Positions 1 through 64,000 of a DNA stretch of 64,000 nucleotides are shown here, in pieces. The DNA is from Halobaculum magnesiiphilum. GTDB taxonomy: Archaea > Halobacteriota > Halobacteria > Halobacteriales > Haloferacaceae. The stretch is from contig NZ_CP081958.1 in NCBI RefSeq assembly GCF_019823105.1, positions 1,488,001-1,552,000 on the forward strand, given 5' to 3'. How positions within the stretch are numbered: the first letter of the stretch is position 1; every line of letters starts with the position of its first letter. The position numbers and the translations under genes were made by a program. The notes below the pieces were generated by a model. It did not search any database. It was given only the letters and a program-made list of their open reading frames with translations, and had not been told where the DNA came from.

Positions 1-675
1 CAGGCGTTGCTCGCGGTGTTCGCGGGCGTCATCGCCGCCGGCGCCGTGGTGCCGGCGTTCGAGTGGGCGGCGCTGGCACTGGGGTTCGGCGCCGACTCGG
101 TGGCGACGGCCGTGTTCACCACCGTCGGCAACGCCGCCGGTTTCGCGGCCGCGGCGCTGTTGTTCCTGCTGTACGCGGGGGATCTCGACGTGCTGCGCGT
201 CCGGCGGCCGACGCCCCGCGACGCCGCCGTCGCCGTCGCCGGCGCGGTCGGGCTCGTCGTCGCCGGCTACGGGATCCTCCTGGCGTTCGCCGCCGTGGGG
301 TTGTCCCCGAGCACGAACGAGGCGCTCACCAACCCGCCGGCGTACTTCCTCGCGATGGTCCCGTTGTCGTTTCTCACGGTCGCCGTCGGCGAGGAACTGC
401 TCTTCCGGGGCGTCGTGCAGGGGGAGCTGCGGCGCGCGCTCGGCCCGGCGGGCGCCATCGCGGGCGCGTCGCTGCTGTTCGGGCTGCTCCACTACGTCGC
501 CGGGGTGGGAACGCCCGCCGAGAAGCTCGTCTACGTCGCCGTCGCGGCGACCCTCGCGATCGGGTTGGGCGCGCTGTACGAGTACACCGACACGATCGTC
601 GTCCCGATCTTCGTCCACGGCGCGTACAACGCCGTGCAGTTCGCGATCCAGTACGTGGAGGCGATCGGGATCTGA
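1..675 (+). CDS. CPBP family intramembrane metalloprotease (5' end outside window)
   Basis: The frame is open from base 1, so the N-terminus lies outside the window; 224 residues are visible. The protein is almost entirely hydrophobic with several membrane helices. It carries the three CPBP (Abi) signatures in order: EELLFRG (EExxxR), then FGLLHYV (FxxxH), then HGAYNAVQF (HxxxN). Members of the family are Rce1-like glutamic intramembrane proteases, in haloarchaea mostly of unknown substrate. It converges with the leftward nob1 operon. Family assignment is firm; substrate is unknown. Confidence 0.88.
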   Translation, partial: QALLAVFAGVIAAGAVVPAFEWAALALGFGADSVATAVFTTVGNAAGFAAAALLFLLYAGDLDVLRVRRPTPRDAAVAVAGAVGLVVAGYGILLAFAAVGLSPSTNEALTNPPAYFLAMVPLSFLTVAVGEELLFRGVVQGELRRALGPAGAIAGASLLFGLLHYVAGVGTPAEKLVYVAVAATLAIGLGALYEYTDTIVVPIFVHGAYNAVQFAIQYVEAIGI

Positions 676-705
676 GGTCGATCCGGAAGCGACCGGGAGC
701 CGAGG

Positions 706-1164
706 CTACGCCGGGTTCTTCCGGGAGAGGTCGCTCCCGCAGATCGGACAGCGATCGCGGTTCTCGTCGAACGTGCGCCCGCAGCCGGTACACTGGAACT
801 GCCAGTCGCGCTCCTCCGAGATGCCCTCGCGGGCGATGACGCGGACGCGAACGTCCATGCGCTCGGCGACGTTCTGCATGGCGTAGTCGTCGGTGACGAG
901 CGTCGCGTCGAGCTCGAACGCCGCCGCCAGCAGGCGCAGGTCCGTGTCTGACAGCTCCGCGAGGTCGCCGGTCTCCTCGGCGGCGCTGCGGACGCGCCCG
1001 ATGGCCCCCTCGCCGGGGACGTGGATGTGCATCCCGGCGCCCTCCTCGGCGTCGAACCGGAGGGCGGTCTCGCCGGTGAGCTCGGCCTGCACCGCCGGGA
1101 TCGAGGCGGTTTCGTCGTCGCCGTCGTAGCCGTGGATGAACGCGGACGAATCGAGGACTTCCAT
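706..1164 (-). CDS. nob1: rRNA maturation endonuclease Nob1 (PIN + zinc ribbon)
   Basis: A 152-residue PIN-domain endonuclease predicted to cut the 3' end of 16S pre-rRNA in 30S maturation. The N-terminus MEVLDSSAFI supplies the first PIN aspartate, LSDTDLRLL and TLVTDDYAM the later acidic residues. The C-terminus is a zinc ribbon with two CxxC pairs (CTGC and CPIC, about residues 124-142). Length and layout match archaeal Nob1. Its ATG overlaps the stop of the upstream PRC-barrel gene by one base (TAATG), so the two are probably translationally coupled. Confidence 0.9.
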   Translation of the reverse strand: MEVLDSSAFIHGYDGDDETASIPAVQAELTGETALRFDAEEGAGMHIHVPGEGAIGRVRSAAEETGDLAELSDTDLRLLAAAFELDATLVTDDYAMQNVAERMDVRVRVIAREGISEERDWQFQCTGCGRTFDENRDRCPICGSDLSRKNPA

Positions 1165-1409
1165 TACGTGCGGACGACGATGTAGTCCTTTACGGCCTGC
1201 ACGTCCGCGACCGGGACGTGAAAGCGCCCGGACTCGTCGCGGTCGAACGGCACCTGCGCCGGGGAGAGCTCCTCGTTCGGCGTGACGAGCAGATCCGACA
1301 GCGACCCCGTCTTCAGGTCCATCGTGATGTTGTACAGCATGCCCAGCTCGGTGCCGTCCGAGCCCATGACGGCCTTCCCCGAGAGGTTCTCGGCGAGGAT
1401 ATCTGCCAT
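1164..1409 (-). CDS. PRC-barrel domain protein
   Basis: An 81-residue protein starting MADILAENLSGKAVMGSDG. The short beta-rich sequence (KAVMGSDGTELGMLYNI, then DLLVTPNEE) is typical of archaeal stand-alone PRC-barrel proteins. The PRC barrel is the fold of RimM C-termini and photoreaction-centre H subunits, and the archaeal versions have been suggested to act in RNA or ribosome metabolism. The upstream in-frame extension is not favoured because the ATG at 1409 begins the conserved part. It is coupled to nob1 by a one-base overlap, which fits a ribosome-biogenesis context. Confidence 0.82.
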   Translation of the reverse strand: MADILAENLSGKAVMGSDGTELGMLYNITMDLKTGSLSDLLVTPNEELSPAQVPFDRDESGRFHVPVADVQAVKDYIVVRT

Positions 1410-1641
1410 ACCTGCGCTCACTGACGCGACGGGCATAAACGCCACGCTGGCGTCGGACGCGGGGCGGACACGCCGCGCCGAACGGACGGCGTCCGCCGAG
1501 AGAAACCCACAGACTGCGGCGGGAATCGGAGCGAGCGATGTCGCCGTCGCGGGCGCACCGTGGCGGGAGTCGAAGCCCTTACCTCACGCGACCCGCCAGT
1601 ATTCACAAGACCCGTTCTTCGCCGCAGGGAGGATCTCAGCC

Positions 1642-3471
1642 ATGTCAGACACGAATTCCGACCCCGACACCGAGGAGACGATCGACGCCGGCTCGCTGCG
1701 CACCCCCATCGTCGCGGTGCTGGGCCACGTCGACCACGGAAAGACGACGCTGCTCGACCGCATCCGCGGCTCCGCCGTCCAGGAGGGCGAGGCGGGCGCG
1801 ATCACCCAGCACATCGGCGCGACCGCCGTGCCGCTGTCGACCATCTCCGAGATGGCCGGCGCGCTCGTCGACCCGACCGACTTCGACCTGCCCGGCCTGC
1901 TGTTCATCGACACACCCGGCCACCACTCCTTCTCGACGCTGCGCTCGCGCGGCGGCGCCCTCGCCGACATCGCGGTGCTGGTCGTCGACGTGAACGACGG
2001 CTTCCAGCCGCAGACCGAGGAGGCGATCGACATCCTCAAACGAACCGGCACGCCGTTCGTCGTCGCCGCCAACAAGGTCGACACGACGCCCGGCTGGAAC
2101 CCGCAGGAGGGCCAGCCGATCCAGCAGTCGCTTGAGGCGCAGTCCGATCGCGCGAGCTCCCGCCTGAACGAGAACCTCTACGAGCTCATCGGCGACCTCT
2201 CGGGCAAGGGCTTCTCGGCGGACTTCTACTGGCGCGTGCAGGACTTCCAGTCCAACATCGGGGTCGTCCCCCTCTCGGCGATGACCGGCGAGGGGATCCC
2301 CGACCTGCTCACCGTCCTGATGGGCCTGTCCCAGCGGTACATGAAGGAGGAGATGTCCGTCGACGTTGCCGGTCCGGGCGTCGGGACGGTGCTGGAGGTG
2401 AAAGACGAGCAGGGGTTCGGCGCGACGCTGGACGTGGTGCTGTACGACGGCGTCGTCCGCGAGGGCGACACCGTCGTCGTCGGCGGCCGCGACGAGCCGA
2501 TCGTGACGGAGGTGCGCGCGCTGTTGCAGCCGCGCCCCAACGCCGAGATCCGCGCCGAGAAGCAGTTCGAGCGCGTCGAGGAGGTCCGCGCGGCCGCGGG
2601 CGTCAAGATCGCCGCGCCCGACCTGGACGAGGCGATGTCGGGCGCGCCCGTCCGCGTCGTCCGCGGCGACGACGAGGCGGCGCTGGAGGCGGTCAAGCGG
2701 GAGGTGCGCGAGGAGCTCGCCAAGATCGAGGTCGACACCGCCGAGGACGGCGTCGTCGTCAAGGCCGACACGCTCGGCAGTCTGGAGGCGATGGCGAACG
2801 CCCTCGAGGAGGCGGAGATCCCGATCCTCCGGGCGGAGGTCGGCGACATCGCCCCGCGGGACGTGACCGTCGCCCAGACCGCCAAAGAGGACACCCACAA
2901 GGTGATCCTCGGGTTCAACGTCGACGTGCTGCCGGACGCCGAGGAGGCGCTCGAACACGCCGACGTGCGCCTGTTCGACGACGACGTGATCTACCAGCTC
3001 GTCGAGGAGTACGAGGCGTACGTCGAGGAGCTGGAGCGCGCCCAACAGGAGACGGTGCTCGACAAGATCACCAAGCCCGCACGCTTCCGCATCCTCCAGG
3101 ACCACACCTTCCGCCAGAACGACCCCGCGGTCGTCGGCGTCGAGATCCTCTCGGGAACGGTCCAGAACAACCGCCCGGTCGCGACGTTCGAGGGCAGCGA
3201 GCCGAACCGCGTCGGCACCCTCTCGGGGATCCAACACCAGGGCGACGACGTGGACTCCGCGCAGGCGGGCGAGCGCGTCTCCGTCGCCATCGACGGCCCC
3301 ACGGTCGGCCGCCAGATCGAGGAGGGCGACGAACTGTGGATCGAGCTGCCCGAGAAGCACGCGAAGATCCTCGAACAGGAGCTCGCCTCGGAGATCCGCG
3401 CCGACGAGATCGAGGCGCTGAAGGCGTACCTGGAGAAGCGCCGGAAGACGGACCCGTTCTGGGGCAAGTAG
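1642..3471 (+). CDS. infB: Translation initiation factor aIF5B (IF-2 homologue)
   Basis: A 609-residue translational GTPase that promotes subunit joining and initiator tRNA handling. G-domain motifs are GHVDHGKT (28-35), DTPGH (about 90-94) and NKVD (about 144-147). They are followed by domain II, the alpha/beta/alpha domain III and a C-terminal beta barrel with helices ([15 protein letters not shown]), the order seen in aIF5B/eIF5B without the long eukaryotic N-terminus. The frame is open far upstream, but ATG 1642 follows a purine-rich GGGAGGA (1627-1633) and begins the acidic haloarchaeal N-terminus, so the longer start at 1282 is rejected. Confidence 0.96.
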
Positions 3472-3480
3472 CGCGCGCTC

Positions 3481-3530
3481 GCCGTCCCCGTCGGGCGTTC
3501 GCCGTCCCCGTCGAGCGTTCGCCGTCCGCG
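3481..3530. repeat. 20-bp tandem repeat, 2.5 copies
   Basis: Just behind the aIF5B stop, the unit beginning gccgtccccgtcg is repeated at 3481-3500 and 3501-3520 with one mismatch, then a partial copy to 3530. No coding role is evident. The rest of the gap to 3678 is AT-richer (around 3604-3645) and contains a likely promoter for the next small gene. Confidence 0.7.
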
Positions 3531-3678
3531 ACGCCGCCGATTCCCTCGATCGACGTGACTTCGTGGTCACTTGACACCCCGAACGACCGCACGCGTCACC
3601 TACGAAAATTATGCTCGTATTATTTCAGCCGTAACAGATTTTACGGACGATAGAGAACTGCTAAGACGGTGAGAGTCG

Positions 3679-3924
3679 ATGAGTGTCCGAGACCCTTCCA
3701 GCGACGATCTCCGCTCCGGGGCCGGCCCCGCCGGCCTCGTATCGCCGTCGAAGTACGACCTGTTGCTCGCGGCCGTGCCGGCCCTGCTCCTGGGCGGCAC
3801 GGTCGCGGCCGCGCGGTTGGCGCTGCCCGTGTCGGTCGGGACGGGACTCGGCTCGGTGTTCGCGGCGCTGCTCGTCGGCTACGGCCTGTTCGTCGAGCCG
3901 CCCGTCGGCGGCCACGACGCCTGA
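3679..3924 (+). CDS. Small two-helix membrane protein
   Basis: An 81-residue protein, ATG at 3679, preceded by an AT-rich stretch (agattttacgg) at a plausible TATA position. Residues 1-25 are hydrophilic, followed by two hydrophobic segments (YDLLLAAVPALLLGG and VGTGLGSVFAALLVGYGLF) and a short polar tail. It looks like one of the many short haloarchaeal membrane proteins of unknown function. Composition and third-position GC match real genes in the window, which supports translation. Confidence 0.68.
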   Translation: MSVRDPSSDDLRSGAGPAGLVSPSKYDLLLAAVPALLLGGTVAAARLALPVSVGTGLGSVFAALLVGYGLFVEPPVGGHDA

Positions 3925-4046
3925 CCGCGCGGGCGACGCGCCGAGGGGGCCACCGTCGGTCGTGATTCTCCGATTCGTCGTTTCGTCCGTCGAATTTTGA
4001 AATGTTGTTCTATACAGAGAAATCGCTAGACGGGAGGCTGGATCGG

Positions 4047-4080
4047 AATATATAGATGGTCGACGTTCGGCCGGTCGATG
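4047..4080 (+). promoter_or_regulatory. TATA-like promoter facing the 3' end of the 4141-4521 gene
   Basis: The gap 3925-4140 holds no convincing gene. It contains an AT-rich run and, at about 4047-4055, aatatatag on the + strand. This would place a transcript start near 4077, just before an ATG at 4078. The reading frame from there is wholly antisense to the conserved gene at 4141-4521 and looks like a shadow, so an antisense or small RNA is the likelier product. Sequence-only inference. Confidence 0.35.
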
Positions 4081-4140
4081 AACGCACGGACCGGCGGGTG
4101 TTCCCTCTGGCGGTCCGGAGAACGAAGGCGGCGCGTGCGA

Positions 4141-4521
4141 CTATCGCGCGGTCGGTTCGAGGTCGTCGCCGACGGCGGACATGACCTGGACGGCCGCGCT
4201 GGCGGCGAGCCCGCGGGCGACCTCCTCGCGGTCCTCGTCGTCGAGGCCGGCCTCGATGTCCTCCAGGTCCGGCGAGAAGCCCGCGCTGACCGCGTGGCCG
4301 ATCGGCGGCTGGACCGCGACGGTGGCCTGCGGCCCGTTCGCGCCGTAGGAGAGTTCCGAGCCGACGGCGTAGCCGTCGGGGAGATACGATTCGGTTCGCG
4401 TGACGATTGTGGCGACCGCCTGTCGGAGCGCGTCCTTCTGGTCGGCCGTCAGGTCGACCTCCTCGGGACGGCCCGCCTCGACGACGCCAGGGGCCCCCGC
4501 ATAGGGGTTGTTGCCGTTCAT
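4141..4521 (-). CDS. Conserved haloarchaeal protein (DUF5811-like)
   Basis: A 126-residue soluble acidic protein starting MNGNNPYAGAPGVVEAG. It has a helical segment (LTADQKDALRQAVATIV) followed by a beta-rich part with GNGPQATVAVQPPIGHAVS-type strands and an acidic C-terminal helix. It resembles the haloarchaea-restricted family I recall as DUF5811; no function is known. ATG 4521 sits about 27 nt behind a tttttacg promoter-like stretch (about 4545-4553), which supports this start over the very long upstream frame. Confidence 0.75.
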   Translation of the reverse strand: MNGNNPYAGAPGVVEAGRPEEVDLTADQKDALRQAVATIVTRTESYLPDGYAVGSELSYGANGPQATVAVQPPIGHAVSAGFSPDLEDIEAGLDDEDREEVARGLAASAAVQVMSAVGDDLEPTAR

Positions 4522-4640
4522 TAGGGTCGGCGATGGTATGCGCGGTCCGCGTAAAAAGGCGTCGGCGACCTGTCGGACGAATACACATCCACGGCGGTAC
4601 GACGGCCCCACGGGCGGTGACGGAACGACGCCGGGGGGGA

Positions 4641-5123
4641 TCAGGCGATCGGCTCGCTCTCGCCGTAGGCGGCGACGACGACCGCGGCGACGTACGCCGA
4701 GTCGTCGGTCTCGACGGTCGCACAGCGCGTCTCCTCGCGCTCGAACGTCCAGTCCCGCAGGTCGCGGCCGGCGTCGAGGCCGGTCGCCACCGTCTCGCGG
4801 ACCGCGTCGGCGTCGCTGCCGTCGGCCTCGTAGAACAGTCCCGGTCCGGGGCCGGTCGCCCACCCCAGGCAGGCGGTGACGGTCTCGGTCTCGTGGGCGT
4901 CCTCGGGGGAAGCGGCCGCGTGCGCCTGCACGACGGTGAGGCGGTCGCCGGCGGGGCCCAGATCCGGCGCGGTGTCGACGGCGTGCACCTCGGCGTCGGC
5001 GGGAACGACCGACGAGACGGTGACGAGGTTGAAGTCGCCGACGCCGGCGTCGGCGAGGGCGGCGTCGTAAGCGGCCAGCTCGGTCGGCCCCCGCCCGACG
5101 CCGTCGGCGACGTGGATGTCCAT
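4641..5123 (-). CDS. pdaD: Pyruvoyl-dependent arginine decarboxylase
   Basis: A 160-residue proenzyme converting arginine to agmatine, the entry to polyamine and agmatidine synthesis in archaea. The sequence NLVTVSSVVPADAEV contains the Ser-Ser self-cleavage site that generates the beta chain and the N-terminal pyruvoyl group of the alpha chain. The later GPGLFYEADG and the C-terminal strand also fit the family. Length is typical of PvlArgDC. The gene is monocistronic; the 350 bases upstream hold the 86-bp tandem repeat described separately. Confidence 0.9.
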   Translation of the reverse strand: MDIHVADGVGRGPTELAAYDAALADAGVGDFNLVTVSSVVPADAEVHAVDTAPDLGPAGDRLTVVQAHAAASPEDAHETETVTACLGWATGPGPGLFYEADGSDADAVRETVATGLDAGRDLRDWTFEREETRCATVETDDSAYVAAVVVAAYGESEPIA

Positions 5124-5162
5124 ATCCGAACTCGTGGCGTCGCGGAGAAGTGCGTGTCGAAA

Positions 5163-5358
5163 GCGAGGCGTGAGGGAGTGAGCGAAGCGAACGACCGAAC
5201 GCCTCGACGACCGGCGGCGAGCTTGTGGGCGAGCCGCCCAGAAGAATCGCGAGGCGTGAGGGAGTGAGCGAAGCGAACGACCGAGCGCCTCGGCAATCGG
5301 CGGCGAGCTTGTGGGCGAGCCGCCCAGAAGAATAGCGAGGCGTGAGGGAGGGAAGCGA
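5163..5358. repeat. 86-bp tandem repeat with GAGCGAAGCGA cores
   Basis: Units start at 5163, 5249 and 5335 (period 86; two full copies, a third broken after about 24 bases). Each unit folds twice. One hairpin has arms CGAGGCG/CGCCTCG around a loop containing the core GAGCGAAGCGA (5180-5190, 5266-5276). The other has arms GGCGGC/GCCGCC around a 14-nt loop starting GAGC and ending GCGA. The repeat occupies most of the 347-base gap between pdaD and PAN. No tRNA, integrase or CRISPR-like spacer is present. Bases 5359-5470 show nothing recognisable. Confidence 0.9.
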
Positions 5359-5470
5359 GACTGACCGACGGGCGGCCTCGGAAATGCGAAGGGCGAGCAG
5401 AGCGGCGGGTATTGGGTGAGGGTGCCGTGCTCGCAAAACCGCCAGACGTGACCGCGAATCGGAGCCCGAC

Positions 5471-6706
5471 TCAGTACTGGTAGCGACCGAACTCGCCGTC
5501 GTTGAACACCGGGCCCTCGTTGCTCGTCTCGATCTTCTCGCGGGCGTCCTCGAAGTCGGCGCGGCGGACGGTCGTCCGCTCGTCGCGGATGGCGAACATC
5601 CCCGCCTCGGTGGTGAGCGCGGCGATGTCGGCGCCGGAGTAGTCGTCGAGGTCCTCGGCGATGTCGGCGAAGTCCACGTCGTCGGCGACGGCCATGTCAG
5701 CCGTGTGGATATCGAGGATGCGCTCGCGGCCCTCTGGACCGGGCTTGGGGACCTCGATGAGGCGGTCGAACCGACCCGGACGGAGGATCGCGTCGTCGAG
5801 CATGTCGAAGCGGTTCGTCGCCGCGATGATCCGCACCTCGCCGCGGTCGTCGAAGCCGTCCATCTCGCTCAGGAGCTGCATCATCGTGCGCTGGACCTCG
5901 GCGTCGCCGGAGGTCTTCGAGTCGGTGCGCTTGGCGGCGACGGCGTCGATCTCGTCGATGAAGATGACCGCAGGCTCGCGCTCGCCCGCCAGATCGAACA
6001 GGTCGCGCACGAGGCGGGCGCCCTCGCCGATGAACTTCCGGACCAGTTCCGAGCCGGCCATCTTGATGAACGTCGCGTCGGTCTCGTTGGCGACGGCCTT
6101 CGCGAGCATCGTCTTCCCGGTGCCGGGCGGGCCGTGCAGGAGGACGCCGCTGGGCGGCTGGATGCCGACCTCGCGAAACGCGTCGGCATTGATGAGGGGG
6201 TCCTCGACGGCCTCGCGTACCTCGCGGACCTGCTCGTCGATGCCGCCGATGTCGTCGTAGGTGACCTCGGGGTCGGCGTCGACCTCCATCGCCTGCGCGC
6301 GGGCGTCGGTCTCGTCGTCGAGCACCGTCTGCACGCTGAAGGAGTCGTTGATGGCGACGCGGTCGCCCGCCTCCAACTCGTCCTCGAGCTGGGGCGAGAG
6401 GTCGGTGAGCACCTCCTGGTTGTTGCCGTGCTGTTTGATCACCGCGCCGTCCTCGGTGAGCTCCTCGACGGTCGCGATGTACAGCGACGCCGTCTTCAGC
6501 GCCTCGTTGCGGCGCTTGAGCTCGTCGACCTCCTCGCGGAGGTCCGCGCGGCGGCTCTGGGCCTCGTCGAGGCGGTCGTCCAACTCGTCGTTGACCTGGA
6601 CGATCCGCTCGAAGTGTTTGCGAAGCGCCTCCAGCCGCTCGGCCTCGTTCATGTCGGGATCCAGATCGAGCCGGGGCCGGTCGGGGAGGGACGGACTCCG
6701 AGACAT
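5471..6706 (-). CDS. pan: Proteasome-activating nucleotidase (PAN) AAA ATPase
   Basis: A 411-residue AAA ATPase that unfolds proteins and feeds them into the archaeal 20S proteasome. An N-terminal coiled coil (about 20-72) is followed by an OB domain (about 75-135). The AAA module has Walker A GPPGTGKT (192-199), Walker B FIDEID (about 249-254) and the arginine-finger region RPGRFDR. The C-terminus is RYQY, so the penultimate residue is Gln rather than the Tyr of the classical HbYX gate-opening motif. ATG 6706 is chosen because the frame upstream runs antisense-free but non-conserved, and ctttacgg lies about 30 nt upstream. Confidence 0.95.
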   Translation of the reverse strand: MSRSPSLPDRPRLDLDPDMNEAERLEALRKHFERIVQVNDELDDRLDEAQSRRADLREEVDELKRRNEALKTASLYIATVEELTEDGAVIKQHGNNQEVLTDLSPQLEDELEAGDRVAINDSFSVQTVLDDETDARAQAMEVDADPEVTYDDIGGIDEQVREVREAVEDPLINADAFREVGIQPPSGVLLHGPPGTGKTMLAKAVANETDATFIKMAGSELVRKFIGEGARLVRDLFDLAGEREPAVIFIDEIDAVAAKRTDSKTSGDAEVQRTMMQLLSEMDGFDDRGEVRIIAATNRFDMLDDAILRPGRFDRLIEVPKPGPEGRERILDIHTADMAVADDVDFADIAEDLDDYSGADIAALTTEAGMFAIRDERTTVRRADFEDAREKIETSNEGPVFNDGEFGRYQY

Positions 6707-6852
6707 TTCTCGCCCGTGCTTAGGTACCGCCCGTAAAGGGGCTTTGGGTGGCGGGAGCGTTCGCCTCCGCCGGGGATCGGCGCCACCTCGACGCGTCGCG
6801 GCACGGCGCGATCGCGGTACAGCACCGCCGGCGGCTCGACTTCGGCGCCGCC

Positions 6853-8655
6853 TTACAGGTCCAGCAGCGTCTCGGCCTCGTCGAGGTAGTCGTCGTACAC
6901 GCCGATGGCCGACTCGATGGGGTCGGACTCGGTCATGTCGATGCCGGCGATGTCGAGCACGTCGATCGGGTACTCGGCGCCGCCGGCGCGCAGCGCCGCG
7001 CGGTACTCCTCGGCGGCGACCTCGCCCTCGTCCTCGATGCGGTCGACGATGGCCGCGGCCGCCGAGATGCCCGTCGAGTACTGGTAGACGTAGAAGTTGT
7101 AGTAGAAGTGCGGGATCCGCATCCACTCGCGGCGGATGTGCTCGTCGACGGTCGCGTCGGCGTGGCCGTAGAACTCCGCCTTCAGATCGCCGTACAGCTC
7201 GTCGAAGACGTCGGGCGTGAGCGGCTTGCCCGCCTCGTCGTGCTCGTGGATGGCCTGCTCGAACGCCGCGAACATCGTCTGGCGGAACAGCGTCGAGCGG
7301 AATCGTTCGAGGTACTGATCGAGTGCGTGCGCACGGAGTTCGTCTGACTCGGCGTTCTCCAGCAGGTGCTTCGTCAGGAGCGTCTCGTTGACCGTGGAGG
7401 CGACCTCGGCGACGAAGATCTCGTAGTCGGCGTACTGCCACGGCTGCGCCTCCTTCGACAGCTCCGAGTGCATCGAGTGGCCCAGCTCGTGGGCGAGCGT
7501 GTACATCGAGGACACGTCGTCCTGGTAGTTCATCATGATGAACGGCTGGGTGTCGTACGTGCCCGCCGAGTAGGCGCCCGAGCGCTTCCCGCGGTTCTCG
7601 TACACGTCGACCCAACGCGACTCCAGCCCCTCGGCCATGCGCTGCTGGTACTCCTCGCCGAGCGGCGCGACCGCCTCGACGACGTGTTCCTTGGCTTCCT
7701 CGTAGCTGATGTCGGGGCCCTCGTCGCCCGTCAGCGACATGTAGAGGTCCCACATCTCCAGGGTGTCCACGTCGAGCGCGCGCCGCTTCAGGTCCGCGTG
7801 GCGGCCCAGCGAGTCGAGGTTGTCGCGGACGGTGTCGACGAGCGTGTCGTACACCTCGACCGGGACGTTCGGCCCGTCGAGCGCCGCCTCTCTGGCGGTG
7901 TCGTAGTTTCGGGCTTCGGCCATCTTCACGTCCTTCTTGACGCTCTTCGCGAGCGTCGTGCCGACGGTGTTGCGGACGGTCTCCCACTCCGAGTAGAACT
8001 CCTCGTGGACGCGCCGTCGGAACTCGCGGTCCGGCTTCTGGAGGAGGGTGGTGAAGTTGCCCTGGGAGATCTCGACCTCGTCGCCCTCGGGGTCCTCGAC
8101 GGTCGGGAACGTCATGTCCGCGTCCGACAGCATCGAGTACGCCTCGCTCGCGGCGCCGGTGACCTCGCTCAGGTCCGCGAGCAGCTCCTCCACCTCCGCC
8201 GAGCGCGTGTGCGGCTTCATCCGGAGCACGTCGTCGAAGAAGTGCTCGTACTCCGCGAGCGCGGGCTCCTCGTCGATCATGTCCTCGATGTCGCTCCGGT
8301 CGAGCTCCTGGAGCTCGGGTTCGAGGTAGCTGGACGCGCTCGACGCCTCCGCCGACAGCGCCTGCGCCTTCGAGGACATGGCCTGGTACTCCTGATCCCG
8401 GGTGTCCTCGTTCGAGCGAAGCCGCGCGTAGGAGGTGACCTTCGACACCTCGCGGAACACCGCCTCGTAGGTGTCGAGCAGTTCGCGAAGCGTCGCCGCG
8501 CTCTCGGTCGCGCGGCCCTCGTACGCGCGGAGGTCGTCGAGGCGCTCCTCGACGTCCTCGTACGCCTCCTCCCACGCCTCGTCGTCGGCGTAGATGGAGT
8601 CGATGCTCCACTTGTACTCCTCGTCGATCTCCGAGCGCTCGGGAACCGAACTCAT
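6853..8655 (-). CDS. pepF: Oligoendopeptidase F (M3B)
   Basis: A 600-residue cytosolic zinc peptidase that degrades oligopeptides and may process fragments from the PAN-proteasome encoded next door. The zinc site is HELGHSMH (first His near residue 388). The family context YDTQPFIMMNY and TFFRQTMFAAFE-like helices are present around it. The N-terminus MSSVPERSEIDEEYKWSIDSIY matches PepF starts. An in-frame extension of 24 residues upstream is Cys/Arg-rich and not like the family, so ATG 8655 is preferred. Same strand as pan but 146 bases apart. Confidence 0.94.
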   Translation of the reverse strand: MSSVPERSEIDEEYKWSIDSIYADDEAWEEAYEDVEERLDDLRAYEGRATESAATLRELLDTYEAVFREVSKVTSYARLRSNEDTRDQEYQAMSSKAQALSAEASSASSYLEPELQELDRSDIEDMIDEEPALAEYEHFFDDVLRMKPHTRSAEVEELLADLSEVTGAASEAYSMLSDADMTFPTVEDPEGDEVEISQGNFTTLLQKPDREFRRRVHEEFYSEWETVRNTVGTTLAKSVKKDVKMAEARNYDTAREAALDGPNVPVEVYDTLVDTVRDNLDSLGRHADLKRRALDVDTLEMWDLYMSLTGDEGPDISYEEAKEHVVEAVAPLGEEYQQRMAEGLESRWVDVYENRGKRSGAYSAGTYDTQPFIMMNYQDDVSSMYTLAHELGHSMHSELSKEAQPWQYADYEIFVAEVASTVNETLLTKHLLENAESDELRAHALDQYLERFRSTLFRQTMFAAFEQAIHEHDEAGKPLTPDVFDELYGDLKAEFYGHADATVDEHIRREWMRIPHFYYNFYVYQYSTGISAAAAIVDRIEDEGEVAAEEYRAALRAGGAEYPIDVLDIAGIDMTESDPIESAIGVYDDYLDEAETLLDL

Positions 8656-8862
8656 GCACGGTTCTCGCCCGTGGTCGGTGGTAAGTCTTGCCAAGCAGAT
8701 CCGGCAGAATCGCCCGCCTACGGCCACGTCCCCGGCACTAGCCGTGGCATCGGGCGCGACGAACGTACCGCGGAGAGTCGGGAGTCGGAATTGGAGCCGG
8801 AACCGGAACCGCTACCGAGAGACGCCGACGGCAGCGGCCGACGAGTGGTCGGTTCGCGCGGC

Positions 8863-9981
8863 TCAGTTCCGGTCGGGATACGGCGCCTCGACGCGCAGTA
8901 ACTTGACGCCGGGCGCCCGTCGGAAGGTCTTCGTCTCGACGGCGGACAGCCCCGCGTCGCCGAGCCAGCGGTTCACCGAGTCGGCGTCGAGCGTACCGCC
9001 GCCGAAGGTGATCAGGTACGTGAGGTCGATCAGCGCGACGCCGACGTCCGCGAGCGACGAGCTCCCGCCGCGCCCGAACTGGTCGAGGATCGCGAGCTTC
9101 CCGCCGGGCGCGAGGGCGGCCGCGGCCCGATCGAGCAGCGTCGCCGCCTCCGCCGGGGAGTGCCCGTGGAGGACGTTGAACAGGAGGACGAGATCGTAGC
9201 CCGCGTCCGCGTCGCCGGCGCCGTCGGGACCGGTGTCGGGATCGAAGTCCGAGTCGAGATCCGGTTCGACGAGTTGACGCCACAGGTCGTCGGTGAGGTA
9301 GTCGCCGCCGACGAACCGCACGTCGACACCCGCCTCGGCGGCGGCCTCGCGCGCCGGCTCCAGCGCGGGCGGGCGGTCGACCAGCGTCACCGACGCCCCG
9401 CGGCGCGCGAGTTCGACCGCGTAGGCGCCGTGGCCGCCCCCGAGGTCGAGGACGCGAGCGCCGGAGTAGTCGCCGAGGGCGTCGACGACCGGGTCGACCA
9501 GCAGCGACGCGGCCGCGCGGAACCCGGCCTGCGTCGTCGCCCACCCCGCCTCGTCGTCGCCGAGCCACTCGTAGAGCGACGCGCCGGGATCGCCCTCGCG
9601 GACGGCGCGTGCGGCGTGCTCGCGCCAGTACGGGAGGACCACGTCGACCCAGAAGCGCGCGAACGGCGCGAGGTTCGCGTCGCCGCCCTCGGTGAGCCAC
9701 CGCTCGGTCGTCCGCGTCCGCCAGTACTCGTCGCCCGAACGGTCGGCGTACCCCACCGCGACGAGCGCGTCGAGCAACCGGCGCAGCGCGTCCTCCTCAC
9801 ACGCGAGCCCGGCCGCGAGGCTCGACACCGACTGCGGCCCGTCGAGGGCGGCGAGCACCCCGAGCTCGTCGGCGAGGGCGACGGCGTGGAGCGAGGCCGC
9901 GCCGTGTACGTCGAGGATCGCCGACGGCGCGAGGTTCGCGCGAAAGGCGAGCCGTTCGAGGAATCCCGGAACGACCGGCAT
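8863..9981 (-). CDS. SAM-dependent O-methyltransferase-like protein
   Basis: A 372-residue two-domain methyltransferase. Residues 20-110 form a winged-helix dimerisation domain (LGVLAALDGPQSVSSLA, then LLDALVAVGYADR). Residues about 165-345 form a Rossmann SAM-binding domain with motif I VLDLGGGHGAYAVELA, an acidic strand end VTLVDRP and the motif LLFNVLHGHSP. Domain order is that of plant-type and antibiotic O-methyltransferases (PF00891 class). The substrate cannot be told. It is divergent from the M28 peptidase gene; the 200-base gap holds a perfect palindrome. Confidence 0.82.
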   Translation of the reverse strand: MPVVPGFLERLAFRANLAPSAILDVHGAASLHAVALADELGVLAALDGPQSVSSLAAGLACEEDALRRLLDALVAVGYADRSGDEYWRTRTTERWLTEGGDANLAPFARFWVDVVLPYWREHAARAVREGDPGASLYEWLGDDEAGWATTQAGFRAAASLLVDPVVDALGDYSGARVLDLGGGHGAYAVELARRGASVTLVDRPPALEPAREAAAEAGVDVRFVGGDYLTDDLWRQLVEPDLDSDFDPDTGPDGAGDADAGYDLVLLFNVLHGHSPAEAATLLDRAAAALAPGGKLAILDQFGRGGSSSLADVGVALIDLTYLITFGGGTLDADSVNRWLGDAGLSAVETKTFRRAPGVKLLRVEAPYPDRN

Positions 9982-10050
9982 CAGCCGTTCACCGGTGACA
10001 GCACGTTCATACCGGCGTATCGACGCCGACGGGGATAACCACCCGGGAAC

Positions 10051-10062
10051 GATTCATGAATC
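10051..10062. promoter_or_regulatory. 12-bp perfect palindrome between divergent genes
   Basis: GATTCATGAATC lies in the 200-base gap between the methyltransferase and the M28 peptidase. It stands out in an AT-richer patch (caaataacgcgatatg). It could be an operator for either gene; no regulator is encoded next to it. Confidence 0.4.
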
Positions 10063-10181
10063 AAATAACGCGATATGAAATGGCTGATCTCGCACGCGGT
10101 CGGGACTTCGTTCGATTCGACAGACGGGCACGGAGGACGCGCACCCGCGGGTTTTTGCCGCCGCTGGCCGATCTCGTCGGC

Positions 10182-11510
10182 ATGGATCTCGACGACACCC
10201 TCGCCGCGGCGGTCGGTCGCGCCTGGACCGACACCGCGCCGTGGGAGTTCATCACCGAGCTGACGGCGCTGGGCGGTCGAATGGGCGCGAGCGAGGGCGA
10301 GGCGCGCGCGGCGGAGGTCGTCGCCGACGCGTTCGAGGAGATCGGACTCGACCGCGTCCGGAGACAGCCGTTCGACGCCCCCGAGTGGCGCCGCGGCGAG
10401 ACGACGCTCCGGCTCACCGCGCCGGCCGAGCGCGCGTTCGACGCCATCGCGTTGCCGTACAGCCCCGCGGGCGAGGCGTCGGGCGAACTCGTCGACGTGG
10501 GGTACGGCACGCCCGAGGAGATCGCGGCGGTCGACGTGGAGGGGAAGATCACCGTCGCGTCGACGACGACGCCCGGCGACTCGCGGTTCATCCACCGGAT
10601 GGAGAAGTTCGGGACCGCCGCCGAGGCTGGCGCGGAGGCGTTCGTCTTCGTCAACCACGTGCCCGGGCAGCTGCCGCCGACGGGGTCGCTCACCTTCGGC
10701 GAGGAGGCCGCGATCCCGGCGGTCGGCGTGAGCAAGGAGACGGGCGCGTGGCTCACCGAGTACGCCAGCGAGGGCGGGGAGGCCGACCTGTCGGTCGAGG
10801 CCGAGACGGTTCCGAGCGAGTCACAGAACGTCCTCGCGCGCACCGGCCCGGCGACCGACGAGGCGGTGCTCGTGCTCGCCCACTACGACGGTCACGACAT
10901 CGCGGAGGGCGCGCTGGACAACGGCTGCGGCGTCGCGACGCTGCTCGCGGCCGCGCGGGTGCTCGCGGCCGCCGACCTCGACATCGGGGTCCGGTTCGCC
11001 GCCGTCGGCTGCGAGGAGACGGGGCTGCTCGGTTCCGAGCACCTCGCGGCGACGACGGACCTGGACGGGGTGAAGGCCGTCGTGAACCTCGACGGGGCCG
11101 GTCGGTTCCGTGACCTCGTCGCGATGACCCACACCTCCGAGTCGACCGCCCGGGTCGCGCGGCGCGTGGGCGAGCGGACGCGCCAGCCGATCGAGGTGCG
11201 CGAGGAGCCGCATCCCTTCTCCGACCAGTGGCCGTTCGTCCGGCGCGGGACGGCGGCGCTCCAACTCCACTCGGACTCGGGCGAGCGCGGGCGGGGGTGG
11301 GGCCACACCCACGCCGACACGCGCGACAAGGTCGACGACCGCTGCGTCCGCGAGCACGGCGTCCTCGCGGCGCTCATGGTCCGCGAGCTGGCGGACGAGG
11401 GGACCGAGGTTCCGGTGCTCGACCCCTACGAGCTGGAGGCGGCGTTCCGCGAGGCCGACTTCGAGCCGGGAATGAAGGCCGCGGGACTGTGGCCCGAGGA
11501 GTGGGAGTAA
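10182..11510 (+). CDS. M28 family zinc peptidase
   Basis: A 442-residue aminopeptidase-like protein. A PA-type insert (about 110-230) is followed by the M28 metal site: HYDGHD (His, Asp), LDNGCGVATLL (bridging Asp), CEETGLLGSE (catalytic and metal Glu), VVNLDGAG and a final His in the WGHTHADTRD block. There is no signal peptide, so it is probably cytosolic. The frame is open to 10056, but gtttttgcc at 10151-10159 is a TATA candidate 28 nt before ATG 10182 and the preceding residues are Arg-rich, so the shorter start is chosen. Confidence 0.85.
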   Translation: MDLDDTLAAAVGRAWTDTAPWEFITELTALGGRMGASEGEARAAEVVADAFEEIGLDRVRRQPFDAPEWRRGETTLRLTAPAERAFDAIALPYSPAGEASGELVDVGYGTPEEIAAVDVEGKITVASTTTPGDSRFIHRMEKFGTAAEAGAEAFVFVNHVPGQLPPTGSLTFGEEAAIPAVGVSKETGAWLTEYASEGGEADLSVEAETVPSESQNVLARTGPATDEAVLVLAHYDGHDIAEGALDNGCGVATLLAAARVLAAADLDIGVRFAAVGCEETGLLGSEHLAATTDLDGVKAVVNLDGAGRFRDLVAMTHTSESTARVARRVGERTRQPIEVREEPHPFSDQWPFVRRGTAALQLHSDSGERGRGWGHTHADTRDKVDDRCVREHGVLAALMVRELADEGTEVPVLDPYELEAAFREADFEPGMKAAGLWPEEWE

Positions 11511-11517
11511 GGAGAGG

Positions 11518-12402
11518 TCACTCCGGTATCGAGTCGAGCACGTCGCCGAACACCCGGCCCCGGGCGAGCGCGTCGACGCGGCGACCGGAGAACACGTCCC
11601 GGAGCGACTCGACCGCCGCCGGATCGGGCTCGAACGCGACGCCCGGGTAGGAGACGTCCGCGAGCACGAGGGGTTCGGGCGAGGCGGGCGCGACGCCGCG
11701 GGCGCCCGACAGCGGCTCCTCGCCGAGAACCTCCTTGACCCGTTCGAGGCCGGTGTCGCCGACTGCGACGCCGCGGACGACCGTCGCGACCCGCCGGACG
11801 AACTCGCGGGGGAAGCCGCCGGCGGCGACGGTGAGCGTCAGGAACTCGTCGCCTGCCGCGTCGCGGTGAGCGCCGGGTGCGGGGTCGTCGCCGGCGACCG
11901 CGCCCGCGTCGCGGTCGGCGGCGACCGAGACCGAGAGGTCGCGTCGGGTCTTCGGCCCGCGCGGCTCGCTGGTGAGGTTGTGCACGTCGTGCTCGCCCGA
12001 GAGCCGGTCGGCCGCCGCCCGGGCGCGATCGAGGTCGGCGCCGGACGCGTGGAGGTGGTAGCGGTACGTCCGCCGGGCGGCGTCGTGGGTCGCGTGGAAA
12101 TCGGCTGGCACGTCGACGGCGGCCCACACGCGGACGCCGGCCGGGAGTTCGCTGGAGAACGCCCGCGGCGTGAGCCACCCGGGCGCATCGAGGGCGACCG
12201 TCTGGCGGACCGCCGAGACGCCGCGGTCGGTGCGGCCGGCGGCGGCGTAGCCGGGTGGGGTGTCCGCGTCGTGCGCGAGCACGTCGAGCGCCCGGAGCGC
12301 GTCGAGCAGCGCGTCCTCGACGGTCGGTACGTCCGGCTGGCGCTGGAAGCCGAAGAACGGGCGGCCGTCGTAGGCGACGCGGTACGCCCGGCGGATCGCC
12401 AT
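11518..12402 (-). CDS. truA: tRNA pseudouridine synthase A
   Basis: A 294-residue TruA family enzyme making pseudouridine at positions 38-40 of the tRNA anticodon arm. The catalytic Asp is in AAGRTDRGVSA. The N-terminal strand RRAYRVAYDGRPFFGFQRQP and the later GGFPREFVRRVATVVRGVAVG are family hallmarks. An acidic insertion (about 165-190) is typical of halophiles. Its ATG overlaps the hisS stop by one base (TAATG), giving a hisS-truA transcription unit for tRNA function. Converges with the M28 gene with only seven bases between. Confidence 0.93.
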   Translation of the reverse strand: MAIRRAYRVAYDGRPFFGFQRQPDVPTVEDALLDALRALDVLAHDADTPPGYAAAGRTDRGVSAVRQTVALDAPGWLTPRAFSSELPAGVRVWAAVDVPADFHATHDAARRTYRYHLHASGADLDRARAAADRLSGEHDVHNLTSEPRGPKTRRDLSVSVAADRDAGAVAGDDPAPGAHRDAAGDEFLTLTVAAGGFPREFVRRVATVVRGVAVGDTGLERVKEVLGEEPLSGARGVAPASPEPLVLADVSYPGVAFEPDPAAVESLRDVFSGRRVDALARGRVFGDVLDSIPE

Positions 12403-13718
12403 TACGCGAAGTCGTCGTACGTCGGACGGTCGCGCTCGCCCGGGAACTCGTCGACGGGCGCGGTCGTCTGGTCGCCGGAGGCCATGTCCTTCAGCGTCAC
12501 CTCGTCGTTCGCGAGGTCCTGCTCGCCGACGATGACGACCGTCTCGGCGTTGATCGAGTCCGCGTACTCGAGCTGCGCGCCGAAGCTGCGGTCGGAGACG
12601 TCCGACTCGACGACGTGGCCCCGCGCCCGGAGGTCGCGGGCGATCCGGGCGGCCGTCGGCCGGGTGTCGCCCACCTGCAGGACGTAGTAGTCCGTCTCGA
12701 TCGCCGCGTCGGGGGCGACGCCCGCACGTTCGAGCAGGAGGCCGAGGGGCGCGTGCCCCGGAGCGACGCCGACGGCGGGGGTGGGCTGACCGCCGAACTC
12801 CTCGATGAGGTCGTCGTAGCGGCCGCCGCCGAAGACGGAGCGGCCGATCTCGCCGGTCGCGTCGAAGCACTCGAAGACGGCGCCGGTGTAGTAGTCCAGC
12901 CCGCGGGCTGTGCGAAGCGAGAGGTCGCAGTGCTCGCCGACGCCGAAGTCGTCGGCGGCCGCGAGGACCGCCCGGAGGTTGTCGACCGCGTCCGCGAGTC
13001 CCTCGCTGTCGGGCGCGAAGTCGGTGAGTTCGTCCAGGTCCGCGGGGTCGTCGACGCCGAGCAGGTCGTCGAACTCGCGGGCCTGGTCGAACCCGAGCCC
13101 GGCGTCGTGGAGCAGATCGAGGTACTCGGCCTCGTCGACCTTCTCCGATTTGTCGACCGCGCGGATCGCCGTGCGCACGTCCACGTCGGCGTCGAACGAG
13201 CGCAGCAGCGACCCGAGGATGTCGCGGTGGCTGACGCGGAACTCGAAGTCGTCGGCCGACAGCCCCAGGTCGGTCAGGGCGTCGGCGGCGGTCGCGAGCA
13301 CTTCGGCGTCGGCGGTCGGTTCAGCCGAGCCGAAGATGTCGATGTTCGTCTGATAGAACTCGCGGAAGCGACCCTGCTGGACGGCCTCGTAGCGCCAGAA
13401 GGGGCGCGTCGAGAACCACTTCACCGGCTTGGACAGCTCCTGGGCCTTCGCGGCGTACATCCGCGCGACCGTCGGCGTCAGCTCCGGCGAGAGCGTGACG
13501 TGGCGACCGCCGTGGTCCTCGAAGGCGTACAGCTCGTCGACGATGTCGTCGCCGGACTTGTCGGTCCACATCTCCGCCGGCTCCAGCCGGGGCGTGTCGA
13601 TCTCGCGGAAGCCGTAGCGCCGGGCGACCGACTCCAGCGTGTCGGTCACCTCCCGGCGGACGGCCATCTCGGGGGGGTAGAAGTCGCGGAACCCCTTCAG
13701 GCGGTCGTAGGTGGGCAT
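12402..13718 (-). CDS. hisS: Histidyl-tRNA synthetase
   Basis: A 438-residue class II synthetase. The N-terminus MPTYDRLKGFRDFYPPEM is characteristic. Motif 2 is WRYEAVQQGRFREFYQTNIDIFG, here cited by its key FREFYQ, and the HisRS-specific RTARGLDYYTG and GGRYDDLIEEFGG follow. The C-terminal 95 residues are the anticodon-binding alpha/beta domain. Length is standard. It is the upstream gene of the coupled hisS-truA pair. Confidence 0.96.
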   Translation of the reverse strand: MPTYDRLKGFRDFYPPEMAVRREVTDTLESVARRYGFREIDTPRLEPAEMWTDKSGDDIVDELYAFEDHGGRHVTLSPELTPTVARMYAAKAQELSKPVKWFSTRPFWRYEAVQQGRFREFYQTNIDIFGSAEPTADAEVLATAADALTDLGLSADDFEFRVSHRDILGSLLRSFDADVDVRTAIRAVDKSEKVDEAEYLDLLHDAGLGFDQAREFDDLLGVDDPADLDELTDFAPDSEGLADAVDNLRAVLAAADDFGVGEHCDLSLRTARGLDYYTGAVFECFDATGEIGRSVFGGGRYDDLIEEFGGQPTPAVGVAPGHAPLGLLLERAGVAPDAAIETDYYVLQVGDTRPTAARIARDLRARGHVVESDVSDRSFGAQLEYADSINAETVVIVGEQDLANDEVTLKDMASGDQTTAPVDEFPGERDRPTYDDFA

Positions 13719-13815
13719 TACCGGCTAGGTCTCGCGTCCGGGAGTTTAACCCCGTGGTTCGTCGCCGCCGGCGGAGGCGTCCGTGCTCTCTCCAGACGCG
13801 GTTTCGTCCGGTACC

Positions 13816-14709
13816 TCACACCGCGAGGAACCCGACGCCGACGACCGCGAGCGCGGCGGCGACGAGGCGGGCGCCGAGCCGACGCTCCTTGAGGATCAGG
13901 CCGCCGAGGACGACCGCCACGACCGCCTGCGTGTTGACGACCGGCGAGGCGATGCTCGCGGGGAGCGCGGCGAACGCGACGCTGGTGAGGTGCTCGGCCG
14001 TCGCGACGACCAGCCCGAGCGCGAGGAACGTCGGAACCGGCGTCTCCCACGATCGCTCGCCCTCCCAATCACGAACGGCGAGCGGGAGGAGGACGAGCAG
14101 CACGCCGCCGAGGACGACGATCACGAGCGCCTCCGGCGGGAGGCCGACGCGGTCGAGCACCGCGCGCTTCGCCACGTCGCCGACGGCGTACGCGACCGCC
14201 GACAGCAGCGCGAGCTGTGCGGGGCGGGCCGTGACGGCCCGGCGGAGGGGTTCGACCGGGTCGCCGCCGCGGTAGTTCGCGACGTACACCGCGGCGGTGA
14301 CGACGGCGATGCCGACGAACGCCAGCGCCGGGAGGTCGGCGCCAAGCAGGAGCAGCTCCAGCGGGAGGACGAAGACGGGGACGACCTTGTTGATCGGCGT
14401 GACGTACGACACCTCGCCGAGCGCGAGCGCGTTCACGAACAGGACGAAGCCGACGCCGACGCCGAGGACGGCCCCGACGAGCGCGAGCACGGCGGACGCC
14501 CCGAGCGTCGCGGGATCGGGGAGGGCGTCGGCCGACAGCCGGGTGACGGCGACGGGGGCGTACCACGCCAGCGCGCAGACGTTGACGAGGACCGTGAGCA
14601 CCGTGGCGGGGACGCCGGAGACGTAGCGCTTCAGCGCGAAGAGGTAGACGCCCCACAGCACCGCCGCGGCGACGGCGACGGCGATGCCGGGGGAGACGAG
14701 TGCGGACAC
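13816..14709 (-). CDS. EamA/DMT superfamily transporter
   Basis: A 297-residue integral membrane protein with about ten hydrophobic helices in two similar halves, the EamA arrangement (for example VAAAVLWGVYLFALK near the start and LTSVAFAALPASIASPV in the second half). Such proteins export or import small metabolites; the substrate is unknown. The GTG at 14709 (VSALVSPGIAVAV) is preferred because the extra 21 residues of the longer frame are Arg/Pro-rich and non-hydrophobic. Confidence 0.78.
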   Translation of the reverse strand: MSALVSPGIAVAVAAAVLWGVYLFALKRYVSGVPATVLTVLVNVCALAWYAPVAVTRLSADALPDPATLGASAVLALVGAVLGVGVGFVLFVNALALGEVSYVTPINKVVPVFVLPLELLLLGADLPALAFVGIAVVTAAVYVANYRGGDPVEPLRRAVTARPAQLALLSAVAYAVGDVAKRAVLDRVGLPPEALVIVVLGGVLLVLLPLAVRDWEGERSWETPVPTFLALGLVVATAEHLTSVAFAALPASIASPVVNTQAVVAVVLGGLILKERRLGARLVAAALAVVGVGFLAV

Positions 14710-14833
14710 GCTTCGGGGTCGACGGTCGGGGGTGAAAACGGCGTGGATGACGGCGAACGCGGCGGGCGCCACCGACGGGGAGTCACCGCGCCCGGTTCGG
14801 GTCGCCCGCGACTCGATGCGATCCGCCCGCGAC

Positions 14834-15424
14834 TCAGCGCGTCCCGCGCACGTACGTCTGTTCGTGTTCGGGGAACACCTCGCGGACGGCGTCGTCGCCG
14901 GCCTCCTCGCGGAGGAGGGCGCGGAGTTCGCCCTCGTAGTCGGCCTTCGGCACCTCCTCGGAGGGGCCCGACTCCACGTCGAGCGTCTCGTCGACGAGGC
15001 GGTCGACGGCGCCGCGGCCGAACCCCGAGAGGGGGGAGATGTAGTCGACGCCGTGGCGGTCCTCCAGCGACTGGGCGAACGCCCGGGAGATGGATGGGAC
15101 GCGGTCGTCGCGGCGGGTGCCGTCGGCGACGGCGTCCACGTCGCGTTCGGCGACCGACTCCAGGGCGTGCTCGTGAACGCGCTGGATCCCGTTGCGGGGG
15201 AAGCCGTCGGCGCGCATCGCCTCGACGGCCTCGCGGGCGACCTCGGGGTCGAGGTCGTGGGTCTCGAACGGGAAGCCGAGCGCCTCGGCGGCCCGGCGCG
15301 CGTGCTCGTGGTCGTCGGTCACGCCGAAGTGGGCGGTGACGAGCGTCACGTCGTAGAAGCGGTCGAGGACGAGCGCGGCGAGCGATGAGTCCTTCCCGCC
15401 GCTGTAGCAGAGCGCGAGGTCCAC
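14834..15424 (-). CDS. PP-loop ATPase of the N-type ATP pyrophosphatase family
   Basis: A 196-residue protein starting GTG (MDLALCYSGGKDSSLAALVL). SGGKDS is the PP-loop that binds ATP and releases pyrophosphate when adenylating a substrate. The fold is that of ThiI, TtcA and diphthine-ammonia ligase relatives, but the usual extra RNA- or cysteine-containing domains are missing. A tRNA or diphthamide role is possible but not shown. The start lies seven bases from the stop of the PDCD5-like gene, so they probably share a transcript. Confidence 0.72.
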   Translation of the reverse strand: MDLALCYSGGKDSSLAALVLDRFYDVTLVTAHFGVTDDHEHARRAAEALGFPFETHDLDPEVAREAVEAMRADGFPRNGIQRVHEHALESVAERDVDAVADGTRRDDRVPSISRAFAQSLEDRHGVDYISPLSGFGRGAVDRLVDETLDVESGPSEEVPKADYEGELRALLREEAGDDAVREVFPEHEQTYVRGTR

Positions 15425-15431
15425 GCGTGCG

Positions 15432-15788
15432 TCAGCGGCGGCGGATGTCGAAGCTCTTCTGGTCCGGCTGCAGCTCGCGCAGCAGCTCCTTCATCTGGTC
15501 CTCGTCGATGCGGCCGTTCACCCGGCCGCTCTTCGCCAGCGCCGTGACCTGCTGTTTCACCTGCGCGGCGAAGTCGGGCTTGCTCATCTCGACGGCGTTG
15601 AGCCGCTGGCGCGCGCCGTCGGTGAGGTACTGCTTGAGCAGCGCCTCCTGCTGACGCTCGGCCTGCTCCTGGGCCGCCTGCTGTGCCTCCGCGTCGCCCT
15701 GTCCCTGGCCCTGCGCCTGCTCCTGGAGCTCCTGCATCTTCTGCTCGCGCAGCTCCTCCAATCGCTCGTCGTCGGGGGTCTCGCTCAT
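15432..15788 (-). CDS. PDCD5-family DNA-binding protein
   Basis: A 118-residue helical protein of the PDCD5/TFAR19 family (archaeal DNA-binding protein, PF01984). A Gln/Glu-rich N-terminal helix (about 8-50) precedes the conserved three-helix bundle ([19 protein letters not shown], then [21 protein letters not shown]) and the basic end FDIRRR. Archaeal members are conserved next to ribosomal protein S19e, exactly as here. The cellular role is unsettled. Confidence 0.9.
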
Positions 15789-15864
15789 GTCGGATCGAAG
15801 TTGCCGGCGAGCGGTCAAAACGATTGTGGGTGCGCGAGCGACGCCGGCGCCCGGCCGGCGGGAG

Positions 15865-15932
15865 CGACGGCGACGATGGCGACGACGGCGACGACGGCGA
15901 TAGCGACGGCGACGACGGCGATAGCGACGGCG
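15865..15932. repeat. GACGGC-rich microsatellite
   Basis: In the 234-base gap between the PDCD5-like and S19e genes, a 21-nt unit starting gacgacggcgatagc occurs twice in perfect tandem (15890-15910, 15911-15931), preceded by looser 9-nt units. It reads as Asp/Gly/Ser repeats in one frame but no real gene contains it. Slippage-prone DNA is the simplest explanation. Confidence 0.75.
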
Positions 15933-16022
15933 CCGCCGCCGGTACTACCCGAACGAACCGACACCGACGGCACCGCCGCTGGCGACGCGAAAATCGAAGA
16001 ACTCGTCGGCGCGAACGGCTGC

Positions 16023-16478
16023 TTACGCGTATCGCTCGAGCTCGGGACGGTCGAGCCCCTCGAGCACGTCGCCGGCGACCTCGTCCAGGAACGAGCGACC
16101 CTCGTCGGTGACGCGGCGGCCCTCGCCCTGGGCCGTCTCGACGAAGCCCTCCTCCTCGAGCTGCTGGAGCGCGACGCGAATGATCTTGCGCGAGCCGCCC
16201 TCGTGCTCGGGCGGGCTGACGACGTAGCGGTTCGAGCCGTTCTTGGAGCCGCCGTACTCGGTGGCGAGGCGCTCGACGCCGACGGGGCCGCGGTCGGCGA
16301 CCTTGCGCAGCAGCGAGGCCGCACGGCGGAACCAGAAGTCCTCCTGCTGGGGCGGGAGCTCCCGGTCCTGCCCGGACTTGGCGAACTGCACCCACTCCGG
16401 CTGTTCGATGCGATCCTCCAGTCGAGCGGCGACCTCGTCGTTGAGGTCCGCCGCCGGGACGTCGTAGAGGGTAACCAT
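16023..16478 (-). CDS. rps19e: 30S ribosomal protein S19e
   Basis: A 151-residue archaeal/eukaryotic-type ribosomal protein needed for 30S subunit maturation. The start MVTLYDVPAADLNDEVA, the middle WFRRAASLLRKVADRGPVG and the winged-helix end IIRVALQQLEEEGFV match the family closely. It is the likely first gene of a unit continuing to the PDCD5-like and PP-loop genes on the same strand, although the 234-base repeat-rich gap may separate them. Confidence 0.95.
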   Translation of the reverse strand: MVTLYDVPAADLNDEVAARLEDRIEQPEWVQFAKSGQDRELPPQQEDFWFRRAASLLRKVADRGPVGVERLATEYGGSKNGSNRYVVSPPEHEGGSRKIIRVALQQLEEEGFVETAQGEGRRVTDEGRSFLDEVAGDVLEGLDRPELERYA

Positions 16479-16585
16479 ACGGACGATTTCACCGTCGTTC
16501 CGTTTAAAGCCGTCGTATCACCCCTCGCGTGTGAGGCGTCCCCGCGGTCGGTTCGTCGGCTCCGTCCCCGGAGCCGCGTCCGTGG

Positions 16586-17614
16586 TCAGCCGACGCTGTC
16601 GGCGCCGATCACGCTCACGACGACCCCGCCGATGATCACCGGCACCCAGTAGACGGCGCCGCGATAGATGACGACGGCGCCCAGCGCCGCCGTCGCGGAA
16701 ACCGACACGGAGGGGAGCGCCGCGAGCACGGCCACGAGCACCGCCTCGATGCCGCCCGCGCCGCCAGGTAACGGCGTGATCCCCGCGATCGCACCCATCG
16801 GGACGACGAACAGCATCGCCGAGAACGGGACCGGCTGGTCGATCGCCAGGAACGCGAGATAGAGGGCGACCATCTGGAGGATCCAGCCGAGCGTCGAGGC
16901 CGCAAGCGAGACCGCGATCCCGGTTCGGTCGGTGGCGACGCGCTCGATGGCGCCGAAGAAGTGACCGATCCGCGACTCGACCGACTCCTCGGTCGGCGCG
17001 GAGAACACCGGGAGGATCCCGGCGATCCGGCGGATCAACGGGACGAACGCCCCGACGATCCGCGTTTCGAGCGCGTACCGGTTCTGCCACCCGAGGTAAA
17101 CGAGCCCCGGAACGAGGAGCGCGAGCGCGACGACGACGCCGGTCGCGAGCTGGAGCCGGGTGCCGAACGTCGTCTCGGTGGCGAAGTACGCCGCGCCGAC
17201 GAGCGCGAGCGTGATCGAGGGGACGAAGTTGAGCGTGTCCACGCTGGCGATGGCTGCGAGGCCGCGCTCGTACTCCGTGTCGGCGACCGTCGCGATGAGC
17301 AGGGCGGTGACGGGTTCGCCCCCGGCCTGGCCGAACGGCGTGACGTTGTTCGAGAACATCGCCCCGTTGAACACGAGAAACGACCGAAGGACCGACAGCC
17401 GGATGCCGAGCACACCGAGCACGGTTCTGAGCGCGACCGCCCAGGCGACGAGCCACCCGACCGTGACGAGCACGACGAGCGCGACGACGTCGATCGACGC
17501 GCCCTGAAGCACGTCCACGAGGTCGCCGACGCCGACGAGATACAGCAACACGCCGAGGACCGCGAACGCGCCGAGAAACCCGACGACGGTGGCGCGTAGC
17601 TGGTCCGAATCCAT
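16586..17614 (-). CDS. Lysylphosphatidylglycerol synthase-type membrane protein (UPF0104)
   Basis: A 342-residue polytopic membrane protein with about eight helices. It has the conserved FNGAMFSNNVTPFGQAGGEP and PLPGGAGGIEAVLVA blocks of the AglD/MprF-type flippase domain family. The soluble synthase domain of MprF is absent, so lipid transport or glycosyl-carrier flipping is more likely than aminoacylation. The substrate is unknown. ATG 17614 begins the first hydrophobic segment after an eight-residue polar lead. Confidence 0.82.
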   Translation of the reverse strand: MDSDQLRATVVGFLGAFAVLGVLLYLVGVGDLVDVLQGASIDVVALVVLVTVGWLVAWAVALRTVLGVLGIRLSVLRSFLVFNGAMFSNNVTPFGQAGGEPVTALLIATVADTEYERGLAAIASVDTLNFVPSITLALVGAAYFATETTFGTRLQLATGVVVALALLVPGLVYLGWQNRYALETRIVGAFVPLIRRIAGILPVFSAPTEESVESRIGHFFGAIERVATDRTGIAVSLAASTLGWILQMVALYLAFLAIDQPVPFSAMLFVVPMGAIAGITPLPGGAGGIEAVLVAVLAALPSVSVSATAALGAVVIYRGAVYWVPVIIGGVVVSVIGADSVG

Positions 17615-17759
17615 GCCCGGACGGTCGCCGGGCGCCCGCTTCAAGCCTCCGAAACCGCGGGCACGGACGGACGCCGGTCGTCGAGTCAGCGGCCGACCCG
17701 GCCCGACGCGTCGCCGCGAAGGGAAACACCGTAGGTGTCGGGGGCGAAACCGGACGGCG

Positions 17760-18647
17760 ATGGACGAACGCGAGGCGCTCGCGCGACTGACCGCGACGCT
17801 CCCGGGCGCGGGCGACGACTGCGCGGTCGTCGGCGACCGGGTGCTCACGACCGACATGCTCCACGAGACGACGGACTTCCCCGCCGGCGTCGACCGCTAC
17901 ACCGCGGGCTGGCGGGCGGTCGGCGCCTCGCTGTCGGACGTGGCCGCGATGGGCGCCGACGCGGAGGCGGCCGTCGCGGCCTACGGGGCGCCGCGGTTCG
18001 ACCCCGACGAGGTCGGCGACTTCGTGCGCGGCGCACGCGAGGTCTGTGCGGCGGTCGACGCCGAGTACGTCGGCGGCGATCTCGACCGCCACGACGAGTT
18101 CACCGTCGCGACGACCGCGCTCGGCGAGAGCGACGACCCGATCCGTCGCGGCGGCGCCACCCGCGGCGACGCGGTGTGCGTGACCGGCGCGCTCGGCCGC
18201 AGTGCCGCCGCCGTCCGCGCGTTCGAGGACGGTGACGCCGAGCGCGGGAACGAGCTGTTCCGCTTCACCCCGCGCGTCGCCGCCGGCGTCGCGCTCCGGC
18301 CGTACGCGACGGCGATGATGGACTCCAGCGACGGGCTCGCGCGCTCGCTGCACCAGCTCGTCGAGGCGAGCGACGTGAGCGACCTCGGGATGGACATCAC
18401 CGAGTCGTACGTCCCCGTCGCCGACGCGGTGCGCGAGCGGTTCGACGACGACGAGGCGCGCCGGGAGGCGGCGCTGTTCTTCGGCGAGGACTTCGAGCTG
18501 GTGTTCACGCTCCCGAGCGACGCCGTCGACGACGCCCGCGAGGCCTCGCCGACGCCGATCTCGGTGATCGGAAACGTGACGTGGGACGGCGTCAGGATGG
18601 ACGGCGAGCCGCTCCCGGACCGCGGCTACGAGCACGCCGGGGACTGA
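17760..18647 (+). CDS. thiL: Thiamine-monophosphate kinase
   Basis: A 295-residue enzyme phosphorylating thiamine monophosphate to thiamine pyrophosphate. The PurM/ThiL fold is shown by GAGDDCAVV (metal/ATP binding), TTDMLHETTDF, the ASLSDVAAMGA helix, MDSSDGLARSL and FFGEDFELVFTL. Length fits archaeal ThiL. The gene lies between divergent and convergent neighbours and probably has its own promoter. Confidence 0.93.
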   Translation: MDEREALARLTATLPGAGDDCAVVGDRVLTTDMLHETTDFPAGVDRYTAGWRAVGASLSDVAAMGADAEAAVAAYGAPRFDPDEVGDFVRGAREVCAAVDAEYVGGDLDRHDEFTVATTALGESDDPIRRGGATRGDAVCVTGALGRSAAAVRAFEDGDAERGNELFRFTPRVAAGVALRPYATAMMDSSDGLARSLHQLVEASDVSDLGMDITESYVPVADAVRERFDDDEARREAALFFGEDFELVFTLPSDAVDDAREASPTPISVIGNVTWDGVRMDGEPLPDRGYEHAGD

Positions 18648-18699
18648 CCGCGACGGCGGTCGCTGACGACGCAGCGGTCGCGCGTCCCAGGCCGGTCGA

Positions 18700-19836
18700 T
18701 CAGATCGTCGTCACCTGGATCGGCACGAGCATGAAACACAGGAGGCCGAGGGCGAACGTGAACACGCCGACGGCGATGCGTTTCGGGCCGAGCGCGGTGT
18801 CGTCGATCGGCTCCGCGGGGCCGCGGTAGGCGATGAACGCCGAGAACAGCCCCCAGAAGGCCCACAGCCCGACGGACTCGTTGAGCCCGAGGTCGCGAAC
18901 GAAATAGAGGTACGCGGCGATGCCGAACAGCGCGGTGGGCACGAACGCCGCAACCGTCTCCTGGCGCCGGCCAACCATCGCGCGGACGATGTGGCCGCCG
19001 TCGAGTTGGCCGACCGGGAGGAGGTTGAGCACCGTGAAGAACATCCCGACCCACGCGCCCATGACCACGGGATGTGCGGTTTTCGTCGGGTCGGTGTAGC
19101 CGGTGGGCTGGTTCAACGCGGCGGCGATCAGGTCCAACAGCGGCGGGTTGTTGAACACGATGACCTGGCCGCCGCCGCCGAGCACCGACTGCGGGACCGT
19201 GAACGGCCCGAGGAGGAGGCCGACCACCGTGACGACGATCGTGGCGGCCAGCCCCGCGAGCGGGCCGGCGACGCCGATGTCGAACAGCGCCTCCCGGTCG
19301 GGCATCTGCCCGCGCATCCGGATGATCGCGCCCATCGTCCCGAACGGGAGGATGAAGGGGATGACGTAGGGGAGCGACACGTCGACGCCGTGGTAGCGAC
19401 CGAGCGCGTAGTGGCCGAGTTCGTGCGTCAACAGCACGCCGAGGACGGCCGCGGTGAAGGGCCACGCCTGCAACACGGAGAGGGGGTTCTCCTGGATCGT
19501 CGAGAAGGGGACGTAGTACCACGCCGTCGCACCGACGAGCAGCGTCGTCGCCACCGTCGCGACGAACAGCCCGACGTTGACCCAGGGAACGCCGTCGAGG
19601 CCGTCGGCGTACGGGCGGGCGACGATCACGTCCAGCCCGGAGTCGGTGGTGACGACCTGTACCTCGTAGCCGGCCTCCCGGAACGCCGGCCAGACGCGAC
19701 GGACGAGCTCGCGCTCGTCCACGTCGCTGATCCCGTAGTAGAGGATCCGATCGTCGTCCCGTCGGATCTCCGAACAATGGAAGACGGCGTCGAGTTCGGG
19801 GGGACGGGGATAGTCGGCTGCGGCCGCCTCGCTCAT
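18700..19836 (-). CDS. Site-2 protease family zinc metalloprotease (M50)
   Basis: A 378-residue membrane protease. A soluble N-terminal domain (about 1-85) precedes six or more helices. The active-site His/Glu are in HELGHYALG and the third zinc ligand Asp in LLPVGQLDGGH. Such proteases cut membrane-bound regulators or small proteins; the target is unknown. ATG 19836 (MSEAAAADYPRPPE) is preferred to the ATG nine codons upstream. No PDZ domain is visible, unlike the second S2P protein at 24966-26756. Confidence 0.88.
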   Translation of the reverse strand: MSEAAAADYPRPPELDAVFHCSEIRRDDDRILYYGISDVDERELVRRVWPAFREAGYEVQVVTTDSGLDVIVARPYADGLDGVPWVNVGLFVATVATTLLVGATAWYYVPFSTIQENPLSVLQAWPFTAAVLGVLLTHELGHYALGRYHGVDVSLPYVIPFILPFGTMGAIIRMRGQMPDREALFDIGVAGPLAGLAATIVVTVVGLLLGPFTVPQSVLGGGGQVIVFNNPPLLDLIAAALNQPTGYTDPTKTAHPVVMGAWVGMFFTVLNLLPVGQLDGGHIVRAMVGRRQETVAAFVPTALFGIAAYLYFVRDLGLNESVGLWAFWGLFSAFIAYRGPAEPIDDTALGPKRIAVGVFTFALGLLCFMLVPIQVTTI

Positions 19837-20047
19837 CGACGGTAGTTCGCCGCGAACGGGCATAAGTCCTCGGCGACGGGAGCGTCGCCGCCGACGGCAT
19901 GACCGACGGGAGGGAGCCGGCGTCGGCGCTCCGGGTTCGGACTGGAACGGATCGGGGCGGGAGAATCGAGTCGACGGGAGAGACGCCGGATCGGCGCGGG
20001 GACCACCCGTGTGCGGGGACCGGTTCGGGGCCGTCGGGTACGCCTCG

Positions 20048-20314
20048 TCAGTTCGCCGGCTCGATGCGCCAGGTGGTCGCGGACGTGTACGACCACTTCT
20101 CGATGGAGAGCCCGCAGGCGGAGTCCTTGAGCTTCACCATCAGGGCGCCGATCTCCTTCGGCGAGAGGCCGACTTCCTCGGCGATGAACTTGCTCTTGAA
20201 GTAGAGCTCGCCGTCCTCGGCCTTCTCGCGCAGGAACGTCGCGAGACGCTCCTCCTTGGAGGGGGTGTCGGTCGAGGCGCGGTCGGTGTCGGAGGGTTGC
20301 ACGGTTGCGCTCAT
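20048..20314 (-). CDS. Small winged-helix-like haloarchaeal protein (DUF7123-like)
   Basis: An 88-residue protein. After a polar 20-residue lead comes a compact helix-turn-helix-like domain (RLATFLREKAEDGELYFKSKFIAEE, key LFLREK and FIAEEVGLSPKEIGALM) and a beta hairpin ending TTWRIEPAN. It resembles the haloarchaeal DUF7123 family and may bind DNA. ATG 20314 is supported by a clear TATA box at 20351-20358. Long AT-rich upstream DNA suggests regulated expression. Confidence 0.78.
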   Translation of the reverse strand: MSATVQPSDTDRASTDTPSKEERLATFLREKAEDGELYFKSKFIAEEVGLSPKEIGALMVKLKDSACGLSIEKWSYTSATTWRIEPAN

Positions 20315-20350
20315 TGTGTCACCTCGATTCACCCTACGGGCATCCGGGGG

Positions 20351-20358
20351 GATATAAA
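20351..20358 (-). promoter_or_regulatory. TATA box of the 20048-20314 gene
   Basis: On the minus strand the sequence reads tttatatc, 37-44 bases before ATG 20314. This would start transcription about ten bases before the start codon, a near-leaderless arrangement common in haloarchaea. Confidence 0.75.
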
Positions 20359-20719
20359 GTCGAGTCCGTTGAGTGCGATTCGGCTCCGTTCAGGGAATTT
20401 CTGCCGTGAAACGTGGTATGCCCGACCGTTCACGACTCTTTTGAATTCGTTTAGAATATTTATACCCGATTTTGAGGACGTTTGAGAGATGTTTCAGGGT
20501 ACTGTCCAGATCGGTCCTGCAGCGGTTGATTCCAGTTTTGAATCACAGAATACATCGTCTGCCGCGGTCGCGCGCGTCGTCATCGGGACGACACGGGATC
20601 GCGGTTGTGGGCCGCAATAAGCCCGGTCGACGGGGTAGAGACCGCCGTCAACGCCGTCGGATCCGTGGCCCTCGGGCGGTCGCCGAGGGAGTGAGTCGCC
20701 ACGGGACGTCGGTCGTAGG
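20359..20719. other. AT-rich intergenic region with promoter-like sites and nested hairpin
   Basis: This gap holds no convincing gene. Bases 20390-20560 are far more AT-rich than the surroundings. A two-way TATA candidate (gaatatttatac, about 20454-20465) could drive a small RNA rightward, or belong to the leftward gene's control region. Bases 20663-20704 form nested inverted repeats (CCGTGGC/GCCACGG outside, CCCTCGG/CCGAGGG inside) with a gagtgag motif, directly behind the MobB-MoaE stop. That resembles the palindromic elements elsewhere in the window. Confidence 0.5.
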
Positions 20720-21580
20720 CTACTGAGACCGCTCGTGCACCCAGAACTCGTCGCTCTCGGTCGTCTCCTTCTTGAATATCGGGACCTCGTCCTTGAGCCG
20801 GTTGATGCCGTCCTCGACGGTGCGGAACGCCTCGGTCCGGTGGCCCGCGAGCACGACGACGAAGACGATGTCCTCGCCGTCGGCGACGACGCCGACGCGG
20901 TGGTGCATCCGCACGTCGAAGACGCCCTCCCGCGCCTCGAGCTCGCGCTCGATGCGGGCCATCCGATCGGCGGCGACGCCCTCGTACTTCTCGAACTCCA
21001 GCGCCTCGGTCCGGTCGTCGTCCGGGGCGTCCTTCGCGCGGACGCGGCCGGTGAACGTCGCGATGGCGCCCGACCGGTCGGCGCCCTCGCTGGCTTTCGC
21101 CTCGTCGATGAGCGCCTCCAGGGTGACGTGCGGCTCCGCGTCCTCGATGTGGTCGACGAGATCCTCGACCGACAGCTCGTCCGCGTCGGCGACGCGAGCG
21201 ACAACGTCGCCCGGGACGGCCTCGTCGCCGACGACGACCGTCGGCAGGCGGAGTTTCGAGAACCCCGCGACGAGCGCGTAGTCGAAGTCGGGGGCCAGCC
21301 GGTCGAGCAGGTCGGGGAACGTCTCGCCGGCGCCGGCGCCGGTCCACCCGCCGTCGTCGCCGAGGCGGTACGCGGCACCGGGGCCGCGATCCGTGTCTCC
21401 GGGCCCGCCAGCCGAGCCGGCCGCCGGTTCGTCCGCGTCGGCCGGTCGACCGGCCGATCCGGCGGCGATACCGCCGTCACCGTCGTCGCGACGGATGGTC
21501 GCCACGCGGCCGTCGAGCCGCGCCGACAGGGGGGCCAGGAGGTCGGCCGCGCCGGGGCCGACAAGCGAGAGCGTGCGCAT
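20720..21580 (-). CDS. moaE: MobB-MoaE fusion, molybdopterin cofactor protein
   Basis: A 286-residue fusion. Residues 1-145 resemble MobB (LSLVGPG near the start; FDYALVAGFSKLRLPTVVVG in the middle), although the P-loop is degenerate. Residues 150-286 are MoaE, the large subunit of molybdopterin synthase, with GAIATFTGRVR, FEKYEGVAADRM, MHHRVGVV, the HRTEAF helix and the catalytic lysines of PIFKKE. The fusion is usual in haloarchaea. MoaE adds sulphur from MoaD thiocarboxylate to precursor Z. An acidic Gly/Ala-rich linker (about 35-70) is low complexity. Confidence 0.88.
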   Translation of the reverse strand: MRTLSLVGPGAADLLAPLSARLDGRVATIRRDDGDGGIAAGSAGRPADADEPAAGSAGGPGDTDRGPGAAYRLGDDGGWTGAGAGETFPDLLDRLAPDFDYALVAGFSKLRLPTVVVGDEAVPGDVVARVADADELSVEDLVDHIEDAEPHVTLEALIDEAKASEGADRSGAIATFTGRVRAKDAPDDDRTEALEFEKYEGVAADRMARIERELEAREGVFDVRMHHRVGVVADGEDIVFVVVLAGHRTEAFRTVEDGINRLKDEVPIFKKETTESDEFWVHERSQ

Positions 21581-21715
21581 GTCAGGGAGAGGGCGAGCGA
21601 CCGGCTTAGGCCTTCGGCCCGCGGGGACGGTTCGGGCGGCTCGACGCCTGACAGTCGGTACCGAGCCGGGATCGCTCCGGGAGCCTTAAGAGCGAAACGG
21701 GGGTAGGCGAGTGCA

Positions 21716-22432
21716 ATGAGAGTAGTCCTGTCGCTCGGCGGGAGCGTCCTCGCGCCGGAACTCGACTCCGGGCGCGTGGCGGCGTACGCGAACGCCATCG
21801 AGCGGTTGGTCGACGAGGGCTGTGAGCTGGGGGTCGTCGTCGGCGGCGGCGGCGTCGCGCGCGACTACATCGGCGCGGCCCGGGATCTGGACGCCAACGA
21901 GGTCCAACTCGACCAGCTGGGCATCGACGTGACGCGGGTGAACGCCCGGCTGCTCATCACCGCGCTGGGCCCGTCGGTCGACCCCTCCCCCGCGCACGAT
22001 TACGACGAGGCGGCCGACGCCATCCGCCGCGGCGACGTGTCGGTGATGGGCGGCGTCACGCCGGGACAGACCACCGACGCCGTCGCGGCCGCGCTCGGGG
22101 AGTACGTCGACGCCGACCTCCTCGTGTACGCGACGGGCGCGGACGGCATCTACGACGCCGACCCGAACGTCGACGAGTCGGCCACGCAGTTCGCGGAGAT
22201 GACGCCCGAGGAACTGGTCGAGGTCATCGTGCCGATGAGCCGCGACGCCGGCGCCTCCGCGCCGGTCGACCTGCTGGCGGCGAAGCTCATCCAGCGCGCC
22301 GGGATGCGGACGGTCGTCCTCGACGGCCACGACCCCGAGGCGGTCGAGAACGCGGTACTGTACGGCGAACACACCGGGACCGACGTGGTTCCCGCCGGCG
22401 GCGACGAGCCGACGTACTGGGCGCAACGATGA
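21716..22432 (+). CDS. pyrH: Archaeal uridylate kinase
   Basis: A 238-residue amino acid kinase-fold enzyme phosphorylating UMP to UDP. The phosphate-binding SLGGSVLAPEL, the GVVVGGGGVARDYI loop, GGVTPGQTTDAVAA and YATGADGIYDADP are typical of the archaeal type. The last four bases overlap the lysS start (ATGA), so pyrH-lysS is a translationally coupled pair. Confidence 0.95.
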   Translation: MRVVLSLGGSVLAPELDSGRVAAYANAIERLVDEGCELGVVVGGGGVARDYIGAARDLDANEVQLDQLGIDVTRVNARLLITALGPSVDPSPAHDYDEAADAIRRGDVSVMGGVTPGQTTDAVAAALGEYVDADLLVYATGADGIYDADPNVDESATQFAEMTPEELVEVIVPMSRDAGASAPVDLLAAKLIQRAGMRTVVLDGHDPEAVENAVLYGEHTGTDVVPAGGDEPTYWAQR

Positions 22433-24156
22433 GCGGCGAGGACGAACGCAGTGAGTCCTCGGACCGAACGGGGAGCGCAGCGACCCGTGAGGACGACGAT
22501 CCCGCCGTCGATCCGCACGCGGTCGGCGGTCGCGGCGACGGGGACGGCGACGCACACCACGCGTTCTGGGCCGACGAGGTCGCCGACGAGATCGAGGCGC
22601 GCGACCCCGACGAGCCGATCGTGATCAAGGGCGGCGTCTCGCCCTCGGGCATCGCCCACATCGGCAACTTCAACGAGATCATCCGGGGCTACTTCGTCGC
22701 GGCGGTGCTTCGCGAGCGGGGCCACGAGGTCCGGCAGGTGTTCACCAGCGACGACAAGGACGCCCTCCGGAAGCTCCCCCGGAAGCTGGCGGACACCGAC
22801 GGCGACATCGTCGAGCTGGGCGACGTGAACGCCGGCGCGCTCGGCCAGAACCTCGGGAAGCCGTACACGGACATCCCGGACCCGTTCGAGGACGGCCACG
22901 ATTCCTACGCCGCCCACTTCGCGGCGCTGCTGTCGGCCGACGCCGAGGCCCTCGACATCCCGGTCGAGATGGTGTCGAACACGGAGCTGTACGCCGACGG
23001 CTCCTTCGACGACGTGGTCGAGCGCGTGCTGCGCAACGCCGACGCCGCCCGCGAGACGCTGGGGAAGTACCAGGACAAGGTCGACGAGGACTACGTCCCG
23101 TTCATGCCGCAGTGCTCCGAGTGCGGCATGCTGACGCAGGACGTGACCGAGGTGGATCTCGACGCCCGCGAGGTCCACTATCGCTGTTCGGGGATCGAGG
23201 CGGGCGAGCGGTTCATGGAGGGGTGCGGCCACGAGGGCGTCGCCTCCTTCCGCGAGGGGAAGCTCCCGTGGCGCTTCGAGTGGCCCGCCCAGTGGGAGGT
23301 GCTCGGCGTCGACTTCGAGCCGTTCGGCAAGGACCACGCGGAGGGCTCCTGGCCCAGCGGCGTCGACATCGCCCGGAACGTCCTCGGCATCGAGCCGCCC
23401 GTCCCGATGGTGTACGAGTGGTTCACGCTCAACGGCGAGTCGCTGTCCTCCTCGGAGGGGCACGTCGTCACCGTCCAGGAGGTGCTCGACCTGATCGAGC
23501 CGGAGGTGCTGCGCTACTTCTTCGTCCGCAACCCGAAGAAGGCGAAGGACTTCGACGTCGAGCGGCTGGACCAGTTGGTCAACGAGTTCGACCGCTTCGA
23601 GCGCGCGTACTTCGGCGATGCGGACCCCGACGAGCGCTTCGCGGCGTTCGCCGAGCGGGGGTACCCGTTCGTCGTCGACGAGGTGCGGGAGGGTCGCGTC
23701 CGCCTGCCGTACACCTTCGCGGCGGTGCTCGGGATGGTCGACGACCGCGGGTTCCGGATCCAGCTCGCTCGCGACGAGGGGCACTTCACCGACGAGACGC
23801 CCGAGTGGGCCATCGAGGACGCGCTGGAGCGCGTCGAGCGCGCCCGCCGGTGGGCCGAGCGCTGTGACAACGAGTACAACTACCGGCTCCAGTCTGACCT
23901 CCCGGAACACGACTTCGAGGCGGCCGTCGAGGCCGCCCTCGACGACCTCGCCGACTTCGTCGCCGACGGGCACGACGGCGAGGCGATCCAGGGCGAGATC
24001 TACGAGACCGCCCGACGCCACGACGTGGCGGTCGGCGACTTCTTCGCCGCCGGCTACCGGCTGTTCTTCGACGAGACGCAGGGGCCGCGGCTGGGCGAGT
24101 TCCTCGGCGAGTTGGAGCGCGAGTTCGTCGTCTCGCGGTTACGGCGGGAGTCGTAG
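22429..24156 (+). CDS. lysS: Class I lysyl-tRNA synthetase
   Basis: A 575-residue LysRS1 of the archaeal class I type. The HIGH-like motif is GIAHIGNF in GVSPSGIAHIGN. A zinc-binding segment follows (CSEC, then later Cys residues near 250-275). The KMSKS-equivalent is SLSSSEG, lacking the usual Lys. The C-terminal helical bundle binds the anticodon. Residues 4-24 (rich in Ser, Glu, Arg, Asp) are not part of the enzyme core; their DNA consists of two palindromic elements with the GAGCGCAGCGA-type core. Overlaps pyrH by four bases. Confidence 0.94.
   Translation: MSGEDERSESSDRTGSAATREDDDPAVDPHAVGGRGDGDGDAHHAFWADEVADEIEARDPDEPIVIKGGVSPSGIAHIGNFNEIIRGYFVAAVLRERGHEVRQVFTSDDKDALRKLPRKLADTDGDIVELGDVNAGALGQNLGKPYTDIPDPFEDGHDSYAAHFAALLSADAEALDIPVEMVSNTELYADGSFDDVVERVLRNADAARETLGKYQDKVDEDYVPFMPQCSECGMLTQDVTEVDLDAREVHYRCSGIEAGERFMEGCGHEGVASFREGKLPWRFEWPAQWEVLGVDFEPFGKDHAEGSWPSGVDIARNVLGIEPPVPMVYEWFTLNGESLSSSEGHVVTVQEVLDLIEPEVLRYFFVRNPKKAKDFDVERLDQLVNEFDRFERAYFGDADPDERFAAFAERGYPFVVDEVREGRVRLPYTFAAVLGMVDDRGFRIQLARDEGHFTDETPEWAIEDALERVERARRWAERCDNEYNYRLQSDLPEHDFEAAVEAALDDLADFVADGHDGEAIQGEIYETARRHDVAVGDFFAAGYRLFFDETQGPRLGEFLGELEREFVVSRLRRES
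22437..22488. repeat. Two in-frame palindromic elements in lysS
   Basis: At 22437-22461 the arms CGAGGAC/GTCCTCG enclose the 11-nt loop GAACGCAGTGA. At 22468-22488 the arms ACGGG/CCCGT enclose GAGCGCAGCGA. Both lie in the codons for the non-conserved N-terminus of LysRS and keep the frame. The loop is the same core that occurs between genes at 5180, 58053 and 60837. Confidence 0.85.
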
Positions 24157-24254
24157 CCGGAAGCGACGCGGACCACCGGGTCGCGCCGTCCCCCGCCGGC
24201 AGAGCCGATCACCCGCGTTCGAAATCGGGTGAACGCAGATCGCCCGCGAGACGA

Positions 24255-24272
24255 ACTGACTGGACAGTCAGT
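24255..24272. promoter_or_regulatory. 18-bp operator-like palindrome upstream of padR
   Basis: Arms ACTGACTG and CAGTCAGT, perfect, separated by GA. It lies 54-71 bases before the ATG at 24326, upstream of or overlapping the expected promoter. The geometry (8+2+8) suits a dimeric regulator such as the PadR protein itself, or a TetR-type repressor. Confidence 0.65.
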
Positions 24273-24319
24273 GACGGTTTCGGCGACCGAAACCCTTAGT
24301 GAGCGACGGCGAAACCGTC
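24273..24319. promoter_or_regulatory. 10-bp inverted repeat around the padR promoter
   Basis: GACGGTTTCG at 24273-24282 is exactly inverted as CGAAACCGTC at 24310-24319. The 27-base interval contains a second gaccgaaac and the TATA-like cccttag. The second arm ends six bases before ATG 24326. A repressor bound to both arms would cover the transcription start. Confidence 0.6.
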
Positions 24320-24325
24320 GGGGTA

Positions 24326-24937
24326 ATGCGGAAGAGCGGCCCGCCGCGTGGCCTCATCTCGTACATCGTGCTGGAACTCCTCGAGGAGAAGCCGCGCTAC
24401 GGCTACGAGATCCTCAAGGAGATCACCGACATCAGCGGCGGCCACTGGGAACCGTCCTACGGCTCCGTCTACCCCATCCTCTACAAGTTCGAGGACGAGG
24501 GCTACGCCGAGCGGATCGAGCGCGAGGACGAGCCCGACCGGAAGTACTTCGCGCTGACCGACGAGGGCCGCGACCACCTGACCGAGAAACGTCGCGAGGT
24601 CGGCGGGAAGGCGCGCGACTTCGCGGACGTGATCTTGGGCTTCTACCACATGTACGTCGCGTTCGCGACCGACGAACGCTTCGACGTGGACCCGTCGGAC
24701 GACGACTGGCACTTCGACGGCGAGTACTCCGGGTGGATCGCCGAGCAGGTGATCCGCCACCACGAGCGGGACTTCGGCGAGTTCGAGCGCATCGGGGACA
24801 CGCCCGAGGAGTTCCACGCCCGGCAGGGCGACGCCGACGCGCCCGAGGGCGACACTGGCGAGAACGCGGACGCGAGCGAGGACGGCGACGACAATCGCTC
24901 GGAGGAGGCGGCCGCCGACGGCGGGACGAACGCCTGA
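24326..24937 (+). CDS. PadR family transcriptional regulator
   Basis: A 203-residue regulator. The PadR winged helix is clear: RGLISYIVLELLEEKPRYG, then YEILKEITDIS, HWEPSYGSVYPILYKFEDEG and the wing RKYFALTDEGR (cited in parts). The middle is a helical region (about 85-165). The last 40 residues are an acidic Asp/Gly/Ala tail. A GTG nine codons upstream (24299) is possible, but it would lie inside the inverted repeat, so ATG 24326 is chosen. Autoregulation through the two palindromes just upstream is likely. Confidence 0.85.
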   Translation: MRKSGPPRGLISYIVLELLEEKPRYGYEILKEITDISGGHWEPSYGSVYPILYKFEDEGYAERIEREDEPDRKYFALTDEGRDHLTEKRREVGGKARDFADVILGFYHMYVAFATDERFDVDPSDDDWHFDGEYSGWIAEQVIRHHERDFGEFERIGDTPEEFHARQGDADAPEGDTGENADASEDGDDNRSEEAAADGGTNA

Positions 24938-24965
24938 CCGGTTCGGACCGGCCCCGGTACCCGAC

Positions 24966-26756
24966 TCAGAGGAACTGCGGCGCGAACACGACGACCAGCA
25001 GCGCCGTCAGCATCGTGAGGCCGACGGAGGTGGTGAGCGTCGTGACCAGCCGGTTGCGGTTCGACACCGGGAGCCGGGAGACGAGTCCCTCGGCGCCCAT
25101 ACGGAGGATGCGACCGCCGTCGAGCGGATAGCCGGGGATACAGTTGAAGATCCCCAGCTGGATGTTGATCCATCCGGTCCAGAACAGCACGTTCGCGAGG
25201 AGGAACACCGGCCACTCCCCGAACGCGGCGAGCGGCCCGGTCACGTCGTAAAAGCCCGCGAACTCGCCGTAGAAGCCCGCGAAGTTGTACGGCAGCGCCG
25301 CGGAGACCGCGCTCGCGAGCGGGAGCAACAGCGCGGCGTACACCAGTCCCAGTGGCGTCCCCGCGAGCCCGCCCAGTCCGGGCGGCGCGCCGCCGGAATC
25401 GCCGCCCAGCAGCGCGAGGTACGCCTCGGCGGGGTACCGCTGGATCCCGAGGTCGTCGACGACGACGCCGGAGACCCCTTGCGTCACGACGACGCCCACG
25501 CGCGGGTCGTCGTCGGTGCCGCCGAGTTCGACGTCGACCTCGCGGAACTGCCCGTCTGCGTACACCCGCAGCGTCACCGTGTCGCCGGGGTCGTACTCGT
25601 CGCCCGAGAGGGTGCGGTCGAGATCGTCGTACGCGAGGATCCGTTCCCCGTCGATCCGAGTGATGGTCAGGGTGCCGGGGAGGTCGGTCTGGCTCCCGAG
25701 GGGCCCGTCGGCGGAGACGTTCGTGACGTACGCGCCAAGCGGCGCGGTGACCTCGCCCTCGGCGGTGGACACGCGCGCGAGTTCGTGCTCGCTGGCGACC
25801 TCACGGAACTCCGCGGCGGTGCGGACCTCGGTCCCGTTGACGGCGGTGATCTGCGGGGCGTCGCCCTCGGGATCGACCGAGAGTCCGAGTGGGTTCCCCT
25901 CGACGGCGCCGACGACGGTGACGCGCCTGTCGACGGTGACCGTCTCCTCGCCGTTGACGGTCATCTCGACGGACGGGTCCTCGGTCGCCGACAGCGCCGA
26001 CTCGAAGGCCGCGGGGTCCGCGACCTCCGTCCCGCCGACGGCGGTGATCCGGTCCCCGCCCTCGATGCCGGCGTCGGACGCCGGCGCGCCCGCGTACGCG
26101 CCGCCGACCGCGAGCCCCGCGGCGGGGGTGATCGAGGCGATGACCGGGCCGAACAGCAACGCGAACGCGACGGCGGTGACGGCGAAGTTGTTCGTGACGC
26201 CGGCGGCGAACATCCGGCTGCGCGCGCCGCGGTCGGCGTTCGACTGGCTCTCCTCGTCGGGTTCGACGAACGCGCCGACGGGGATGACCGTGAGGAGGAC
26301 GAGTCCGAGCGAGTCGATGTCGATGTCCTCGACGCGACACAGCAAGCCGTGACCGCCCTCGTGGACGACGAGCGCGATCAGCAGCCCGAGGACGATCTCC
26401 GGCGCGACCGCGAGCGGGAGGAAGTCGTTGACGCCGGGGATGATGAGGAAGTTCGAGGGCTGGTTCGCCTGCGTCTGGACGGGGCGTTGGAGGGTGGCGA
26501 GCGCCGACCACACGAGGAACGCGAACATCGCGACCATGACGACGACGGCGATGCCGACGCCGAGGTTGCTCCAGGCCCGCCAGAACCGCCGGGGGCCCGC
26601 GAGCCAGTTGAGGAACGCGCGACCGCGCTGGGTGTGGATCGTCGTCAGCGGCCCCTGGACGCGCACGGCGTCCGGGAGGTACCCGCGCGTGTACAGCGCC
26701 ATGAGAACGACGGAGTACGCGAGGGCTCCCACGAGGACCCACAGGAGCGTGTTCAT
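24966..26756 (-). CDS. PDZ-containing site-2 protease (M50)
   Basis: A 596-residue membrane protease. Helices near the N-terminus precede the zinc motif HEGGHGLL (about residue 138). A long periplasm-type region (about 215-445) holds two PDZ-like repeats (GGDRITAVGGTEVADP and GTLTITRIDGERILAYDDL). The third zinc ligand is in IPGYPLDGGRIL near the C-terminus, followed by a last helix. It is larger than the S2P protein at 18700-19836 and probably processes membrane-anchored substrates. Convergent with the padR gene. Confidence 0.9.
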   Translation of the reverse strand: MNTLLWVLVGALAYSVVLMALYTRGYLPDAVRVQGPLTTIHTQRGRAFLNWLAGPRRFWRAWSNLGVGIAVVVMVAMFAFLVWSALATLQRPVQTQANQPSNFLIIPGVNDFLPLAVAPEIVLGLLIALVVHEGGHGLLCRVEDIDIDSLGLVLLTVIPVGAFVEPDEESQSNADRGARSRMFAAGVTNNFAVTAVAFALLFGPVIASITPAAGLAVGGAYAGAPASDAGIEGGDRITAVGGTEVADPAAFESALSATEDPSVEMTVNGEETVTVDRRVTVVGAVEGNPLGLSVDPEGDAPQITAVNGTEVRTAAEFREVASEHELARVSTAEGEVTAPLGAYVTNVSADGPLGSQTDLPGTLTITRIDGERILAYDDLDRTLSGDEYDPGDTVTLRVYADGQFREVDVELGGTDDDPRVGVVVTQGVSGVVVDDLGIQRYPAEAYLALLGGDSGGAPPGLGGLAGTPLGLVYAALLLPLASAVSAALPYNFAGFYGEFAGFYDVTGPLAAFGEWPVFLLANVLFWTGWINIQLGIFNCIPGYPLDGGRILRMGAEGLVSRLPVSNRNRLVTTLTTSVGLTMLTALLVVVFAPQFL

Positions 26757-26859
26757 TATCGGGGACAGGTCATCGGCGGCCAAAGGGGTTCGGGTCTCGC
26801 CACGTCCGGCAGCGACGCGGTGACGCAAGCCACAAGCCCCTTCCATCCGAAGTGCGCGC

Positions 26860-28434
26860 ATGGCGAAGCCCCCACGCACCGAAGAGGGTTGGTACGCGCT
26901 GCACGACTTCCGAACCGTCGACTGGGACGCGTGGCGTGCGGCCCCGGAGCGCGAGCGCGAGGCGGCCGTCGAGGAGGGCGTCGCATATCTCGAGGAGCAC
27001 GAACGCGTCGTCGACGCCGAGGAGGGAGCCTCGGCCGTGTTCTCGGTGCTCGGGCACAAGGCCGACCTCATGATCGTCCACTTCCGGCCGACGCTGGACG
27101 CGCTGTCGGCCGCCGAGCGCCGCTTCGAGTCGACGGCGCTGGCGGAGTTCACCGACCAGCCGACCTCGTACGTCTCGGTGACGGAGGTCTCCGACTACGT
27201 CTCGGACAGCTACTTCGACAGCGAGGTGTCGGAGACACCTCGTGAAGGCGGCGAAGCCGCCGACGACGGCGAGGAGGAGACCGACGAGGGAATCCGCCGA
27301 TACATCGAGGGGAAGCTGAAGCCCGACATCCCGGACACGGAGTACGTCTCCTTCTACCCGATGAGCCGCAAGCGGGAGGCCGAGCAGAACTGGTACACCC
27401 TCGAGTACGAGGAGCGCTCGGACCTCCTGTCGGCCCACGGCGAGATCGGCCGCGAGTACGCCGGGAAGATCAAGCAGGTGATCGCCTCGTCGGTCGGCCT
27501 GGACGACTACGAGTGGGGCGTCACCCTCTTCGGCGGCGACCCCGCCGACATCAAGGACATCGTCTACGAGATGCGCTTCGACGAGGCCTCCGCCGAGTAC
27601 GGCGAGTTCGGCCCCTTCTACGTCGGCCGGCGCTTCCCGCCGACGGATCTCGGCGCGTATCTCGACGGCGAGCAGGTGCCGACGAGCGAGCACGAGTCCG
27701 GCGGCCACCACCACGGCGACGCGGACGCCCACGGCGAGGGCGGACACCACCACGAGGGTCACGGCGACGGCGAGGGCGACCATCACGACGACGCGGACGG
27801 CGGCCATCACGGCGGCGACGCGGACGACGGGAGCGACGACGACGCCGAGGAGGAGAGCATCCGGTCGGAGCTGGAGGACCTCGACGTTTACGCCGGCAAA
27901 CCACACGGCGAGGACGTGTTCGCGACGGTCCTCTACTCCGAGGCGGACGCCGACGAGCTGTTCGAGGAGGTCGACGGGCTGCGCAAGAACTTCGACCACT
28001 ACGGCACCCACGTGAAGACCGCGGTGTACGAGGGCAACGAGACCGACCGCGCGGCGGTCGTGAGCATCTGGGAGACCGCCAGCGCCGCCGAGACGGCCGC
28101 CGGCTTCCTCTCGGAGCTGCCGGGCATCGTCGAGCGCGCCGGCGAGGAGTCCGGCTTCGGGACGATGGGAATGTTCTACACCGTCAAGCCCGAGCACCGC
28201 GGGGACTTCGTCGAGAAGTTCGGCGTCGTCGGCGACACCCTCGAGGACATGGACGGCCACTACGAGACGGATCTGATGGTGAACCGCGAGGACGAGAACG
28301 ACATGTTCATCGCCAGCCAGTGGGCCTCCCGCGAGGACGCGATGGACTTCTTCCGGTCGGACGCCTTCCGCGACACCGTCTCGTGGGGCCGGGACGTGCT
28401 CGCCGACCGGCCGCGCCACGTGTTCCTGGCGTGA
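26860..28434 (+). CDS. pitA: PitA-type heme-binding protein (chlorite dismutase-like + ABM fusion)
   Basis: A 524-residue fusion. Residues 1-270 are a chlorite dismutase/coproheme decarboxylase (HemQ) module: HFRPTLD, the YPMSRKR motif with the Tyr conserved in coproheme decarboxylases, NWYTLEYEERSDLLSAHG, YAGKIKQVI and FGPFYVGRRF. Residues 335-524 are an antibiotic-biosynthesis-monooxygenase-like domain (VFATVLYSEADADELFEEV onward). Between them lies a His/Gly/Asp-rich linker (about 285-335). The architecture is that described for PitA of Haloferax volcanii. Heme synthesis or heme-dependent chemistry is likely. Two palindromes sit in the linker-like codons near residues 121-134. Confidence 0.9.
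   Translation: MAKPPRTEEGWYALHDFRTVDWDAWRAAPEREREAAVEEGVAYLEEHERVVDAEEGASAVFSVLGHKADLMIVHFRPTLDALSAAERRFESTALAEFTDQPTSYVSVTEVSDYVSDSYFDSEVSETPREGGEAADDGEEETDEGIRRYIEGKLKPDIPDTEYVSFYPMSRKREAEQNWYTLEYEERSDLLSAHGEIGREYAGKIKQVIASSVGLDDYEWGVTLFGGDPADIKDIVYEMRFDEASAEYGEFGPFYVGRRFPPTDLGAYLDGEQVPTSEHESGGHHHGDADAHGEGGHHHEGHGDGEGDHHDDADGGHHGGDADDGSDDDAEEESIRSELEDLDVYAGKPHGEDVFATVLYSEADADELFEEVDGLRKNFDHYGTHVKTAVYEGNETDRAAVVSIWETASAAETAAGFLSELPGIVERAGEESGFGTMGMFYTVKPEHRGDFVEKFGVVGDTLEDMDGHYETDLMVNREDENDMFIASQWASREDAMDFFRSDAFRDTVSWGRDVLADRPRHVFLA
27222..27261. repeat. Two triloop palindromes inside pitA
   Basis: CGAGGTGTC and its exact reverse complement flank a GGA loop (27222-27242). Five bases later GGCGGC/GCCGCC flank GAA (27247-27261). 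They encode the low-complexity stretch EVSETPREGGEAAD, between two well-conserved parts of the HemQ-like domain, so they look like an insertion. Confidence 0.75.
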
Positions 28435-28523
28435 TACTGGCCCGGTTCTCCGCCGAGAACCGCACGACTGCGTAGCCTCGATCCGCCCCTCCGAATATCC
28501 GAGTTGATGCTTGCGGACAGGGG

Positions 28524-28530
28524 TTTATAT
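28524..28530 (+). promoter_or_regulatory. TATA box of the GAF histidine kinase gene
   Basis: tttatat at 28524-28530, 25-31 bases before ATG 28555, predicts a leaderless transcript and decides the start against the ATG at 28504, which would lie upstream of the promoter. Confidence 0.8.
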
Positions 28531-28554
28531 CGGGAGTGGCGAGACGGATCGGTA

Positions 28555-30156
28555 ATGACGGTCGACGAGGCAGCGGGCGCCGCCGACGACCGACTCCGGT
28601 CGCTGTACGCGGCGACGCGGGATCTCATGAGCGCGACGACCCGAGCGGAGCTGTGTCGCGTCGTCGTGGACGTGAGCGAGCGCGTCCTCGGCTACCCGCT
28701 GACCGGCGTTCACCTCCGCGGCGACGACGGGCACGGGCTCGTCCCGATGGCGTACCCGCCGGCGGTCCGCGATCGCTTCGAGGGGGAGCCGCCGACGTAC
28801 GCACCCGGCGACGAAGTGTACGAGGTGTACGAACGCGAGGAGCCGCTTCGCCTGGGTGCCGTGGCCGACCGACAGTCGGCGGCCCACCGCGGGATCGTGG
28901 TTCCGATCCCGGACCACGGCGTGTTGATCGCGGGCACCGATCCGCCGGAGGAGCCGGACGACGCCCGTCTCGACTTCGTCGAGACGTTGGGCGAACACGC
29001 CGCCGTCGCGCTCGACGGCCTCGAGCGTGAGTCGCGACTGAACGGCCTCCACGAGACGACGCGGGAGCTGATGGAAGCGCGCGACAGCGCCGCCGTCGCC
29101 GCGTCCGCGACGAACACCGCCCACGAGGTGCTCGACCTCCGTCTGAACGCCGTGTACCTGCGAACGAGCGACGGCGACCGGCTCGTTCCGGTGAGCGTGA
29201 CGAGCGAGACGCGGGAGCTGTACGGCGAGGTCCCCGACATCACGCCCGGGAGCGTCGGCTGGACGGTGTACGACACTGCCGAGCAGCGGGTGGTTCCCGA
29301 CGTTCGACGGTCGGCCGCCGTCGACGATCCCCCGCCGGCGGTCCGGAGCCTGCTGGTGATGCCGCTCGGGGACCACGGCGTCTTCCTCGCCGGGGACGAG
29401 CGTCCCGGCCGGTTCGACGAGAGCGACGTGGCGCTGGCGCAGCTGTTCGCCGACACGGTCGAGGCCGCCCTCGATCGCGCCGAACGGGAGGCGCTCGTCA
29501 GGCGTCGCGAGGGCCAACTCGCCAGACAGAACGAACGCCTCGACGAGTTCGCGAGCGTCGTCTCACACGACCTCCGCAACCCCCTCAACGTCGCTCAGGG
29601 TCGCCTCGAGCTGCTCGACGACGACTGCGACAGCCCGCACATCGCACGGATGGAGACCGCCCACGAGCGGATGGGCGAACTCATCGAGGACCTGCTGGCG
29701 CTGGCGCGCACCGGGCGGTCCGTGGGCGACACCGAGCCGGTGTCGCTGGAGCGGACCGTCGTCGACGTGTGGCGGACGGTCGACGGCGGCGGGTCGCTGT
29801 CGGTCGCCGACGACGTGGGATACGTCGACGCCGACGCCTCCCGGCTGCGGGAGCTGTTGGAGAACCTCGTCCGCAACGCCGTCGACCACGCGGGCGACGA
29901 CGTGACCGTGACCGTCGGCCGGATCGGCGGGGTCGACCGCTCGGGCTTCTACGTCGCCGACGACGGCCCGGGGATCCCCCCGGAGCGCCGCGAGACGGTG
30001 TTCGAGCGAGGGCACACGACCGCCGACGACGGCACCGGCTTCGGCCTCGCGATCGTCGCGGAGATCGCCGACGCCCACGGCTGGTCGGTCCGCGCGACCG
30101 ACGCGGACGACGGCGGCGCGCGGTTCGAGGTCGTCGTCGCCGATACCGCGGAGTGA
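28555..30156 (+). CDS. Soluble sensor histidine kinase with two GAF domains
   Basis: A 533-residue kinase without membrane helices. GAF1 covers about 18-160 and GAF2 about 170-310; both end in similar strands (GIVVPIPDHGVLIAGT; LLVMPLGDHGVFLAG). The H-box is VVSHDLRNPLNVAQG with the phospho-accepting His near 338. The ATPase domain shows ENLVRNAVDHAG, DDGPGIPPE and GTGFGLAIV. No receiver domain is encoded nearby, so its response regulator is elsewhere. Three bases after the stop a palindrome GTGAAC-G-GTTCAC (30159-30171) may mark the transcript end. Confidence 0.9.
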   Translation: MTVDEAAGAADDRLRSLYAATRDLMSATTRAELCRVVVDVSERVLGYPLTGVHLRGDDGHGLVPMAYPPAVRDRFEGEPPTYAPGDEVYEVYEREEPLRLGAVADRQSAAHRGIVVPIPDHGVLIAGTDPPEEPDDARLDFVETLGEHAAVALDGLERESRLNGLHETTRELMEARDSAAVAASATNTAHEVLDLRLNAVYLRTSDGDRLVPVSVTSETRELYGEVPDITPGSVGWTVYDTAEQRVVPDVRRSAAVDDPPPAVRSLLVMPLGDHGVFLAGDERPGRFDESDVALAQLFADTVEAALDRAEREALVRRREGQLARQNERLDEFASVVSHDLRNPLNVAQGRLELLDDDCDSPHIARMETAHERMGELIEDLLALARTGRSVGDTEPVSLERTVVDVWRTVDGGGSLSVADDVGYVDADASRLRELLENLVRNAVDHAGDDVTVTVGRIGGVDRSGFYVADDGPGIPPERRETVFERGHTTADDGTGFGLAIVAEIADAHGWSVRATDADDGGARFEVVVADTAE

Positions 30157-30330
30157 ATGTGAACGGTTCACGGGATGTCCCCCGAACCGTCCCCGGGTTT
30201 CGAGCCGAAGCGAGGGGGTCGAGAATCGAGGGCGCCCGGGCGTCAATCGGGGCAGTCTGACGACAAACGAGCGGTCAGCGGCGCGCCGGCGACGACCGGC
30301 AGTTGCCGACGGACTGCGATGGTGGGATCG

Positions 30331-30525
30331 TCACCGGCGACGGAGGTACCCGGCGAGGCCGAAGAGCCCGCCGACAAGGGTGATCGCGGCCCACAGCACC
30401 CCGGACACGTCGCGGTCGGCGGCGTCGCGGTAGACGAACCACGCGAGCGCAACGTGGACGGCGGCGGTGGCGCCGGCGAGGCGGGCGAGCCGGCGGGCGT
30501 ACCTCCGGGTTCGGTCGTCGGTCAC
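30331..30525 (-). CDS. Small two-helix membrane protein
   Basis: A 64-residue protein starting MTDDRTRRYARRLARLAG. A basic N-terminus is followed by two hydrophobic helices (AAVHVALAWFVYR; GVLWAAITLVGGLFGLAGYL) and the end RRR. Function unknown. The start is ten bases downstream of the aldo/keto reductase stop, so the two genes form one transcription unit. The 175-base gap to its right shows nothing further. Confidence 0.65.
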   Translation of the reverse strand: MTDDRTRRYARRLARLAGATAAVHVALAWFVYRDAADRDVSGVLWAAITLVGGLFGLAGYLRRR

Positions 30526-30535
30526 GGGAGCCCCC

Positions 30536-31600
30536 TCAGTCGGCGGGCTCCGGCGGGAGCACGCCGGCGCTGCGGAGGTCCTCGCCGCCGACGGACGTCC
30601 GGAAGTTCTCCGGACTCATGCCGTCGTCGCGGTCGATCCCGAAGTTCTCGGCGTACAGCTCGTCGACGCGTCGGCGCTCCTCGTCGCTGAGGCGGGGGGT
30701 GTCGGGCGCGGCGGCCCACTCGTCGATGTCGTCGAGCGAGCGGAACGTGGGGACGACGCTGGCGACCTCCTCGTCGTCGAGGAGGTACTGGATCGACGCC
30801 TGGCCCATCGTCCGCTCGCCGTCCCGCTCGAGGAACTCGATGGTCTCGATCTTCTCCCAGCCCGTCTCGAACCACGCGTCCGGGCGGTGCGCGCGGTGGT
30901 CGCCCTTCCCCAACTCGGTGTCGGGGGTGACCTGCTTGTTGAGCAGGCCCGAGGAGTGGGGAACGCGCGCGATGAGGCTCGTGTCGGCGCCCTCCTCGCG
31001 GACCGTGTCGAGGAAGTGGCGGCCGGGCGTCTGCTCGAAGAGGTTGTAGACGGTCTGGACCGCGTCGAAGTCGAGTTCGATCGCGCGGTCGCCCTCGGCG
31101 AGCCAGCCGATCGAGGGACCCAGCGCCCACCCGAGCGCGTCGTACAGCCCCTCCTCGCGCATGGCGTACAGCTCCTCCAGCGCCTCGTCGGTCACCTCGT
31201 CGACGTTGGCGTTGTGGAGGAACAGCACGTCGAGGTACTCCATGTCGAGCCGGTCGAGGCTCTGTTCGACGGCGTTCCGGAGGTACTCCGGCGAGATGTC
31301 CTTCGGGATCTCGCCGTGGCCGGCCTGCGCGTTGTTGTAGAAGTCGTAGCCGACCTTCGTGCCGACGGTTACCTCGTCGCGGTACTCGCCCAGCGCCTCC
31401 CCGATCAGCTCCTCGGAGCGCCCGTGGCCGTACACGTCGCCGGTGTCGAAGAACGTGACGCCCTCGTCCAGCGCGTGCTGAACCATGTCGACGGCGTCCT
31501 CGTCGGAGCGGTCGCCCCACCAATCGGTGCCGACGACCCACGCACCGAAGGCGACCTCGCTCACTTCGACGCCCGAGTTGCCGAGTTCTCGGTACTGCAT
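30536..31600 (-). CDS. Aldo/keto reductase
   Basis: A 354-residue NAD(P)H-dependent oxidoreductase of the AKR fold. FFDTGDVYGHGRSEELIGEAL carries the catalytic Asp and Tyr (cited in part as DVYGHGRSE). GTKVGYDFY supplies the lysine, and YLDVLFLHN the histidine. The C-terminus includes the cofactor-binding SVVPTFRSLDDI. Relatives act on sugars and aldehydes. It is divergent from the GH32 gene, so a sugar substrate is possible but unproven. Confidence 0.88.
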   Translation of the reverse strand: MQYRELGNSGVEVSEVAFGAWVVGTDWWGDRSDEDAVDMVQHALDEGVTFFDTGDVYGHGRSEELIGEALGEYRDEVTVGTKVGYDFYNNAQAGHGEIPKDISPEYLRNAVEQSLDRLDMEYLDVLFLHNANVDEVTDEALEELYAMREEGLYDALGWALGPSIGWLAEGDRAIELDFDAVQTVYNLFEQTPGRHFLDTVREEGADTSLIARVPHSSGLLNKQVTPDTELGKGDHRAHRPDAWFETGWEKIETIEFLERDGERTMGQASIQYLLDDEEVASVVPTFRSLDDIDEWAAAPDTPRLSDEERRRVDELYAENFGIDRDDGMSPENFRTSVGGEDLRSAGVLPPEPAD

Positions 31601-31716
31601 ACGCTCGCGTTGGTGCGGACGCCACTTATCCGGCCCGGTTGTCGCGTGTCGGACCCGGTCGCCGCGTCGCCCGCACCGGCCGCCCGCGACGCGAATACTT
31701 TTTCGCCTCCGAGTGA

Positions 31717-34119
<2,403 letters not shown>

Positions 34120-34164
34120 GCGGGGCGAGGGCGCGAAGGGGGGCCGGATTCGGTCCGACCGCCG

Positions 34165-35553
34165 TTACTGCGAGCCGCCGTAGCCGCCGCGGCCGGCGTC
34201 CACGTCTCGGGTGACGAGTTCGGGCAGGTCCTCGGAGGGAAGCGGAATGTGCCCGTGTGCGAGCTTCCCGAGCACCCGGGTTCGGCCGCCGTCGAGGTCG
34301 ATCCGGATCGTCGGCGAGAGCGTGCCGCCGAAGCGGCGGAACTGCTCCTCGGGCGGCAGCTCGGCGACCTGGTCGAGCGTGCGGCCCTCCAGATCGTAGT
34401 AGTTGAAGAAGGAGGTGACCAGCAGCTCCTCCTCGTGAGGGAACGCGAGCCACGAGTACGTCTGGAACGGCGCGTTCCCGGGATTGGTGAGCACGAGCCC
34501 GGTGTCGTTGAGCGGGCGGTACTCGCCGTGCAGGGAGTCGGCGACGAAGCCGTACAGGGCGTCGAACCCGTCGATCCCCGGCGCGAAGGTGTGCTCGTGG
34601 CTGGAGACGAACAGGTAGTAGCGCCCGTCGCGGACGACGACGTGCGGGCGCTCCAGTTCCTGGTTGACGCACGTGGAGTGCAGGAGGGGGTCGCGAAGCT
34701 CCCACTCGGTCGGGTCGCCGGTCGGCGAGTCGGCGATCCCGACGGCGCCGTTGAACTCCTGGCCGACGGCGTCGCCGTCGCAGGCGTCGCTGTCCTCGGG
34801 GACGGGGACGTTCGCCTCGAACAGCAGGTGCGTCTCGCCGGTCGCGGGGTCCTCGAAGAACCACGGGTCGCGGAAGGTGTAGATCATCCCACGCGACTGC
34901 TCCTCGGTCTCGTAGCGGACGCCGTCCGGGTGCAGCAGCGACTCGTGGGTGAAAGTGCCCTCGACGCGGAGTCCGTCTCCGGCGGTTTCACCGCCTCCGT
35001 TCGAGTCGCTCCGCGACTCGCCGTCGGCGACGAGGGTGCCGCCGGTCGCGAGCGCGAGGTGCTGGGTGTAGCTCAGGTCCTCCTCGTCGGCCTCGCCGGC
35101 GGCGGTGTAGTAGCAGTACAGGTCAGAGGGCCCCTCGCCGTCGGGGTCCCACAGCGCGCAGCCGGCCCACTGGCGCGACCCGAGGGGGTCGCTCCCCTCG
35201 AAGACGGGGCCGGCCGACTCCCACGACTCGCCGTCGGCGGAGTAGAAACAGCGGATCGTCGCCACGTCGTGGCGCTTGCCGGGGAGGAGGTCCCGCGGCG
35301 CGGTGAGCGCGAAGGCGACGCGGTAGCCGCCCACGTCGGCGATGGCGCCGTCGCGCTCGCGCAACAGCCAGGTGTCCCACAGGTACACCTCGTCGCTGAC
35401 GGGGTCGCTCGGCGGGTAGATCACCGGCTTCACGGCGTCGTCGACGCGGGCGAGCCCGCCGGCCTGTTCGCGGGTCCACGCAGGCGTTCGCGACCGGATC
35501 GACTCCGCGTCGGGCCCCCTTTCGGGGTCGGACGTGCCGTCGGGGTCGGTCAT
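34165..35553 (-). CDS. GH68 levansucrase/inulosucrase
   Basis: A 462-residue GH68 fructosyltransferase. The nucleophile Asp (near 60) is in YLWDTWLL, the stabiliser in TFRDPWFFEDP (near 229) and the acid/base Glu in QELERPHVV (near 301), the GH68 triad. Such enzymes split sucrose and polymerise fructose into levan or inulin, or hydrolyse it. No signal peptide or Tat motif is visible at this start, so export is unclear. A linker (about 172-196, GESRSDSNGGGETAGDG) is encoded by two triloop palindromes. Convergent with the GH32 gene. Confidence 0.88.
   Translation of the reverse strand: MTDPDGTSDPERGPDAESIRSRTPAWTREQAGGLARVDDAVKPVIYPPSDPVSDEVYLWDTWLLRERDGAIADVGGYRVAFALTAPRDLLPGKRHDVATIRCFYSADGESWESAGPVFEGSDPLGSRQWAGCALWDPDGEGPSDLYCYYTAAGEADEEDLSYTQHLALATGGTLVADGESRSDSNGGGETAGDGLRVEGTFTHESLLHPDGVRYETEEQSRGMIYTFRDPWFFEDPATGETHLLFEANVPVPEDSDACDGDAVGQEFNGAVGIADSPTGDPTEWELRDPLLHSTCVNQELERPHVVVRDGRYYLFVSSHEHTFAPGIDGFDALYGFVADSLHGEYRPLNDTGLVLTNPGNAPFQTYSWLAFPHEEELLVTSFFNYYDLEGRTLDQVAELPPEEQFRRFGGTLSPTIRIDLDGGRTRVLGKLAHGHIPLPSEDLPELVTRDVDAGRGGYGGSQ
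34981..35020. repeat. Two triloop palindromes inside the GH68 gene
   Basis: GGCGGT/ACCGCC with loop TTC (34981-34995) and CGAGTCGC/GCGACTCG with loop TCC (35002-35020) lie six bases apart. They encode a Ser/Gly/Glu-rich stretch that interrupts otherwise conserved GH68 sequence. They are the same kind as those in pitA. Confidence 0.75.
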
Positions 35554-35700
35554 TGTCGGTCGCAGGGAAGGCGGGGCCTAACCGCTGTCGCTTCCGCGTT
35601 CGCGAGGGTTCAGTGTCGGAACGGTGGCGCGTGCGCCGCGGAATGGCGCCGACTTCGCATATCCGAACCCCTTTGACTCGTCGCGGCCAATCGTGGCGGT

Positions 35701-36624
35701 ATGACCAAGCGCCACGTGTCCCTCCCGGACGAGGCGGACGAGGGGGTCACGGCCTTCATCGAGCAGGTGGACGACCGACTCTCGTCGGGGGAGGACACCT
35801 GCGAGGTCGTCCGCGACACGCTCGTGGACCTGTTCGGCGACCGCGACGCATACGAGCGATGGCAGGCCGGCGGCGACGTGACGCCCGCCGAGCGGGTGCG
35901 GCTCCAGGGATACGATCCGTGTAACGCGACGCTGGAGTCGGAGTACTACGCCGAGAAGGACGAGGACCGGTTCACGCGCTCGAAGCACCTCCAGTGGCTG
36001 TGGCGTCAGTTCGACGCGACGCCGATGGCGGATAACATCGCGTTCGCGCTGCGCTTCCGGCAGATGCTCGCGAACCACCTGTTCGCCGACGCCGGCGACG
36101 ATCTCCGGCTGTTCAAGGGGATCACGTTCACCTACGGCCACAACATCGAGATCGGCGACAACACCGTCGTCCACGACGACGTGCATCTCGACGACCGCGG
36201 GAAGCTCACGATCGGCGACCGCGTCTCCATCTCGGATTCGGCGCACATCTACAGCCACGACCACGACATCGTCGACCAGACGCACGTCGACAACTACCAC
36301 ACCGTCGTCGACGACGACGCCCGCGTCACCTACGACTCGATGGTCTCCGCCGGCTGCCGCGTCGGGAAGAACGCCGTCGTCGGCGCGAAAGCCACCGTCC
36401 AGGGCGACGTGCCGGACCACCACATCGCGGTCGGGTCCCCCGCCCGGAGCATCCGCGTGAAGCCCGGCTGGGAGTCCGTCGCCGACCCCGTCGAGGACAA
36501 GCTGACGAACCGCGCCGAGGAGCGAGCGATCGAGTACGACCTGCCCGACGACCTCGACGACTTCGACGAGTTCCAGCGCGACCTCACGCCGCCGGACGGC
36601 GTCGACGCGCCCGACGCCGAGTAG
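35701..36624 (+). CDS. Hexapeptide-repeat O-acetyltransferase
   Basis: A 307-residue acyltransferase. The N-terminal third is helical with a maltose/galactoside-acetyltransferase-like segment (YYAEKDEDRFTRSKHLQWL). The left-handed beta helix (about 125-260) is made of hexapeptides such as IEIGDNTVVHDDVH, LTIGDRVSI and VGKNAVVGAKATV, with the catalytic His in HDHDI. It ends VGSPARSIRVKPG, as in CysE/NodL-type enzymes. The acceptor is unknown. The first 60 residues are an extra helical domain not usual in the family. Confidence 0.82.
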   Translation: MTKRHVSLPDEADEGVTAFIEQVDDRLSSGEDTCEVVRDTLVDLFGDRDAYERWQAGGDVTPAERVRLQGYDPCNATLESEYYAEKDEDRFTRSKHLQWLWRQFDATPMADNIAFALRFRQMLANHLFADAGDDLRLFKGITFTYGHNIEIGDNTVVHDDVHLDDRGKLTIGDRVSISDSAHIYSHDHDIVDQTHVDNYHTVVDDDARVTYDSMVSAGCRVGKNAVVGAKATVQGDVPDHHIAVGSPARSIRVKPGWESVADPVEDKLTNRAEERAIEYDLPDDLDDFDEFQRDLTPPDGVDAPDAE

Positions 36625-36660
36625 TCAGCGCTCATACCACGGCGACGAACCTGCGAGCGG

Positions 36661-37089
36661 TCATTCGAACGGATTTTCGGCCGTCGTGAGCCGCGTGATA
36701 TCTTCGACCGCGTCGAAGTCGTCATCGAAGGAATAGAGGAACTCGATACCCTCGCGACGCATCGATGCGGCGATCACTGAATCGGTAAGCGAGAGCCCCT
36801 CGTGGCGCCGGAACAGCGATCGACCCGCGTCGAGATCCGCCTTCGGCGTGTACGCGAGTTCGAAGCCCCCGCTCTCGACGAGCGCGTCGAGCGTCGCCAC
36901 CGCGGCATCGTGTGTGGCCTTCGCTCGGATGTAGTTGCACACTTCGACGAGGACATCGCTCGGAACGTAGGCGGTCGGAAGCTCGCCGCGATCGACGGCG
37001 CCGACGATCGGAACCGCTCGGTCGTGGTTCTGATCGCGGGAGAGTCGCGCCGCGATGACGACGTTCGAATCGACGGCGACCCGCGGCAC
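36661..37089 (-). CDS. vapC: VapC-type PIN domain toxin
   Basis: A 142-residue PIN ribonuclease. The acidic residues are in VAVDSNVVIAARL, SDVLVEVCNY, SLTDSVIAASM and YSFDDDFDAV. It starts with GTG overlapping the antitoxin stop by one base (TAGTG). The order antitoxin-toxin and the coupling match VapBC modules, in which the toxin cleaves RNA when free. Both conserved catalytic quartets look intact, so it should be active. Confidence 0.85.
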   Translation of the reverse strand: MPRVAVDSNVVIAARLSRDQNHDRAVPIVGAVDRGELPTAYVPSDVLVEVCNYIRAKATHDAAVATLDALVESGGFELAYTPKADLDAGRSLFRRHEGLSLTDSVIAASMRREGIEFLYSFDDDFDAVEDITRLTTAENPFE

Positions 37090-37334
37090 TACGAGTCCCC
37101 GACCACGAGGTCGTGGTCCTCGGCCACGTCGGTTTCGGCTCCCGTGTCGACCGGGTCAAGCGACGAAAAGGCTCCGTACCGCTGTTTGACGACTTCGATC
37201 GACAACTCGCCGTCGTCGCCGACGCGCCACCTGATCTTGTCGCCCGCCTCGATCCCGGCCTCGCGTCGAACTGCGGCCGGCACCGTCACCGAGAAACTGT
37301 CGTTGACCGTCGTCTCGTCTTCGACACCCGACAT
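37089..37334 (-). CDS. vapB: AbrB/MazE-type antitoxin
   Basis: An 81-residue protein starting MSGVEDETTVNDSFSVTVPAAVRREAGIEAGDKIRW (cited by its key SVTVPAAVRREAGI), the AbrB swapped-hairpin DNA-binding fold. It should neutralise the PIN toxin encoded next and repress the operon. ATG 37334 is preferred over the TTG 27 bases upstream because an AT-rich promoter site lies at 37361-37368. The C-terminal 35 residues are acidic and probably bind the toxin. Confidence 0.84.
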   Translation of the reverse strand: MSGVEDETTVNDSFSVTVPAAVRREAGIEAGDKIRWRVGDDGELSIEVVKQRYGAFSSLDPVDTGAETDVAEDHDLVVGDS

Positions 37335-37360
37335 ACCTGATCTGAGGTCGGCGGACGTCA

Positions 37361-37368
37361 AATAATTT
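37361..37368 (-). promoter_or_regulatory. Promoter-like AT site of the antitoxin-toxin operon
   Basis: On the minus strand aaattatt lies about 27-34 bases before ATG 37334, the spacing of a TATA box for a leaderless transcript. It occurs in an otherwise GC-rich region. Confidence 0.5.
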
Positions 37369-37391
37369 GGCCCCGAATTAGCGAGTGACGA

Positions 37392-38054
37392 TCACGCCCG
37401 CGGATCGCTGTCCGGTCCCGGATACTCCCCCGCCGCGACCTCCGGATACAGCTTCTCCGCGTCGAACAACACCGCGAACGCCCGCGGGTCGCGCACGCTC
37501 ACCGGGAAGCGATCGGTGAGTCCCGCGCCCGCGCCGGGGGCGGTGAGCCGCTCGTCGAACGACAGCACGTGCATCGCGCCCCCGCGGTACGCCGACGCCA
37601 GCGCGGGGTGATCGCCCGACGGCTGAGTCACGGGGTCTCGCCAGGCCTCGGCCTTCTCACGCCAGTCGGCCGCGAGATCGGACTCCGCGAGGTCGGCGAT
37701 CACCGCTTGTGCGTCGGCGACGAGCTCGTCGCTGGCGACGAGGGTCGTCCACGAGTGGCTTCGGAGGCCATCGAGCGCGTCGCGAGCGTCGCCGCCGACC
37801 AGCAGATCCGCCGCGAGCACGTCCGCGTCGGCGACGACGCGGGCGGGCGAGGGGTCGTCGCTCGGTGGGTCCGGCGACGGGTCGTCGTCGCGGTCACCGA
37901 CGTCGGCATCGTCGCCGACGATGTCATCGGCGCCGTCGCCCGTGCCGTCGCTGGCTCGCTTCCGCTCCCTGCGTGTCGCGAGCGCCGACCGGATCTCGGC
38001 CTCGTCGACGCCGAACGTCCCCGCCCGCTCGAACAGCGCGGCCCACGTCTCCAT
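37392..38054 (-). CDS. PIN-like domain protein (DUF7384-like)
   Basis: A 220-residue protein. A short helical N-terminus (METWAALFERAGTFGVDEAEI) and an acidic Asp/Pro-rich linker (about 38-70) lead to a PIN-like domain. Acidic residues are in VVADADVLAADLL, VASDELVADAQ and HVLSFDERL. The final part is hydrophobic. It may be a nuclease, but no antitoxin-like partner is adjacent. I choose ATG 38054 because the longer frame overlaps the transporter gene in another frame. Confidence 0.7.
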   Translation of the reverse strand: METWAALFERAGTFGVDEAEIRSALATRRERKRASDGTGDGADDIVGDDADVGDRDDDPSPDPPSDDPSPARVVADADVLAADLLVGGDARDALDGLRSHSWTTLVASDELVADAQAVIADLAESDLAADWREKAEAWRDPVTQPSGDHPALASAYRGGAMHVLSFDERLTAPGAGAGLTDRFPVSVRDPRAFAVLFDAEKLYPEVAAGEYPGPDSDPRA

Positions 38055-38109
38055 ACCGGAACCGCGGTGGCGCGTGGCAAAAAGCCGGGTCGTTCGGCGC
38101 GGGTCGCGC

Positions 38110-39210
38110 TCACGCCGCCGCGAGCCGCTTGCGGGCCGCGTCGGCGACGAGACCGACGAGGAACGCCGCGCCGACGTTCCACAGGAGGCCGACGCAGCCG
38201 ACGAGCGCGACCAGCGCGAGCGCGCGGCGGCCGTCCACGTCGACCGCGCGGCGGCCGAGGTGGACCGAGACGACGACGAGCAGGACGCCGAGCACGGCCA
38301 TCGGGAAGGCGGCGACGACGCCCGCGAACGGGACGGCCGCGAGGTACAGCCCCCCGAGCACGAGGTTCGCGCCGCCGGTGCGGGCGCCGAAGGCGTGTTT
38401 GCCCGCGAGCCCGCCCGAGCCGTGACACATCGGGATCCCGCCCAGCGGGATCGCCGAGAGACACATCGCGCCCATGCTCCCCGAGAGCCGGTCGGCCGAG
38501 ACATCGGCGTCGAACAGATCCGACAGCAGGAGGCTCGTCGCGACGGCGGCGTTGCCGACGGTCATCGCGAGTTGCCCCGTTGTCGCCGACAGCGCGTTCG
38601 TCGTGACCGCGGGCGCGGCCGCCGGGAAGACCGCGAGCGCGGGCAGGTCGGCGGCGGGAACCCCGGCGTCGGCGACCGCGAGCGCGAGCCCGACGCCAAG
38701 CACCGCCAGCGCCGCGCCCCGGCGGAATCCCGCCAGCGCGACGACGCCCGCGACGCCGGCGGCGACGAGCGCGAGCGTCGGGTTCGCCAGCCCCAGATCG
38801 AGCCCCGAGCGGACGAGCAACAGCGCGACCGCCAGCTGGATGCCGCGGATCACCGGCTCGCTCACGTAGCGTTGGATTCGCCCGAGGGCACCCGTCGCCG
38901 CCGCGAGGAGGAGGACGACGCCCGCAAGGAGGCCCGCGGCGACGTACTCGCCGGCGGTGACCGTGCCCGCCAGCGCCAGCCCCGCGAGCGCCTTCATCGG
39001 CTCCACCGAGAGGGGAAGCCCGTAGACGAGCCCCCACACGACCTGGAAAATACCGAAGAACAACAGCGCGTGCGACAGCGAGACGGGGGTCAGCGCGGCC
39101 AGCCCGACGACTATGGGGAGGACCGTAACCGAATCCCCCAACGCGCCGGTCCACTCGCCGGCGTCGAAGCGAACCCCGTAGTCGGTCGCCAGCCGCTCCG
39201 AGATCGCCAC
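38110..39210 (-). CDS. MOT1-like molybdate/sulfate transporter
   Basis: A 366-residue membrane protein with 10-12 helices and no STAS domain. The blocks GALGDSVTVLPIVVGLAAL, PLSVEPMKALAGLAL and PLGGIPMCHGSGGLAGK are those of the MOT1 molybdate transporter family (SulP relatives). It lies just beyond the tungstate/molybdate ABC operon on the same strand, 114 bases after its last gene, which supports oxyanion transport. Whether it carries molybdate, tungstate or sulfate is open. Confidence 0.83.
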   Translation of the reverse strand: MAISERLATDYGVRFDAGEWTGALGDSVTVLPIVVGLAALTPVSLSHALLFFGIFQVVWGLVYGLPLSVEPMKALAGLALAGTVTAGEYVAAGLLAGVVLLLAAATGALGRIQRYVSEPVIRGIQLAVALLLVRSGLDLGLANPTLALVAAGVAGVVALAGFRRGAALAVLGVGLALAVADAGVPAADLPALAVFPAAAPAVTTNALSATTGQLAMTVGNAAVATSLLLSDLFDADVSADRLSGSMGAMCLSAIPLGGIPMCHGSGGLAGKHAFGARTGGANLVLGGLYLAAVPFAGVVAAFPMAVLGVLLVVVSVHLGRRAVDVDGRRALALVALVGCVGLLWNVGAAFLVGLVADAARKRLAAA

Positions 39211-39323
39211 GATCGAAGGTCGCCGGCGACGTACTTGAGAGTGTCCGGAAACCGATCTGCCCTACACCGAACGTGTTCGATAACCGTGAAGAGTTACGTC
39301 ACGTCGTTCGAGTTCGATCGGGG

Positions 39324-40088
39324 TCAGTACACCAGTTCCCCGGAGATGAACTTCCGGGTGCGCTCGTCGCTCGGGTCCTCGAAGATCGTCTCGGTCGGAC
39401 CGACCTCGGTGAATCCGTCCCCGAGCAGGACGCCGACGCGGTCGGCGATCCGTTCGGCCTGGTGCATGTCGTGGGTCGCGACGACGACGCCGAGGCCGCG
39501 GTCGCGGGCCTCGCTGATCGCCTCCTCGATCAGTCCGGTGTTGCGCGGGTCGAGGTCGGAGGTCGGTTCGTCGAGCAGCAGGTACGTCGGGTCGTACGCG
39601 AGCGCCCGCGCGAACGACACCCGCTGGGCCTCGCCGCCCGACAGCGAGTCGGCCTCCTGGCCGAGCTTGTCGTCGAGTCCCACCACGTCGAGGGCCCCCT
39701 CGACGGCCTCGGGCGTCCCGTTCGACCCCAGGATCGACCGGAGCCCGTCGCGGAGCCGGTCGTCCCACCCCCGGCGGATCCGCAGCCCGTACTCGACGTT
39801 CCGGGCGACGGAGGCGTCGAACAGGCTCGCCTCCTGAAACACCATGCCGACCCGCCGGCGGAGTTCCAGGCGAGTGTCCTCGTCAGCCTCCCAGACCGAG
39901 GTTCCGTCGAGCTCGACGGTTCCCTCGTCCGGGCGGAGGAACAGCGCGAGCATCCGCAGCAGGGTCGTCTTCCCGACGCCCGACGGGCCGATGATCGCGA
40001 CGACCTCCCCCGGTTCGACCGACAGCGACGCGTCGTCGACGACGACCTCGTCGCCGTACGACTTCGAGACGTGCGAGAGTCTGATCAC
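39324..40088 (-). CDS. tupC: Tungstate-type ABC transporter, ATP-binding protein
   Basis: A 254-residue ABC ATPase. Walker A is GPSGVGKTT, the Q-loop is in [11 protein letters not shown], the signature [15 protein letters not shown], Walker [12 protein letters not shown] and the H-loop His in ATHDMHQA. No TOBE domain is present, unlike ModC; the TOBE function may sit in the divergent regulator. It starts with GTG, overlapping the permease stop by four bases (GTGA). Confidence 0.9.
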
Positions 40089-40810
40089 CGTCCCGACACC
40101 CCGTCGGAGCCGAGCCGGACGACGATCGCGTTGACCAGCAGCACGAGGGCCACCAGGACCGCGCCCAGCACCATCGCGGTGCCGTACTGTCCCTGCCGGG
40201 CCTCCAGTTGGATGGCGGTCGTCAGCGTCCGGGTCTTCGAGATCCCGTCGGCGCTGGTGATGTTCCCGCCGACGATGAGGACGGAGCCGACCTCGCTGAT
40301 GGCCCGGCCGAACCCGGCGAGGACCGCCGTCGCGATCCCGTATCGCGCCTCCTTGATCACCACCAGCGCCACGTCGATCCGGGTGCCGCCGAGGGCGTGT
40401 GCGGCGTCGCGGACGTTCCCGCTCACGCCGGTGATGGCGGCGAGGCTGATCGCCGTGATCGGCGGCGTCGCGAGCACGAACTGCGACATGATCATCGCCT
40501 GCTTGGTGAAGATGAGGTCGAACGTGCCGAGCGGCCCCTGATTCGAGACGGCGAACAGCACGAGCAGGCCGACGACGACGCTGGGGAAGCCCATTCCCGT
40601 GTTGATCACCGACTTCACGAACTGCTGGCCGGGGAAGTCGGTGAACCCCATCACCAGCGCGACCGGGATGCTGAACAGCGTGCTCAGCGTCACCGCGATG
40701 AGGCTCACGTACAGCGAGACGAAGATGACGCTCGAAACGTACCCCTCCTCGAACGGGAGCCCGGCGACGGCCGGGACCAGCTGTGCGACCGTATCGAGCG
40801 GCATGATCAC
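40085..40810 (-). CDS. tupB: Tungstate-type ABC transporter, permease
   Basis: A 241-residue permease with five or six helices. The EAA-like loop is [23 protein letters not shown], cited by its core AALGGTR-equivalent [12 protein letters not shown]. The length and the [17 protein letters not shown] block match TupB/WtpB rather than longer permeases. The GTG at 40810 overlaps the binding-protein stop by four bases (GTGA), the same junction as to the ATPase gene. An ATG at 40804 is the alternative. Confidence 0.88.
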
Positions 40811-41763
40811 CCGTCGGTCGAGTTGCTACTCCAGCCTTCCGGAACGTACTGCTGGAAGTCGGGGTCCTCGGAGACCGCCCTCGGGAAGAACAGCTGCTCC
40901 CCGTTGACCTGGTACTCCGAGATGGCCTCCTGCGTTTCGGGACTGGTGATCCAGCCGATGTACGCCATCGCGAGGTCGTAGTTTGCGTTCTCGTGGACGC
41001 CCGGGTTGACCGCCATGATGCCGTACGGGTTCGCGAGGATCTCCGGGCCGCCCCCGATGGGGCCCTGCACCAGGATCACGAGGTCGAGCTCCGAGCGCTG
41101 GGAGATGAACGTCCCGCGGTCCGAGAGCGTGTACGCGTCCTGCTGGTTGGCGATGTTCAGCGCCTCGCCCATCCCGGTGCCGGTCTCCTGGTACCAGTCG
41201 CCGCCCGGCTCGGTCCCGGCGGCCTCCCAGAGGTTGAGCTCCTTCGTGTGGGTGCCGGAGTTGTCCCCGCGGGAGACGAACGGCGCCTCCGCCTCGGCGA
41301 TGGCGGTCAGCGCCTCGGTCGCCGAGCCCATGCCCTGGATCCCGGCGGGGTCGCTCTCCGGCCCGACGATCACGAAGTCGTTGAACATGAGGTCGCGGCG
41401 GTTGATCCCGTAGCCGTTGCGCATGAACTCGTCCTCGAGCCCGCGGGCGTGGACCATCACCACGTCCGAGTCGCCGTTTCGCGCCGTCTCGAGGGCTGCG
41501 CCCGTCCCCTGCGCGACCGCGTCGACGGATACGCCGTACATCTCCTCGAAGTCCGGGTGGATCGCGTCGAGCAGCCCCGTGTCGTACGTGCTCGTCGTCG
41601 TCGTGAGCGTCAGCGTCTCGCCGGCGACGCCGGCCGCCTCCTCCTGTCCCCCGCCGATGCCCGCACAGCCCGCGAGCGCGCCGGTGACGCCCGTCGCCGC
41701 CGCCGCCAGGAACGCCCGCCTGCTGGCCGTTCCGTCGTGCCCGTCGTTCCGTTGTTTCGACAT
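40807..41763 (-). CDS. tupA: Tungstate-binding lipoprotein (TupA family)
   Basis: A 318-residue solute-binding protein. The Tat motif [10 protein letters not shown] is followed by the lipobox LAGC, so it should be exported folded and lipid-anchored. After an acidic linker comes the TupA hallmark [14 protein letters not shown], then [24 protein letters not shown] and GYYxx-type C-terminal strands. TupA proteins bind tungstate with high affinity; molybdate is less likely. It is the first gene of tupABC and has a TATA box 25-31 bases before its start. Confidence 0.92.
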
Positions 41764-41787
41764 AGGAACAACGATCGCTCACGGACA

Positions 41788-41794
41788 CATATAG
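41788..41794 (-). promoter_or_regulatory. TATA box of the tupABC operon
   Basis: On the minus strand ctatatg lies 25-31 bases before ATG 41763. Directly upstream, at 41799-41812, an imperfect inverted repeat GGGAACC/GTTACC could be an activator or repressor site. Confidence 0.7.
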
Positions 41795-41834
41795 CTGTGG
41801 GAACCAGTTACCCCGAAGGCGGATACCGCTGATT

Positions 41835-41854
41835 CGAAACGGGTCACCGTTTCG
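41835..41854. promoter_or_regulatory. Operator-like inverted repeat between tupA and the ModE-like gene
   Basis: CGAAACGG and CCGTTTCG, perfect 8-bp arms separated by GTCA, lie in the 169-base divergent gap, about 80 bases from each start. A ModE-type dimer encoded next door is the obvious candidate to bind here and control both directions. Confidence 0.6.
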
Positions 41855-41932
41855 TGTCTGAGCGCGCACCCGCGAACGGCTGGCGGACGGCGCGCGCAAC
41901 GGTTTTCACACGGGTCGCCGAACCCGAGGCCG

Positions 41933-42718
41933 ATGGGATCGAACGGCGCGACGGGGTCGAACGGGGCGGCGGGGCCGAACGGCGACGAGGGGACCGCGGG
42001 GTTCGAGGCGAGTCTCACCGCCGGCGAGGCGACGTTCGACGGGCGTGACGCCGCGTTGTTGCGCGCCATCGCGGCCGCGGGGTCGGTCAGCGGCGCCGCG
42101 AGCGACCTGGGCCGGTCGCGGGCGCGGGCGCTCTCGCGGTTGGAGGCGCTGGAGTCGGCCTTCGGCGACCTGGTCGACCGGCGCCGCGGCGGCGCCGACG
42201 GCGGCGGGAGCAGCCTGACCGGGAACGCCGAGTCGCTGTTGGCGCGCTTCGAGCGGCTGACGGCCGCGCTGGCGGGCACCGCCGGCGCCGCGGAGTCGGT
42301 GTTCGACGGGACCGTGACGGGACGCGAGGGCGAGCTCGCGGTCGTCGACACCGACGCCGGGCCGCTGCGGGCGCTCGCCGTGGGCGACCCGGAGCCGGCC
42401 GACGGCGACGCGGTGCAGGTGAGCGTCCGCGCCGACGCCGTGACGCTGCACGAGCCGAGCGGGACGCCCTCGCCCGACGCGACGAGCGCAAGGAACCGGT
42501 TCCCGGGCGTCGCCGCGGCGGTCGAGCGCGGCGACGCGGTCGTCGAGGTCCGGATCGACGTGGGCGCCGGCGAGCCGCTTTCGGCGCTGATCACGGTCGA
42601 CAGCGCGGACCGGCTGGGCCTGCGCGAGGGGAGCGAGGTGGTCGCCTCGTTCAAGGCGACGGCGACGCGGGCGACCCGCACGAACGCCGACGACGACGGG
42701 GACGACCGGAAGGAGTAG
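41933..42718 (+). CDS. ModE-like regulator: winged helix plus TOBE/Mop domains
   Basis: A 261-residue regulator. The first 25 residues are a low-complexity GSNG-type repeat. A LysR/ModE-type helix-turn-helix follows (AIAAAGSVSGAASDLGRSRARALSRLEAL, key SGAASDLG). Two TOBE-like stretches come next, the second very typical (SARNRFPGVAAAVERGD, then ITVDSADRLGLREGS and VVASFKAT). TOBE domains bind molybdate or tungstate. Its place, divergent from tupABC, fits oxyanion-dependent control of that operon. Alternative starts inside the repeat are possible. Confidence 0.83.
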   Translation: MGSNGATGSNGAAGPNGDEGTAGFEASLTAGEATFDGRDAALLRAIAAAGSVSGAASDLGRSRARALSRLEALESAFGDLVDRRRGGADGGGSSLTGNAESLLARFERLTAALAGTAGAAESVFDGTVTGREGELAVVDTDAGPLRALAVGDPEPADGDAVQVSVRADAVTLHEPSGTPSPDATSARNRFPGVAAAVERGDAVVEVRIDVGAGEPLSALITVDSADRLGLREGSEVVASFKATATRATRTNADDDGDDRKE

Positions 42719-42784
42719 CGGGAGGTGTAGCCTGGGGAGTGCGGGACCGGCGCCGCCTCCGGGGGGTTCGCGGCCGGCGCCGCC

Positions 42785-43666
42785 TCAGAGGTCGCCGCGC
42801 AGGTCCTCGAAGTCCGCGAGGTGGTCGTCGAGCGCCGCCTTCGCCTCCGCGTCGATCGGGCGGTGGGGCGAACGGGCGTGTCCGGCGGGCGCCCCGCGCC
42901 GGCGCATCGCGTACTTCAGCCCGGGGATGCCGTACTCGGCGGTGATCGCGTGGTTCAACTCGACGCAGGCGGCGGTGAGTTCGCGGGCGCACTCGTCGTC
43001 GCCGGCCGCGTGCGCCTCGTAGATCGCCGTCGTCGCCTCCGGGGCGACATTGGCGAGCGCGAGCACGCCGCCGGTTCCGCCGGCCGCGAGCGCCTGCCCC
43101 AGGACGCCGCCCGCGCCGACCACGAGATCGAAGTCGGCGTCGGCGGTCCGGTCGAGCGTGCGCTGGAACGCCCCGATGTCCCCCGAGGAGTCCTTCATGC
43201 CCGCGACGTTCGGGTGCTCGGCGAGGCGGCCGACCGTCTCCGGCTCCAGCGTCACGTCGGTGAAGACCGGCACCGAGTAGAGGTACACCGGGACCGGCGA
43301 CTCGTCGGCGACCTCGCGGTAGTACGCCTCCAGGGTCGCCTGGTCGTGGCCGTAGTAGAACGGCGTGACCACGAGCGCGGCGTCGGCGCCCGCGTCGGCG
43401 GCGGCGTCGGTCGCAGCCAGCGTCTCGCGCTTCCCGGGGCTGCCCGTGCCCGCGAGCACCGGCACCGAGGCCTCCTCGGCGACGACCTCGATCGTCCGGG
43501 TTCGCTCCTCGGCGGTCATGAGCTCGGCCTCGCTGTTCGACCCGCAGGGGACGAGGAAGTCGACCCCGCGATCTTCGACCCAGCCGACGAGGTCGCGCAG
43601 GGCGGCCTCGTCGAGGGCTCCGTCGGCGTCGAAGGGCGTGACGAGCGGCGGTCCGGTTCCGTGCAT
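42785..43666 (-). CDS. DapA/KDG aldolase family lyase
   Basis: A 293-residue (beta/alpha)8 Schiff-base lyase. The start MHGTGPPLVTPFDADGALD is typical. The substrate loop is PCGSNSEAELM (GSNSE replacing GTTGE), the Tyr is in PVYLYSVPVF and the Schiff-base Lys in VAGMKDSSGD. Lys biosynthesis (4-hydroxy-tetrahydrodipicolinate synthase), KDG aldolase or another pyruvate lyase are all possible. The altered loop argues mildly against a classical DapA. Confidence 0.85.
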   Translation of the reverse strand: MHGTGPPLVTPFDADGALDEAALRDLVGWVEDRGVDFLVPCGSNSEAELMTAEERTRTIEVVAEEASVPVLAGTGSPGKRETLAATDAAADAGADAALVVTPFYYGHDQATLEAYYREVADESPVPVYLYSVPVFTDVTLEPETVGRLAEHPNVAGMKDSSGDIGAFQRTLDRTADADFDLVVGAGGVLGQALAAGGTGGVLALANVAPEATTAIYEAHAAGDDECARELTAACVELNHAITAEYGIPGLKYAMRRRGAPAGHARSPHRPIDAEAKAALDDHLADFEDLRGDL

Positions 43667-44002
43667 GTGGGATGCGTCGACAGCCCGCGTCAAGAGCGTT
43701 CCCGTCGATCGGCGAAACGGCGCGGGGCCCGATCGCGGCGCATCCGCCGAAATCGGGTCGTACGGGCGTCTGACGGACCGCTCACGTCTGACGCGGCTTT
43801 ATAGTGGGGCGGTCGGACCCGTCCAACGGGCGCGGGACCGTACGCACCGTCCCGACCGTCGACTGCGGGACGCCGACGGCGACGGGCCGGCCTCGCGCGC
43901 CGCACACGCTCGGCCCGGTATCCGCGTCGCAGGCTCGCGGCCCCCCGATCACGCCTGCCAGGGCATCGCCCTGCCTCTTTCCCCACACGCTCCCCGATGT
44001 GC
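43667..44002. other. Gene-free gap with promoter, direct repeat and hairpin (possible small RNA)
   Basis: No convincing ORF is present. CGTCTGACG occurs twice with 18-base spacing (43767-43775, 43785-43793), directly ahead of TTTATA at 43798-43803 on the + strand. A transcript from about 43825 would run about 150 bases to a perfect hairpin CAGGGC-ATC-GCCCTG (43959-43973) followed by ctcttt. This is a plausible small-RNA unit. I could not match it to RNase P or SRP RNA motifs. Confidence 0.4.
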
Positions 44003-44659
44003 TCACTCGCCCAGCAGCGCCGCGCGCACGTCGCCGACGCGCTCGGTCTCGGCGAGCACGGCGATCCGGTCGCCGGACTCGACGGTGGTGCCGGGCAACG
44101 GGATCGTCAGCGGCTCTCTCGCGCGGCCGTGCGCGTACACCCGCCCGCCGTCGACCGAGAGCTCGTTGACGTGCCCGCCGATCACGGGGGCGTCGTCGTC
44201 GACCGCGATCGTCACGAGTTGGAGGCGCTCGGTGAGGTCGCCGATGGCGTTGAAGTCCCCGCCGAGCATGGCGGTCTTCGCGCCCGCGGCGCCGAGTCGC
44301 TCGGGGTAGATGATCTCGTCGACGGCGCGCTCGAACTCGTCGTAGATCTCCTCGTGGAAGTCCTCGGAGACGCGCATCACCGTCCGGCAGTCGCCCAGCT
44401 CCTTCGCCTCCATGCAGATGTCGAAGTTCAGCTTCGGGTCGCCCGTGATCCCGCCGACGGCGTCGCTGTCGGCGACGCCCGCGTCGGCGAGCACCGACGG
44501 GTTCGACCCGTCGCCCTCGATGACCCGGAAGCCGCGCTCGCGCGCGCGCTCGACTTTCGTGTGGTCGTTGTCGACGACGACCACGTCGTGTCCCTCCTCG
44601 TCGAGGACCCGGGCGGTCCGGGACCCGACCCGACCGTACCCCACGATGACGATCTTCAT
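44003..44659 (-). CDS. trkA: TrkA-type potassium channel/transport regulatory protein
   Basis: A 218-residue protein with an RCK_N domain (MKIVIVGYGRVGSRTARVLD, Rossmann GxGxxG, acidic end VVVDND; then GDGSNPSVLADAG) and an RCK_C domain (about 140-218, ending VLAETERVGDVRAALLG). TrkA subunits bind NAD and gate TrkH-type potassium uptake, central to salt-in halophiles. The membrane subunit is not in the window. A palindrome sits eight bases upstream of its start. Confidence 0.92.
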   Translation of the reverse strand: MKIVIVGYGRVGSRTARVLDEEGHDVVVVDNDHTKVERARERGFRVIEGDGSNPSVLADAGVADSDAVGGITGDPKLNFDICMEAKELGDCRTVMRVSEDFHEEIYDEFERAVDEIIYPERLGAAGAKTAMLGGDFNAIGDLTERLQLVTIAVDDDAPVIGGHVNELSVDGGRVYAHGRAREPLTIPLPGTTVESGDRIAVLAETERVGDVRAALLGE

Positions 44660-44666
44660 GCAGTGG

Positions 44667-44680
44667 TATGCCACGGCATA
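44667..44680. promoter_or_regulatory. Palindrome at the trkA start
   Basis: TATGCC and GGCATA, perfect, separated by AC, end eight bases before ATG 44659. It would overlap the transcription start of a leaderless mRNA, a position for a repressor or autoregulatory site. Confidence 0.5.
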
Positions 44681-44782
44681 GCACAAAGCGCTATCGCCGA
44701 TTCGGCGCCGCCGCGGTCGCGGAGGCGGGACGGTAGCACGGATCACGGCCGGCTTTTCCGGCCTCGTCGCCTCGGATCGCCC

Positions 44783-45391
44783 ATGATGGCGACGACCCAC
44801 GTCCTCGCGGGCGTGGCCGTCGGGCTCGGGACGGTCGCGCTCGCGCCGGAGGCCGGCCCGGTCGTCCTCGCGGGGGCGGTGGGCGGACTGGCGCCCGACC
44901 TCGACCTGCTCGGCGACCACCGGAAGGACCTCCACTTCCCCGCGTACGGCACCGTCGCGGCCGCGGTCGCGGTCGCGGCGGCGGCGGTCGCCCCGTCGCC
45001 GGCGACGCTGTCGCTCGCGACCTTCCTCGTCGCGGCGGCGGTGCACGCCGTCTCGGACATCGTCGGCGGCGACCTCACCCTCCGGCCGTGGGAGGCGACC
45101 GGCGACCGGGCGGTGTACGAGCACCTCCGCGGGCGGTGGCACGCACCCCGCCGGTGGGTGCGCTACGACGGCGCCCCGGAGGACTTCCTGCTCGGGGTCG
45201 CGCTCGCGCTTCCCGCGCTGGCGGCGCTCGACGGGCCGGCGCGCTGGGCGATCGGAGGGCTCCTCGTCGTCTCCGCGGTGTACGCCCTCGTTCGGCGGCG
45301 GCTGGTCGACGCGGGCGAGCGCATCGTCGCTGCCGCGCCCGATCCCGTGCTCGCGGCGGTTCCGGAGACGCTGATCGAGGACCTGCGGTAG
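44783..45391 (+). CDS. Membrane-bound metal-dependent hydrolase (YdjM/DUF457-like)
   Basis: A 202-residue protein beginning MMATTHVLAGVAVGLG, with the early His of the YdjM family, then AGAVGGLAPDLDLLGDHRKDLHFP (cited in part: GGLAPDLDLL), a metal-ligand-like block. Four or five hydrophobic helices follow and HAVSDIVGGDLTLRPWE supplies another His/Asp pair. The C-terminus is cytosolic. Function in haloarchaea is unknown. Divergent from trkA. Confidence 0.75.
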   Translation: MMATTHVLAGVAVGLGTVALAPEAGPVVLAGAVGGLAPDLDLLGDHRKDLHFPAYGTVAAAVAVAAAAVAPSPATLSLATFLVAAAVHAVSDIVGGDLTLRPWEATGDRAVYEHLRGRWHAPRRWVRYDGAPEDFLLGVALALPALAALDGPARWAIGGLLVVSAVYALVRRRLVDAGERIVAAAPDPVLAAVPETLIEDLR

Positions 45392-45467
45392 GCCCATGGA
45401 TCGGCGACGGGCCGACGGAGCGGCGTCGGGGCGACGGCTTTTCTCCGGGCGGTACTCAGGGTCCGGC

Positions 45468-45968
45468 ATGGAGAAAGTATCCCTCGCGGAGGGCTTCGAC
45501 TCCGTCGAGGAGCCGTGGTCGCCGCGGCTGGCGGCGGAGTTGAACGGACAGGCGGTGAAGCTCGCCCGCCTCGACGGCGAGTTCGTCTGGCACAGCCACC
45601 CCGACGCGGACGAGCTGTTCTGGGTTATCGAGGGCGGCCCGCTGGACATCGAGTTCCGCGAGGAGCCGACGGCGACCCTGTCGGCCGGCGAGCTGCTGGT
45701 CGTCCCCGCGGGCGTCGAGCACCGCCCGGTCGCACACGAGGAAGCGAACGTCGCGCTGTTCGAGCCCGCGGGCACCGAGAACACCGGCGACGCCGGCGAC
45801 ACGGGCGACGAACGGACGAACGCCGTGCGGGAGCTTGAGACGGGCGTGAGCCGCGGCCGCGTCGGCGTCGACGAAGCTGGCGAGTCCGCGGACGACGCGG
45901 ACGGGACGGCCGACGGCCGCGACCGCGACGACGAGAGCGGGACCGGCGGCGAGGGGCGTGTGGAGTAG
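45468..45968 (+). CDS. Cupin-domain protein with acidic tail
   Basis: A 166-residue protein. The single cupin fold (about 1-105) has metal-binding HSHPDADELFWVIEG and the second motif GVEHRPVA. The remaining 60 residues are an Asp/Gly/Glu-rich tail that is probably disordered and typical of halophile additions. ATG 45468 starts the cupin; the longer frame adds an Arg-rich lead. Substrate is unknown. Confidence 0.8.
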   Translation: MEKVSLAEGFDSVEEPWSPRLAAELNGQAVKLARLDGEFVWHSHPDADELFWVIEGGPLDIEFREEPTATLSAGELLVVPAGVEHRPVAHEEANVALFEPAGTENTGDAGDTGDERTNAVRELETGVSRGRVGVDEAGESADDADGTADGRDRDDESGTGGEGRVE

Positions 45969-46022
45969 CGGGTGACACCGATGTCAGCGAGCGGCTAAGT
46001 GGCCCGAGGACGTACCGGGAGT

Positions 46023-46676
46023 ATGGCCAGAGACGACATCGACGGCGAGGTTCCCGCCGACCAGTCGGACGTCCCCGTGACCGCCGAGCGCCCCGAGGAC
46101 AGCGTGCTGCGGACGACCGGCACCGACCACATCACGCTCATCGGGAGCAACGAGGAGGCGACGGTGGCGTTCTACCGCGACGTGCTCGGGATGCCGCTGG
46201 TGATGCGCCAGCCGAACCTCGACGCGCCGGAGGTGACGCACCTGTTCTTCGACAGCGGCGACGGCCGCATCATCACGTTCTTCGTCGAGGAGAGCCGGGA
46301 TAACGCCCCCGGCCAGCGCCCCGGCGTCGGCGCGGTCCACCACCTCGCCTTCTCCATCGACGCCGAGGAGCTGCCCGAGATCAAGGAGTCGCTCTCCGAG
46401 CACGGGCACCGCTACAGCGAGTTCGACCGCGGCGCGTTCCACTCGCTGTACACCCGCGACCACAACGGGCTCACCATCGAGCTCGTCGTCGACAAGTACG
46501 AGCTCCCCGACGACCGCCGCGGCGAGGTGATGGCGCTCGCGCAGTCGAAGCGCGTCGCCGCCGGCGCGAACTACGTCGACGACGAGCACATGGAGGCCGC
46601 CATCGAGGAACTCGGCCTCGACGTGGTGAGAAACGAGGTTCCCGACGCCGCGACGGGTACCGGGTTCGACGACTGA
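46023..46676 (+). CDS. VOC-superfamily (glyoxalase/dioxygenase-like) protein
   Basis: A 217-residue protein with one clear betaalphabetabetabeta pair: GTDHITLIGSNEEATVAFYRDVLGM with the metal His of TDH, GAVHHLAFSID with a second His and HNGLTIELVVDKYE with the Glu. Metal ligands therefore look complete. Such proteins are glyoxalases, extradiol dioxygenases or resistance proteins; the reaction cannot be fixed. The last 60 residues are a helical extension. Confidence 0.83.
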   Translation: MARDDIDGEVPADQSDVPVTAERPEDSVLRTTGTDHITLIGSNEEATVAFYRDVLGMPLVMRQPNLDAPEVTHLFFDSGDGRIITFFVEESRDNAPGQRPGVGAVHHLAFSIDAEELPEIKESLSEHGHRYSEFDRGAFHSLYTRDHNGLTIELVVDKYELPDDRRGEVMALAQSKRVAAGANYVDDEHMEAAIEELGLDVVRNEVPDAATGTGFDD

Positions 46677-46932
46677 GGTCGACGCCGACCCGCCGCCCGT
46701 CGACCCCGTTCCCGACTTCTGCCCGAGCGACTGACCGGTCTGCTGCTCCGAGCCGTCCCCGGTTCGCCGCCCCGGCGAACGCTTAAATACCTCAGCTATC
46801 GCCAGCGATTTCTATACGGTCGGGGGCTGACTCAATTCAGTGTCACATACACCAGAATTTTTATGATAGTGAGGTGGTGGTACCCCCAAGGGTCCGCCGG
46901 CGTCCATCCGCCGGCCACTCCGTCGAACACAC
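46677..46932 (+). promoter_or_regulatory. Upstream region of the UbiA-like gene: several TATA sites and a 5' leader hairpin
   Basis: Three promoter-like sites lie here: cttaaatac (about 46782), tctatac (about 46811) and tttttat (46858-46864). From the last, transcription would begin near 46887 and leave a leader of roughly 45 bases. The leader contains a perfect hairpin GCCGGCG/CGCCGGC with a 6-nt loop (46896-46915), ending 17 bases before ATG 46933. A leader this long is unusual in this window. Confidence 0.55.
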
Positions 46933-47868
46933 ATGTCCCACGAATCAAACTACGCGTCGGACGGACACGACGCGACCGGGAGATCGGGTCGGATCGTCGA
47001 GCTGCTGACCACGTACGGCGAGCGCGCCGGCAACGCGCTCGTGTACAGTTCCGCGTATCTGGCGGCGATCGCGATGGCCGAGGTGGCGATCGCGATGGTG
47101 CTGCTGTCGTTGCCGCCGAACCCGGCGCCCGTGGTCGTCGGGCTGGTGACGTTCGCGGTGTACACGAACGACCGGGTCGCCGACGTGGACACCGACGCCG
47201 TCTCCGACCCCGACCGTGCGGCGTTCGTCCGGCGTCACCGCGACAGCCTGTACGTGTCGGCGTCGGCCGCGTACGGGCTCGCGGTCGCGATCTCCGTGCT
47301 GGGCGGTCCCGTCGCGCTGGCCGTGACGCTGCTCCCCGGCGTGTTCTGGGTGGCGTACGCCGCCGACTGGGTGCCGAGCCTCGCCCCCAGGCTCCGCCGC
47401 CTGAAGGAGGTGCTCGTCGTCAACTCCCTCGTCGTCGCGCTCGCGTGGGCGACGACGCTGACCGCGCTCCCGGTCGCGTTCACCGACGCGGCGGTCACCC
47501 CGGCGACGGCGGTCGTGTTCGCGTACTTCCTGCTCCGGTCGTTCGTCGACACCGAGATCCCGAACGTCGGCGACGTCGAGGCCGACCGCGCGATCGACGT
47601 GTCGACGCTGCCGGTCGCGTTCGGCGTGCCGACGACGCGTCGGATCCTCTACTGCGTCGATCTGCTCACGGCCGGGATCGTGGCCGCCGCGGCGACGGTC
47701 GGAGTTCTCGGGGCGGGCCCCGCGCTCGCGCTCGGCGTGGGCCTGGCGTACTCGCTGGTCGTCACGGGGCTGCTCGGTCGCGTCGACAGCGACACGCTCG
47801 CGCTGGCAGCGGAGTCCGGCTACCTCGTCGTCGCGGCCGCGTTGGTCGGGCCGCTGCTGCTGGCGTAA
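46933..47868 (+). CDS. UbiA-family prenyltransferase
   Basis: A 311-residue membrane protein with about eight helices. The two aspartate motifs of UbiA enzymes are present: TNDRVADVDTD (NDxxDxxxD) and DTEIPNVGDVEAD (DxxxxxxxD). UbiA enzymes join isoprenoid chains to quinone, heme or lipid head groups; haloarchaea use them for menaquinone and for ether-lipid synthesis. Which applies is unclear. The N-terminal 30 residues are polar. Confidence 0.85.
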   Translation: MSHESNYASDGHDATGRSGRIVELLTTYGERAGNALVYSSAYLAAIAMAEVAIAMVLLSLPPNPAPVVVGLVTFAVYTNDRVADVDTDAVSDPDRAAFVRRHRDSLYVSASAAYGLAVAISVLGGPVALAVTLLPGVFWVAYAADWVPSLAPRLRRLKEVLVVNSLVVALAWATTLTALPVAFTDAAVTPATAVVFAYFLLRSFVDTEIPNVGDVEADRAIDVSTLPVAFGVPTTRRILYCVDLLTAGIVAAAATVGVLGAGPALALGVGLAYSLVVTGLLGRVDSDTLALAAESGYLVVAAALVGPLLLA

Positions 47869-47881
47869 GCGGGCCGTCGGT

Positions 47882-47913
47882 CGATCTGTCAGATCGTCGC
47901 GCGCTGCGCGACG
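47882..47913. repeat. Two overlapping triloop palindromes between UbiA and kinase genes
   Basis: CGATCT/AGATCG with loop GTC (47882-47896) overlaps CGTCGCGC/GCGCGACG with loop GCT (47895-47913). They sit 14 bases behind the UbiA-like stop and right before the promoter of the next gene. A terminator role is possible, but the geometry matches the other triloop palindromes in the window. Confidence 0.7.
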
Positions 47914-47917
47914 GCGG

Positions 47918-47926
47918 AATTTATTA
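47918..47926 (+). promoter_or_regulatory. TATA box of the 7TM histidine kinase gene
   Basis: aatttatta at 47918-47926. A transcript would start near 47950. This excludes the GTG at 47929 and favours the GTG at 47953 as start codon of a leaderless mRNA. Confidence 0.65.
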
Positions 47927-47952
47927 CGGTGCTCCCCCGAGCAGGAGGGTAC

Positions 47953-49647
47953 GTGCTCCCGTCCGGAACGCTGACGGCGGTGATGCTGCTCACCGTCGTC
48001 GTGGGGACGACCGCCGCGCTCCTCGCGTGGCGCGAGCGACAGGAACCCGGCGCGGTCCCGCTGACTGCCCTGCTGGCCGGACAGGTGTGGTGGTCGGTGT
48101 TCTTCGTCTTCGAATACCGCGCCGGGACCCTCGCCGGGAAGGTGTTCTACTCCGATGTCCAGTGGGTGGGAGTGGTGGTGATCCCGGTCGCGTGGCTCCT
48201 GTTCGCGCTGGAGTACACGGGCCGCGATCACTACGTCCGGCCGCGGTACGTCGGCCTGCTGTCGGTCGTACCGGTCGTCACGGTCGTGCTCGCGGCGACG
48301 AACGGGTATCACGACCTGCTGTATCTCGACACGGAGCTCGTCACCGAGGCCGGGCGAACGGTGCTCCACCGGACCGGCGGCCCCTGGTACTGGGTGATCA
48401 CGGGCTACACCTACCTGCTCGGCCTGCTCGGGTCGATCCCCCTGTTGGGGCTGGTCCGCAGCGACTCGCTCCCGTTCCGCGGCCAGAGCCTCGGGCTGCT
48501 CGTCGGAACGCTCGCGCCGTGGGCGAGCAACGTGTTGTTCCTGGCCGGCGCGGTCCCGATTCCGAGCCTCGACCCGACGCCGGTGTTCTTCGCGGTCTCG
48601 GGCGTCGCGTACCTCGGCGCGATCACCCGCTTTCGGCTGCTCGGGACGAGCCCGTCGGCGAACCACCGCGCGCGGCGGCTGGTGTTCGAGCGCATGCGCG
48701 AGGGCGCGGTCGTCGTCGACAGACACGACTACGTCGTCGACATGAACGAGCAGGCGGCCGAGATACTCGACGTCGACCCGCGGGACGTGCTGGGGGACCC
48801 GGCCGCCGAGGTGATCCCCCGATACGAGCACCTGCCGGAGGAGGGGCGCGCCTCCCGACACCTCACGCTCGGCGAGGGGCTCCAGAGCCGCCAGTACGAC
48901 GCGACGGTGACCGCGGTCGCGGACTTCCACGGCCGCTCGCTGGGCGGCGTCATCTCCTTTCACGACGTGAGCGACCACCTCCGGCGCCAACAGCGGCTGG
49001 AGGTGCTCAACCGCGTGCTCCGGCACAACATCCGCACGGAGACGAACCTCATCTACGGCAACGCGGACCTCATGGACGCCGAGGGCGCCCACGTGGAGGC
49101 GGTAAAGGAGGGCGCGATGCGCATCGAGGCGATCAGCGACAAGGCGCGCGACGTGATCGACATCTTCGAGCGGGGCCGCCAGCCCGGCCGGGCGTTGACG
49201 CTGTCGACCGTGCTCGACGAGTGCGTCGAGGAGGTCCGCGAGGAGTATCCGTCGGTCGCGGTCGACCTCGAGATGGCCCCGGACGGCGGCTGCGGGGACG
49301 GCTCGGACATCGCGGTGTCGCCGGTGCTCACGTCGGTCGTGCGCAACGTCGTCGAGAACGCCGCCGAACACAACGACGACGACCCGTGGGTTCGCGTGCG
49401 GGCGACCTGCGCCGACGACACGGTCGAGATCCGCGTCGCCGACAACGGCCCCGGGATCAACGACCACGAACGGACCGCCCTCGAACGGGGCAACGAGACG
49501 CCGCTGGACCACGGCAGCGGCCTCGGCCTGTGGCTCATCGCCTGGGGCACCGAGATGGCCGACGGCGACCTCGAGATCGACGACCGCGAGGGCGGCGGGA
49601 CCGAGGTGACGGTGCGTGTGCCCCGGCTCGCGGCGGCGGAGGAGTGA
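47953..49647 (+). CDS. Membrane histidine kinase: 7TM sensor, PAS, kinase core
   Basis: A 564-residue kinase. Residues 1-220 hold seven hydrophobic helices like the haloarchaeal HisKA_7TM sensor (WWSVFFVFEYRAGT, VAWLLFALEYTGR, PWASNVLFLAG). A PAS domain follows (about 225-340). The H-box is RVLRHNIRTETNLIYG with His near 358. The ATPase domain has VVRNVVENAAEHN, DNGPGIND and HGSGLGLWL. The first codon is GTG; a start 24 bases upstream is disfavoured by the TATA position. The ligand of the sensor is unknown and no regulator lies alongside. Confidence 0.88.
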   Translation: MLPSGTLTAVMLLTVVVGTTAALLAWRERQEPGAVPLTALLAGQVWWSVFFVFEYRAGTLAGKVFYSDVQWVGVVVIPVAWLLFALEYTGRDHYVRPRYVGLLSVVPVVTVVLAATNGYHDLLYLDTELVTEAGRTVLHRTGGPWYWVITGYTYLLGLLGSIPLLGLVRSDSLPFRGQSLGLLVGTLAPWASNVLFLAGAVPIPSLDPTPVFFAVSGVAYLGAITRFRLLGTSPSANHRARRLVFERMREGAVVVDRHDYVVDMNEQAAEILDVDPRDVLGDPAAEVIPRYEHLPEEGRASRHLTLGEGLQSRQYDATVTAVADFHGRSLGGVISFHDVSDHLRRQQRLEVLNRVLRHNIRTETNLIYGNADLMDAEGAHVEAVKEGAMRIEAISDKARDVIDIFERGRQPGRALTLSTVLDECVEEVREEYPSVAVDLEMAPDGGCGDGSDIAVSPVLTSVVRNVVENAAEHNDDDPWVRVRATCADDTVEIRVADNGPGINDHERTALERGNETPLDHGSGLGLWLIAWGTEMADGDLEIDDREGGGTEVTVRVPRLAAAEE

Positions 49648-49700
49648 CGGCATCGTTGGCGGCGTGAGGACGGGACTGTGGGTGGTGTAAGAACCGAAGA

Positions 49701-49772
49701 AGCCTAGGGCGGGATTTGAACCCGCGCTCTCGTCCTTACCAAGGACGCGCTTTACCGCTAAGCTACCCAGGC
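49701..49772 (-). tRNA. tRNA-Thr (anticodon GGU)
   Basis: A complete 72-base cloverleaf on the minus strand. The acceptor stem is GCCTGGG/CCTAGGC with one G-U pair. The D stem is GCTT/AAGC. The anticodon stem CGTCC/GGACG closes the loop TTGGTAA, giving anticodon GGT. The T arm is GCGGG-TTCAAAT-CCCGC. The discriminator is T and CCA is not encoded. No intron is present. Confidence 0.95.
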
Positions 49773-49896
49773 GCGAATAGGGATAGCCGGGAGTCGTCTT
49801 TAGGCGTTACGATCAGACGCCACGAGGGGCACGCAGTATCACGGGACGACGACCGGGTCGAACCGAAAGCCGGCACGCCGGGAGCCCGCGACCGAG

Positions 49897-50562
49897 TCAG
49901 GAGTCGGCGGACGACGCCACGCGGTCCTCGTCGGCGAGGGAGGCGATGCGGTCGCCCGTCGAGTCCGGAAGCGCGCCGACGGCGGGCATGCGGTCGTCGT
50001 CGCCGGCGGCCAGCTCGGCGGCGTACGACAGCAGGTCGGCGGGCGCGCTGGCGCCGACGGCGGCGGTGCCGGCGACGACCGCGAGCTCGAACACGTCGGC
50101 CTCCAGGTTGCGGTCCAGCGCCGCCGCCTCCTCGGGCTCGGTGTCGCGCCGGAGCGTCTGATCCCGCCCGAACGCCCGGACCGTCTCGACGGCCTTCCCG
50201 GCGGCGGCCGTCCGGGCGAGCAGGTAGAAGCCGCGCGAGACGGATACGTCCGCCGCGAGCACGTCGAGGTCGGCGTCGATGTCGCCGGCGGCGTCGAGGT
50301 CCGCGGTCGCCCACGGCTCCGTCTGGGAGAGCTCGCGGGTGAGCCGCAGGCCCTCGTAAATGAGCTGGACGCCGGCGGCGTGGTCCTCGACGCCCGCCAG
50401 GTCCACGTCGGGGTCGAGCGCGCGGGCCGACAGCAACGTGAGCGCTCCGGGCGTCATCTCCGCGTCGTCGAAGCGGTCGGTCAGCGCGCTCCGGAGCGCC
50501 GCCGGCTCGACGTCGCCGACCGACCGCTCCGCGGCGGCCCGAGTCCGCGCGGCGTCATCCAT
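49897..50562 (-). CDS. Conserved helical haloarchaeal protein of unknown function
   Basis: A 221-residue, Ala/Asp-rich, probably all-helical soluble protein starting MDDAARTRAAAERSVGDVEP. Segments such as GVQLIYEGLRLTRELSQ, DVLAADVSVSRGFYLLA and SAPADLLSYAAELAAG recall prenyl-synthase-like helices, but the Asp-rich catalytic motifs are missing. I do not recognise a function. ATG 50562 is preferred over an upstream start with a Cys. It is divergent from the crotonase gene with 60 bases between. Confidence 0.65.
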   Translation of the reverse strand: MDDAARTRAAAERSVGDVEPAALRSALTDRFDDAEMTPGALTLLSARALDPDVDLAGVEDHAAGVQLIYEGLRLTRELSQTEPWATADLDAAGDIDADLDVLAADVSVSRGFYLLARTAAAGKAVETVRAFGRDQTLRRDTEPEEAAALDRNLEADVFELAVVAGTAAVGASAPADLLSYAAELAAGDDDRMPAVGALPDSTGDRIASLADEDRVASSADS

Positions 50563-50622
50563 CGGCACGCGATAGACCGGGCACACGCAAAGACCTTTGG
50601 AAACGGGGGGCTATCCCGTCCC

Positions 50623-51303
50623 GTGATACGCGCCGAACGGGCCGCCGACGGGGAGTACCGGACCGTGACGATCGACCGCCCCGAGGCCCGGAACGCGCTC
50701 ACCCCCGACGCCCTCGACGCGCTGGAGGCGGCCGTCGTCGAGGGCGACGAGCCGGTCGTGCTGCTCCGGGGCGCCGGCTCCGCGTTCTGTGCCGGCGCTG
50801 ACCTCGACGTGGTCGAGTCGCTGGCGGACCCCGCCGCGTTCGCGGAACACGGCCAGCGCGTCGCCGACGCGATCGAATCGGCCGACGCGGTCGTGATCGC
50901 CGGCGTCGACGGCGCGGCCCGCGGCGGCGGCGTCGAGCTGGCGCTCGCGTGTGACCTCCGGGTCGCGACGCCTGCGGCGACGTTCGCGGAGACGGGCGTC
51001 TCCTTCGGGCTGTTCGGCGCGTGGGGCGGCACCGCCCGGCTCCCCCGGATCGTCGGCGAGGGCGTCGCCCTCGACATCGCCTGCTCGGCGCGGGTCGTCG
51101 ACGCCGAGGAGGCGCGGGCGGTGGGGCTCGTCTCCCGCGTCGTCCCGGACCCGACGACCGTCGCGCGGGACGTGGCCGACAACGACCCCGGGGCGCTTTC
51201 GGCCGTGAAGCGGCTCGTTCGCGCCGGCGCCCGCGGCGCGGAGACCGCGGCCGACGAGCGGGCGGCGTTCGCGCGCCTGCACGACGAGCGGTTCGGGGAG
51301 TGA
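50623..51303 (+). CDS. Crotonase-fold protein (enoyl-CoA hydratase/isomerase family)
   Basis: A 226-residue crotonase. FCAGADLDVVESL forms the first oxyanion-hole part and DGAARGGGVELALACD the second, with the Glu corresponding to Glu144 of rat hydratase. The position of the second catalytic Glu (Glu164, usually PE before the GGT loop) reads AETGVSFGLF, so the equivalent residue is not Glu. A plain hydratase reaction is therefore doubtful; isomerase or hydrolase activity is possible. The start is a GTG at 50623. Confidence 0.84.
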   Translation: MIRAERAADGEYRTVTIDRPEARNALTPDALDALEAAVVEGDEPVVLLRGAGSAFCAGADLDVVESLADPAAFAEHGQRVADAIESADAVVIAGVDGAARGGGVELALACDLRVATPAATFAETGVSFGLFGAWGGTARLPRIVGEGVALDIACSARVVDAEEARAVGLVSRVVPDPTTVARDVADNDPGALSAVKRLVRAGARGAETAADERAAFARLHDERFGE

Positions 51304-51390
51304 GGACGGCCGGCCGGGAGTGAGAACGACCGACCGAGGAGCGAGCACGACACCACAACAGTTGAATCCTCGCGGCCGCGTACCTCGGGT

Positions 51391-51969
51391 ATGACCGACG
51401 GACACGACCCCGCGGATCGCTCCTCGCTCTCCAGACGCCGGACCCTCGGCGTCGTCGGCGCCGGCGCGGTCGCCGCGCTCGCCGGCTGTCTCGGCGGCGG
51501 CGGCGACACCTCGCTGCCGGAGAACGGCGACCCCGAACTCCTCGAGGACGTGGAGTCGTTCCCCAGCGAGGGCGTCGAACACGTCGAGCGCGGCACAGAG
51601 GTCGAGTACGACACGCAACCACCCACCTCGGGACCCCACTACTCGGGCGTCGTCGAGGCGGGGTTCTACGAGGAACCGCAGACGATGGGGGATCTCGTCC
51701 ACACGCTCGAACACGGCGCGATCGTCGCCTACTACGTTCCCGACGCCCTGACTGACGAGGCGCGGTCGTCGCTGGAGACGTGGGCGAACAGCCACACCGG
51801 CACGTGGCAGAGCTTCGTCGCCGTCCCGAACCCCTACGACGACCCGCAGGCGCCGTACACGCTCACCGCGTGGCGCCACCTCCTCCGGATGGACGAGTAC
51901 GACGAGGACGTCGTGCGGGCGTTCGCCGCCGAGTACATCGGTCGCGGCCCGGAGAACCCGGTCCGATAG
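51391..51969 (+). CDS. Tat-exported lipoprotein with DUF3105 domain
   Basis: A 192-residue protein. SRRRTLGVVGAG is a Tat motif and LAGC a lipobox, so it should be exported folded and lipid-anchored. The mature part is DUF3105: VEYDTQPPTSGPHYSG, LVHTLEHGAIVAYY and FVAVPNPYDD, with several His suggesting metal or redox binding. Function unknown. It follows the crotonase gene by 87 bases on the same strand. Confidence 0.86.
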   Translation: MTDGHDPADRSSLSRRRTLGVVGAGAVAALAGCLGGGGDTSLPENGDPELLEDVESFPSEGVEHVERGTEVEYDTQPPTSGPHYSGVVEAGFYEEPQTMGDLVHTLEHGAIVAYYVPDALTDEARSSLETWANSHTGTWQSFVAVPNPYDDPQAPYTLTAWRHLLRMDEYDEDVVRAFAAEYIGRGPENPVR

Positions 51970-52032
51970 CGGAACGGGTCTCCGAGCCGGTCGCCGACCC
52001 GGTCACCGATCCGGTTCGTGTCCAGGCAGACG

Positions 52033-52866
52033 CTACAGCGACAACTCGGCGGGCGCCGGCGGCATCGCGCGCTTGTGTTTCGAGGACTCGTACAGCTCCT
52101 CGACGCGGGCGATCTCCTCGGCGGTCACGTCGAGCGCGCGGACGGTCGCGGCCGTCGACAGCGGCCCGTCGACGTGGAGCGCGAGCACCGCATCGAGGGT
52201 GTCGTAGTCGAGCCCCAGCTCCTCCTCGTCGGTCTGGCCGGTCCACATCTCCGCCGAGGGCGTCTTCATCACCAGGTCGTGCGGGACGCCGGCGTGGGCC
52301 GCGAGCTGGCGAACCTGCTGTTTGTAGAGGTTCCCGAGCGGGTTGCAGTCGACCGCGCCGTCGCCGTACTTCGTGAAGTAGCCCGTGAGCGCCTCGCTAC
52401 GGTTGCCCGTCCCGAGGACGAGGCGGTCGTCGGCGTTGGCGGCGAAGTAGTTGAGCACCGCGCGAACGCGCACGCGGACGTTGCTCTCGGCCATTTTCTC
52501 GTCGGCCGCCTCCGGGAGCGCGTCGTAGAACGCCTCGGCGATGGGCTCGATCTCGATCACGTCGTAGGCGATCCCGAGATCCTCGGCGACGCGCTCGGCG
52601 TCGCTCATGTTTTCCTCGGTGTTCACCGACCCGGGCATCACCAGGCCCCGAACGCTGTCGGCGCCGAGGGCGTCGACCGCGAGGTACGCGACCGTCGTCG
52701 AGTCGATCCCGCCCGACAGCCCCAGCACCGCCCCGTCGGCGCCCGCTGCGTCGACCTGGTCGGCGATGAAGTCGGTGAGGTGCGCGTGTACCCGGTCGAG
52801 TTCGGCGTCGGACAGGCGCAGGTCCAACGGGGTCGATTCCTCGTCCAACAGGACGGATTCGCTCAT
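52033..52866 (-). CDS. nadE: NAD synthetase (ammonia type)
   Basis: A 277-residue NadE that converts deamido-NAD to NAD. The PP-loop is LGLSGGIDSTTVAYLA. GTGNRSEALTGYFTKYGDGAVD is the NaAD/ammonia region (cited in part: GNRSEALTGYFTKYGD), and the C-terminus is KHKRAMPP. No glutaminase domain is fused, so free ammonia is the donor. Start ATG 52866 matches the family. Confidence 0.94.
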   Translation of the reverse strand: MSESVLLDEESTPLDLRLSDAELDRVHAHLTDFIADQVDAAGADGAVLGLSGGIDSTTVAYLAVDALGADSVRGLVMPGSVNTEENMSDAERVAEDLGIAYDVIEIEPIAEAFYDALPEAADEKMAESNVRVRVRAVLNYFAANADDRLVLGTGNRSEALTGYFTKYGDGAVDCNPLGNLYKQQVRQLAAHAGVPHDLVMKTPSAEMWTGQTDEEELGLDYDTLDAVLALHVDGPLSTAATVRALDVTAEEIARVEELYESSKHKRAMPPAPAELSL

Positions 52867-53000
52867 CGCCTCCGGGTAGGTCGGCGCCGAACTAATAGCT
52901 CCCTCGTCTCCGCGGATCGTGGACGTGCGTCCAGTTCCGTGGCGACGCCGGCGACCGATTAGTTGAAGTGCGGCGATCGAATACGTTGAGGCACACACGA

Positions 53001-53072
53001 GCGCCGTTGGTGAGCGATTCCGGAGGAATCGCGAGCCTCGGGGCGCGAGTGAGTGAAACGAACGAGCGCGCC
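53001..53072. repeat. tRNA-Gly 5'-end copy and palindromes upstream of the tRNA
   Basis: At 53001-53011 the sequence GCGCCGTTGGT repeats the first 11 bases of tRNA-Gly, 67 bases ahead of it. It is followed by a triloop palindrome GCGATTCC/GGAATCGC with loop GGA (53014-53032) and by arms GGCGCG/CGCGCC around a gagtgagtgaaacgaacg-like loop (53042-53072). The last arm is shared with the tRNA acceptor stem. Confidence 0.75.
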
Positions 53073-53138
53073 GTTGGTCCAGTGGTAGGACATTAGCTTC
53101 CCAAGCTAATAGCCCGGGTTCAATTCCCGGACGGCGCA
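53068..53138 (+). tRNA. tRNA-Gly (anticodon CCC)
   Basis: A complete 71-base cloverleaf. The acceptor stem GCGCCGT/ACGGCGC is fully paired. The D stem is GTCC/GGAC. The anticodon stem TTAGC/GCTAA closes the loop TTCCCAA, giving anticodon CCC. The T arm is CCGGG-TTCAATT-CCCGG. The discriminator is A and CCA is not encoded. No intron. Both sides carry partial copies of the gene ends, described separately. Confidence 0.95.
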
Positions 53139-53243
53139 TGTCTCGAACGCCAGTGAGAGACATCGCCGACGGGAATTGAAGTAGATCGGACGCGCGCAGC
53201 GGCGCGAGCACGTCCGAGCGTGGTTCAATTCCTGGACGGCGCA
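53139..53243. repeat. tRNA-Gly trailer element with inverted and direct tRNA copies
   Basis: In order: hairpin TGTCTC/GAGACA around GAACGCCAGTGA (53139-53162); an antisense T-arm copy GGAATTGAA (53172-53180); a stem CGGACG/CGTCCG (53187-53216); and a 23-base near-copy of the tRNA 3' end (53221-53243, ttcaattcctggacggcgca). The antisense and direct copies pair with each other. The same order occurs behind tRNA-Lys at 57987-58097. Confidence 0.85.
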
Positions 53244-53297
53244 CTTCTGGCGAAGCCGAACGAAACAGCCACGGCGCCGACGACCGTGACACAGGAT

Positions 53298-53666
53298 ATG
53301 CGCACCGTCTTCCACGTCTCCACCGTCGATCAGCTCTCGTACGTCGACGCGAAGGTCCGGAACCTCCTCGGCGACGACACGGTGTCGGTCACGGCCGTCG
53401 CGGTCGTCGTCGACAACCCCGCGGTCATCGACGCGGCGGCCGAGCCCGACGGACGCGAGCGCGTCGAGGCCGTCCTCGCCGCCGACGGGGGCGAGGACGG
53501 CGCCGGCGGCGACGACGCGGAAACGGCGTTCAGCGTCTGCTCGAACGCGCTGCGGGGCGCGACGGCGACGCTCGACGACCTCCCCGCGGGCGTCGAGGCG
53601 GCGTCCTCCGGCGTCGGCGAACTCACCCGGCTCCAAGGCGACGGCTGGGCGTACATCCGCCCGTAG
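53298..53666 (+). CDS. DsrE-like small sulfur-relay-type protein
   Basis: A 122-residue protein starting MRTVFHVSTVDQLSYVDAKVRNLL. The strand-helix order (VSVTAVAVVVDNPAVI; then SVCSNALRGATATLDDLPAGV) matches DsrE/DsrF-like proteins. A Cys in FSVCSNAL is at the usual reactive position. An Asp/Gly-rich insert (about 65-78) is halophile-specific. Sulfur transfer or other small-molecule roles are possible. The frame continues upstream through the tRNA-like repeat, so ATG 53298 is chosen. Confidence 0.7.
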   Translation: MRTVFHVSTVDQLSYVDAKVRNLLGDDTVSVTAVAVVVDNPAVIDAAAEPDGRERVEAVLAADGGEDGAGGDDAETAFSVCSNALRGATATLDDLPAGVEAASSGVGELTRLQGDGWAYIRP

Positions 53667-53690
53667 CCCGCGCACGTTCACCGGCACTAA

Positions 53691-53698
53691 CATATATC
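53691..53698 (+). promoter_or_regulatory. TATA box of the 53723-53983 gene
   Basis: catatatc lies 25-32 bases before ATG 53723 and predicts a leaderless transcript, supporting that this small ORF is a real gene. Confidence 0.7.
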
Positions 53699-53722
53699 AC
53701 CCCGACGCGACGACAGCGACGT

Positions 53723-53983
53723 ATGCCCCACCGAACCGGTATCTCGCACGCCGTCGCCGCGTTGGCGGCGATGGTGTCGGCCTCGTATCTGAAGGACGTC
53801 CTGAAGCACCTCGTGAGCGCGCGCGAACTCGTCGCGTACGCCAACGCTGCGGGCGTCCATCTCGTCGACCGTGTCGGCGCGGCGGCCGCGACCGACGCGG
53901 TGGCCGGCGTGGCCGCCGCCGGGCTCCTCGTCGTCCTCACGTTCGTGTGGGGGTGGGCGTACCACCACCGCGTTATCGGGTGA
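53723..53983 (+). CDS. Small membrane protein of unknown function
   Basis: An 86-residue protein, MPHRTGISHAVAALAAMVSA. It has an N-terminal hydrophobic stretch, an amphipathic middle (YLKDVLKHLVSARELVAYAN) and a strong C-terminal helix (VAAAGLLVVLTFVWGWAY). A good TATA box supports expression. No family recognised. Its stop (TGA, 53981-53983) abuts the stop of the convergent Nmad3-like gene with no gap. Confidence 0.65.
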   Translation: MPHRTGISHAVAALAAMVSASYLKDVLKHLVSARELVAYANAAGVHLVDRVGAAAATDAVAGVAAAGLLVVLTFVWGWAYHHRVIG

Positions 53984-54742
53984 TCACGCCGGCCAGTCGG
54001 CCGGATCCGCGTCGATCCGCTCGCGCAGCGTCGCGGTCGCGTCGGCGTCGTACCGGAGGACGCGCCGCCACCACGGGCCCTTCCCCGAATCGGCCGAGAG
54101 ATCGGTGACCAGCCGGTTCGCGTCGGCGCCGCCGGCGGGCGTCGACAGCGGGACCGCGCGGTCGAACAGCCGCGAGCCGTCGGGGTCGCCGCGGACGACC
54201 ACCGCGGCGTCGAACGACTCGCGGCGGGCGTGCGCGTTCGAGGCGAACCGCTCCCGGGTCGCCGCGTCGGATTTCCGGTACTCGTCGCCGGTGAGCACCT
54301 CCGCGACGCGGAACTCGCCGATCAGGAAACAGCCCCAGTCGGGTGGCAGCCAGTCGACGCGGTTGGCTCGGGCGGGGCGGTCGGCGCGGTTTGCGCGGTC
54401 CGCGTCCTCGTCGCTGACGGTCAACGTCGCGTAAAATAGGAGGGAGTCGCCGGGCTCCAGCGCGGAGATCGGTCGGGCCTTGACGCCGTAGGGATCGCCG
54501 TAGGTGTACGCCTCGCGGCCGAGCGCGCCCGCGAACTCCGGATCGAGGTGGACCGGGCGGTCGACCGCGTCGTCGGGGACGTACGCGGCGAGGTCGAGGT
54601 CGGCGTAGGTGGGGACCGGCCCGGCGGTCGGCTCGCGCTCGGGGATCGGGACGTAGACGAACGAGCCGTCCGGGTACACCGGCCCGCGACGACCCGGGAG
54701 GTTCGTGTTGGCGGCGACGTTGATGGCGACCGCGCGGGGCAT
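53984..54742 (-). CDS. Nmad3-like nucleotide-modification-associated protein
   Basis: A 252-residue protein. The start AVAINVAANTNLPGRRGPVYPDGSFVYVPIPE (key RGPVYPDGSF and VPIPE), then HLDPEFAGAL, TYGDPYG, LEPGDSLLFYATL, WGCFLIGEFRV and a late AVPLS match what I recall of the Nmad3 family, predicted to bind or modify nucleotides and often linked to phage DNA modification. Here it stands alone among housekeeping genes. An Arg/Asn-rich insert (about 110-128) has repeated ANR/RAD units. Activity is inference only. Confidence 0.7.
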   Translation of the reverse strand: MPRAVAINVAANTNLPGRRGPVYPDGSFVYVPIPEREPTAGPVPTYADLDLAAYVPDDAVDRPVHLDPEFAGALGREAYTYGDPYGVKARPISALEPGDSLLFYATLTVSDEDADRANRADRPARANRVDWLPPDWGCFLIGEFRVAEVLTGDEYRKSDAATRERFASNAHARRESFDAAVVVRGDPDGSRLFDRAVPLSTPAGGADANRLVTDLSADSGKGPWWRRVLRYDADATATLRERIDADPADWPA

Positions 54743-54826
54743 GCGATCGCGTTGCGGCGGCGACGGCTTAGCGTCGGCGACCGCGGCGCGTGTCGGCCGC
54801 CGTTCGCCTCGCCCGACCGTCAGCCG

Positions 54827-54986
54827 TGGTTCGCTTCGCTACCGCTCGGCAACCCACGCCGAGACACTTCTCGCTGCGCTCGAACCGACTCGTCTACTAT
54901 CAGTCGCTACGCTCCTGATACCACCTGAAGACTGCACTCGCTTCGCTCGGTTGTCTTCCGTAGTTTGCCTCGCTACCGCTCGGCAA
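54827..54986. repeat. Copy of the rdgB 3' end plus core-type hairpins
   Basis: The rdgB stop region (cgctaccgctcggcaa, 54971-54986) recurs with few changes at 54837-54852, 134 bases further downstream of the gene. Between them lie hairpins with inverse core sequences: TATCAG/CTGATA around TCGCTACGCTC (54898-54920), GAAGAC/GTCTTC around TCGCTTCGCTC (54927-54958) and the core TCGCTGCGCTC at 54871-54881. This fills the 230-base gap beyond rdgB. Confidence 0.8.
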
Positions 54987-55602
54987 ACCACACCCCGAAC
55001 TTCTCCAACGCCCGCCCGCGGTGGGAGATCGCGTTCTTCTCTGCGGCGTCCATCTCGGCGAACGTCGACCCGTCGTACTCGAAGATCGGGTCGTAGCCGA
55101 AGCCGCCGTCGCCGCGCGCCTCGACGATCTCGCCGCAGACGACGCCCTCGAACAGCTTGACGGGGAGCGGCTCGGTCTCCGCGTCGTCGCGCTCGGCCCC
55201 CGTCGCGGCCGCTGCGACGCGGTCGTCGCGGTCGACGGGGTCGGGGGAGGCGTCGAACGGCTCGCCGTCGCAGTACGCGAGCACGCAGCGGAACGAGGCC
55301 CGGCGGTCGTCGAGCTCGGCGTCGACGAGTCGACGGACGGCCTCGACGCCGATCGTGTCCTCGACGTACGCGGAGTACGGGCCGGGGAAGCCGTCGAACC
55401 CGCGGACGAACAGGCCGGCGTCGTCGACGAGCACCGGCTCGCCGGCGTGGCGGTACGCCTCGCGGGCGCCGCGGGCGGCGATCGGCGCGAGGTCGTCGGC
55501 CTGGATCTCCGTGTAGTCGAAGTCGAGCTGGGAGACCTCGTCGCCGAGGTACTCGCGGGCCTCGCGGACCTTCCCGGGGTTCGTCGTGACGTAGCGGAGC
55601 AT
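54973..55602 (-). CDS. rdgB: XTP/dITP diphosphatase
   Basis: A 209-residue Ham1-type house-cleaning NTPase that removes inosine and xanthosine triphosphates. The start LRYVTTNPGKVREAREYL carries the TNPGK motif, VLVDDAGLFV the SEDSGL-equivalent, GYDPIFEY the FGYDP loop and EKNAISHRGRAL the ISHR end. An acidic insert (about 120-145) is halophile-typical. It ends GVWFAER; a copy of its 3' end lies further downstream. Confidence 0.93.
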   Translation of the reverse strand: MLRYVTTNPGKVREAREYLGDEVSQLDFDYTEIQADDLAPIAARGAREAYRHAGEPVLVDDAGLFVRGFDGFPGPYSAYVEDTIGVEAVRRLVDAELDDRRASFRCVLAYCDGEPFDASPDPVDRDDRVAAAATGAERDDAETEPLPVKLFEGVVCGEIVEARGDGGFGYDPIFEYDGSTFAEMDAAEKNAISHRGRALEKFGVWFAER

Positions 55603-55735
55603 ACTCGCGCTCGGGTCGGCCGCGGCAAAGCGGCGTCGATGTGGCTGGCCGCGGCGACACCCCGGCCGTCACAGGTCACGGCAGGGACGGCCACCCCCGG
55701 GAGCCTTTTGACGCGGCGGAGCCGACGAGTGGACG

Positions 55736-56455
55736 ATGAGTCACGAGCGCCCCGGCGACGGCCGTGACGACGAGGACCGCGCCCGGGGGCGGGATCGACC
55801 GGTCGGCACCCGTCGCGCCGACCGCGAGGCGGAGGTCGGCGAGCCCGTGGTCCGGGGCGACCCCGCGGTCACCGGCGAGCGTGCCGAGCGCGCGGCCCGG
55901 TTCGACCCCGACGACGACGAGAGCCTCGCCGAGGCCGCCGAGACCGTCCGCCGGTTCGCCAGCGAGGCCGTCGCCGGCGACGACAACGTCGTCATGCTGC
56001 GCGGGGCCGCCGCCTGCGCCGCGCTCGTGCGCGGCCACGGCTCGTACAAGGCCGCCGCCGAGGCCGCCGGCGACGGCGTCCAGGTGTCGTTCATCCGCAA
56101 GTGGGCCCGCGTGCACGACCTTCCCGAATCGGTCCGCCGGCACGTCGCCCGCGGCCACATCGCGCCGACGGCCGCGAAACACATCGCGCGCGTCGCCGGC
56201 GACGCGCGCTTCGACCTCGCGTGGGCGGTCCTCGACGCCGGCCTCACCGTCCGCGAGGTGCGCCGCGCGGCCAGCGCGATCAACGACGGCACCGCCCCCG
56301 AGGCGGCGCTCCGGGCCGAAGGTGTCACCCCCGGAACCCTCAACGTCGACCTCCCGCTCGACGTTTACCGCCGGCTTCGTGACCGCGCGTCGCTGGAGAA
56401 CCGCGACCCGGGCGACGTGATCGCCGACTCGCTCGACGCCGCCCGGGAGGACTGA
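55736..56455 (+). CDS. ParB-like HTH protein (DUF7119-like)
   Basis: A 239-residue protein. The first 60 residues are charged low complexity. Residues about 90-190 read like the central DNA-binding part of ParB/KorB: SYKAAAEAAGDGVQVSFIRKWARVHDLPESVRRHV (cited in parts), then GHIAPTAAKHIARVAGD and GLTVREVRRAASAIN. The C-terminal LPLDVYRRLRDRASLENRDPGD looks like a small dimerisation helix. No ParA is near. Function unknown; DNA binding is inference. Confidence 0.75.
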   Translation: MSHERPGDGRDDEDRARGRDRPVGTRRADREAEVGEPVVRGDPAVTGERAERAARFDPDDDESLAEAAETVRRFASEAVAGDDNVVMLRGAAACAALVRGHGSYKAAAEAAGDGVQVSFIRKWARVHDLPESVRRHVARGHIAPTAAKHIARVAGDARFDLAWAVLDAGLTVREVRRAASAINDGTAPEAALRAEGVTPGTLNVDLPLDVYRRLRDRASLENRDPGDVIADSLDAARED

Positions 56456-56508
56456 CCGACCGATCCCGTCGGCTACGTCGCGGTCGCGTCACCGTCGCCC
56501 GCGACGGC

Positions 56509-57777
56509 TCAGTCGGTCGCGAGGAACCGCGCGGCGGCGTCACGGATCACGGTTCTGGCCGTCTCCACGTCCGTCCAGCGGACCGTCTCGTCGGGGAAGT
56601 GCGCCCGCTCGACGCTCCCGGGCCCGAACACGACCGTCGGGACCCCGGCGGCGACGTAGTGGCGGTTGTCCGCGCCGTACGTCGCGCCGACGGGTGCGGT
56701 GTCGGACAGTCCCGCGTCGGTCATCGCCGCCCGAAGCGACCGGACGACGGGTTCGTCGGCGCCGATCTCCGCGGGCTCGAACATGATCGAGAAGCGCTCG
56801 AACTCGGGTGGGTGTTCGCGCAGCCAGTCGTCCTCCGCCACGATCCGTGCGAGCCGTTCCTCGAACTCCGCCTCCACCTCGTCGACGGTCTCGCCGGGCG
56901 CGACGCCGATCCGCCACTCGGCGGTCAGCGTTCCCGGCACGGTCGAGGCCCACGACCCCGCCTCGACACGGCCGCAGACGACGGGCCACGGCACGTCGAA
57001 CCCCTCGTACAGCGGATGGGTGACGCGCTCGCACCGCTCGGCCTCCAGGTCGGTGAACCCCCGCCTGATCTCCTCGAACAGCGGGAGGGTGTCGACGCCG
57101 TTCCACCGCGTCGCGGCGTGGGCGCTCCGGCCCGCGATCTCCAGACGCTTCATCACGGTTCCCTCCGTCGCCGTGACGGCGCGGAGTTCGGTCGGCTCCG
57201 CGACGAGGGCGGCGTCGCGGTCGAACGGGTACGGCGAGTCGAGCGCCGCCGCGGCCGCGCCGATGCCGCCCTCCTCCTCGCCGGCGACCGCCTCGACGAC
57301 GACCCGGCCGTCGATGTTCAGATCGCCCGAATCGACCGCCTCCCGGAGGTCGAGCGCGGCGTGGACGCAGGCGGCGACGGCGGCCTTCATGTCGACGGCG
57401 CCGCGGCAGGTGAGCGTCTCCGCGCCGTCGTCGGCCACGCCCCACACGGGGTCGAAGGGGTCGCTCGTCCAGAGGTCGTCGTCCGCGGGAACCACGTCGA
57501 GGTGGCCGTTGAGGACGATCGTTCGGCCGGCGTCGGGGTCGCCGAACGGGAGAACGCCCGCGACGCTCGGACGCCCGGCCGCGTCGATGTCGGCCGGATC
57601 GTCCGGGAACGACGGGTGTTCGGCGAGGCGTTCGGGGTCGGCCTCCCAGGAGTACGTCTCGAAGCCGGCGTCGGCAAGGCGGTCGCGGAGCCACTGGGCG
57701 GCGGCCGCCTCGTCGCCGTCGGTCGTCTCAAACGAGCACAGCCGGGTCGCGAGGTCCCGGAGGTCGGGGACGGTCAT
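56509..57777 (-). CDS. M20 family metallopeptidase (ArgE/DapE-like)
   Basis: A 422-residue M20 amidohydrolase. Metal ligands: LNGHLDVVPADD (His, Asp), CRGAVDMKAAVAA (bridging Asp), GEEEGGIGAAA (Glu pair), VAEPTELRA and the late His in VERAHFPDE. The lid domain (about 190-310) has the SAHAATRW dimer motif. It could be acetylornithine deacetylase, succinyl-diaminopimelate desuccinylase or a peptidase; the family alone cannot decide. Confidence 0.87.
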   Translation of the reverse strand: MTVPDLRDLATRLCSFETTDGDEAAAAQWLRDRLADAGFETYSWEADPERLAEHPSFPDDPADIDAAGRPSVAGVLPFGDPDAGRTIVLNGHLDVVPADDDLWTSDPFDPVWGVADDGAETLTCRGAVDMKAAVAACVHAALDLREAVDSGDLNIDGRVVVEAVAGEEEGGIGAAAAALDSPYPFDRDAALVAEPTELRAVTATEGTVMKRLEIAGRSAHAATRWNGVDTLPLFEEIRRGFTDLEAERCERVTHPLYEGFDVPWPVVCGRVEAGSWASTVPGTLTAEWRIGVAPGETVDEVEAEFEERLARIVAEDDWLREHPPEFERFSIMFEPAEIGADEPVVRSLRAAMTDAGLSDTAPVGATYGADNRHYVAAGVPTVVFGPGSVERAHFPDETVRWTDVETARTVIRDAAARFLATD

Positions 57778-57878
57778 GGGTGCCGGTCGGCGGCCGTCGA
57801 TAAGGTCGTGTGGGTGGCGGCCGGGCCGTCGCCGTCGTTCGTAAACGCTTATGCGCGCACGACGGTATGGTCGGATGA

Positions 57879-57986
57879 GGGCTGGTAGCTCAGTTAGGGA
57901 GAGCGTCCGGCTTTTAACCCGTTCGGACGGCGCGTGCGTGCGGGGAGGTCACCGGACGGTCGGGGGTTCGAATCCCTCCCAGCCCG
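57879..57986 (+). tRNA. tRNA-Lys (anticodon UUU) with a 34-base intron
   Basis: Exons 57879-57916 and 57951-57986 give a 74-base tRNA. The acceptor stem is GGGCTGG/CCAGCCC. The anticodon stem TCCGG/CCGGA closes the loop CTTTTAA, giving UUU. The T arm is GGGGG-TTCGAAT-CCCTC and the discriminator is G. The intron (57917-57950) lies between positions 37 and 38. A bulge-helix-bulge forms: central helix CTTT/GAGG, bulges TAA and TCA, and intron stem CCCG/CGGG. A tRNA splicing endonuclease should remove it. Confidence 0.94.
57917..57950 (+). other. Canonical-position archaeal tRNA intron (BHB type)
   Basis: 34 bases, starting acccgttcgg and ending ggggaggtc, inserted after A37. The cleavage sites fall after the second base of each 3-base bulge (TA|A and TC|A). 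The two flanking helices, CTTT/GAGG and CCCG/CGGG, are continuous, as the archaeal splicing endonuclease requires. Confidence 0.88.
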
Positions 57987-58141
57987 CTATTCCTGCGAGC
58001 GTCAGCGAGCAGTGAATAGCGCCCGCTGGAGGGATTCGAAGTAGACGGCGGCGAGCGAAGCGAGCCGACGGCGTGGTTCGAATCCCTCCCAGCCCGTTTC
58101 TGTGTGCAGCACCGCGACGAGCGAAGCGAGGAGCCGCGGTG
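57987..58141. repeat. tRNA-Lys trailer elements with inverted and direct tRNA copies
   Basis: First a hairpin with arms CGCTATTC/GAATAGCG around a loop holding GAGCGTCAGCGA (57985-58021, sharing the last tRNA bases). Then the antisense T arm GGAGGGATTCGAA (58028-58040), a core GAGCGAAGCGA (58053-58063) and a direct copy of the last 22 bases of the tRNA (58076-58097). The antisense and direct copies pair over 13 bases without mismatch. A third hairpin CACCGCG/CGCGGTG (58110-58141) again encloses GAGCGAAGCGA. Confidence 0.9.
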
Positions 58142-58153
58142 ACGCTTGCGGTC

Positions 58154-58612
58154 CTATCCCTCGCCGTGGTACGTGCCGTCGTAGTGGCCCTCGTGGTCGG
58201 CGGCCGCGAGAACGAACTGCGCCACGCGGGCGCCGGGTTCGATCTCGATCCGGTGGCCCACCTGAAGCAGTCCCTCGCCGCGGCCCTCGTAGCCGGCGTC
58301 CCACACCGCGGTGTTCAGCATACAGGAGTTGCGCAGCAGCGTCGACCGCGGGTAGACGAAGCCGACGTGGTCGTCGGGGATCCGCAGGTGCTCGCCGTAC
58401 TGCAGCACGTACGCGCCGGGGTCGAGGCAGTACAGGCCGTCCTCCGGCTCGATCTCGGCCCGGTCACCGACGCGCTTCCCGTCGCGGGTGATCCGGCCCG
58501 CTTCGGTCTGTTCGTACAGCGCGTCGACGGTCAGGTCGACGCCGTTCGGCTGGATCTGGTCGTCGTCGACGGGGTCGATGTGGTCCGCGACGGCGGCACC
58601 CGATTCGAACAT
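58154..58612 (-). CDS. dcd: dCTP deaminase/dUTPase family protein
   Basis: A 152-residue trimeric nucleotide hydrolase. DDDQIQPNGVDLTVD, YPRSTLLRNSCML and AVWDAGYEGRGEGLLQV are the Dcd signature blocks; ARVAQFVLA follows. It deaminates dCTP to dUTP, possibly with dUTPase activity as in archaeal bifunctional forms. The protein is shorter than E. coli Dcd. ATG 58612 (MFESGAAVADHIDP) is preferred over a longer start with a non-conserved 15-residue lead. Confidence 0.88.
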   Translation of the reverse strand: MFESGAAVADHIDPVDDDQIQPNGVDLTVDALYEQTEAGRITRDGKRVGDRAEIEPEDGLYCLDPGAYVLQYGEHLRIPDDHVGFVYPRSTLLRNSCMLNTAVWDAGYEGRGEGLLQVGHRIEIEPGARVAQFVLAAADHEGHYDGTYHGEG

Positions 58613-58807
58613 ACCCGAGGGAGAGACAGGCCGACCGAAAAGCCCGCCGGTCGACAAGCGACGGTCGAGACGCGGATGCGACCGTCCACGAACGACGGCG
58701 AGGAAGGATCATTCGACCAGAATGTGAGGCAATATTCGCGTCGGCTGTGCAATAATTACCGGACGGAGCGGCAGTCTATCACGAACGTCAGGGTGAGAAC
58801 TCGCCGG

Positions 58808-58817
58808 ATTTATATCC
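58808..58817 (+). promoter_or_regulatory. TATA box of the aconitase gene
   Basis: atttatatcc lies 25-34 bases before ATG 58842. The whole region 58715-58820 is AT-richer than its neighbours and also includes a second AT cluster (caataattacc, about 58750), which could serve dcd on the other strand. Confidence 0.75.
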
Positions 58818-58841
58818 GCAGAGCGAAGATACGCGGACGAT

Positions 58842-60827
58842 ATGGGACAGACGATTACGGAGCAGATTCTCGACGATCACCTCGTCGAGGGCGAGCTGAC
58901 ACCCGGCGAGGAGATCGGGATCGAGATCGACCAGGTCCTCACGCAGGACACGACGGGCACGATGGTGTGGCTGCAGTTCGAGGCGCTGGACCTCGACGAG
59001 GTTCAGACGGAACTGGCCGCGCAGTACTGTGACCACCAGACGTACCAGTTCGACTTCAAGAACACCGACGACCACCGCTTCCTCCGCTCTGCGGCGGGCA
59101 CCTTCGGCGCGTACTTCTCCCGCCCCGGCAACGGCATCTGCCACCAGGTCCACAAGGAGAACTTCGCCGCGCCCGGCAAGACGCTGCTGGGCTCGGACTC
59201 GCACACGCCGACCCCCGGCGGCCTCGGCCAGCTGGCGATCGGCGCGGGCGGCCTCGACATCGCGGTCGCGATGGGCGGCGGCGCCTACTACGTCGAGATG
59301 CCCGAGGTCGTGAACGTCCAGCTGACCGGCGAGCTCCCCGAGTGGGCCACCGCGAAGGACGTCGCGCTCCACCTGCTGGGCGAGCTGACCGTCAAGGGCG
59401 GCGTCGGCAAGGTGCTGGAGTACACCGGCCCGGGCGTCGAGGAGCTCACCATTCCCGAGCGGACGACCATCACGAACCTCGGCACCGAGCTGGGCGCCAC
59501 GTCCTCGATCTTCGGCACCGACGAGAAGACGAAGGACTGGCTGGCGCGCCAGGACCGCGAGGAGGAGTACGTCGACCTCTCGCCCGACGAGGACGCCGAG
59601 TACGCCGAGACCATCGAGGTCGACCTCTCGTCGCTGGAGCCGCTCATCGCCAAGCCGTCGATGCCCGACAACGTCGTGCCCGTCCGCGAGGTCGCGGGCG
59701 AGGACGTCGAGCAGGTCATCATCGGCTCCTGTACGAACGGCGCCTACGAGGACATCCTCCCCGGCGCGAAGATGCTGAAGGGCCGTGAGGTCGCCAAGAA
59801 GACCGAGATGATCGTCGCGCCCGGTTCCAAGCAGGCCTCCGAGATGCTCGCCCGCGAGGGCTGGACGGCCGAGATGATGGCCGCCGGCGTCAACTTCTCC
59901 GAGGCGACGTGTGGCGCCTGTATCGGCATCGGCCACGTGCCCGCCTCCGACTCCGTGTCGCTGCGGACGTTCAACCGCAACTTCGAGGGCCGCTCGGGCA
60001 TCGAGGACGACTCGGTGTTCCTCTGCTCGCCCGAGGTCGCCACGGCGGCGGCCATCGCCGGCGAGATCGTCGACCCGCGCGACCTGGCCGACGAGCTCGG
60101 CGACCTGGAGGCGCCCGGTCTCGAGATGGGCACCAAGTACGGTCCCGGCATGGGCGAGTCCGACCCGGACATCATCAGCCCCGACGAGGCCGTCGACGAC
60201 GACCTCATCAAGGGCCCGAACATCGGCGACGTGCCCCTGAAGGACGAGCTCGCCTCCGATATCGAGGGCGAGGCGCTCCTGAAGATGGAGGACAACATCA
60301 CGACCGACCACATCATCCCGGCGACGGCGGACATCCTCAAGTTCCGCTCGAACATCGAGAAGCTCTCGGAGTTCACGCTGAGCCGCGTCGACGACACGTT
60401 CGCCCAGCGCGCGCTGGACGCCGACGGCGGCTTCCTCGTGGCCGGCGAGAACTACGGCCAGGGCTCCTCGCGTGAGCACGCGGCCCTGTGCCCGATGTTC
60501 CTCGGCGTGGAGGGCGTGCTCGCACAGAGCTTCGCCCGCATCCACAAGGCGAACCTGTTCAACTTCGGTCTCGTCCCCCTCACCATCGACGAGGAGACGT
60601 ACGAGAGGATCGACCAGGGCGACGACGTCGAGATCGTCGACGACGTGGGCGAGGGCGTCCGCAACGGCGCCACCGAGTTCACGGTCCGCGTGAACGACGA
60701 CTGGGAGGCCACGGCGCACCTCGACGCCTCCGAGCGCGAGCGCAAGATCCTCGCGGCCGGCGGGAAGCTCTCGTGGACGAAGCAGCAGCACGAGTCAGGC
60801 AGCGGCGCGGCGCCCGCTGACGACTAA
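58842..60827 (+). CDS. acnA: Aconitate hydratase
   Basis: A 661-residue [4Fe-4S] enzyme interconverting citrate and isocitrate in the TCA cycle. The cluster cysteines are in IIGSCTNGAYED and ATCGACIGIG. LLGSDSHTPTPGGLG and the C-terminal swivel domain GENYGQGSSREHAALCP bind substrate. It is shorter than bacterial AcnA (about 890) and matches the compact LeuC-like aconitase found in haloarchaea. It is probably monocistronic; the 370-base region behind it is filled with hairpins. Confidence 0.93.
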   Translation: MGQTITEQILDDHLVEGELTPGEEIGIEIDQVLTQDTTGTMVWLQFEALDLDEVQTELAAQYCDHQTYQFDFKNTDDHRFLRSAAGTFGAYFSRPGNGICHQVHKENFAAPGKTLLGSDSHTPTPGGLGQLAIGAGGLDIAVAMGGGAYYVEMPEVVNVQLTGELPEWATAKDVALHLLGELTVKGGVGKVLEYTGPGVEELTIPERTTITNLGTELGATSSIFGTDEKTKDWLARQDREEEYVDLSPDEDAEYAETIEVDLSSLEPLIAKPSMPDNVVPVREVAGEDVEQVIIGSCTNGAYEDILPGAKMLKGREVAKKTEMIVAPGSKQASEMLAREGWTAEMMAAGVNFSEATCGACIGIGHVPASDSVSLRTFNRNFEGRSGIEDDSVFLCSPEVATAAAIAGEIVDPRDLADELGDLEAPGLEMGTKYGPGMGESDPDIISPDEAVDDDLIKGPNIGDVPLKDELASDIEGEALLKMEDNITTDHIIPATADILKFRSNIEKLSEFTLSRVDDTFAQRALDADGGFLVAGENYGQGSSREHAALCPMFLGVEGVLAQSFARIHKANLFNFGLVPLTIDEETYERIDQGDDVEIVDDVGEGVRNGATEFTVRVNDDWEATAHLDASERERKILAAGGKLSWTKQQHESGSGAAPADD

Positions 60828-60829
60828 AG

Positions 60830-61049
60830 CGAGGTCGAGCGCAGCGAGACCTCGGTCTGACGGCGGCGAGGTGTGTGCGGCCGACCTCCGGTCGGCCGCA
60901 CGGCCCGAGCCGCCCACGAAGAACCGCTTTTCGGATGAGGGTTTCCTCGGCCGCCTTCGGCGGCCTGCGGGAACCCTCATTGAAAACCCGTTCATGTCGT
61001 CGGATTCCGCAGGAATCCGACTGCTGACGGGAAATCTTCGATTTCCCGT
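60830..61049. repeat. Array of five perfect palindromes downstream of aconitase
   Basis: In order: CGAGGTC arms around GAGCGCAGCGA (60830-60854); 11-bp arms TGCGGCCGACC with loop TCC (60876-60900); ATGAGGGTT outer arms with inner GGCCGCC-TTC (60935-60980); GTCGGATTCC with loop GCA (60999-61021); and ACGGGAAATC with loop TTC (61027-61049). They start right at the acnA stop and occupy nearly all of the gap to 61050. No gene is present. Bases 61050-61197 hold only a weaker GGGCC/GGCCC repeat and the promoter of rimI. Confidence 0.9.
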
Positions 61050-61165
61050 AATGCCAAAACTGCCGCTCGCTCGGGCCTAACGGCCCTCGCTCGCGGTACG
61101 CTACGTCGGCCGCGCCGCACCGCAACACACTATGGAGATGCCGCTTCATCGGTCGTCCGCCAGTT

Positions 61166-61174
61166 CACTTATCC
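61166..61174 (+). promoter_or_regulatory. TATA-like site of rimI
   Basis: cacttatcc lies about 25-30 bases before the GTG at 61198, supporting a leaderless start there and not at the ATG of 61132. Confidence 0.55.
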
Positions 61175-61197
61175 CTACAACCTCCAAAGGGCGGGTC

Positions 61198-61779
61198 GTG
61201 ACCACCTCGCGCGGCGCTGCCGCGGGCGATGACGAAACCGACGAGCCGCGGATCCGCCCGGCCGGCCGGGCGGACCTGCTCGGCGTGTTCCGCATCGAGA
61301 AGGCCGTGTTCGCCCAGCCGTGGCCCTACGCGGCCTTCGAGGGGCTGCTCGACGCGCCGGGGTTTCTCGTCGCGGAGGGCGATCCGGACGCCGGCGCTCG
61401 GGCAGCAGCGGGCGGGGACGCGATCGACGGCGCGATCGACGCCGGCGACGTGATCGGCTACGTCGTCGGCGACGTGACGCCGAACCACGGACAGGACATC
61501 GGCCACATCAAGGACCTCGCGGTGCGCCCCGACGCACAGGGGAGGGGGCTCGGCCGGCGGCTGCTCCGGGCGTCGCTGTCGGAGCTGGCGGCCGCGGGCG
61601 CGAGCGTGGTGAAGCTCGAGGTTCGCGAGAGCAACCACCGCGCCCAGGACCTGTACGACGACGAGGGGTTCCGGCCGGCCCGGCGGATCCCGCGATACTA
61701 CGGCGACGGCGAGTCGGCGTTCGTGATGCGACTCGACCTGGGCGAGTGGGTCCGCGAGCGCAACGCGGGCGAGTCGTAG
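61198..61779 (+). CDS. rimI: N-terminal/GNAT acetyltransferase RimI-type
   Basis: A 193-residue GNAT. The acetyl-CoA site is IKDLAVRPDAQGRGLGRRLL and the C-terminal KLEVRESNHRAQDLYDDEGFRP block contains the NxRAxxLY motif of RimI (cited in parts: ESNHRAQDLYDDEGF). An insertion of Ala/Gly/Asp-rich sequence (about 62-82) splits the core. It probably acetylates protein N-termini. The GTG at 61198 is chosen because a TATA-like site lies 25-30 bases upstream. Confidence 0.86.
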   Translation: MTTSRGAAAGDDETDEPRIRPAGRADLLGVFRIEKAVFAQPWPYAAFEGLLDAPGFLVAEGDPDAGARAAAGGDAIDGAIDAGDVIGYVVGDVTPNHGQDIGHIKDLAVRPDAQGRGLGRRLLRASLSELAAAGASVVKLEVRESNHRAQDLYDDEGFRPARRIPRYYGDGESAFVMRLDLGEWVRERNAGES

Positions 61780-61862
61780 GTCTGGAGCCGACGCCGCCTC
61801 GCGGCCGCGGCCCGGCGACCGCGGACGGCAGTCGTTTTCACGCTCGGCGCCCCAGTCGGCGT

Positions 61863-62300
61863 ATGGGATACGCCTGTCCGGTGTGCGAGACGCCCCAGCG
61901 CGACAGCGAGCACCTCGCGAACCACTTGGCGTTCACGGCGATGCTCCACGGCGACGAGCACGAGGACTGGCTGGACGAGCACGTCGACGACTGGGGCGAC
62001 CGCACGCCCGCGGACCTGGCGTCGGTAGTGACAGAGTTCGCCGAGGAGACCGAATACGACGAGGTGTTCGAGGATACGACCGGTTCGGGGGCGACCGGCG
62101 GACACGGGCACTCGCACGACCACGGGGATCAGGAGCGCCCGGACGTCGCCGGCGGCGGTGGCATCGCCGAGGCGGTGACGGACGAGGCGGTCGAGTCGGT
62201 GCTGGAGGAGGCACAGGAGTTGACCGAGGAGATGTACGGGTTGGACGAGGACCGCGACGGCGACAGCGACGGCGACGGCGACGACGCGACCGAGGAGTAG
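61863..62300 (+). CDS. Zinc-finger-like haloarchaeal protein (DUF5810-like)
   Basis: A 145-residue protein. MGYACPVCETPQRDSEHLANHLAFTAML carries CxxC plus two His, which suits a small zinc finger. The middle is acidic; a GHGHSHDHGD stretch (about 80-88) could bind metal; the end is Asp/Gly repeats. It resembles the DUF5810 family I know from haloarchaea, usually next to a DUF5809-like gene as here. Function unknown. Confidence 0.78.
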   Translation: MGYACPVCETPQRDSEHLANHLAFTAMLHGDEHEDWLDEHVDDWGDRTPADLASVVTEFAEETEYDEVFEDTTGSGATGGHGHSHDHGDQERPDVAGGGGIAEAVTDEAVESVLEEAQELTEEMYGLDEDRDGDSDGDGDDATEE

Positions 62301-62356
62301 CCGGTCGCGGTCCCGGAAGGGAACGACTCTTGGCTCGCACGCCCGCACCGACGGGT

Positions 62357-62824
62357 ATGGACACCGAAGGGACGCTCGCGCCGGCGACGCCCGCGGAGGC
62401 CCGCGAGGAGTACGACACGCTCGTGCCCGCCGCGAAGGTCGCCGTCCGCGAGGCGGCGAAGGCGATGGAGTTCGACCGCGAGGAGTACGCCGACCGCGTC
62501 ACCGGCGAGGTGATCGAGACGGTTCGCGACGCGCTGTTCGCGTCGCTGCTGGAGGTTCACGTCGGCACGCGCGAGGAGTACGAGGCGTGGCTCGACGACC
62601 ACCCCGAGTACGAGTCGGACATGGCCGGCAGCGACAACGTCGACAACGTCGTCTGGCACCCGGTCGCGTTCGCGCCCGACGGCGAGGTCCCCAAGCCCGT
62701 GGTCGCGGCGACGTGGCAGGCCGAGCGAGAGGCCGCGCTCGGCACGCTCCGCCGGCGCGCGTTCGGACGGGCGTACCGACCCGTCGTCGACGACGGCGGC
62801 GAAACCGGCAGCGACGAGGCATAA
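62357..62824 (+). CDS. Conserved haloarchaeal protein (DUF5809-like)
   Basis: A 155-residue acidic protein. The helical start EAREEYDTLVPAAKVAVREAAKAM and the conserved NVVWHPVAFAPDGE (Trp/His) are the recognisable parts. It resembles the DUF5809 family. It follows the DUF5810-like gene after 56 bases and probably shares its transcript. No function assigned. Confidence 0.76.
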   Translation: MDTEGTLAPATPAEAREEYDTLVPAAKVAVREAAKAMEFDREEYADRVTGEVIETVRDALFASLLEVHVGTREEYEAWLDDHPEYESDMAGSDNVDNVVWHPVAFAPDGEVPKPVVAATWQAEREAALGTLRRRAFGRAYRPVVDDGGETGSDEA

Positions 62825-62856
62825 CGCGTTTTGCGCCGCCGTCCCCTACCGCGCCC

Positions 62857-63258
62857 ATGCGACCGGTCACCCGGAAATTCCTCGTCGGCATCGTCGCCGT
62901 CGTCCTCCTCCTGCTCGCGCTCGGGGCGCTCCCGTCGTACCTCGGGTCGGGCGACCCGTACTACCTGGAGGCGACGCCCGCGGCCGAGGCCGACGGCCCC
63001 GCCTACGAGCTGAACGCGACCGAGGGCGGCATCGCCGAACAGCGGTTCCAGTACTTCTTCTCGGCGGTCGAGGCGGACGACGGGCGCTCGGAGGCGTACC
63101 GCCGGGGACCGTACGGCCTGAAGGAGGAGTTCAGCCACTCGCCGTTCGACGAGCTGTCGACGTTCCGGGAGTTCGCGCCCGCGGGCGCCGTCGACGGCGA
63201 CGCCGTCTTCGTCCGGTACAACGATACCCGCTACCGCGTAAGCGTCGTCCAACCGTGA
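62857..63258 (+). CDS. Membrane-anchored protein of unknown function
   Basis: A 133-residue protein. MRPVTRKFLVGIVAVVLLLLALGALPSYL is a single N-terminal helix, either a signal anchor or an uncleaved signal. The rest is an extracytoplasmic-type acidic domain (DPYYLEATPAAEADG, then RFQYFFSAVEADDGRSEAY). No family recognised. Its stop overlaps the NUDIX GTG by four bases (GTGA). Confidence 0.72.
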   Translation: MRPVTRKFLVGIVAVVLLLLALGALPSYLGSGDPYYLEATPAAEADGPAYELNATEGGIAEQRFQYFFSAVEADDGRSEAYRRGPYGLKEEFSHSPFDELSTFREFAPAGAVDGDAVFVRYNDTRYRVSVVQP

Positions 63259-63896
63259 ACGACGACAGCCGCGACGCGAACGACGCGAACGACTCGGAGG
63301 CGGCCGCCGACGAGTGGACCACCGACGAACCCGACTTCGGCGACGGCCGCCGCCACGACTGGCCGGGCGAGCCAGAGTGGCCCGTGCTGGAGACGGCGGT
63401 GGAGTACGAGACGGGGTGGGTGACGGCCGGCTACGACCTCGTCGAACACCCCGACGGCTCGACGAAGAAGTACTACTGGTCAGAGCTGGCGACGGCCGTG
63501 GTCGTCGTTGCCCGCGCCGGCGACGATCTCCTCATGGTCGAGCAGTACCGCCCGACCGTCCGCAACACGCAGCTTGAACTCCCCGCGGGCATCGTCGAGG
63601 CCGGGGAGTCGTACACCGGAGCGGGCCGGCGGGAGCTGCGCGAGGAGACCGGCTTCGCCGCCGACTCGCTCTCCGTGCTCGGCGAGGTGCAGTGTACGAC
63701 CGGACTGCTTCGCCACACCCGCGGGTTCGTCTTCGCGGAAGGGTTGGAGCCCGTCGGACAGGAACTCGACGACAACGAGTACCTCGTCCCCCGGGCGGTC
63801 CCCGTCGACGAGGCGGTCGACGTGGTCCGCTCGCCGCCGACCAACGACGCGACCCTCGAGGGCGTGCTGCTCGCCCGCGAGGAGGGGGTGCTGTAG
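63255..63896 (+). CDS. NUDIX hydrolase (ADP-ribose pyrophosphatase-like)
   Basis: A 213-residue NUDIX enzyme. The Nudix box runs GIVEAGE-x7-RELREETGF, complete (G, E, REL, EE). The upstream MVEQYRPTVRNTQLELPAG is the ADP-ribose pyrophosphatase-type signature. The first 35 residues are polar. It starts with GTG in a four-base overlap with the membrane-protein gene, so the two are coupled. Confidence 0.88.
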   Translation: MNDDSRDANDANDSEAAADEWTTDEPDFGDGRRHDWPGEPEWPVLETAVEYETGWVTAGYDLVEHPDGSTKKYYWSELATAVVVVARAGDDLLMVEQYRPTVRNTQLELPAGIVEAGESYTGAGRRELREETGFAADSLSVLGEVQCTTGLLRHTRGFVFAEGLEPVGQELDDNEYLVPRAVPVDEAVDVVRSPPTNDATLEGVLLAREEGVL

Positions 63897-63983
63897 CCGG
63901 GACGGTCCGGTCGGCGATCGACGGGGTCCGACGGGGTCGCCGACGGCGGAGCGCTTTTCACCCGGCGACGGCTCCCCACGGGC

Positions 63984-64000
63984 ATGGACGGCGAGATCAC
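63984..64000 (+). CDS. Start of a further gene (truncated by window)
   Basis: ATG at 63984 reads MDGEI and runs off the window. It follows a gcgcttttca stretch at the usual TATA-to-start distance. Too little is visible for identification. Confidence 0.35.

Follow-up and report, generated by a model that had tools for sequence, protein, structure and literature searches.

The locus studied here raises the question of why the 3' end of a protein gene is found again a short distance behind the gene. The gene is rdgB, which matches its family model above the cut-off and encodes a product of 209 amino acids that ends in VWFAER and is followed by a TAG stop codon. In the window (the whole stretch of 64,000 nucleotides of Halobaculum magnesiiphilum, genome G000, that was analysed) it is flanked by two tRNAs that bear the element described below, 2-3 kb off on either side. 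The initial annotation reported that the last 16 bases of rdgB recur 134 bases away with three inverse cores in between, and since the gene seemed to follow the pattern of the two tRNAs it concluded that the process is not tRNA-specific.

The array behind rdgB

We found both the copy and the cores, and the copy is larger than had been described. It is a repeat of 57 nt with 79% identity (54804-54860 against 54938-54994, an offset of 134 nt), of which TTGCCGAGCGGTAG plus some flank is an exact portion. The three TCGCTNCGCTC cores between the copies lie at 54871, 54904 and 54938, and over the whole window this core occurs 9 times where 0.83 occurrences are expected, a count reached in 0 of 100 shuffles. 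Two more cores, with a 12-nt loop (GAGCGGTAGCGA), are present at 54847 and 54981. Followed along the gene strand, the core positions of the array are 54981, 54948, 54914, 54881 and 54847, and they belong to two hairpins in alternation, repeated every 67 bases, which makes the 134-base copy (2 x 67) unit 3 of an array. The array consists of three degenerate 67-bp units and is a matter of several copies, not of a one-off (Table 1). The stem of its middle unit is changed yet still paired (TATCAG/CTGATA), and the rdgB stop codon falls inside the loop of the first hairpin. Further downstream a 252-aa protein is encoded at 53984-54742; none of the NCBIfam models searched matched it, and a TATA-like GACGCTAAGCC stands just upstream of its start in most relatives.

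A unit is laid out as X (the 3' end of the gene), a loop, X' (an inverted copy of X) and E (GTAGAC..hairpin..GGCGTGG), after which the next X begins. At the tRNA-Gly and tRNA-Lys of the window the order is tRNA, hairpin, X', E and X. At tRNAs X starts at T54 of the T-loop and runs onward, and in rdgB it starts at GTGG|TTC/TTT. The loops and E of the units are hairpins capped by GA-XC-GNA-GX'-GA. Taken as a single strand, a unit closes into a dumbbell, with the end of the host gene as its stem and two hairpins as its caps.

Table 1. Positions of the rdgB array units and of their tRNA counterparts in the window.
Feature	Position	Strand	Composition and remarks
rdgB gene	54973..55602	-	XTP/dITP diphosphatase, TIGR00042
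Unit 1, hairpin A1	54960..54991	-	GTGGTTTGCC - GAGCGGTAGCGA - GGCAAACTAC; last rdgB codons form the left arm, TAG in loop
Unit 1, hairpin B1 (E-like)	54921..54959	-	GGAAGAC..core..GTCTTCAGGTGG; homologous to E in the alignment with relatives
Unit 2, hairpin A2	54898..54920	-	TATCAG - GAGCGTAGCGA - CTGATA; equals the rdgB 3' end in G010
Unit 2, element E2	54854..54897	-	GTAGACGAG..GAGCGCAGCGA..CTCGGCGTGG, then copy of the gene 3' end; R1 match 54842-54909, E=9e-6
Unit 3, hairpin A3	54826..54853	-	rdgB-end copy of the initial annotation; equals the actual rdgB 3' end in sister G006
Unit 3, degenerate remnant of B hairpin	54800..54825	-	57-nt repeat
X'-E-X behind tRNA-Gly(ccc) 53068-53138	53169..53243	+	X' 53169-53180, E 53181-53223, X copy 53224-53243
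X'-E-X behind intron-containing tRNA-Lys(ttt) 57879-57987	58029..58096	+	covariance model

A tRNA-associated element

E was first searched by a loose regular expression, which was uninformative and was replaced by a covariance model; the genuine cases of the pattern search come from at least 5 genera and lie nearly all behind tRNAs. The covariance model (R1) was built from 21 sequences, leaving out rdgB of G000 and including rdgB of other species. It has only three matches in the window, at tRNA-Gly (3e-16), at tRNA-Lys (1.7e-12) and, more weakly, at rdgB, which bears out the claim that the gene shares the pattern of the two tRNAs. The X'-E-X structure covaries, with 16 of 23 pairs changed on both sides and a score of 0.314 compared to 0.125 when shuffled and at most 0.093 when slid. 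R1 is present in 266 of 292 Halobacteria genomes, with up to 17 matches per genome. In a sample of the phylum it was found in 20 of the 24 Halobacteria and in none of the 124 other genomes; in low-GC genomes, part of this absence is to be expected on grounds of composition. Three copies of the element that score identically and repeat every 122 bases, at G152:C1:63212-63521, are likely a recent expansion.

A tRNA was detected in front of 47 of the 50 R1 loci examined, and 2 are rdgB. The one further locus has a tRNA-like sequence in front, apparently intron-containing and missed by the tRNA program, which brings the tRNA hosts to 48 of 50. The element has the orientation of the tRNA strand at all loci tested, and many tRNAs are without it. 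The X copies are on average 94% identical to their tRNA (mostly 20/20) and retain the whole tRNA 3' end, even the portion outside the X'/X pairing, so something maintains or renews them. At rdgB, X'-E-X likewise stands directly behind a gene whose 3' end is X, with a pairing of X that is weak in G000 and better in G007; what sets this host apart from the definition of the element is that it is not a tRNA.

We also compared the last 30 nt of 801 genes to their 250 nt downstream, with re-paired controls, in 820 kb of G000; the genome-wide counts come from these 820 kb together with whole-genome pattern and model searches. At a score of at least 16 there are 9 copies against 0.0 in the controls, rdgB itself scoring 16. 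The check proposed in the initial annotation, in which such copies are scored at core-bearing gene ends, gave an excess at a score of at least 11, with 8 of the 24 ends that carry sense core hairpins having a copy against 36 of the other 777 (control 0.2 of 24). The long-offset copies are those of tRNA-Leu, Lys, Gly, Asp and Arg plus rdgB, and the other high-scoring copies at protein genes are mostly offset by some 1-45 nt and resemble simple duplications. At four protein genes (G000:C1:1588583-1589380, 1063296-1064282, 1265379-1266044 and 1591390-1592211) the last 17-23 bases are duplicated 1-20 bases downstream without hairpins.

Given this distribution, the statement that the process is not tRNA-specific was too broad: apart from rdgB, both the R1 loci examined and the long-offset copies belong to tRNAs, and in a set of 80 rdgB loci from named genomes no array lies outside Halobaculum. 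The process is tRNA-associated and has been joined by rdgB, which is a genus-specific capture of the element and a rare exception, and does not argue for a process that acts on gene ends in general. Simple tandem duplication or slippage at the end of the gene, without any special element, would fit the 67-bp period, the exact 134-bp change in copy number between sister species and the short-offset duplications of other genes. It leaves unexplained the inverted copies X' and the conserved E common to tRNA loci across the class, which contradict it as a full explanation; we regard it as very improbable in that form, and it remains part of the change in copy number.

Core hairpins as DNA or RNA

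The core is one case of GA-X-C-GNA-G-X'-GA, where X and X' now stand for the variable bases of the core. Among 45 intergenic hairpins whose stems have 4 or more pairs, the two bases are complementary in 44 (GC 21, AT 19, CG 4), compared to 10 of 31 in the coding background, for which no stem was required. The loops are GNA triloops in 71 of 91 cases and GNNA tetraloops in 12, all of the latter being GNYA and 0 of 12 GNRA; the reversed-sequence control gave 2 triloops. According to the published rule, DNA mini-hairpins are extraordinarily stable when a GNA or GNNA loop sits on at least two GC pairs (PMC4686876), and the core loops, of the forms GC-GNA-GC and GC-GNNA-GC, fit it, although such mini-hairpins are known as a physical motif and not as a haloarchaeal family of genomic repeats. 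The loop rule points to DNA over RNA without proving it; the cases are related by descent and hence not independent. Long regular arrays of cores are also present in G047, which is of another genus, with periods of 65, 125 and about 156 (G047:C1:1244916-1245316, 341320-341705 and 120377-120934).

Another reading is that the hairpins are functional RNA, as structured tRNA trailers or 3' UTRs under selection for processing, stability or termination. The strand of the element and its strong covariation would agree with this, as would the good RNA folding of the rdgB array (z -2.3, equal to that as DNA, z -2.5) and the sense bias of core hairpins near genes, which in codirectional gaps are sense in 29 cases and antisense in 11. 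The loop types are not those expected, however, many tRNAs do without the element, the E families differ between sister species at one and the same site, and a terminator-like site is absent from the rdgB strand. An intrinsic terminator was rejected, there being no hairpin with a T run on that strand, and a known RNA family was rejected as well, as Rfam gives only the three tRNAs above gathering score in the window. We consider a role as RNA unlikely to be the explanation. Sense core hairpins 0-2 bases after the stops of protein genes, with no recognised X'-E-X, are found at G000:C1:1100306-1100481, 1428477, 1548837, 1606987 and 1713811.

Exchange of units and their origin

Comparison with relatives shows that the end of rdgB varies with the array. 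In the sister species G006, whose rdgB is 99% identical, the interval from the stop to the next gene is exactly 134 bases shorter than in G000, and the gene terminates in what G000 has as unit 3. In G007, G003 and G010 the gene closes with a hairpin of the unit-2 type, behind which stand the same E element and a copy of unit 3, and G001, G004 and G009 are without an array at rdgB. The RdgB C-termini vary accordingly (WFAER, WFQER, WYQERSD or WFVERQ), and members of the array replace the end of the gene. Hybrid hairpins, with the left arm of one type and the right arm of another, occur at rdgB of G007 and at tRNA-Gly(tcc) of G000, which means that crossovers fall in the core.

The tRNA loci of G000 and G006 differ in similar ways. 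At tRNA-Gly(gcc) and tRNA-Tyr, E alone is swapped for one from a different family (60% and 50% identity, with flanks at 87-100%), at tRNA-Glu the trailer hairpin alone is replaced (E 98%), and the Lys, Thr and Arg tRNAs show no exchange (E 97-100%). Units have been gained or lost at Leu, Asp, Val and Gly(tcc). We rejected a permuted order of units at tRNA-Asp, where G006 carries an additional unit beside the tRNA. At tRNA-Met2, G006 has the order (Xt) L (t'X') E (Xt), a direct repeat of X and about 14 nt of trailer (t) with inverted copies of both. This unit is absent from G000, and as G008, G001 and G002 carry units there, the absence is more likely a loss by deletion, and the reading of the G000 locus as an empty target was rejected. 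The tRNA-Met(cat) of G000 was rejected as a clean empty site too; about 2 kb downstream of it comes a TnpB element, beyond which a remnant of the tRNA 3' end (X) is left (G000:C1 ~2055101-2057900), at a place where the sister species has an array.

These exchanges could also be the work of a putative dedicated recombinase, for which X'-E-X would be a folded single-strand site (attC-like); the enzyme would cut at GG|TTC within the T-loop and insert hairpin cassettes beside the tRNA. The junction at TTC is sharp in 21 of 21 aligned sequences, entire cassettes are exchanged with their flanks intact, and the extra units adjoin the tRNA at G006 Asp, G006 Leu and G000 Val. Crossovers are found inside cores too, however, and the canonical integrated element at tRNA-Gly of G006 uses a different site of 42 nt. 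The integron attC core GTTRRRY does not describe the junction, which reads G|TTC(A/G)A.. with C as third base in 21/21. This is the strongest of the rivals, and we still find it rather doubtful. The integrated element just named is 3.4 kb long, sits in tRNA-Gly(ccc) between the tRNA and its X'-E-X array (G006:C1 ~1500288-1503818), and its own att site begins in the anticodon loop and extends as far as the end of the tRNA.

The architecture, the exchanges and the changes in copy number are direct observations. For their origin we favour copying at the level of DNA, because a forward-inverted-forward order with hairpins at both turns is the expected product of fold-back. A strand ending near the end of the gene would fold on a mini-hairpin and copy X back as X', and the same strand would fold again at E and copy X forward, giving an inverted triplication as in hairpin or ODIRA template switching. 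Units and caps could then be gained, lost and swapped wherever X copies or shared cores recombine. The GTGGTTC of rdgB resembles the E/X junction, and such events would exchange its last codons. That the rdgB feature is a three-unit array, of 67-bp period, of the haloarchaeal tRNA-type hairpin element, with units made by fold-back copying and turned over by recombination, has in our judgement a little less than an even chance; the rdgB end would be repeated behind the gene because it was drawn into this array. Against fold-back, the sense lean of the core hairpins would also fit a role as RNA, and predicted RNA and DNA folds are equally good. The conservation of E across loci and genera is unexplained by chance fold-back alone, so a dedicated enzyme may be needed. 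The unit-free Met2 site of G000, too, probably reflects a loss.

The units could further be remnants of the IS200/IS605 type (PATEs) or scars of integrated elements. Haloarchaea are rich in palindrome-bearing elements without a transposase (PMC3119063), and tRNA ends are common integration sites. An IS605/TnpB origin was rejected all the same, as twelve TnpB loci have neither a core hairpin nor a significant R1 match; PATEs make no target duplication, while X (in part with t) is duplicated at each site here, and the integrated element at tRNA-Gly of G006 lies outside the array with an att site of its own. We give this origin hardly any credence.

The element appears to be undescribed in the literature and the Rfam searched, the literature search for such arrays, with most subscription journals outside its coverage, having found no description. 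The E. coli tyrT repeats are 178-bp units with the last 19 bp of tRNA-Tyr and encode rtT RNA. They are similar as tandem units behind a tRNA, each with a copy of the tRNA 3' end, but they are confined to a single locus and are not known to have X' or a conserved cap E, or to occur class-wide at numerous tRNAs. Palindromic extragenic repeats such as REP/BIME are likewise short, clustered, noncoding hairpins, but their family signature is the stem, whereas the halobacterial element keeps its loop conserved and has a stem custom-copied from the neighbouring gene. The PATEs and SMRs of Haloquadratum are also haloarchaeal, short, palindromic and free of transposase, but the available text of PMC3119063 describes no target copy or tRNA targeting for them, and the PATEs are IS605-related, a relation that the element does not show. 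ODIRA gives forward-inverted-forward copies with loops at the junctions (PMC10766183), an order also found at tRNA-Met2 of G006. It is known from yeast and human, with far larger segments and pre-existing chance repeats at the junctions (PMC10766183), whereas the element is of 20-60 bp, recurrent and has conserved caps. The array units fall far short of the length of a normal replication origin.

More broadly, and only tentatively, we suggest a class-wide haloarchaeal element without genes, which with exchangeable DNA mini-hairpin caps would copy the 3' end of its host forward and backward into a dumbbell, form waxing and waning arrays behind tRNAs, and have colonised a protein gene in Halobaculum, where it rewrites the last codons. 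If this is true, a hairpin structure that is recurrent and self-templated sits at tRNA ends in most Halobacteria and would provide a small natural system in which to study hairpin-driven template switching. It would also explain variable gene ends, and serve as a warning that haloarchaeal 'partial tRNA copies' are not always scars of integration.

Follow-up and report, generated by a model that had tools for sequence, protein, structure and literature searches.

Behind many tRNA genes of haloarchaea lie short DNA hairpins, one arm of which is a letter-perfect copy of the last 22 bases of that particular tRNA. These units come and go quickly and keep tracking their own tRNA, which points to an apparently undescribed recombining element anchored on tRNA 3' ends. 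We analysed a 64,000-nt stretch of the 3.73-Mb genome of Halobaculum magnesiiphilum (hereafter the window; contig NZ_CP081958.1, positions 1,488,001 to 1,552,000; genome G000, contig C1), in which the unit behind tRNA-Lys proved to be one case of a genome-wide and lineage-wide pattern. Our preferred reading, to which we assign a probability of about 0.5, is that of non-coding hairpin cassettes that turn over by template switching or unequal exchange involving the tRNA's own 3' end.

Architecture of the tRNA trailer units

The first-pass annotation had described, behind tRNA-Lys, an inverted T-arm copy, a hairpin core, a direct copy of the last 22 tRNA bases and a further hairpin with the same core. 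This observation is confirmed in every particular. Two units are found in the window, all features lying on the plus strand:

57879..57986 (+), tRNA-Lys(UUU), host gene of the unit
57917..57950 (+), 34-nt tRNA intron after position 37
57965..57986 (+), tRNA positions 52-73, the block that is copied
57987..58019 (+), hairpin 1 of the unit (CTATTCCTGC..GCAGTGAATAG)
58025..58040 (+), inverted T-arm copy, 5' arm of hairpin 2 (13 nt perfect at 58028-58040, GGAGGGATTCGAA)
58041..58076 (+), core of hairpin 2, GTAGAC..GGCGTGG subfamily
58053..58063 (+), apex GAGCGAAGCGA, a GNA triloop flanked by tandem G-A
58075..58096 (+), direct copy of tRNA positions 52-73 (GGTTCGAATCCCTCCCAGCCCG), 3' arm of hairpin 2
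58097..58141 (+), hairpin following the copy, with the same apex at 58119-58129
53068..53138 (+), tRNA-Gly(CCC), second host tRNA
53139..53162 (+), hairpin 1 of the tRNA-Gly unit
53171..53180 (+), inverted T-arm of the tRNA-Gly unit
53181..53223 (+), core of the tRNA-Gly unit (GTAGAT..GCGTGG)
53224..53243 (+), direct copy of tRNA-Gly positions 54-73 (19/20)

The tRNA-Lys gene is a hit to the Rfam tRNA family RF00005 with 56.8 bits, but is missed by ARAGORN with default settings. Its intron occupies the canonical 37/38 site in five genomes of the genus (G000, G002, G005, G006 and G007) but not in three others (G003, G004 and G008), and is absent from the orthologues at loci L035, L038 and L048 of the same genus. 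The direct copy matches 57965-57986 at 22 of 22 positions and the inverted T-arm at 13 of 13, with an interval of 88 nt between the copies. By contrast, tRNA-Thr(GGT) at 49701-49772 has no such unit.

The segment 58020-58096 folds better than all 200 shuffles as sense-strand DNA (z -4.9), compared to a z of -2.3 for the antisense strand, and better than 199 of 200 shuffles as RNA (z -4.2). A cmscan search of the trailer against Rfam up to E=10 returned no family for it, including no hit to the RtT RNA family. The motif GAGCGNAGCGA occurs nine times in the window against 0.8 expected. In addition to the tRNA units, tandem intergenic hairpins (GCGAGGCGTGAGGGAGTGAGCGAAGCGAACGACCGA.CGCCTCG) with the same apex but without a tRNA lie at 5150-5360, and three GAGCGNAGCGA apexes in a row lie on the minus strand at 54860-54970, away from tRNAs.

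To test whether the copies arise by chance, we took the 300 nt downstream of all 50 tRNA hits of the genome. Twenty of them hold a copy (at least 11/12) of the last 12 nt of their own tRNA, whereas trailers swapped between tRNAs gave a mean of 0.69 and a maximum of 5 in 2000 permutations. Copies matching at 16/20 or better were found 18 times downstream and never upstream. None of the genes in a cluster of unusual, plasmid- or virus-like tRNA genes (L224, G000:C1:721172-724911), similar to a cluster on contig C2 of G007, has a trailer unit.

Pooling 226 tRNA loci, we obtained 121 clean cases, in which the identity to the own tRNA is 0.95-1.00 at positions 53-73 and 0.87 at position 52, but falls to 0.31 at 51 and 0.54 at 74. 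As these cases were picked by similarity over positions 54-73, only the edges are informative, and the edges are sharp. The copy starts a median of 100 nt after the tRNA, and the unit length is uniform (median 100 nt, IQR 90-115). The copy ends at the mature tRNA 3' end, as a retro-copy of mature tRNA 3' fragments would, but CCA follows it in only 2 of 121 cases, which contradicts this reading. The inverted arm follows positions 54-63 and decays towards 66-67; its T-stem part matches the own tRNA better than swapped ones (3.88 of 6 against 3.26, sd 0.08).

The interpretation offered in the first-pass annotation, a small element without cargo that formed by copying its neighbour and is not an attachment-site pair, is partly supported. 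The arms are indeed copies of the neighbouring tRNA far beyond chance, in this genome and across Halobacteria, and the unit carries no cargo. However, the suggestion that arms around this core generally match the nearest gene end is not supported for every GAGCGNAGCGA hairpin. The motif is also a common apex of other intergenic hairpins, among which a long direct copy was found in 3 of 61 cases, all of them copies of the hairpin repeats themselves. Some of these non-tRNA apex hairpins in G000 are surrounded by a dispersed repeat, GTGGGACTGAAAGGGGC...GGGGGCTTTCGCGG (loci L230, L232, L235, L237, L238, L240 and L243), the first half of which occurs in nine fetched loci and not in the window. Their orientation relative to protein genes could not be resolved, because GC-rich DNA gives long ORFs in several frames. 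The exclusion of an attachment-site pair was also too strong. No cargo-bearing element is involved, but the copy runs exactly from the T-loop to the discriminator base and, in our reading, is exchanged with the tRNA's own end, so that it would behave like an att identity block; a recombinase using the T-loop as core site is not excluded.

Hairpin structure and strand preference

Because many loci were fetched with a motif-containing pattern, orientation and apex counts are given from unselected sets, and phylogenetic non-independence inflates the p-values. In a set not selected by the motif, the variable pair of the apex is G-C in 62, A-T in 32, G-T in 6 and A-C in 4 cases (p 2e-16), with a free middle base in a GNA loop. 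In alignments of units from different tRNAs, 6 of 13 and 8 of 14 consensus pairs of hairpin 2 show two or more Watson-Crick types, although some T-stem variation is inherited from the tRNA copy itself. The apex motifs lie on the tRNA-sense strand 35:5 in this genome and 38:4 in relatives, with one upstream. Moreover, single mismatches are G-A 29, C-T 0, G-T 9 and A-C 9, indicating that the sense strand forms the hairpin. The sequence d(GCGNAGC) is the extra-stable DNA mini-hairpin with a GNA loop; our literature search only confirmed that d(GCGAAGC) is used as an extraordinarily stable DNA hairpin.

These features bear on the main rival explanation, a functional RNA. In this hypothesis, the trailer would be transcribed with the tRNA, the hairpins would act in termination, trailer stability or 3' processing, and the inverted arm and the copy would be kept because their pairing stops the inverted arm from invading the tRNA's own T-arm. 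The restriction of the units to the downstream side of tRNAs, their sense orientation, the covarying stems, the G-A but no C-T mismatches and the RNA fold are all consistent with it. Nevertheless, G.T mismatches do not exceed A.C (9:9, and 6:4 at the apex), as RNA selection should produce. In addition, positions 67-73 of the copy pair poorly with the inverted arm but are copied perfectly, units are lost cleanly between sister species, and 30 of the 50 tRNAs lack them. We consider an RNA role possible but rather unlikely.

Distribution and turnover of the units

The signature "inverted T-arm, 25-55 nt, T-arm" is present in 49 of 53 genomes of the order (Halobacteria) and in 1 of 242 other genomes of the phylum, with zero reversed-pattern controls. 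In a scan of 85,000 species genomes with the apex included, nearly all of the hits returned are Halobacteria and most lie behind tRNAs (Leu, Val, Arg, Lys, Glu, Gln, Pro, Ser and Met). A few bacterial loci have the same design, namely tRNA-Lys of Oscillospiraceae (L122 and L205) and tRNA-Ser of Paceibacterota (L185), each with an inverted T-arm and hairpin; in L122 and L205 the copy includes CCA and a terminator-like hairpin follows. A Lloydbacteria tRNA-Lys (L159) has tandem copies of the tRNA 3' end with a small palindrome but not the inverted T-arm. The spacer is longer in the bacterial genomes; with a longer spacer allowed, 1 of 192 genomes of the Paceibacterota phylum was hit, and the design is rare there.

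Eight or more core subfamilies occur, the larger ones each shared by many tRNA types and several genera. The subfamily of the tRNA-Lys unit is also found behind tRNA-Arg, tRNA-Glu and tRNA-Met in other genomes, and behind a different tRNA in G005 (L255). Orthologous trailers of three congeners (G000, G002 and G007) differ in unit number and content. At tRNA 366569, a 79-nt unit present in G007 and G002 is cleanly missing in G000, with the junction at tRNA nt 73/74. At 437998, and probably at 839062, G000 has hairpin 1 of unit 1 joined to the core of unit 2 at the inverted T-arm. In addition, a junction lies inside hairpin 1 at 180981, whereas at 456414 hairpin 1 alone is replaced while core and copy stay.

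In arrays, the copy nearest the tRNA is closer to it in sequence than the last one (19:3, p 0.0009). Where a species' tRNA differs from the commonest variant, the copies carry its private base 121 times and the common base 7 times, a count mildly biased because copies had to match at 16/20. In about 91% of cases the sequence after the copy is unrelated to that after the tRNA, whereas about 9% (11/126, against 1.3% swapped) share the following hairpin and are whole-unit duplicates; whole tandem duplication was thus rejected as the sole origin.

Models of origin and comparison with related systems

Altogether, a unit consists of hairpin 1 followed by hairpin 2, the 3' arm of which is a verbatim copy of tRNA positions 52/53-73, the 5' arm the inverted T-arm, and the apex a GNA-loop hairpin formed on the tRNA-sense strand. 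Units lie in arrays of one to several and are duplicated, lost and reshuffled at the T-arm repeats, in our reading with the tRNA's own 3' end taking part. As any such exchange must leave the tRNA with a working 3' end, purifying selection on the tRNA would act on every copy that passes through it, and only over the part that must work in a tRNA; this would give the block edge at nt 73 and the tracking of private bases, while everything around the block drifts. In this view, cores spread between tRNA genes as pieces flanked by the T-loop consensus (GGTTCRAATCC, with its near-palindrome TTCRAA), the one homology shared by most tRNA genes. Palindromes between direct repeats are classical substrates for slippage, so no special enzyme is needed for loss or reshuffling.

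The architecture, its boundaries, the covariation, the tracking of the own tRNA, the gain and loss of whole units and the sharing of cores are demonstrated by our comparisons. By contrast, it is only inferred that the machinery is replication slippage or template switching helped by the hairpins rather than a dedicated enzyme, as are the first birth of a unit and the way in which cores move between tRNA genes. No trans-acting factor or intermediate was seen, and slippage explains loss and reshuffling better than the birth of a first unit on a bare tRNA. Moreover, the sense-strand bias and the G-A mismatches without C-T (29:0) show selection or formation on one strand, which a pure DNA-exchange view does not require, and exchange between different tRNAs through about 11 nt of homology is an assumption.

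Alternatively, an integron- or att-like system might operate, in which a hypothetical tyrosine recombinase cuts at the T-loop (near G53/T54), hairpin 2 is a folded recombination site, and units are tiny cargo-less cassettes inserted next to the tRNA. The block from the T-loop to exactly nt 73, the inverted and direct half-sites around a bulged hairpin and the freshest copy being proximal to the tRNA are consistent with this model, and tRNA 3' ends are preferred archaeal integrase targets (PMC8371274). A T-loop recombinase would explain the 5' edge at 52/53 and the polarity as well as exchange does. However, none of the units seen carries a gene, and a search for viral attP sites found no IMG/VR contig that carries the signature. 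Known halovirus att blocks are 13-14 bp (PMC7911831; PMC8371274), and pleolipovirus attP lies inside a coding sequence (PMC7911831). Cores shared between different tRNAs with locally matching arms also do not follow from simple cassette insertion. We consider this model unlikely.

A third alternative, that each copy is an attR left by an integrated element after deletion of its cargo, is very improbable. Transfer RNA 3' ends are integration sites, and in G005 (L246, G005:C1:366001-386000) the tRNA-Lys trailer is replaced by unrelated, probably mobile-element DNA starting at the tRNA end. Nevertheless, the uniform unit length, covarying hairpins and shared cores are not the debris of random deletions. 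Searches for a distant second copy behind tRNAs lacking a trailer, over 60 kb for G005 tRNA-Lys, 40 kb for tRNAs 1685843 and 2055102 and 20 kb for tRNAs 144831 and 1090672 of G000, found none.

The nearest precedent is the rtT repeats of E. coli tyrT, tandem repeats behind a tRNA gene that each contain the last ~19 nt of that tRNA. The present units likewise contain the 3' end of the adjacent tRNA in tandem, but rtT is a single locus of about 178-bp units that are not known to contain an inverted T-arm hairpin, whereas here up to 40% of a genome's tRNAs are involved over a whole archaeal class. Compared to tRNA att sites and arrays of integrative elements (reviewed in PMC8371274), the units share an identity block ending at the tRNA 3' end and a direct repeat that rebuilds the tRNA, but have an interval of about 90 nt made of hairpins without genes, an inverted half-site, shared cores, and no integrase or virus attached. 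Integron attC sites resemble them in the imperfect bulged hairpin with inverted and direct half-sites, the arrays and the newest unit nearest the anchor; however, a use of the covarying, bulged hairpin as a recombination site would rest on this analogy alone, the anchor here is a tRNA, and no integrase or cassette gene was seen in the units. REP/BIME and other stem-loop repeat families (e.g. PMC2267715) are also short, dispersed intergenic hairpins in subfamilies, whereas the present units have arms that take on the sequence of the adjacent tRNA. REP/RAYT elements are dispersed, in orientations independent of genes, and come with a RAYT transposase; the present units lie only behind tRNAs and are sense-biased. 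The PATEs of Haloquadratum (PMC3119063) are palindrome-bearing, cargo-poor haloarchaeal elements too, but are related to IS605-type ends, and we found no report of tRNA-end copies in them.

We found no prior description of this class in the open-access literature, which does not cover most subscription journals. We place the units among tRNA-end-containing hairpin repeats, in an apparently undescribed form, with a real chance that they are a new kind of mobile element. In that bolder and less likely reading, cargo-less hairpin cassettes flanked by T-loop half-sites would hop between tRNA genes of an entire archaeal class, take on arms matching each new host tRNA and repeatedly exchange with the tRNA's own 3' end. 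They would be moved by a yet unidentified recombinase or by hairpin-guided template switching, with independent parallels in Firmicutes and Patescibacteria.

The 3' ends of tRNAs are favoured docking sites for mobile DNA, yet here they carry a pervasive non-coding array of their own that tracks the resident tRNA letter for letter. The array offers a clean natural system for hairpin-mediated template switching, and warns annotators that attR-like tRNA fragments in haloarchaea need not mark a provirus. If the exchange model holds, the 3' ends of many haloarchaeal tRNA genes are repeatedly rewritten from a neighbouring copy, which makes concerted evolution between a gene and its flank directly testable.

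Follow-up and report, generated by a model that had tools for sequence, protein, structure and literature searches.

A nested stack of dispersed palindromic repeat modules behind the aconitase gene of Halobaculum magnesiiphilum

Hairpins of the acnA-rimI spacer

The window analyzed here, a 64-kb stretch of the H. magnesiiphilum contig NZ_CP081958.1, carries the aconitase gene acnA, followed on the same strand by a gene for a RimI-like N-acetyltransferase. The 304-nt spacer between them (60828-61131) holds four perfect hairpins with 3-nt loops and two imperfect ones, which can be assigned to the following modules:

58842-60827, + strand, acnA (aconitase), an open reading frame of 661 aa with the stop codon at 60825-60827
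60829-60856, + strand, module 0a, a stem CGAGGTC/GACCTCG with an 11-nt loop, directly 3' of the stop codon
60862-60914, + strand, module 0b, an outer stem GGCGGC/GCCGCC around an inner hairpin (60875-60901) with 12-bp arms and a TCC loop
60923-60996, + strand, cassette A, comprising ACCGCTTTT, the hairpin 60935-60980 (with the perfect hairpin 60949-60965 inside it), and AAAACCCGTTCATG
60994-61053, + strand, B/C twin-hairpin unit (type 1), comprising hairpin B (60999-61021), TGCTGA, hairpin C (61027-61049), and TAATG
61063-61096, + strand, module D, an imperfect hairpin CCGC-TCGCTC-GGGCC-TAAC-GGCCC-TCGCTC-GCGG
61132-61779, + strand, open reading frame of the RimI-like N-acetyltransferase, the downstream neighbor

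The perfect hairpins have arms of 12 bp (60875-60901), 7 bp (60949-60965, enclosed by the longer stem 60935-60980), and 10 bp each (B and C), all with 3-nt loops. The first-pass annotation of this DNA had described five perfect or near-perfect hairpins with 7- to 11-bp arms at 60830-61049. These hairpins are real, four of them being perfect with 3-nt loops and the fifth being the stem of 7 bp at 60830-60854, which encloses an 11-nt loop, but the arms range from 7 to 12 bp; the sixth, imperfect hairpin (61063-61096) lies just beyond that range. The statement that such a row is far beyond chance is borne out by the shuffling test. When a perfect hairpin is defined by arms of at least 7 bp and a loop of 3 or 4 nt, the four in the spacer compare with a mean of 0.09 in shuffled sequences, and none of the 2,000 dinucleotide shuffles reached four, so that a chance origin can be dismissed. 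The spacer is the hairpin-richest stretch of its length in the window, and its folding energy is far below that of the shuffles, both as RNA (z = -8.8) and as DNA (z = -7.3). Comparison with Rfam yielded only sub-threshold chance matches to microRNAs, so the row was not assigned to any known RNA family.

The acnA-rimI gene order (58842-61779 in the window) is kept in many haloarchaea, with spacers of tens of bases to ∼1 kb. In the Haloarcula relatives, these spacers are hairpin-rich in a way of their own.

Dispersed modules and twin-hairpin units

The spacer consists of dispersed repeat modules stacked and nested in one another, and it is probably not a fixed 3' untranslated region (UTR). A search of the same genome with the spacer sequence found 28 places, the best of which, besides the spacer itself, was 87% identical over 177 nt. 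The copies share a common module order, [0a][0b] - ACCnCTTTT - hairpin A - AAAACCCGTTCATG - (B - TGCTRA - C - TRATG) - CCAAAA - hairpin D. Module 0a is dispersed elsewhere in this genome, relatives of module 0b are found at five other loci (L004, L007, L094, L140, and L215), and module D comes after A or B/C in other cassettes. The proposal of the first-pass annotation that the interval is an accumulation site of palindromic elements is thus well supported, given that its modules are dispersed and nested and that their presence at the orthologous acnA site varies among the congeners.

The ACCNCTTTT sequence of cassette A occurs only once in the 64 kb, but the A motif has 14 copies in the genome, one of them with one mismatch, and was found in all 11 congeners examined. 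Among 70 distinct cassette A copies, drawn from 11 congeneric genomes, 56 carry CCnCTTTT in the sense orientation no more than 14 nt from a stop codon. The upstream genes recur between genomes, such as those coding for PhoU-like and AAA/PAN-like proteins, with the names of the host genes based on short C-terminal peptides, and another genus has cassettes of the same plan behind the same genes (L236, L238, and L246). At one gene, hairpins A, B, C, and D are all swapped between genomes, with the pairing retained. The other proposal of the first-pass annotation, a structured 3' UTR protecting the aconitase mRNA, is conceivable at most: the sense position of the cassettes behind the stop codons of the same genes fits a role at 3' ends, but cassette A is not specific to aconitase.

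Hairpins B and C, the fourth and fifth of the row, belong together as one twin-hairpin unit of 57 bp, in which the linkers stay constant and the stems vary with full compensation: among 20 copies, 99.3% of the cells are paired and 10 of the 15 pairs are altered on both sides, with a covariation score of 0.64, compared with 0.24 in shuffled alignments and at most 0.13 in slid controls. The flanks ATG, TGCTRA, and TRATG are invariant, the mean column identity is 73%, and the inverted ends are weak. The covariance model R1 recovers the window copy (60994-61053) with an E value of 4e-31 and detects 10 strong copies in the genome (65 to 76 bits), the next match scoring 31 bits. At the family level, 117 of the 148 genomes match R1 at E ≤ 0.001, a count that includes weak and reverse-strand matches (in the genome studied here, 10 strong ones of the 28 listed), so only strong matches enter the argument. 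Since weak R1 matches include cross-hits, the genomes with the best match at E ≤ 1e-15 were counted by hand; there were 76 of 148, in approximately 20 of the 28 genera. B/C units occur singly, in tandem arrays, and as parts of cassettes, of type 2 units, and of an IS200/IS605 element (see below). In the tandem arrays (L213, L232, L233, L239, and L247), the stems differ from unit to unit while the linkers stay the same. One twin-hairpin unit (L277, G000:C1:1564567-1564626) seemingly lies in frame within a mutS-like coding sequence.

A second twin-hairpin family, referred to here as type 2, has the layout GTCGTTCGA..TCG-TGATGA-CGA..TCGAAC and was detected in 154 of the 292 haloarchaeal genomes, representing 58 of 77 genera, with no matches to the reversed control. 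Beyond the fixed CGA, its arms mismatch at 4% of the positions, compared with 25% when the 3' arms are re-dealt (107 copies listed), and the arm words are common to different genera and to both slots. Type 2 units have no orientation bias relative to genes. Their TGATGA linker resembles box C of the C/D-box RNAs, a reading that was set aside because no paired D box was seen and the guide positions are filled by the stems.

Modules are repeatedly found inside other modules. Type 2 units sit within cassette A hairpins (L093, L176, and L214), and at three loci of the same genome (L267, L273, and L274) the type 2 linker itself contains a B/C unit, with CGTG-ATG-[B/C]-ATG-ACGA in place of CGTGATGACGA. 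Two further types were read by eye from the aligned cassettes. Type 3 units are nested in the triloops of hairpins A (L091 and L160) and D (L101/L148/L164 and L179), with the 3-nt triloop repeated on both sides of the insertion (TCC..TCC and TTC..TTC). Type 4 units are seen in module 0b (L188 and L215, compared with L094 and L140).

The triloops of the cassettes in this genus include 27 TTC and 18 GAA, 16 TCC and 16 GGA, so that reverse complements are statistically even; the background hairpins of the window do not have such evenness. A DNA-level process, such as loop inversion, would account for this more easily than an RNA function. The symmetry is approximate, given that GAA (43) outnumbers TTC (24) among the class-wide type 2 copies listed.

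Gain, loss, and exchange of modules

The acnA genes of 10 congeners, 95 to 99% identical, allow comparison of the interval at orthologous sites, as proposed in the first-pass annotation. An A-D cassette follows acnA in 5 of the 11 congeners. In genome G093 (L186), A and D are nearly as in the window, and exactly the B/C block and 0a+0b are missing. In genome G067 (L187), the A hairpin contains a type 2 unit, itself with a twin hairpin, and is followed by B/C and D. In genome G098 (L181), whose aconitase is 99% identical, three tandem 0a-type units take the place behind acnA, without A-D; in this closest congener, the 0a-type unit is ∼70 bp long. Modules present in one congener are missing from another, and the array is not conserved even within the genus. 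The perfect conservation across distant genera that, according to the first-pass annotation, would point to a fixed RNA structure is thus not seen.

The cleanest orthologous case is found at another locus, where A, D, and the flanks on either side are almost the same in G098 (L231) and G000 (L096), but B/C is present in G098 only. Elsewhere, A and B/C differ between conserved flanks (L091/L147 and L101/L164), or the difference is in A (L090/L227). B/C is gained or lost as an exact block at ATG/TG sites, many of them within other palindromic repeats and close to where an IS200/IS605 element ends.

That element provides the polarity. Two tnpB genes (L249 and L250) contain an exact 57-bp in-frame B/C insert (at 1501-1560 in L249) that adds 19 aa near the C terminus of TnpB, translated as ETGSP[ITRSRRLLVSSQNSPSSDD]TLKERTASAVSE; in L240 and L243, the insert was seen at the DNA level. 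The insertion point lies between TTGAGGG and GGGCTTCC near the end of tnpB, in one arm of CCCCACCCT/AGGGTGGGG. The corresponding empty site, TTGAGGG-TG-GGGCTTCC or close variants of it, is present in L251 to L255, which come from five genera (Halorussus, Haloarcula, Halorubrum, Halomarina, and Haladaptatus), and most of the plasmid records listed match the element in two pieces with a gap of ∼57 bp. The empty sites in five genera and the two-piece plasmid matches polarize the change as an insertion. The direction, gain versus loss, may be regarded as firm at tnpB only, given its widespread empty sites. The acnA array was not found on plasmids. A viral origin of the repeats was considered as well and rejected: type 2 had no match in IMG/VR, and of the 4 matches to a loose B/C pattern there, the one inspected was an AT-rich chance match.

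Cassettes also seem to take part in larger rearrangements. The spacer between the genes for the AAA/PAN-like and PhoU-like proteins has opposite orientations in G000 and G098, along 1.5 kb and with 92.9% identity:

L260, G000:C1:1298700-1301400, inverted spacer locus
L261, G098:C1:1250300-1253700, inverted spacer locus

The two genes are convergent, with a cassette behind each, so that inverted cassettes bound the flipped spacer. One of the inversion breakpoints lies a few bases 3' of a stop codon, at the ACCTCTTTT block.

Interpretation and known relatives

The hairpins probably represent a nested stack of dispersed, transposase-less mobile palindromic repeats, moved in trans and residing in recombining cassettes at gene 3' ends, where the cassette would aid in forming mRNA 3' ends. 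Mobility of the modules is suggested by the sequence comparisons: modules come and go, nest in one another, and retain their fold while the letters change, and so resemble little-known miniature mobile DNA at gene ends. Hairpin A, together with D and sometimes 0a/0b, constitutes a sense cassette behind stop codons, with its hairpins swapped at the same gene between genomes. B/C and types 2 to 4 would be small mobile repeats, mobilized in trans by an enzyme recognizing folded single-stranded or cruciform DNA. The first suspect, albeit without direct support, would be a Y1 (IS200/IS605 TnpA) enzyme. Of the 11 congeners, 5 lack the Y1 transposase (Pfam accession number PF01797), and strong B/C copies are present in four of these 5. 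In the genome studied here, the Y1 copies are on other contigs (C2 and C3); a dedicated Y1 transposase was rejected, as it is not consistently present among the 11 congeners. Cassettes could be reshuffled by recombination at short common blocks (CTTTT and AAAACCCGTTCATG) and retained at certain genes because the T4 tract and the hairpins help form or protect the mRNA 3' ends.

Two points suggest such a role of cassette A in termination or stabilization, namely, its placement 3' of stop codons and the existence of T-stretch terminators in Haloferax (PMC7237163). Termination sites in Haloferax volcanii have a T stretch just behind genes and sometimes hairpins, and a hairpin there terminated transcription (PMC7237163); the view, taken in the first-pass annotation, that single terminator hairpins are not expected in archaea was therefore too strong. 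The arrangement is not the same, as the H. volcanii hairpin lies upstream of the 3' end (PMC7237163), whereas the hairpins studied here are dispersed repeats and come after the T4 tract.

A bolder version, in which a dedicated enzyme that works on folded single strands of DNA inserts and swaps a class-wide, shape-read superfamily of twin hairpins, with stems drawn from a shared vocabulary, loops that flip, and mRNA 3' ends re-equipped in the process, is rather unlikely. If true, it would give haloarchaea a class-wide superfamily of miniature mobile DNA that acts as a shufflon of gene ends.

It is quite improbable that the spacer encodes a fixed 3'-UTR RNA, a terminator or stabilizer evolving by compensatory change with immobile hairpins. 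The sense orientation, the fixed place behind stop codons, the cassettes at the same genes in other genera, the strong covariation, the low folding energy, and the ability of hairpins to terminate transcription in Haloferax (PMC7237163) would all agree with it, and vertical descent under selection explains the presence of cassette A at the same genes without mobility. However, sister species have whole modules missing or replaced at the same gene, and the exact indels weaken this reading further. An immobile RNA would also have to accommodate the B/C unit within the tnpB coding sequence, the lack of orientation bias of type 2, stems that are words common to both slots and genera instead of products of gradual drift, and triloops used about equally in the senses of both strands.

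In a scenario without any transposition, ectopic gene conversion together with microhomology recombination among the dispersed cassettes could produce the swaps of cassettes between conserved flanks, the inversion between inverted cassettes, and the tandem B/C arrays. Gene conversion would require a homologous acceptor, whereas flanking homology is lacking for B/C in tnpB or in type 2 and for the triloop insertions of type 3, with their 3-nt duplication, which makes recombination alone a poor candidate as well. Finally, attC-like sites, at which an integrase-like enzyme would read folded hairpins and shuffle cassettes at gene 3' ends, are hardly credible: structure retained while the sequence is free and the exchange and inversion of cassettes at constant blocks would be consistent with them, but homologous recombination explains the exchanges too.

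The favored reading, mobile repeats in recombining cassettes, places B/C next to several known systems. The small mobile repeats SMR-A and SMR-B of Haloquadratum walsbyi are 80 to 110 bp long, with terminal inverted repeats and commonly >95% identity (PMC3119063). Like B/C, these repeats are short, noncoding, transposase-less, haloarchaeal, and inserted in a strain-specific manner (PMC3119063). SMR-A, of about 110 bp with prominent terminal inverted repeats, prefers to insert into palindromes close to the ends of IS605-type elements and of palindrome-associated transposable elements (PATEs) (PMC3119063), and a target of this kind is seen for B/C near the end of the IS200/IS605 tnpB element, the one element type examined. 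B/C is set apart from the SMR description by its 57-bp length, two hairpins, weak inverted ends, free stems, and 73% identity. PATEs, which are fused IS605 ends, are likewise haloarchaeal, palindromic, and transposase-less, and measure ∼50 bp in their shortest, terminal-only form (52 bp) (PMC3119063); B/C, in contrast, is a guest near an IS605 end and showed no likeness to such an end when the tnpB-side flank was aligned.

The bacterial counterparts are the REP, BIME, and REPIN elements with their RAYT transposases, palindromic doublets with two hairpins, compensatory changes, and tandem clusters (PMC3116915, PMC3733652). The repeats described here are similarly short, palindromic, dispersed, multicopy, and largely extragenic (10 strong B/C units and 14 A cassettes). 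REPINs, however, combine a conserved REP sequence with a variable spacer, whereas B/C has conserved linkers and variable stems, lacks the GTAG/CGTC tag at the hairpin foot, is also found in coding sequence, and has no Y1 gene alongside it in 5 of the 11 genomes. As neither the defining features of REPINs (a conserved, tagged REP and RAYT) nor those of SMR-A (size and homogeneity) were found, B/C is not counted as a member; it can be considered REPIN/SMR-like in its probable working, with membership in neither claimed. Some insertion sequences target REP elements (PMC1525189); type 3 units resemble these in being inserted into palindromic repeats (the A and D triloops) and differ from those described there in being noncoding twin hairpins of ∼55 to 60 bp.

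It is mainly in bacteria that dispersed palindromes of the REP type are known. A search of the open literature, covering the motif sequences as well as REP-like repeats of haloarchaea, yielded no description of the B/C family. This haloarchaeal family has stems that are free in sequence and linkers that are constant; its empty sites are clean, its insertions are nested, and gene 3' ends appear to be its home. The family lends itself well to the question of whether the shape of a hairpin is enough to guide transposition or recombination, and to that of whether mobile repeats rebuild archaeal 3' ends. It also carries a warning that a haloarchaeal 3' "UTR structure," even one with good covariation support, may be mobile DNA.

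An intergenic repeat of a different kind, whose ends resemble GTGGGACTGAAAGGGGCCG...GGGGGCTTTCGCGGT, is dispersed as well and sometimes has twin hairpins inside (L267, L278, L279, L091, and L096).
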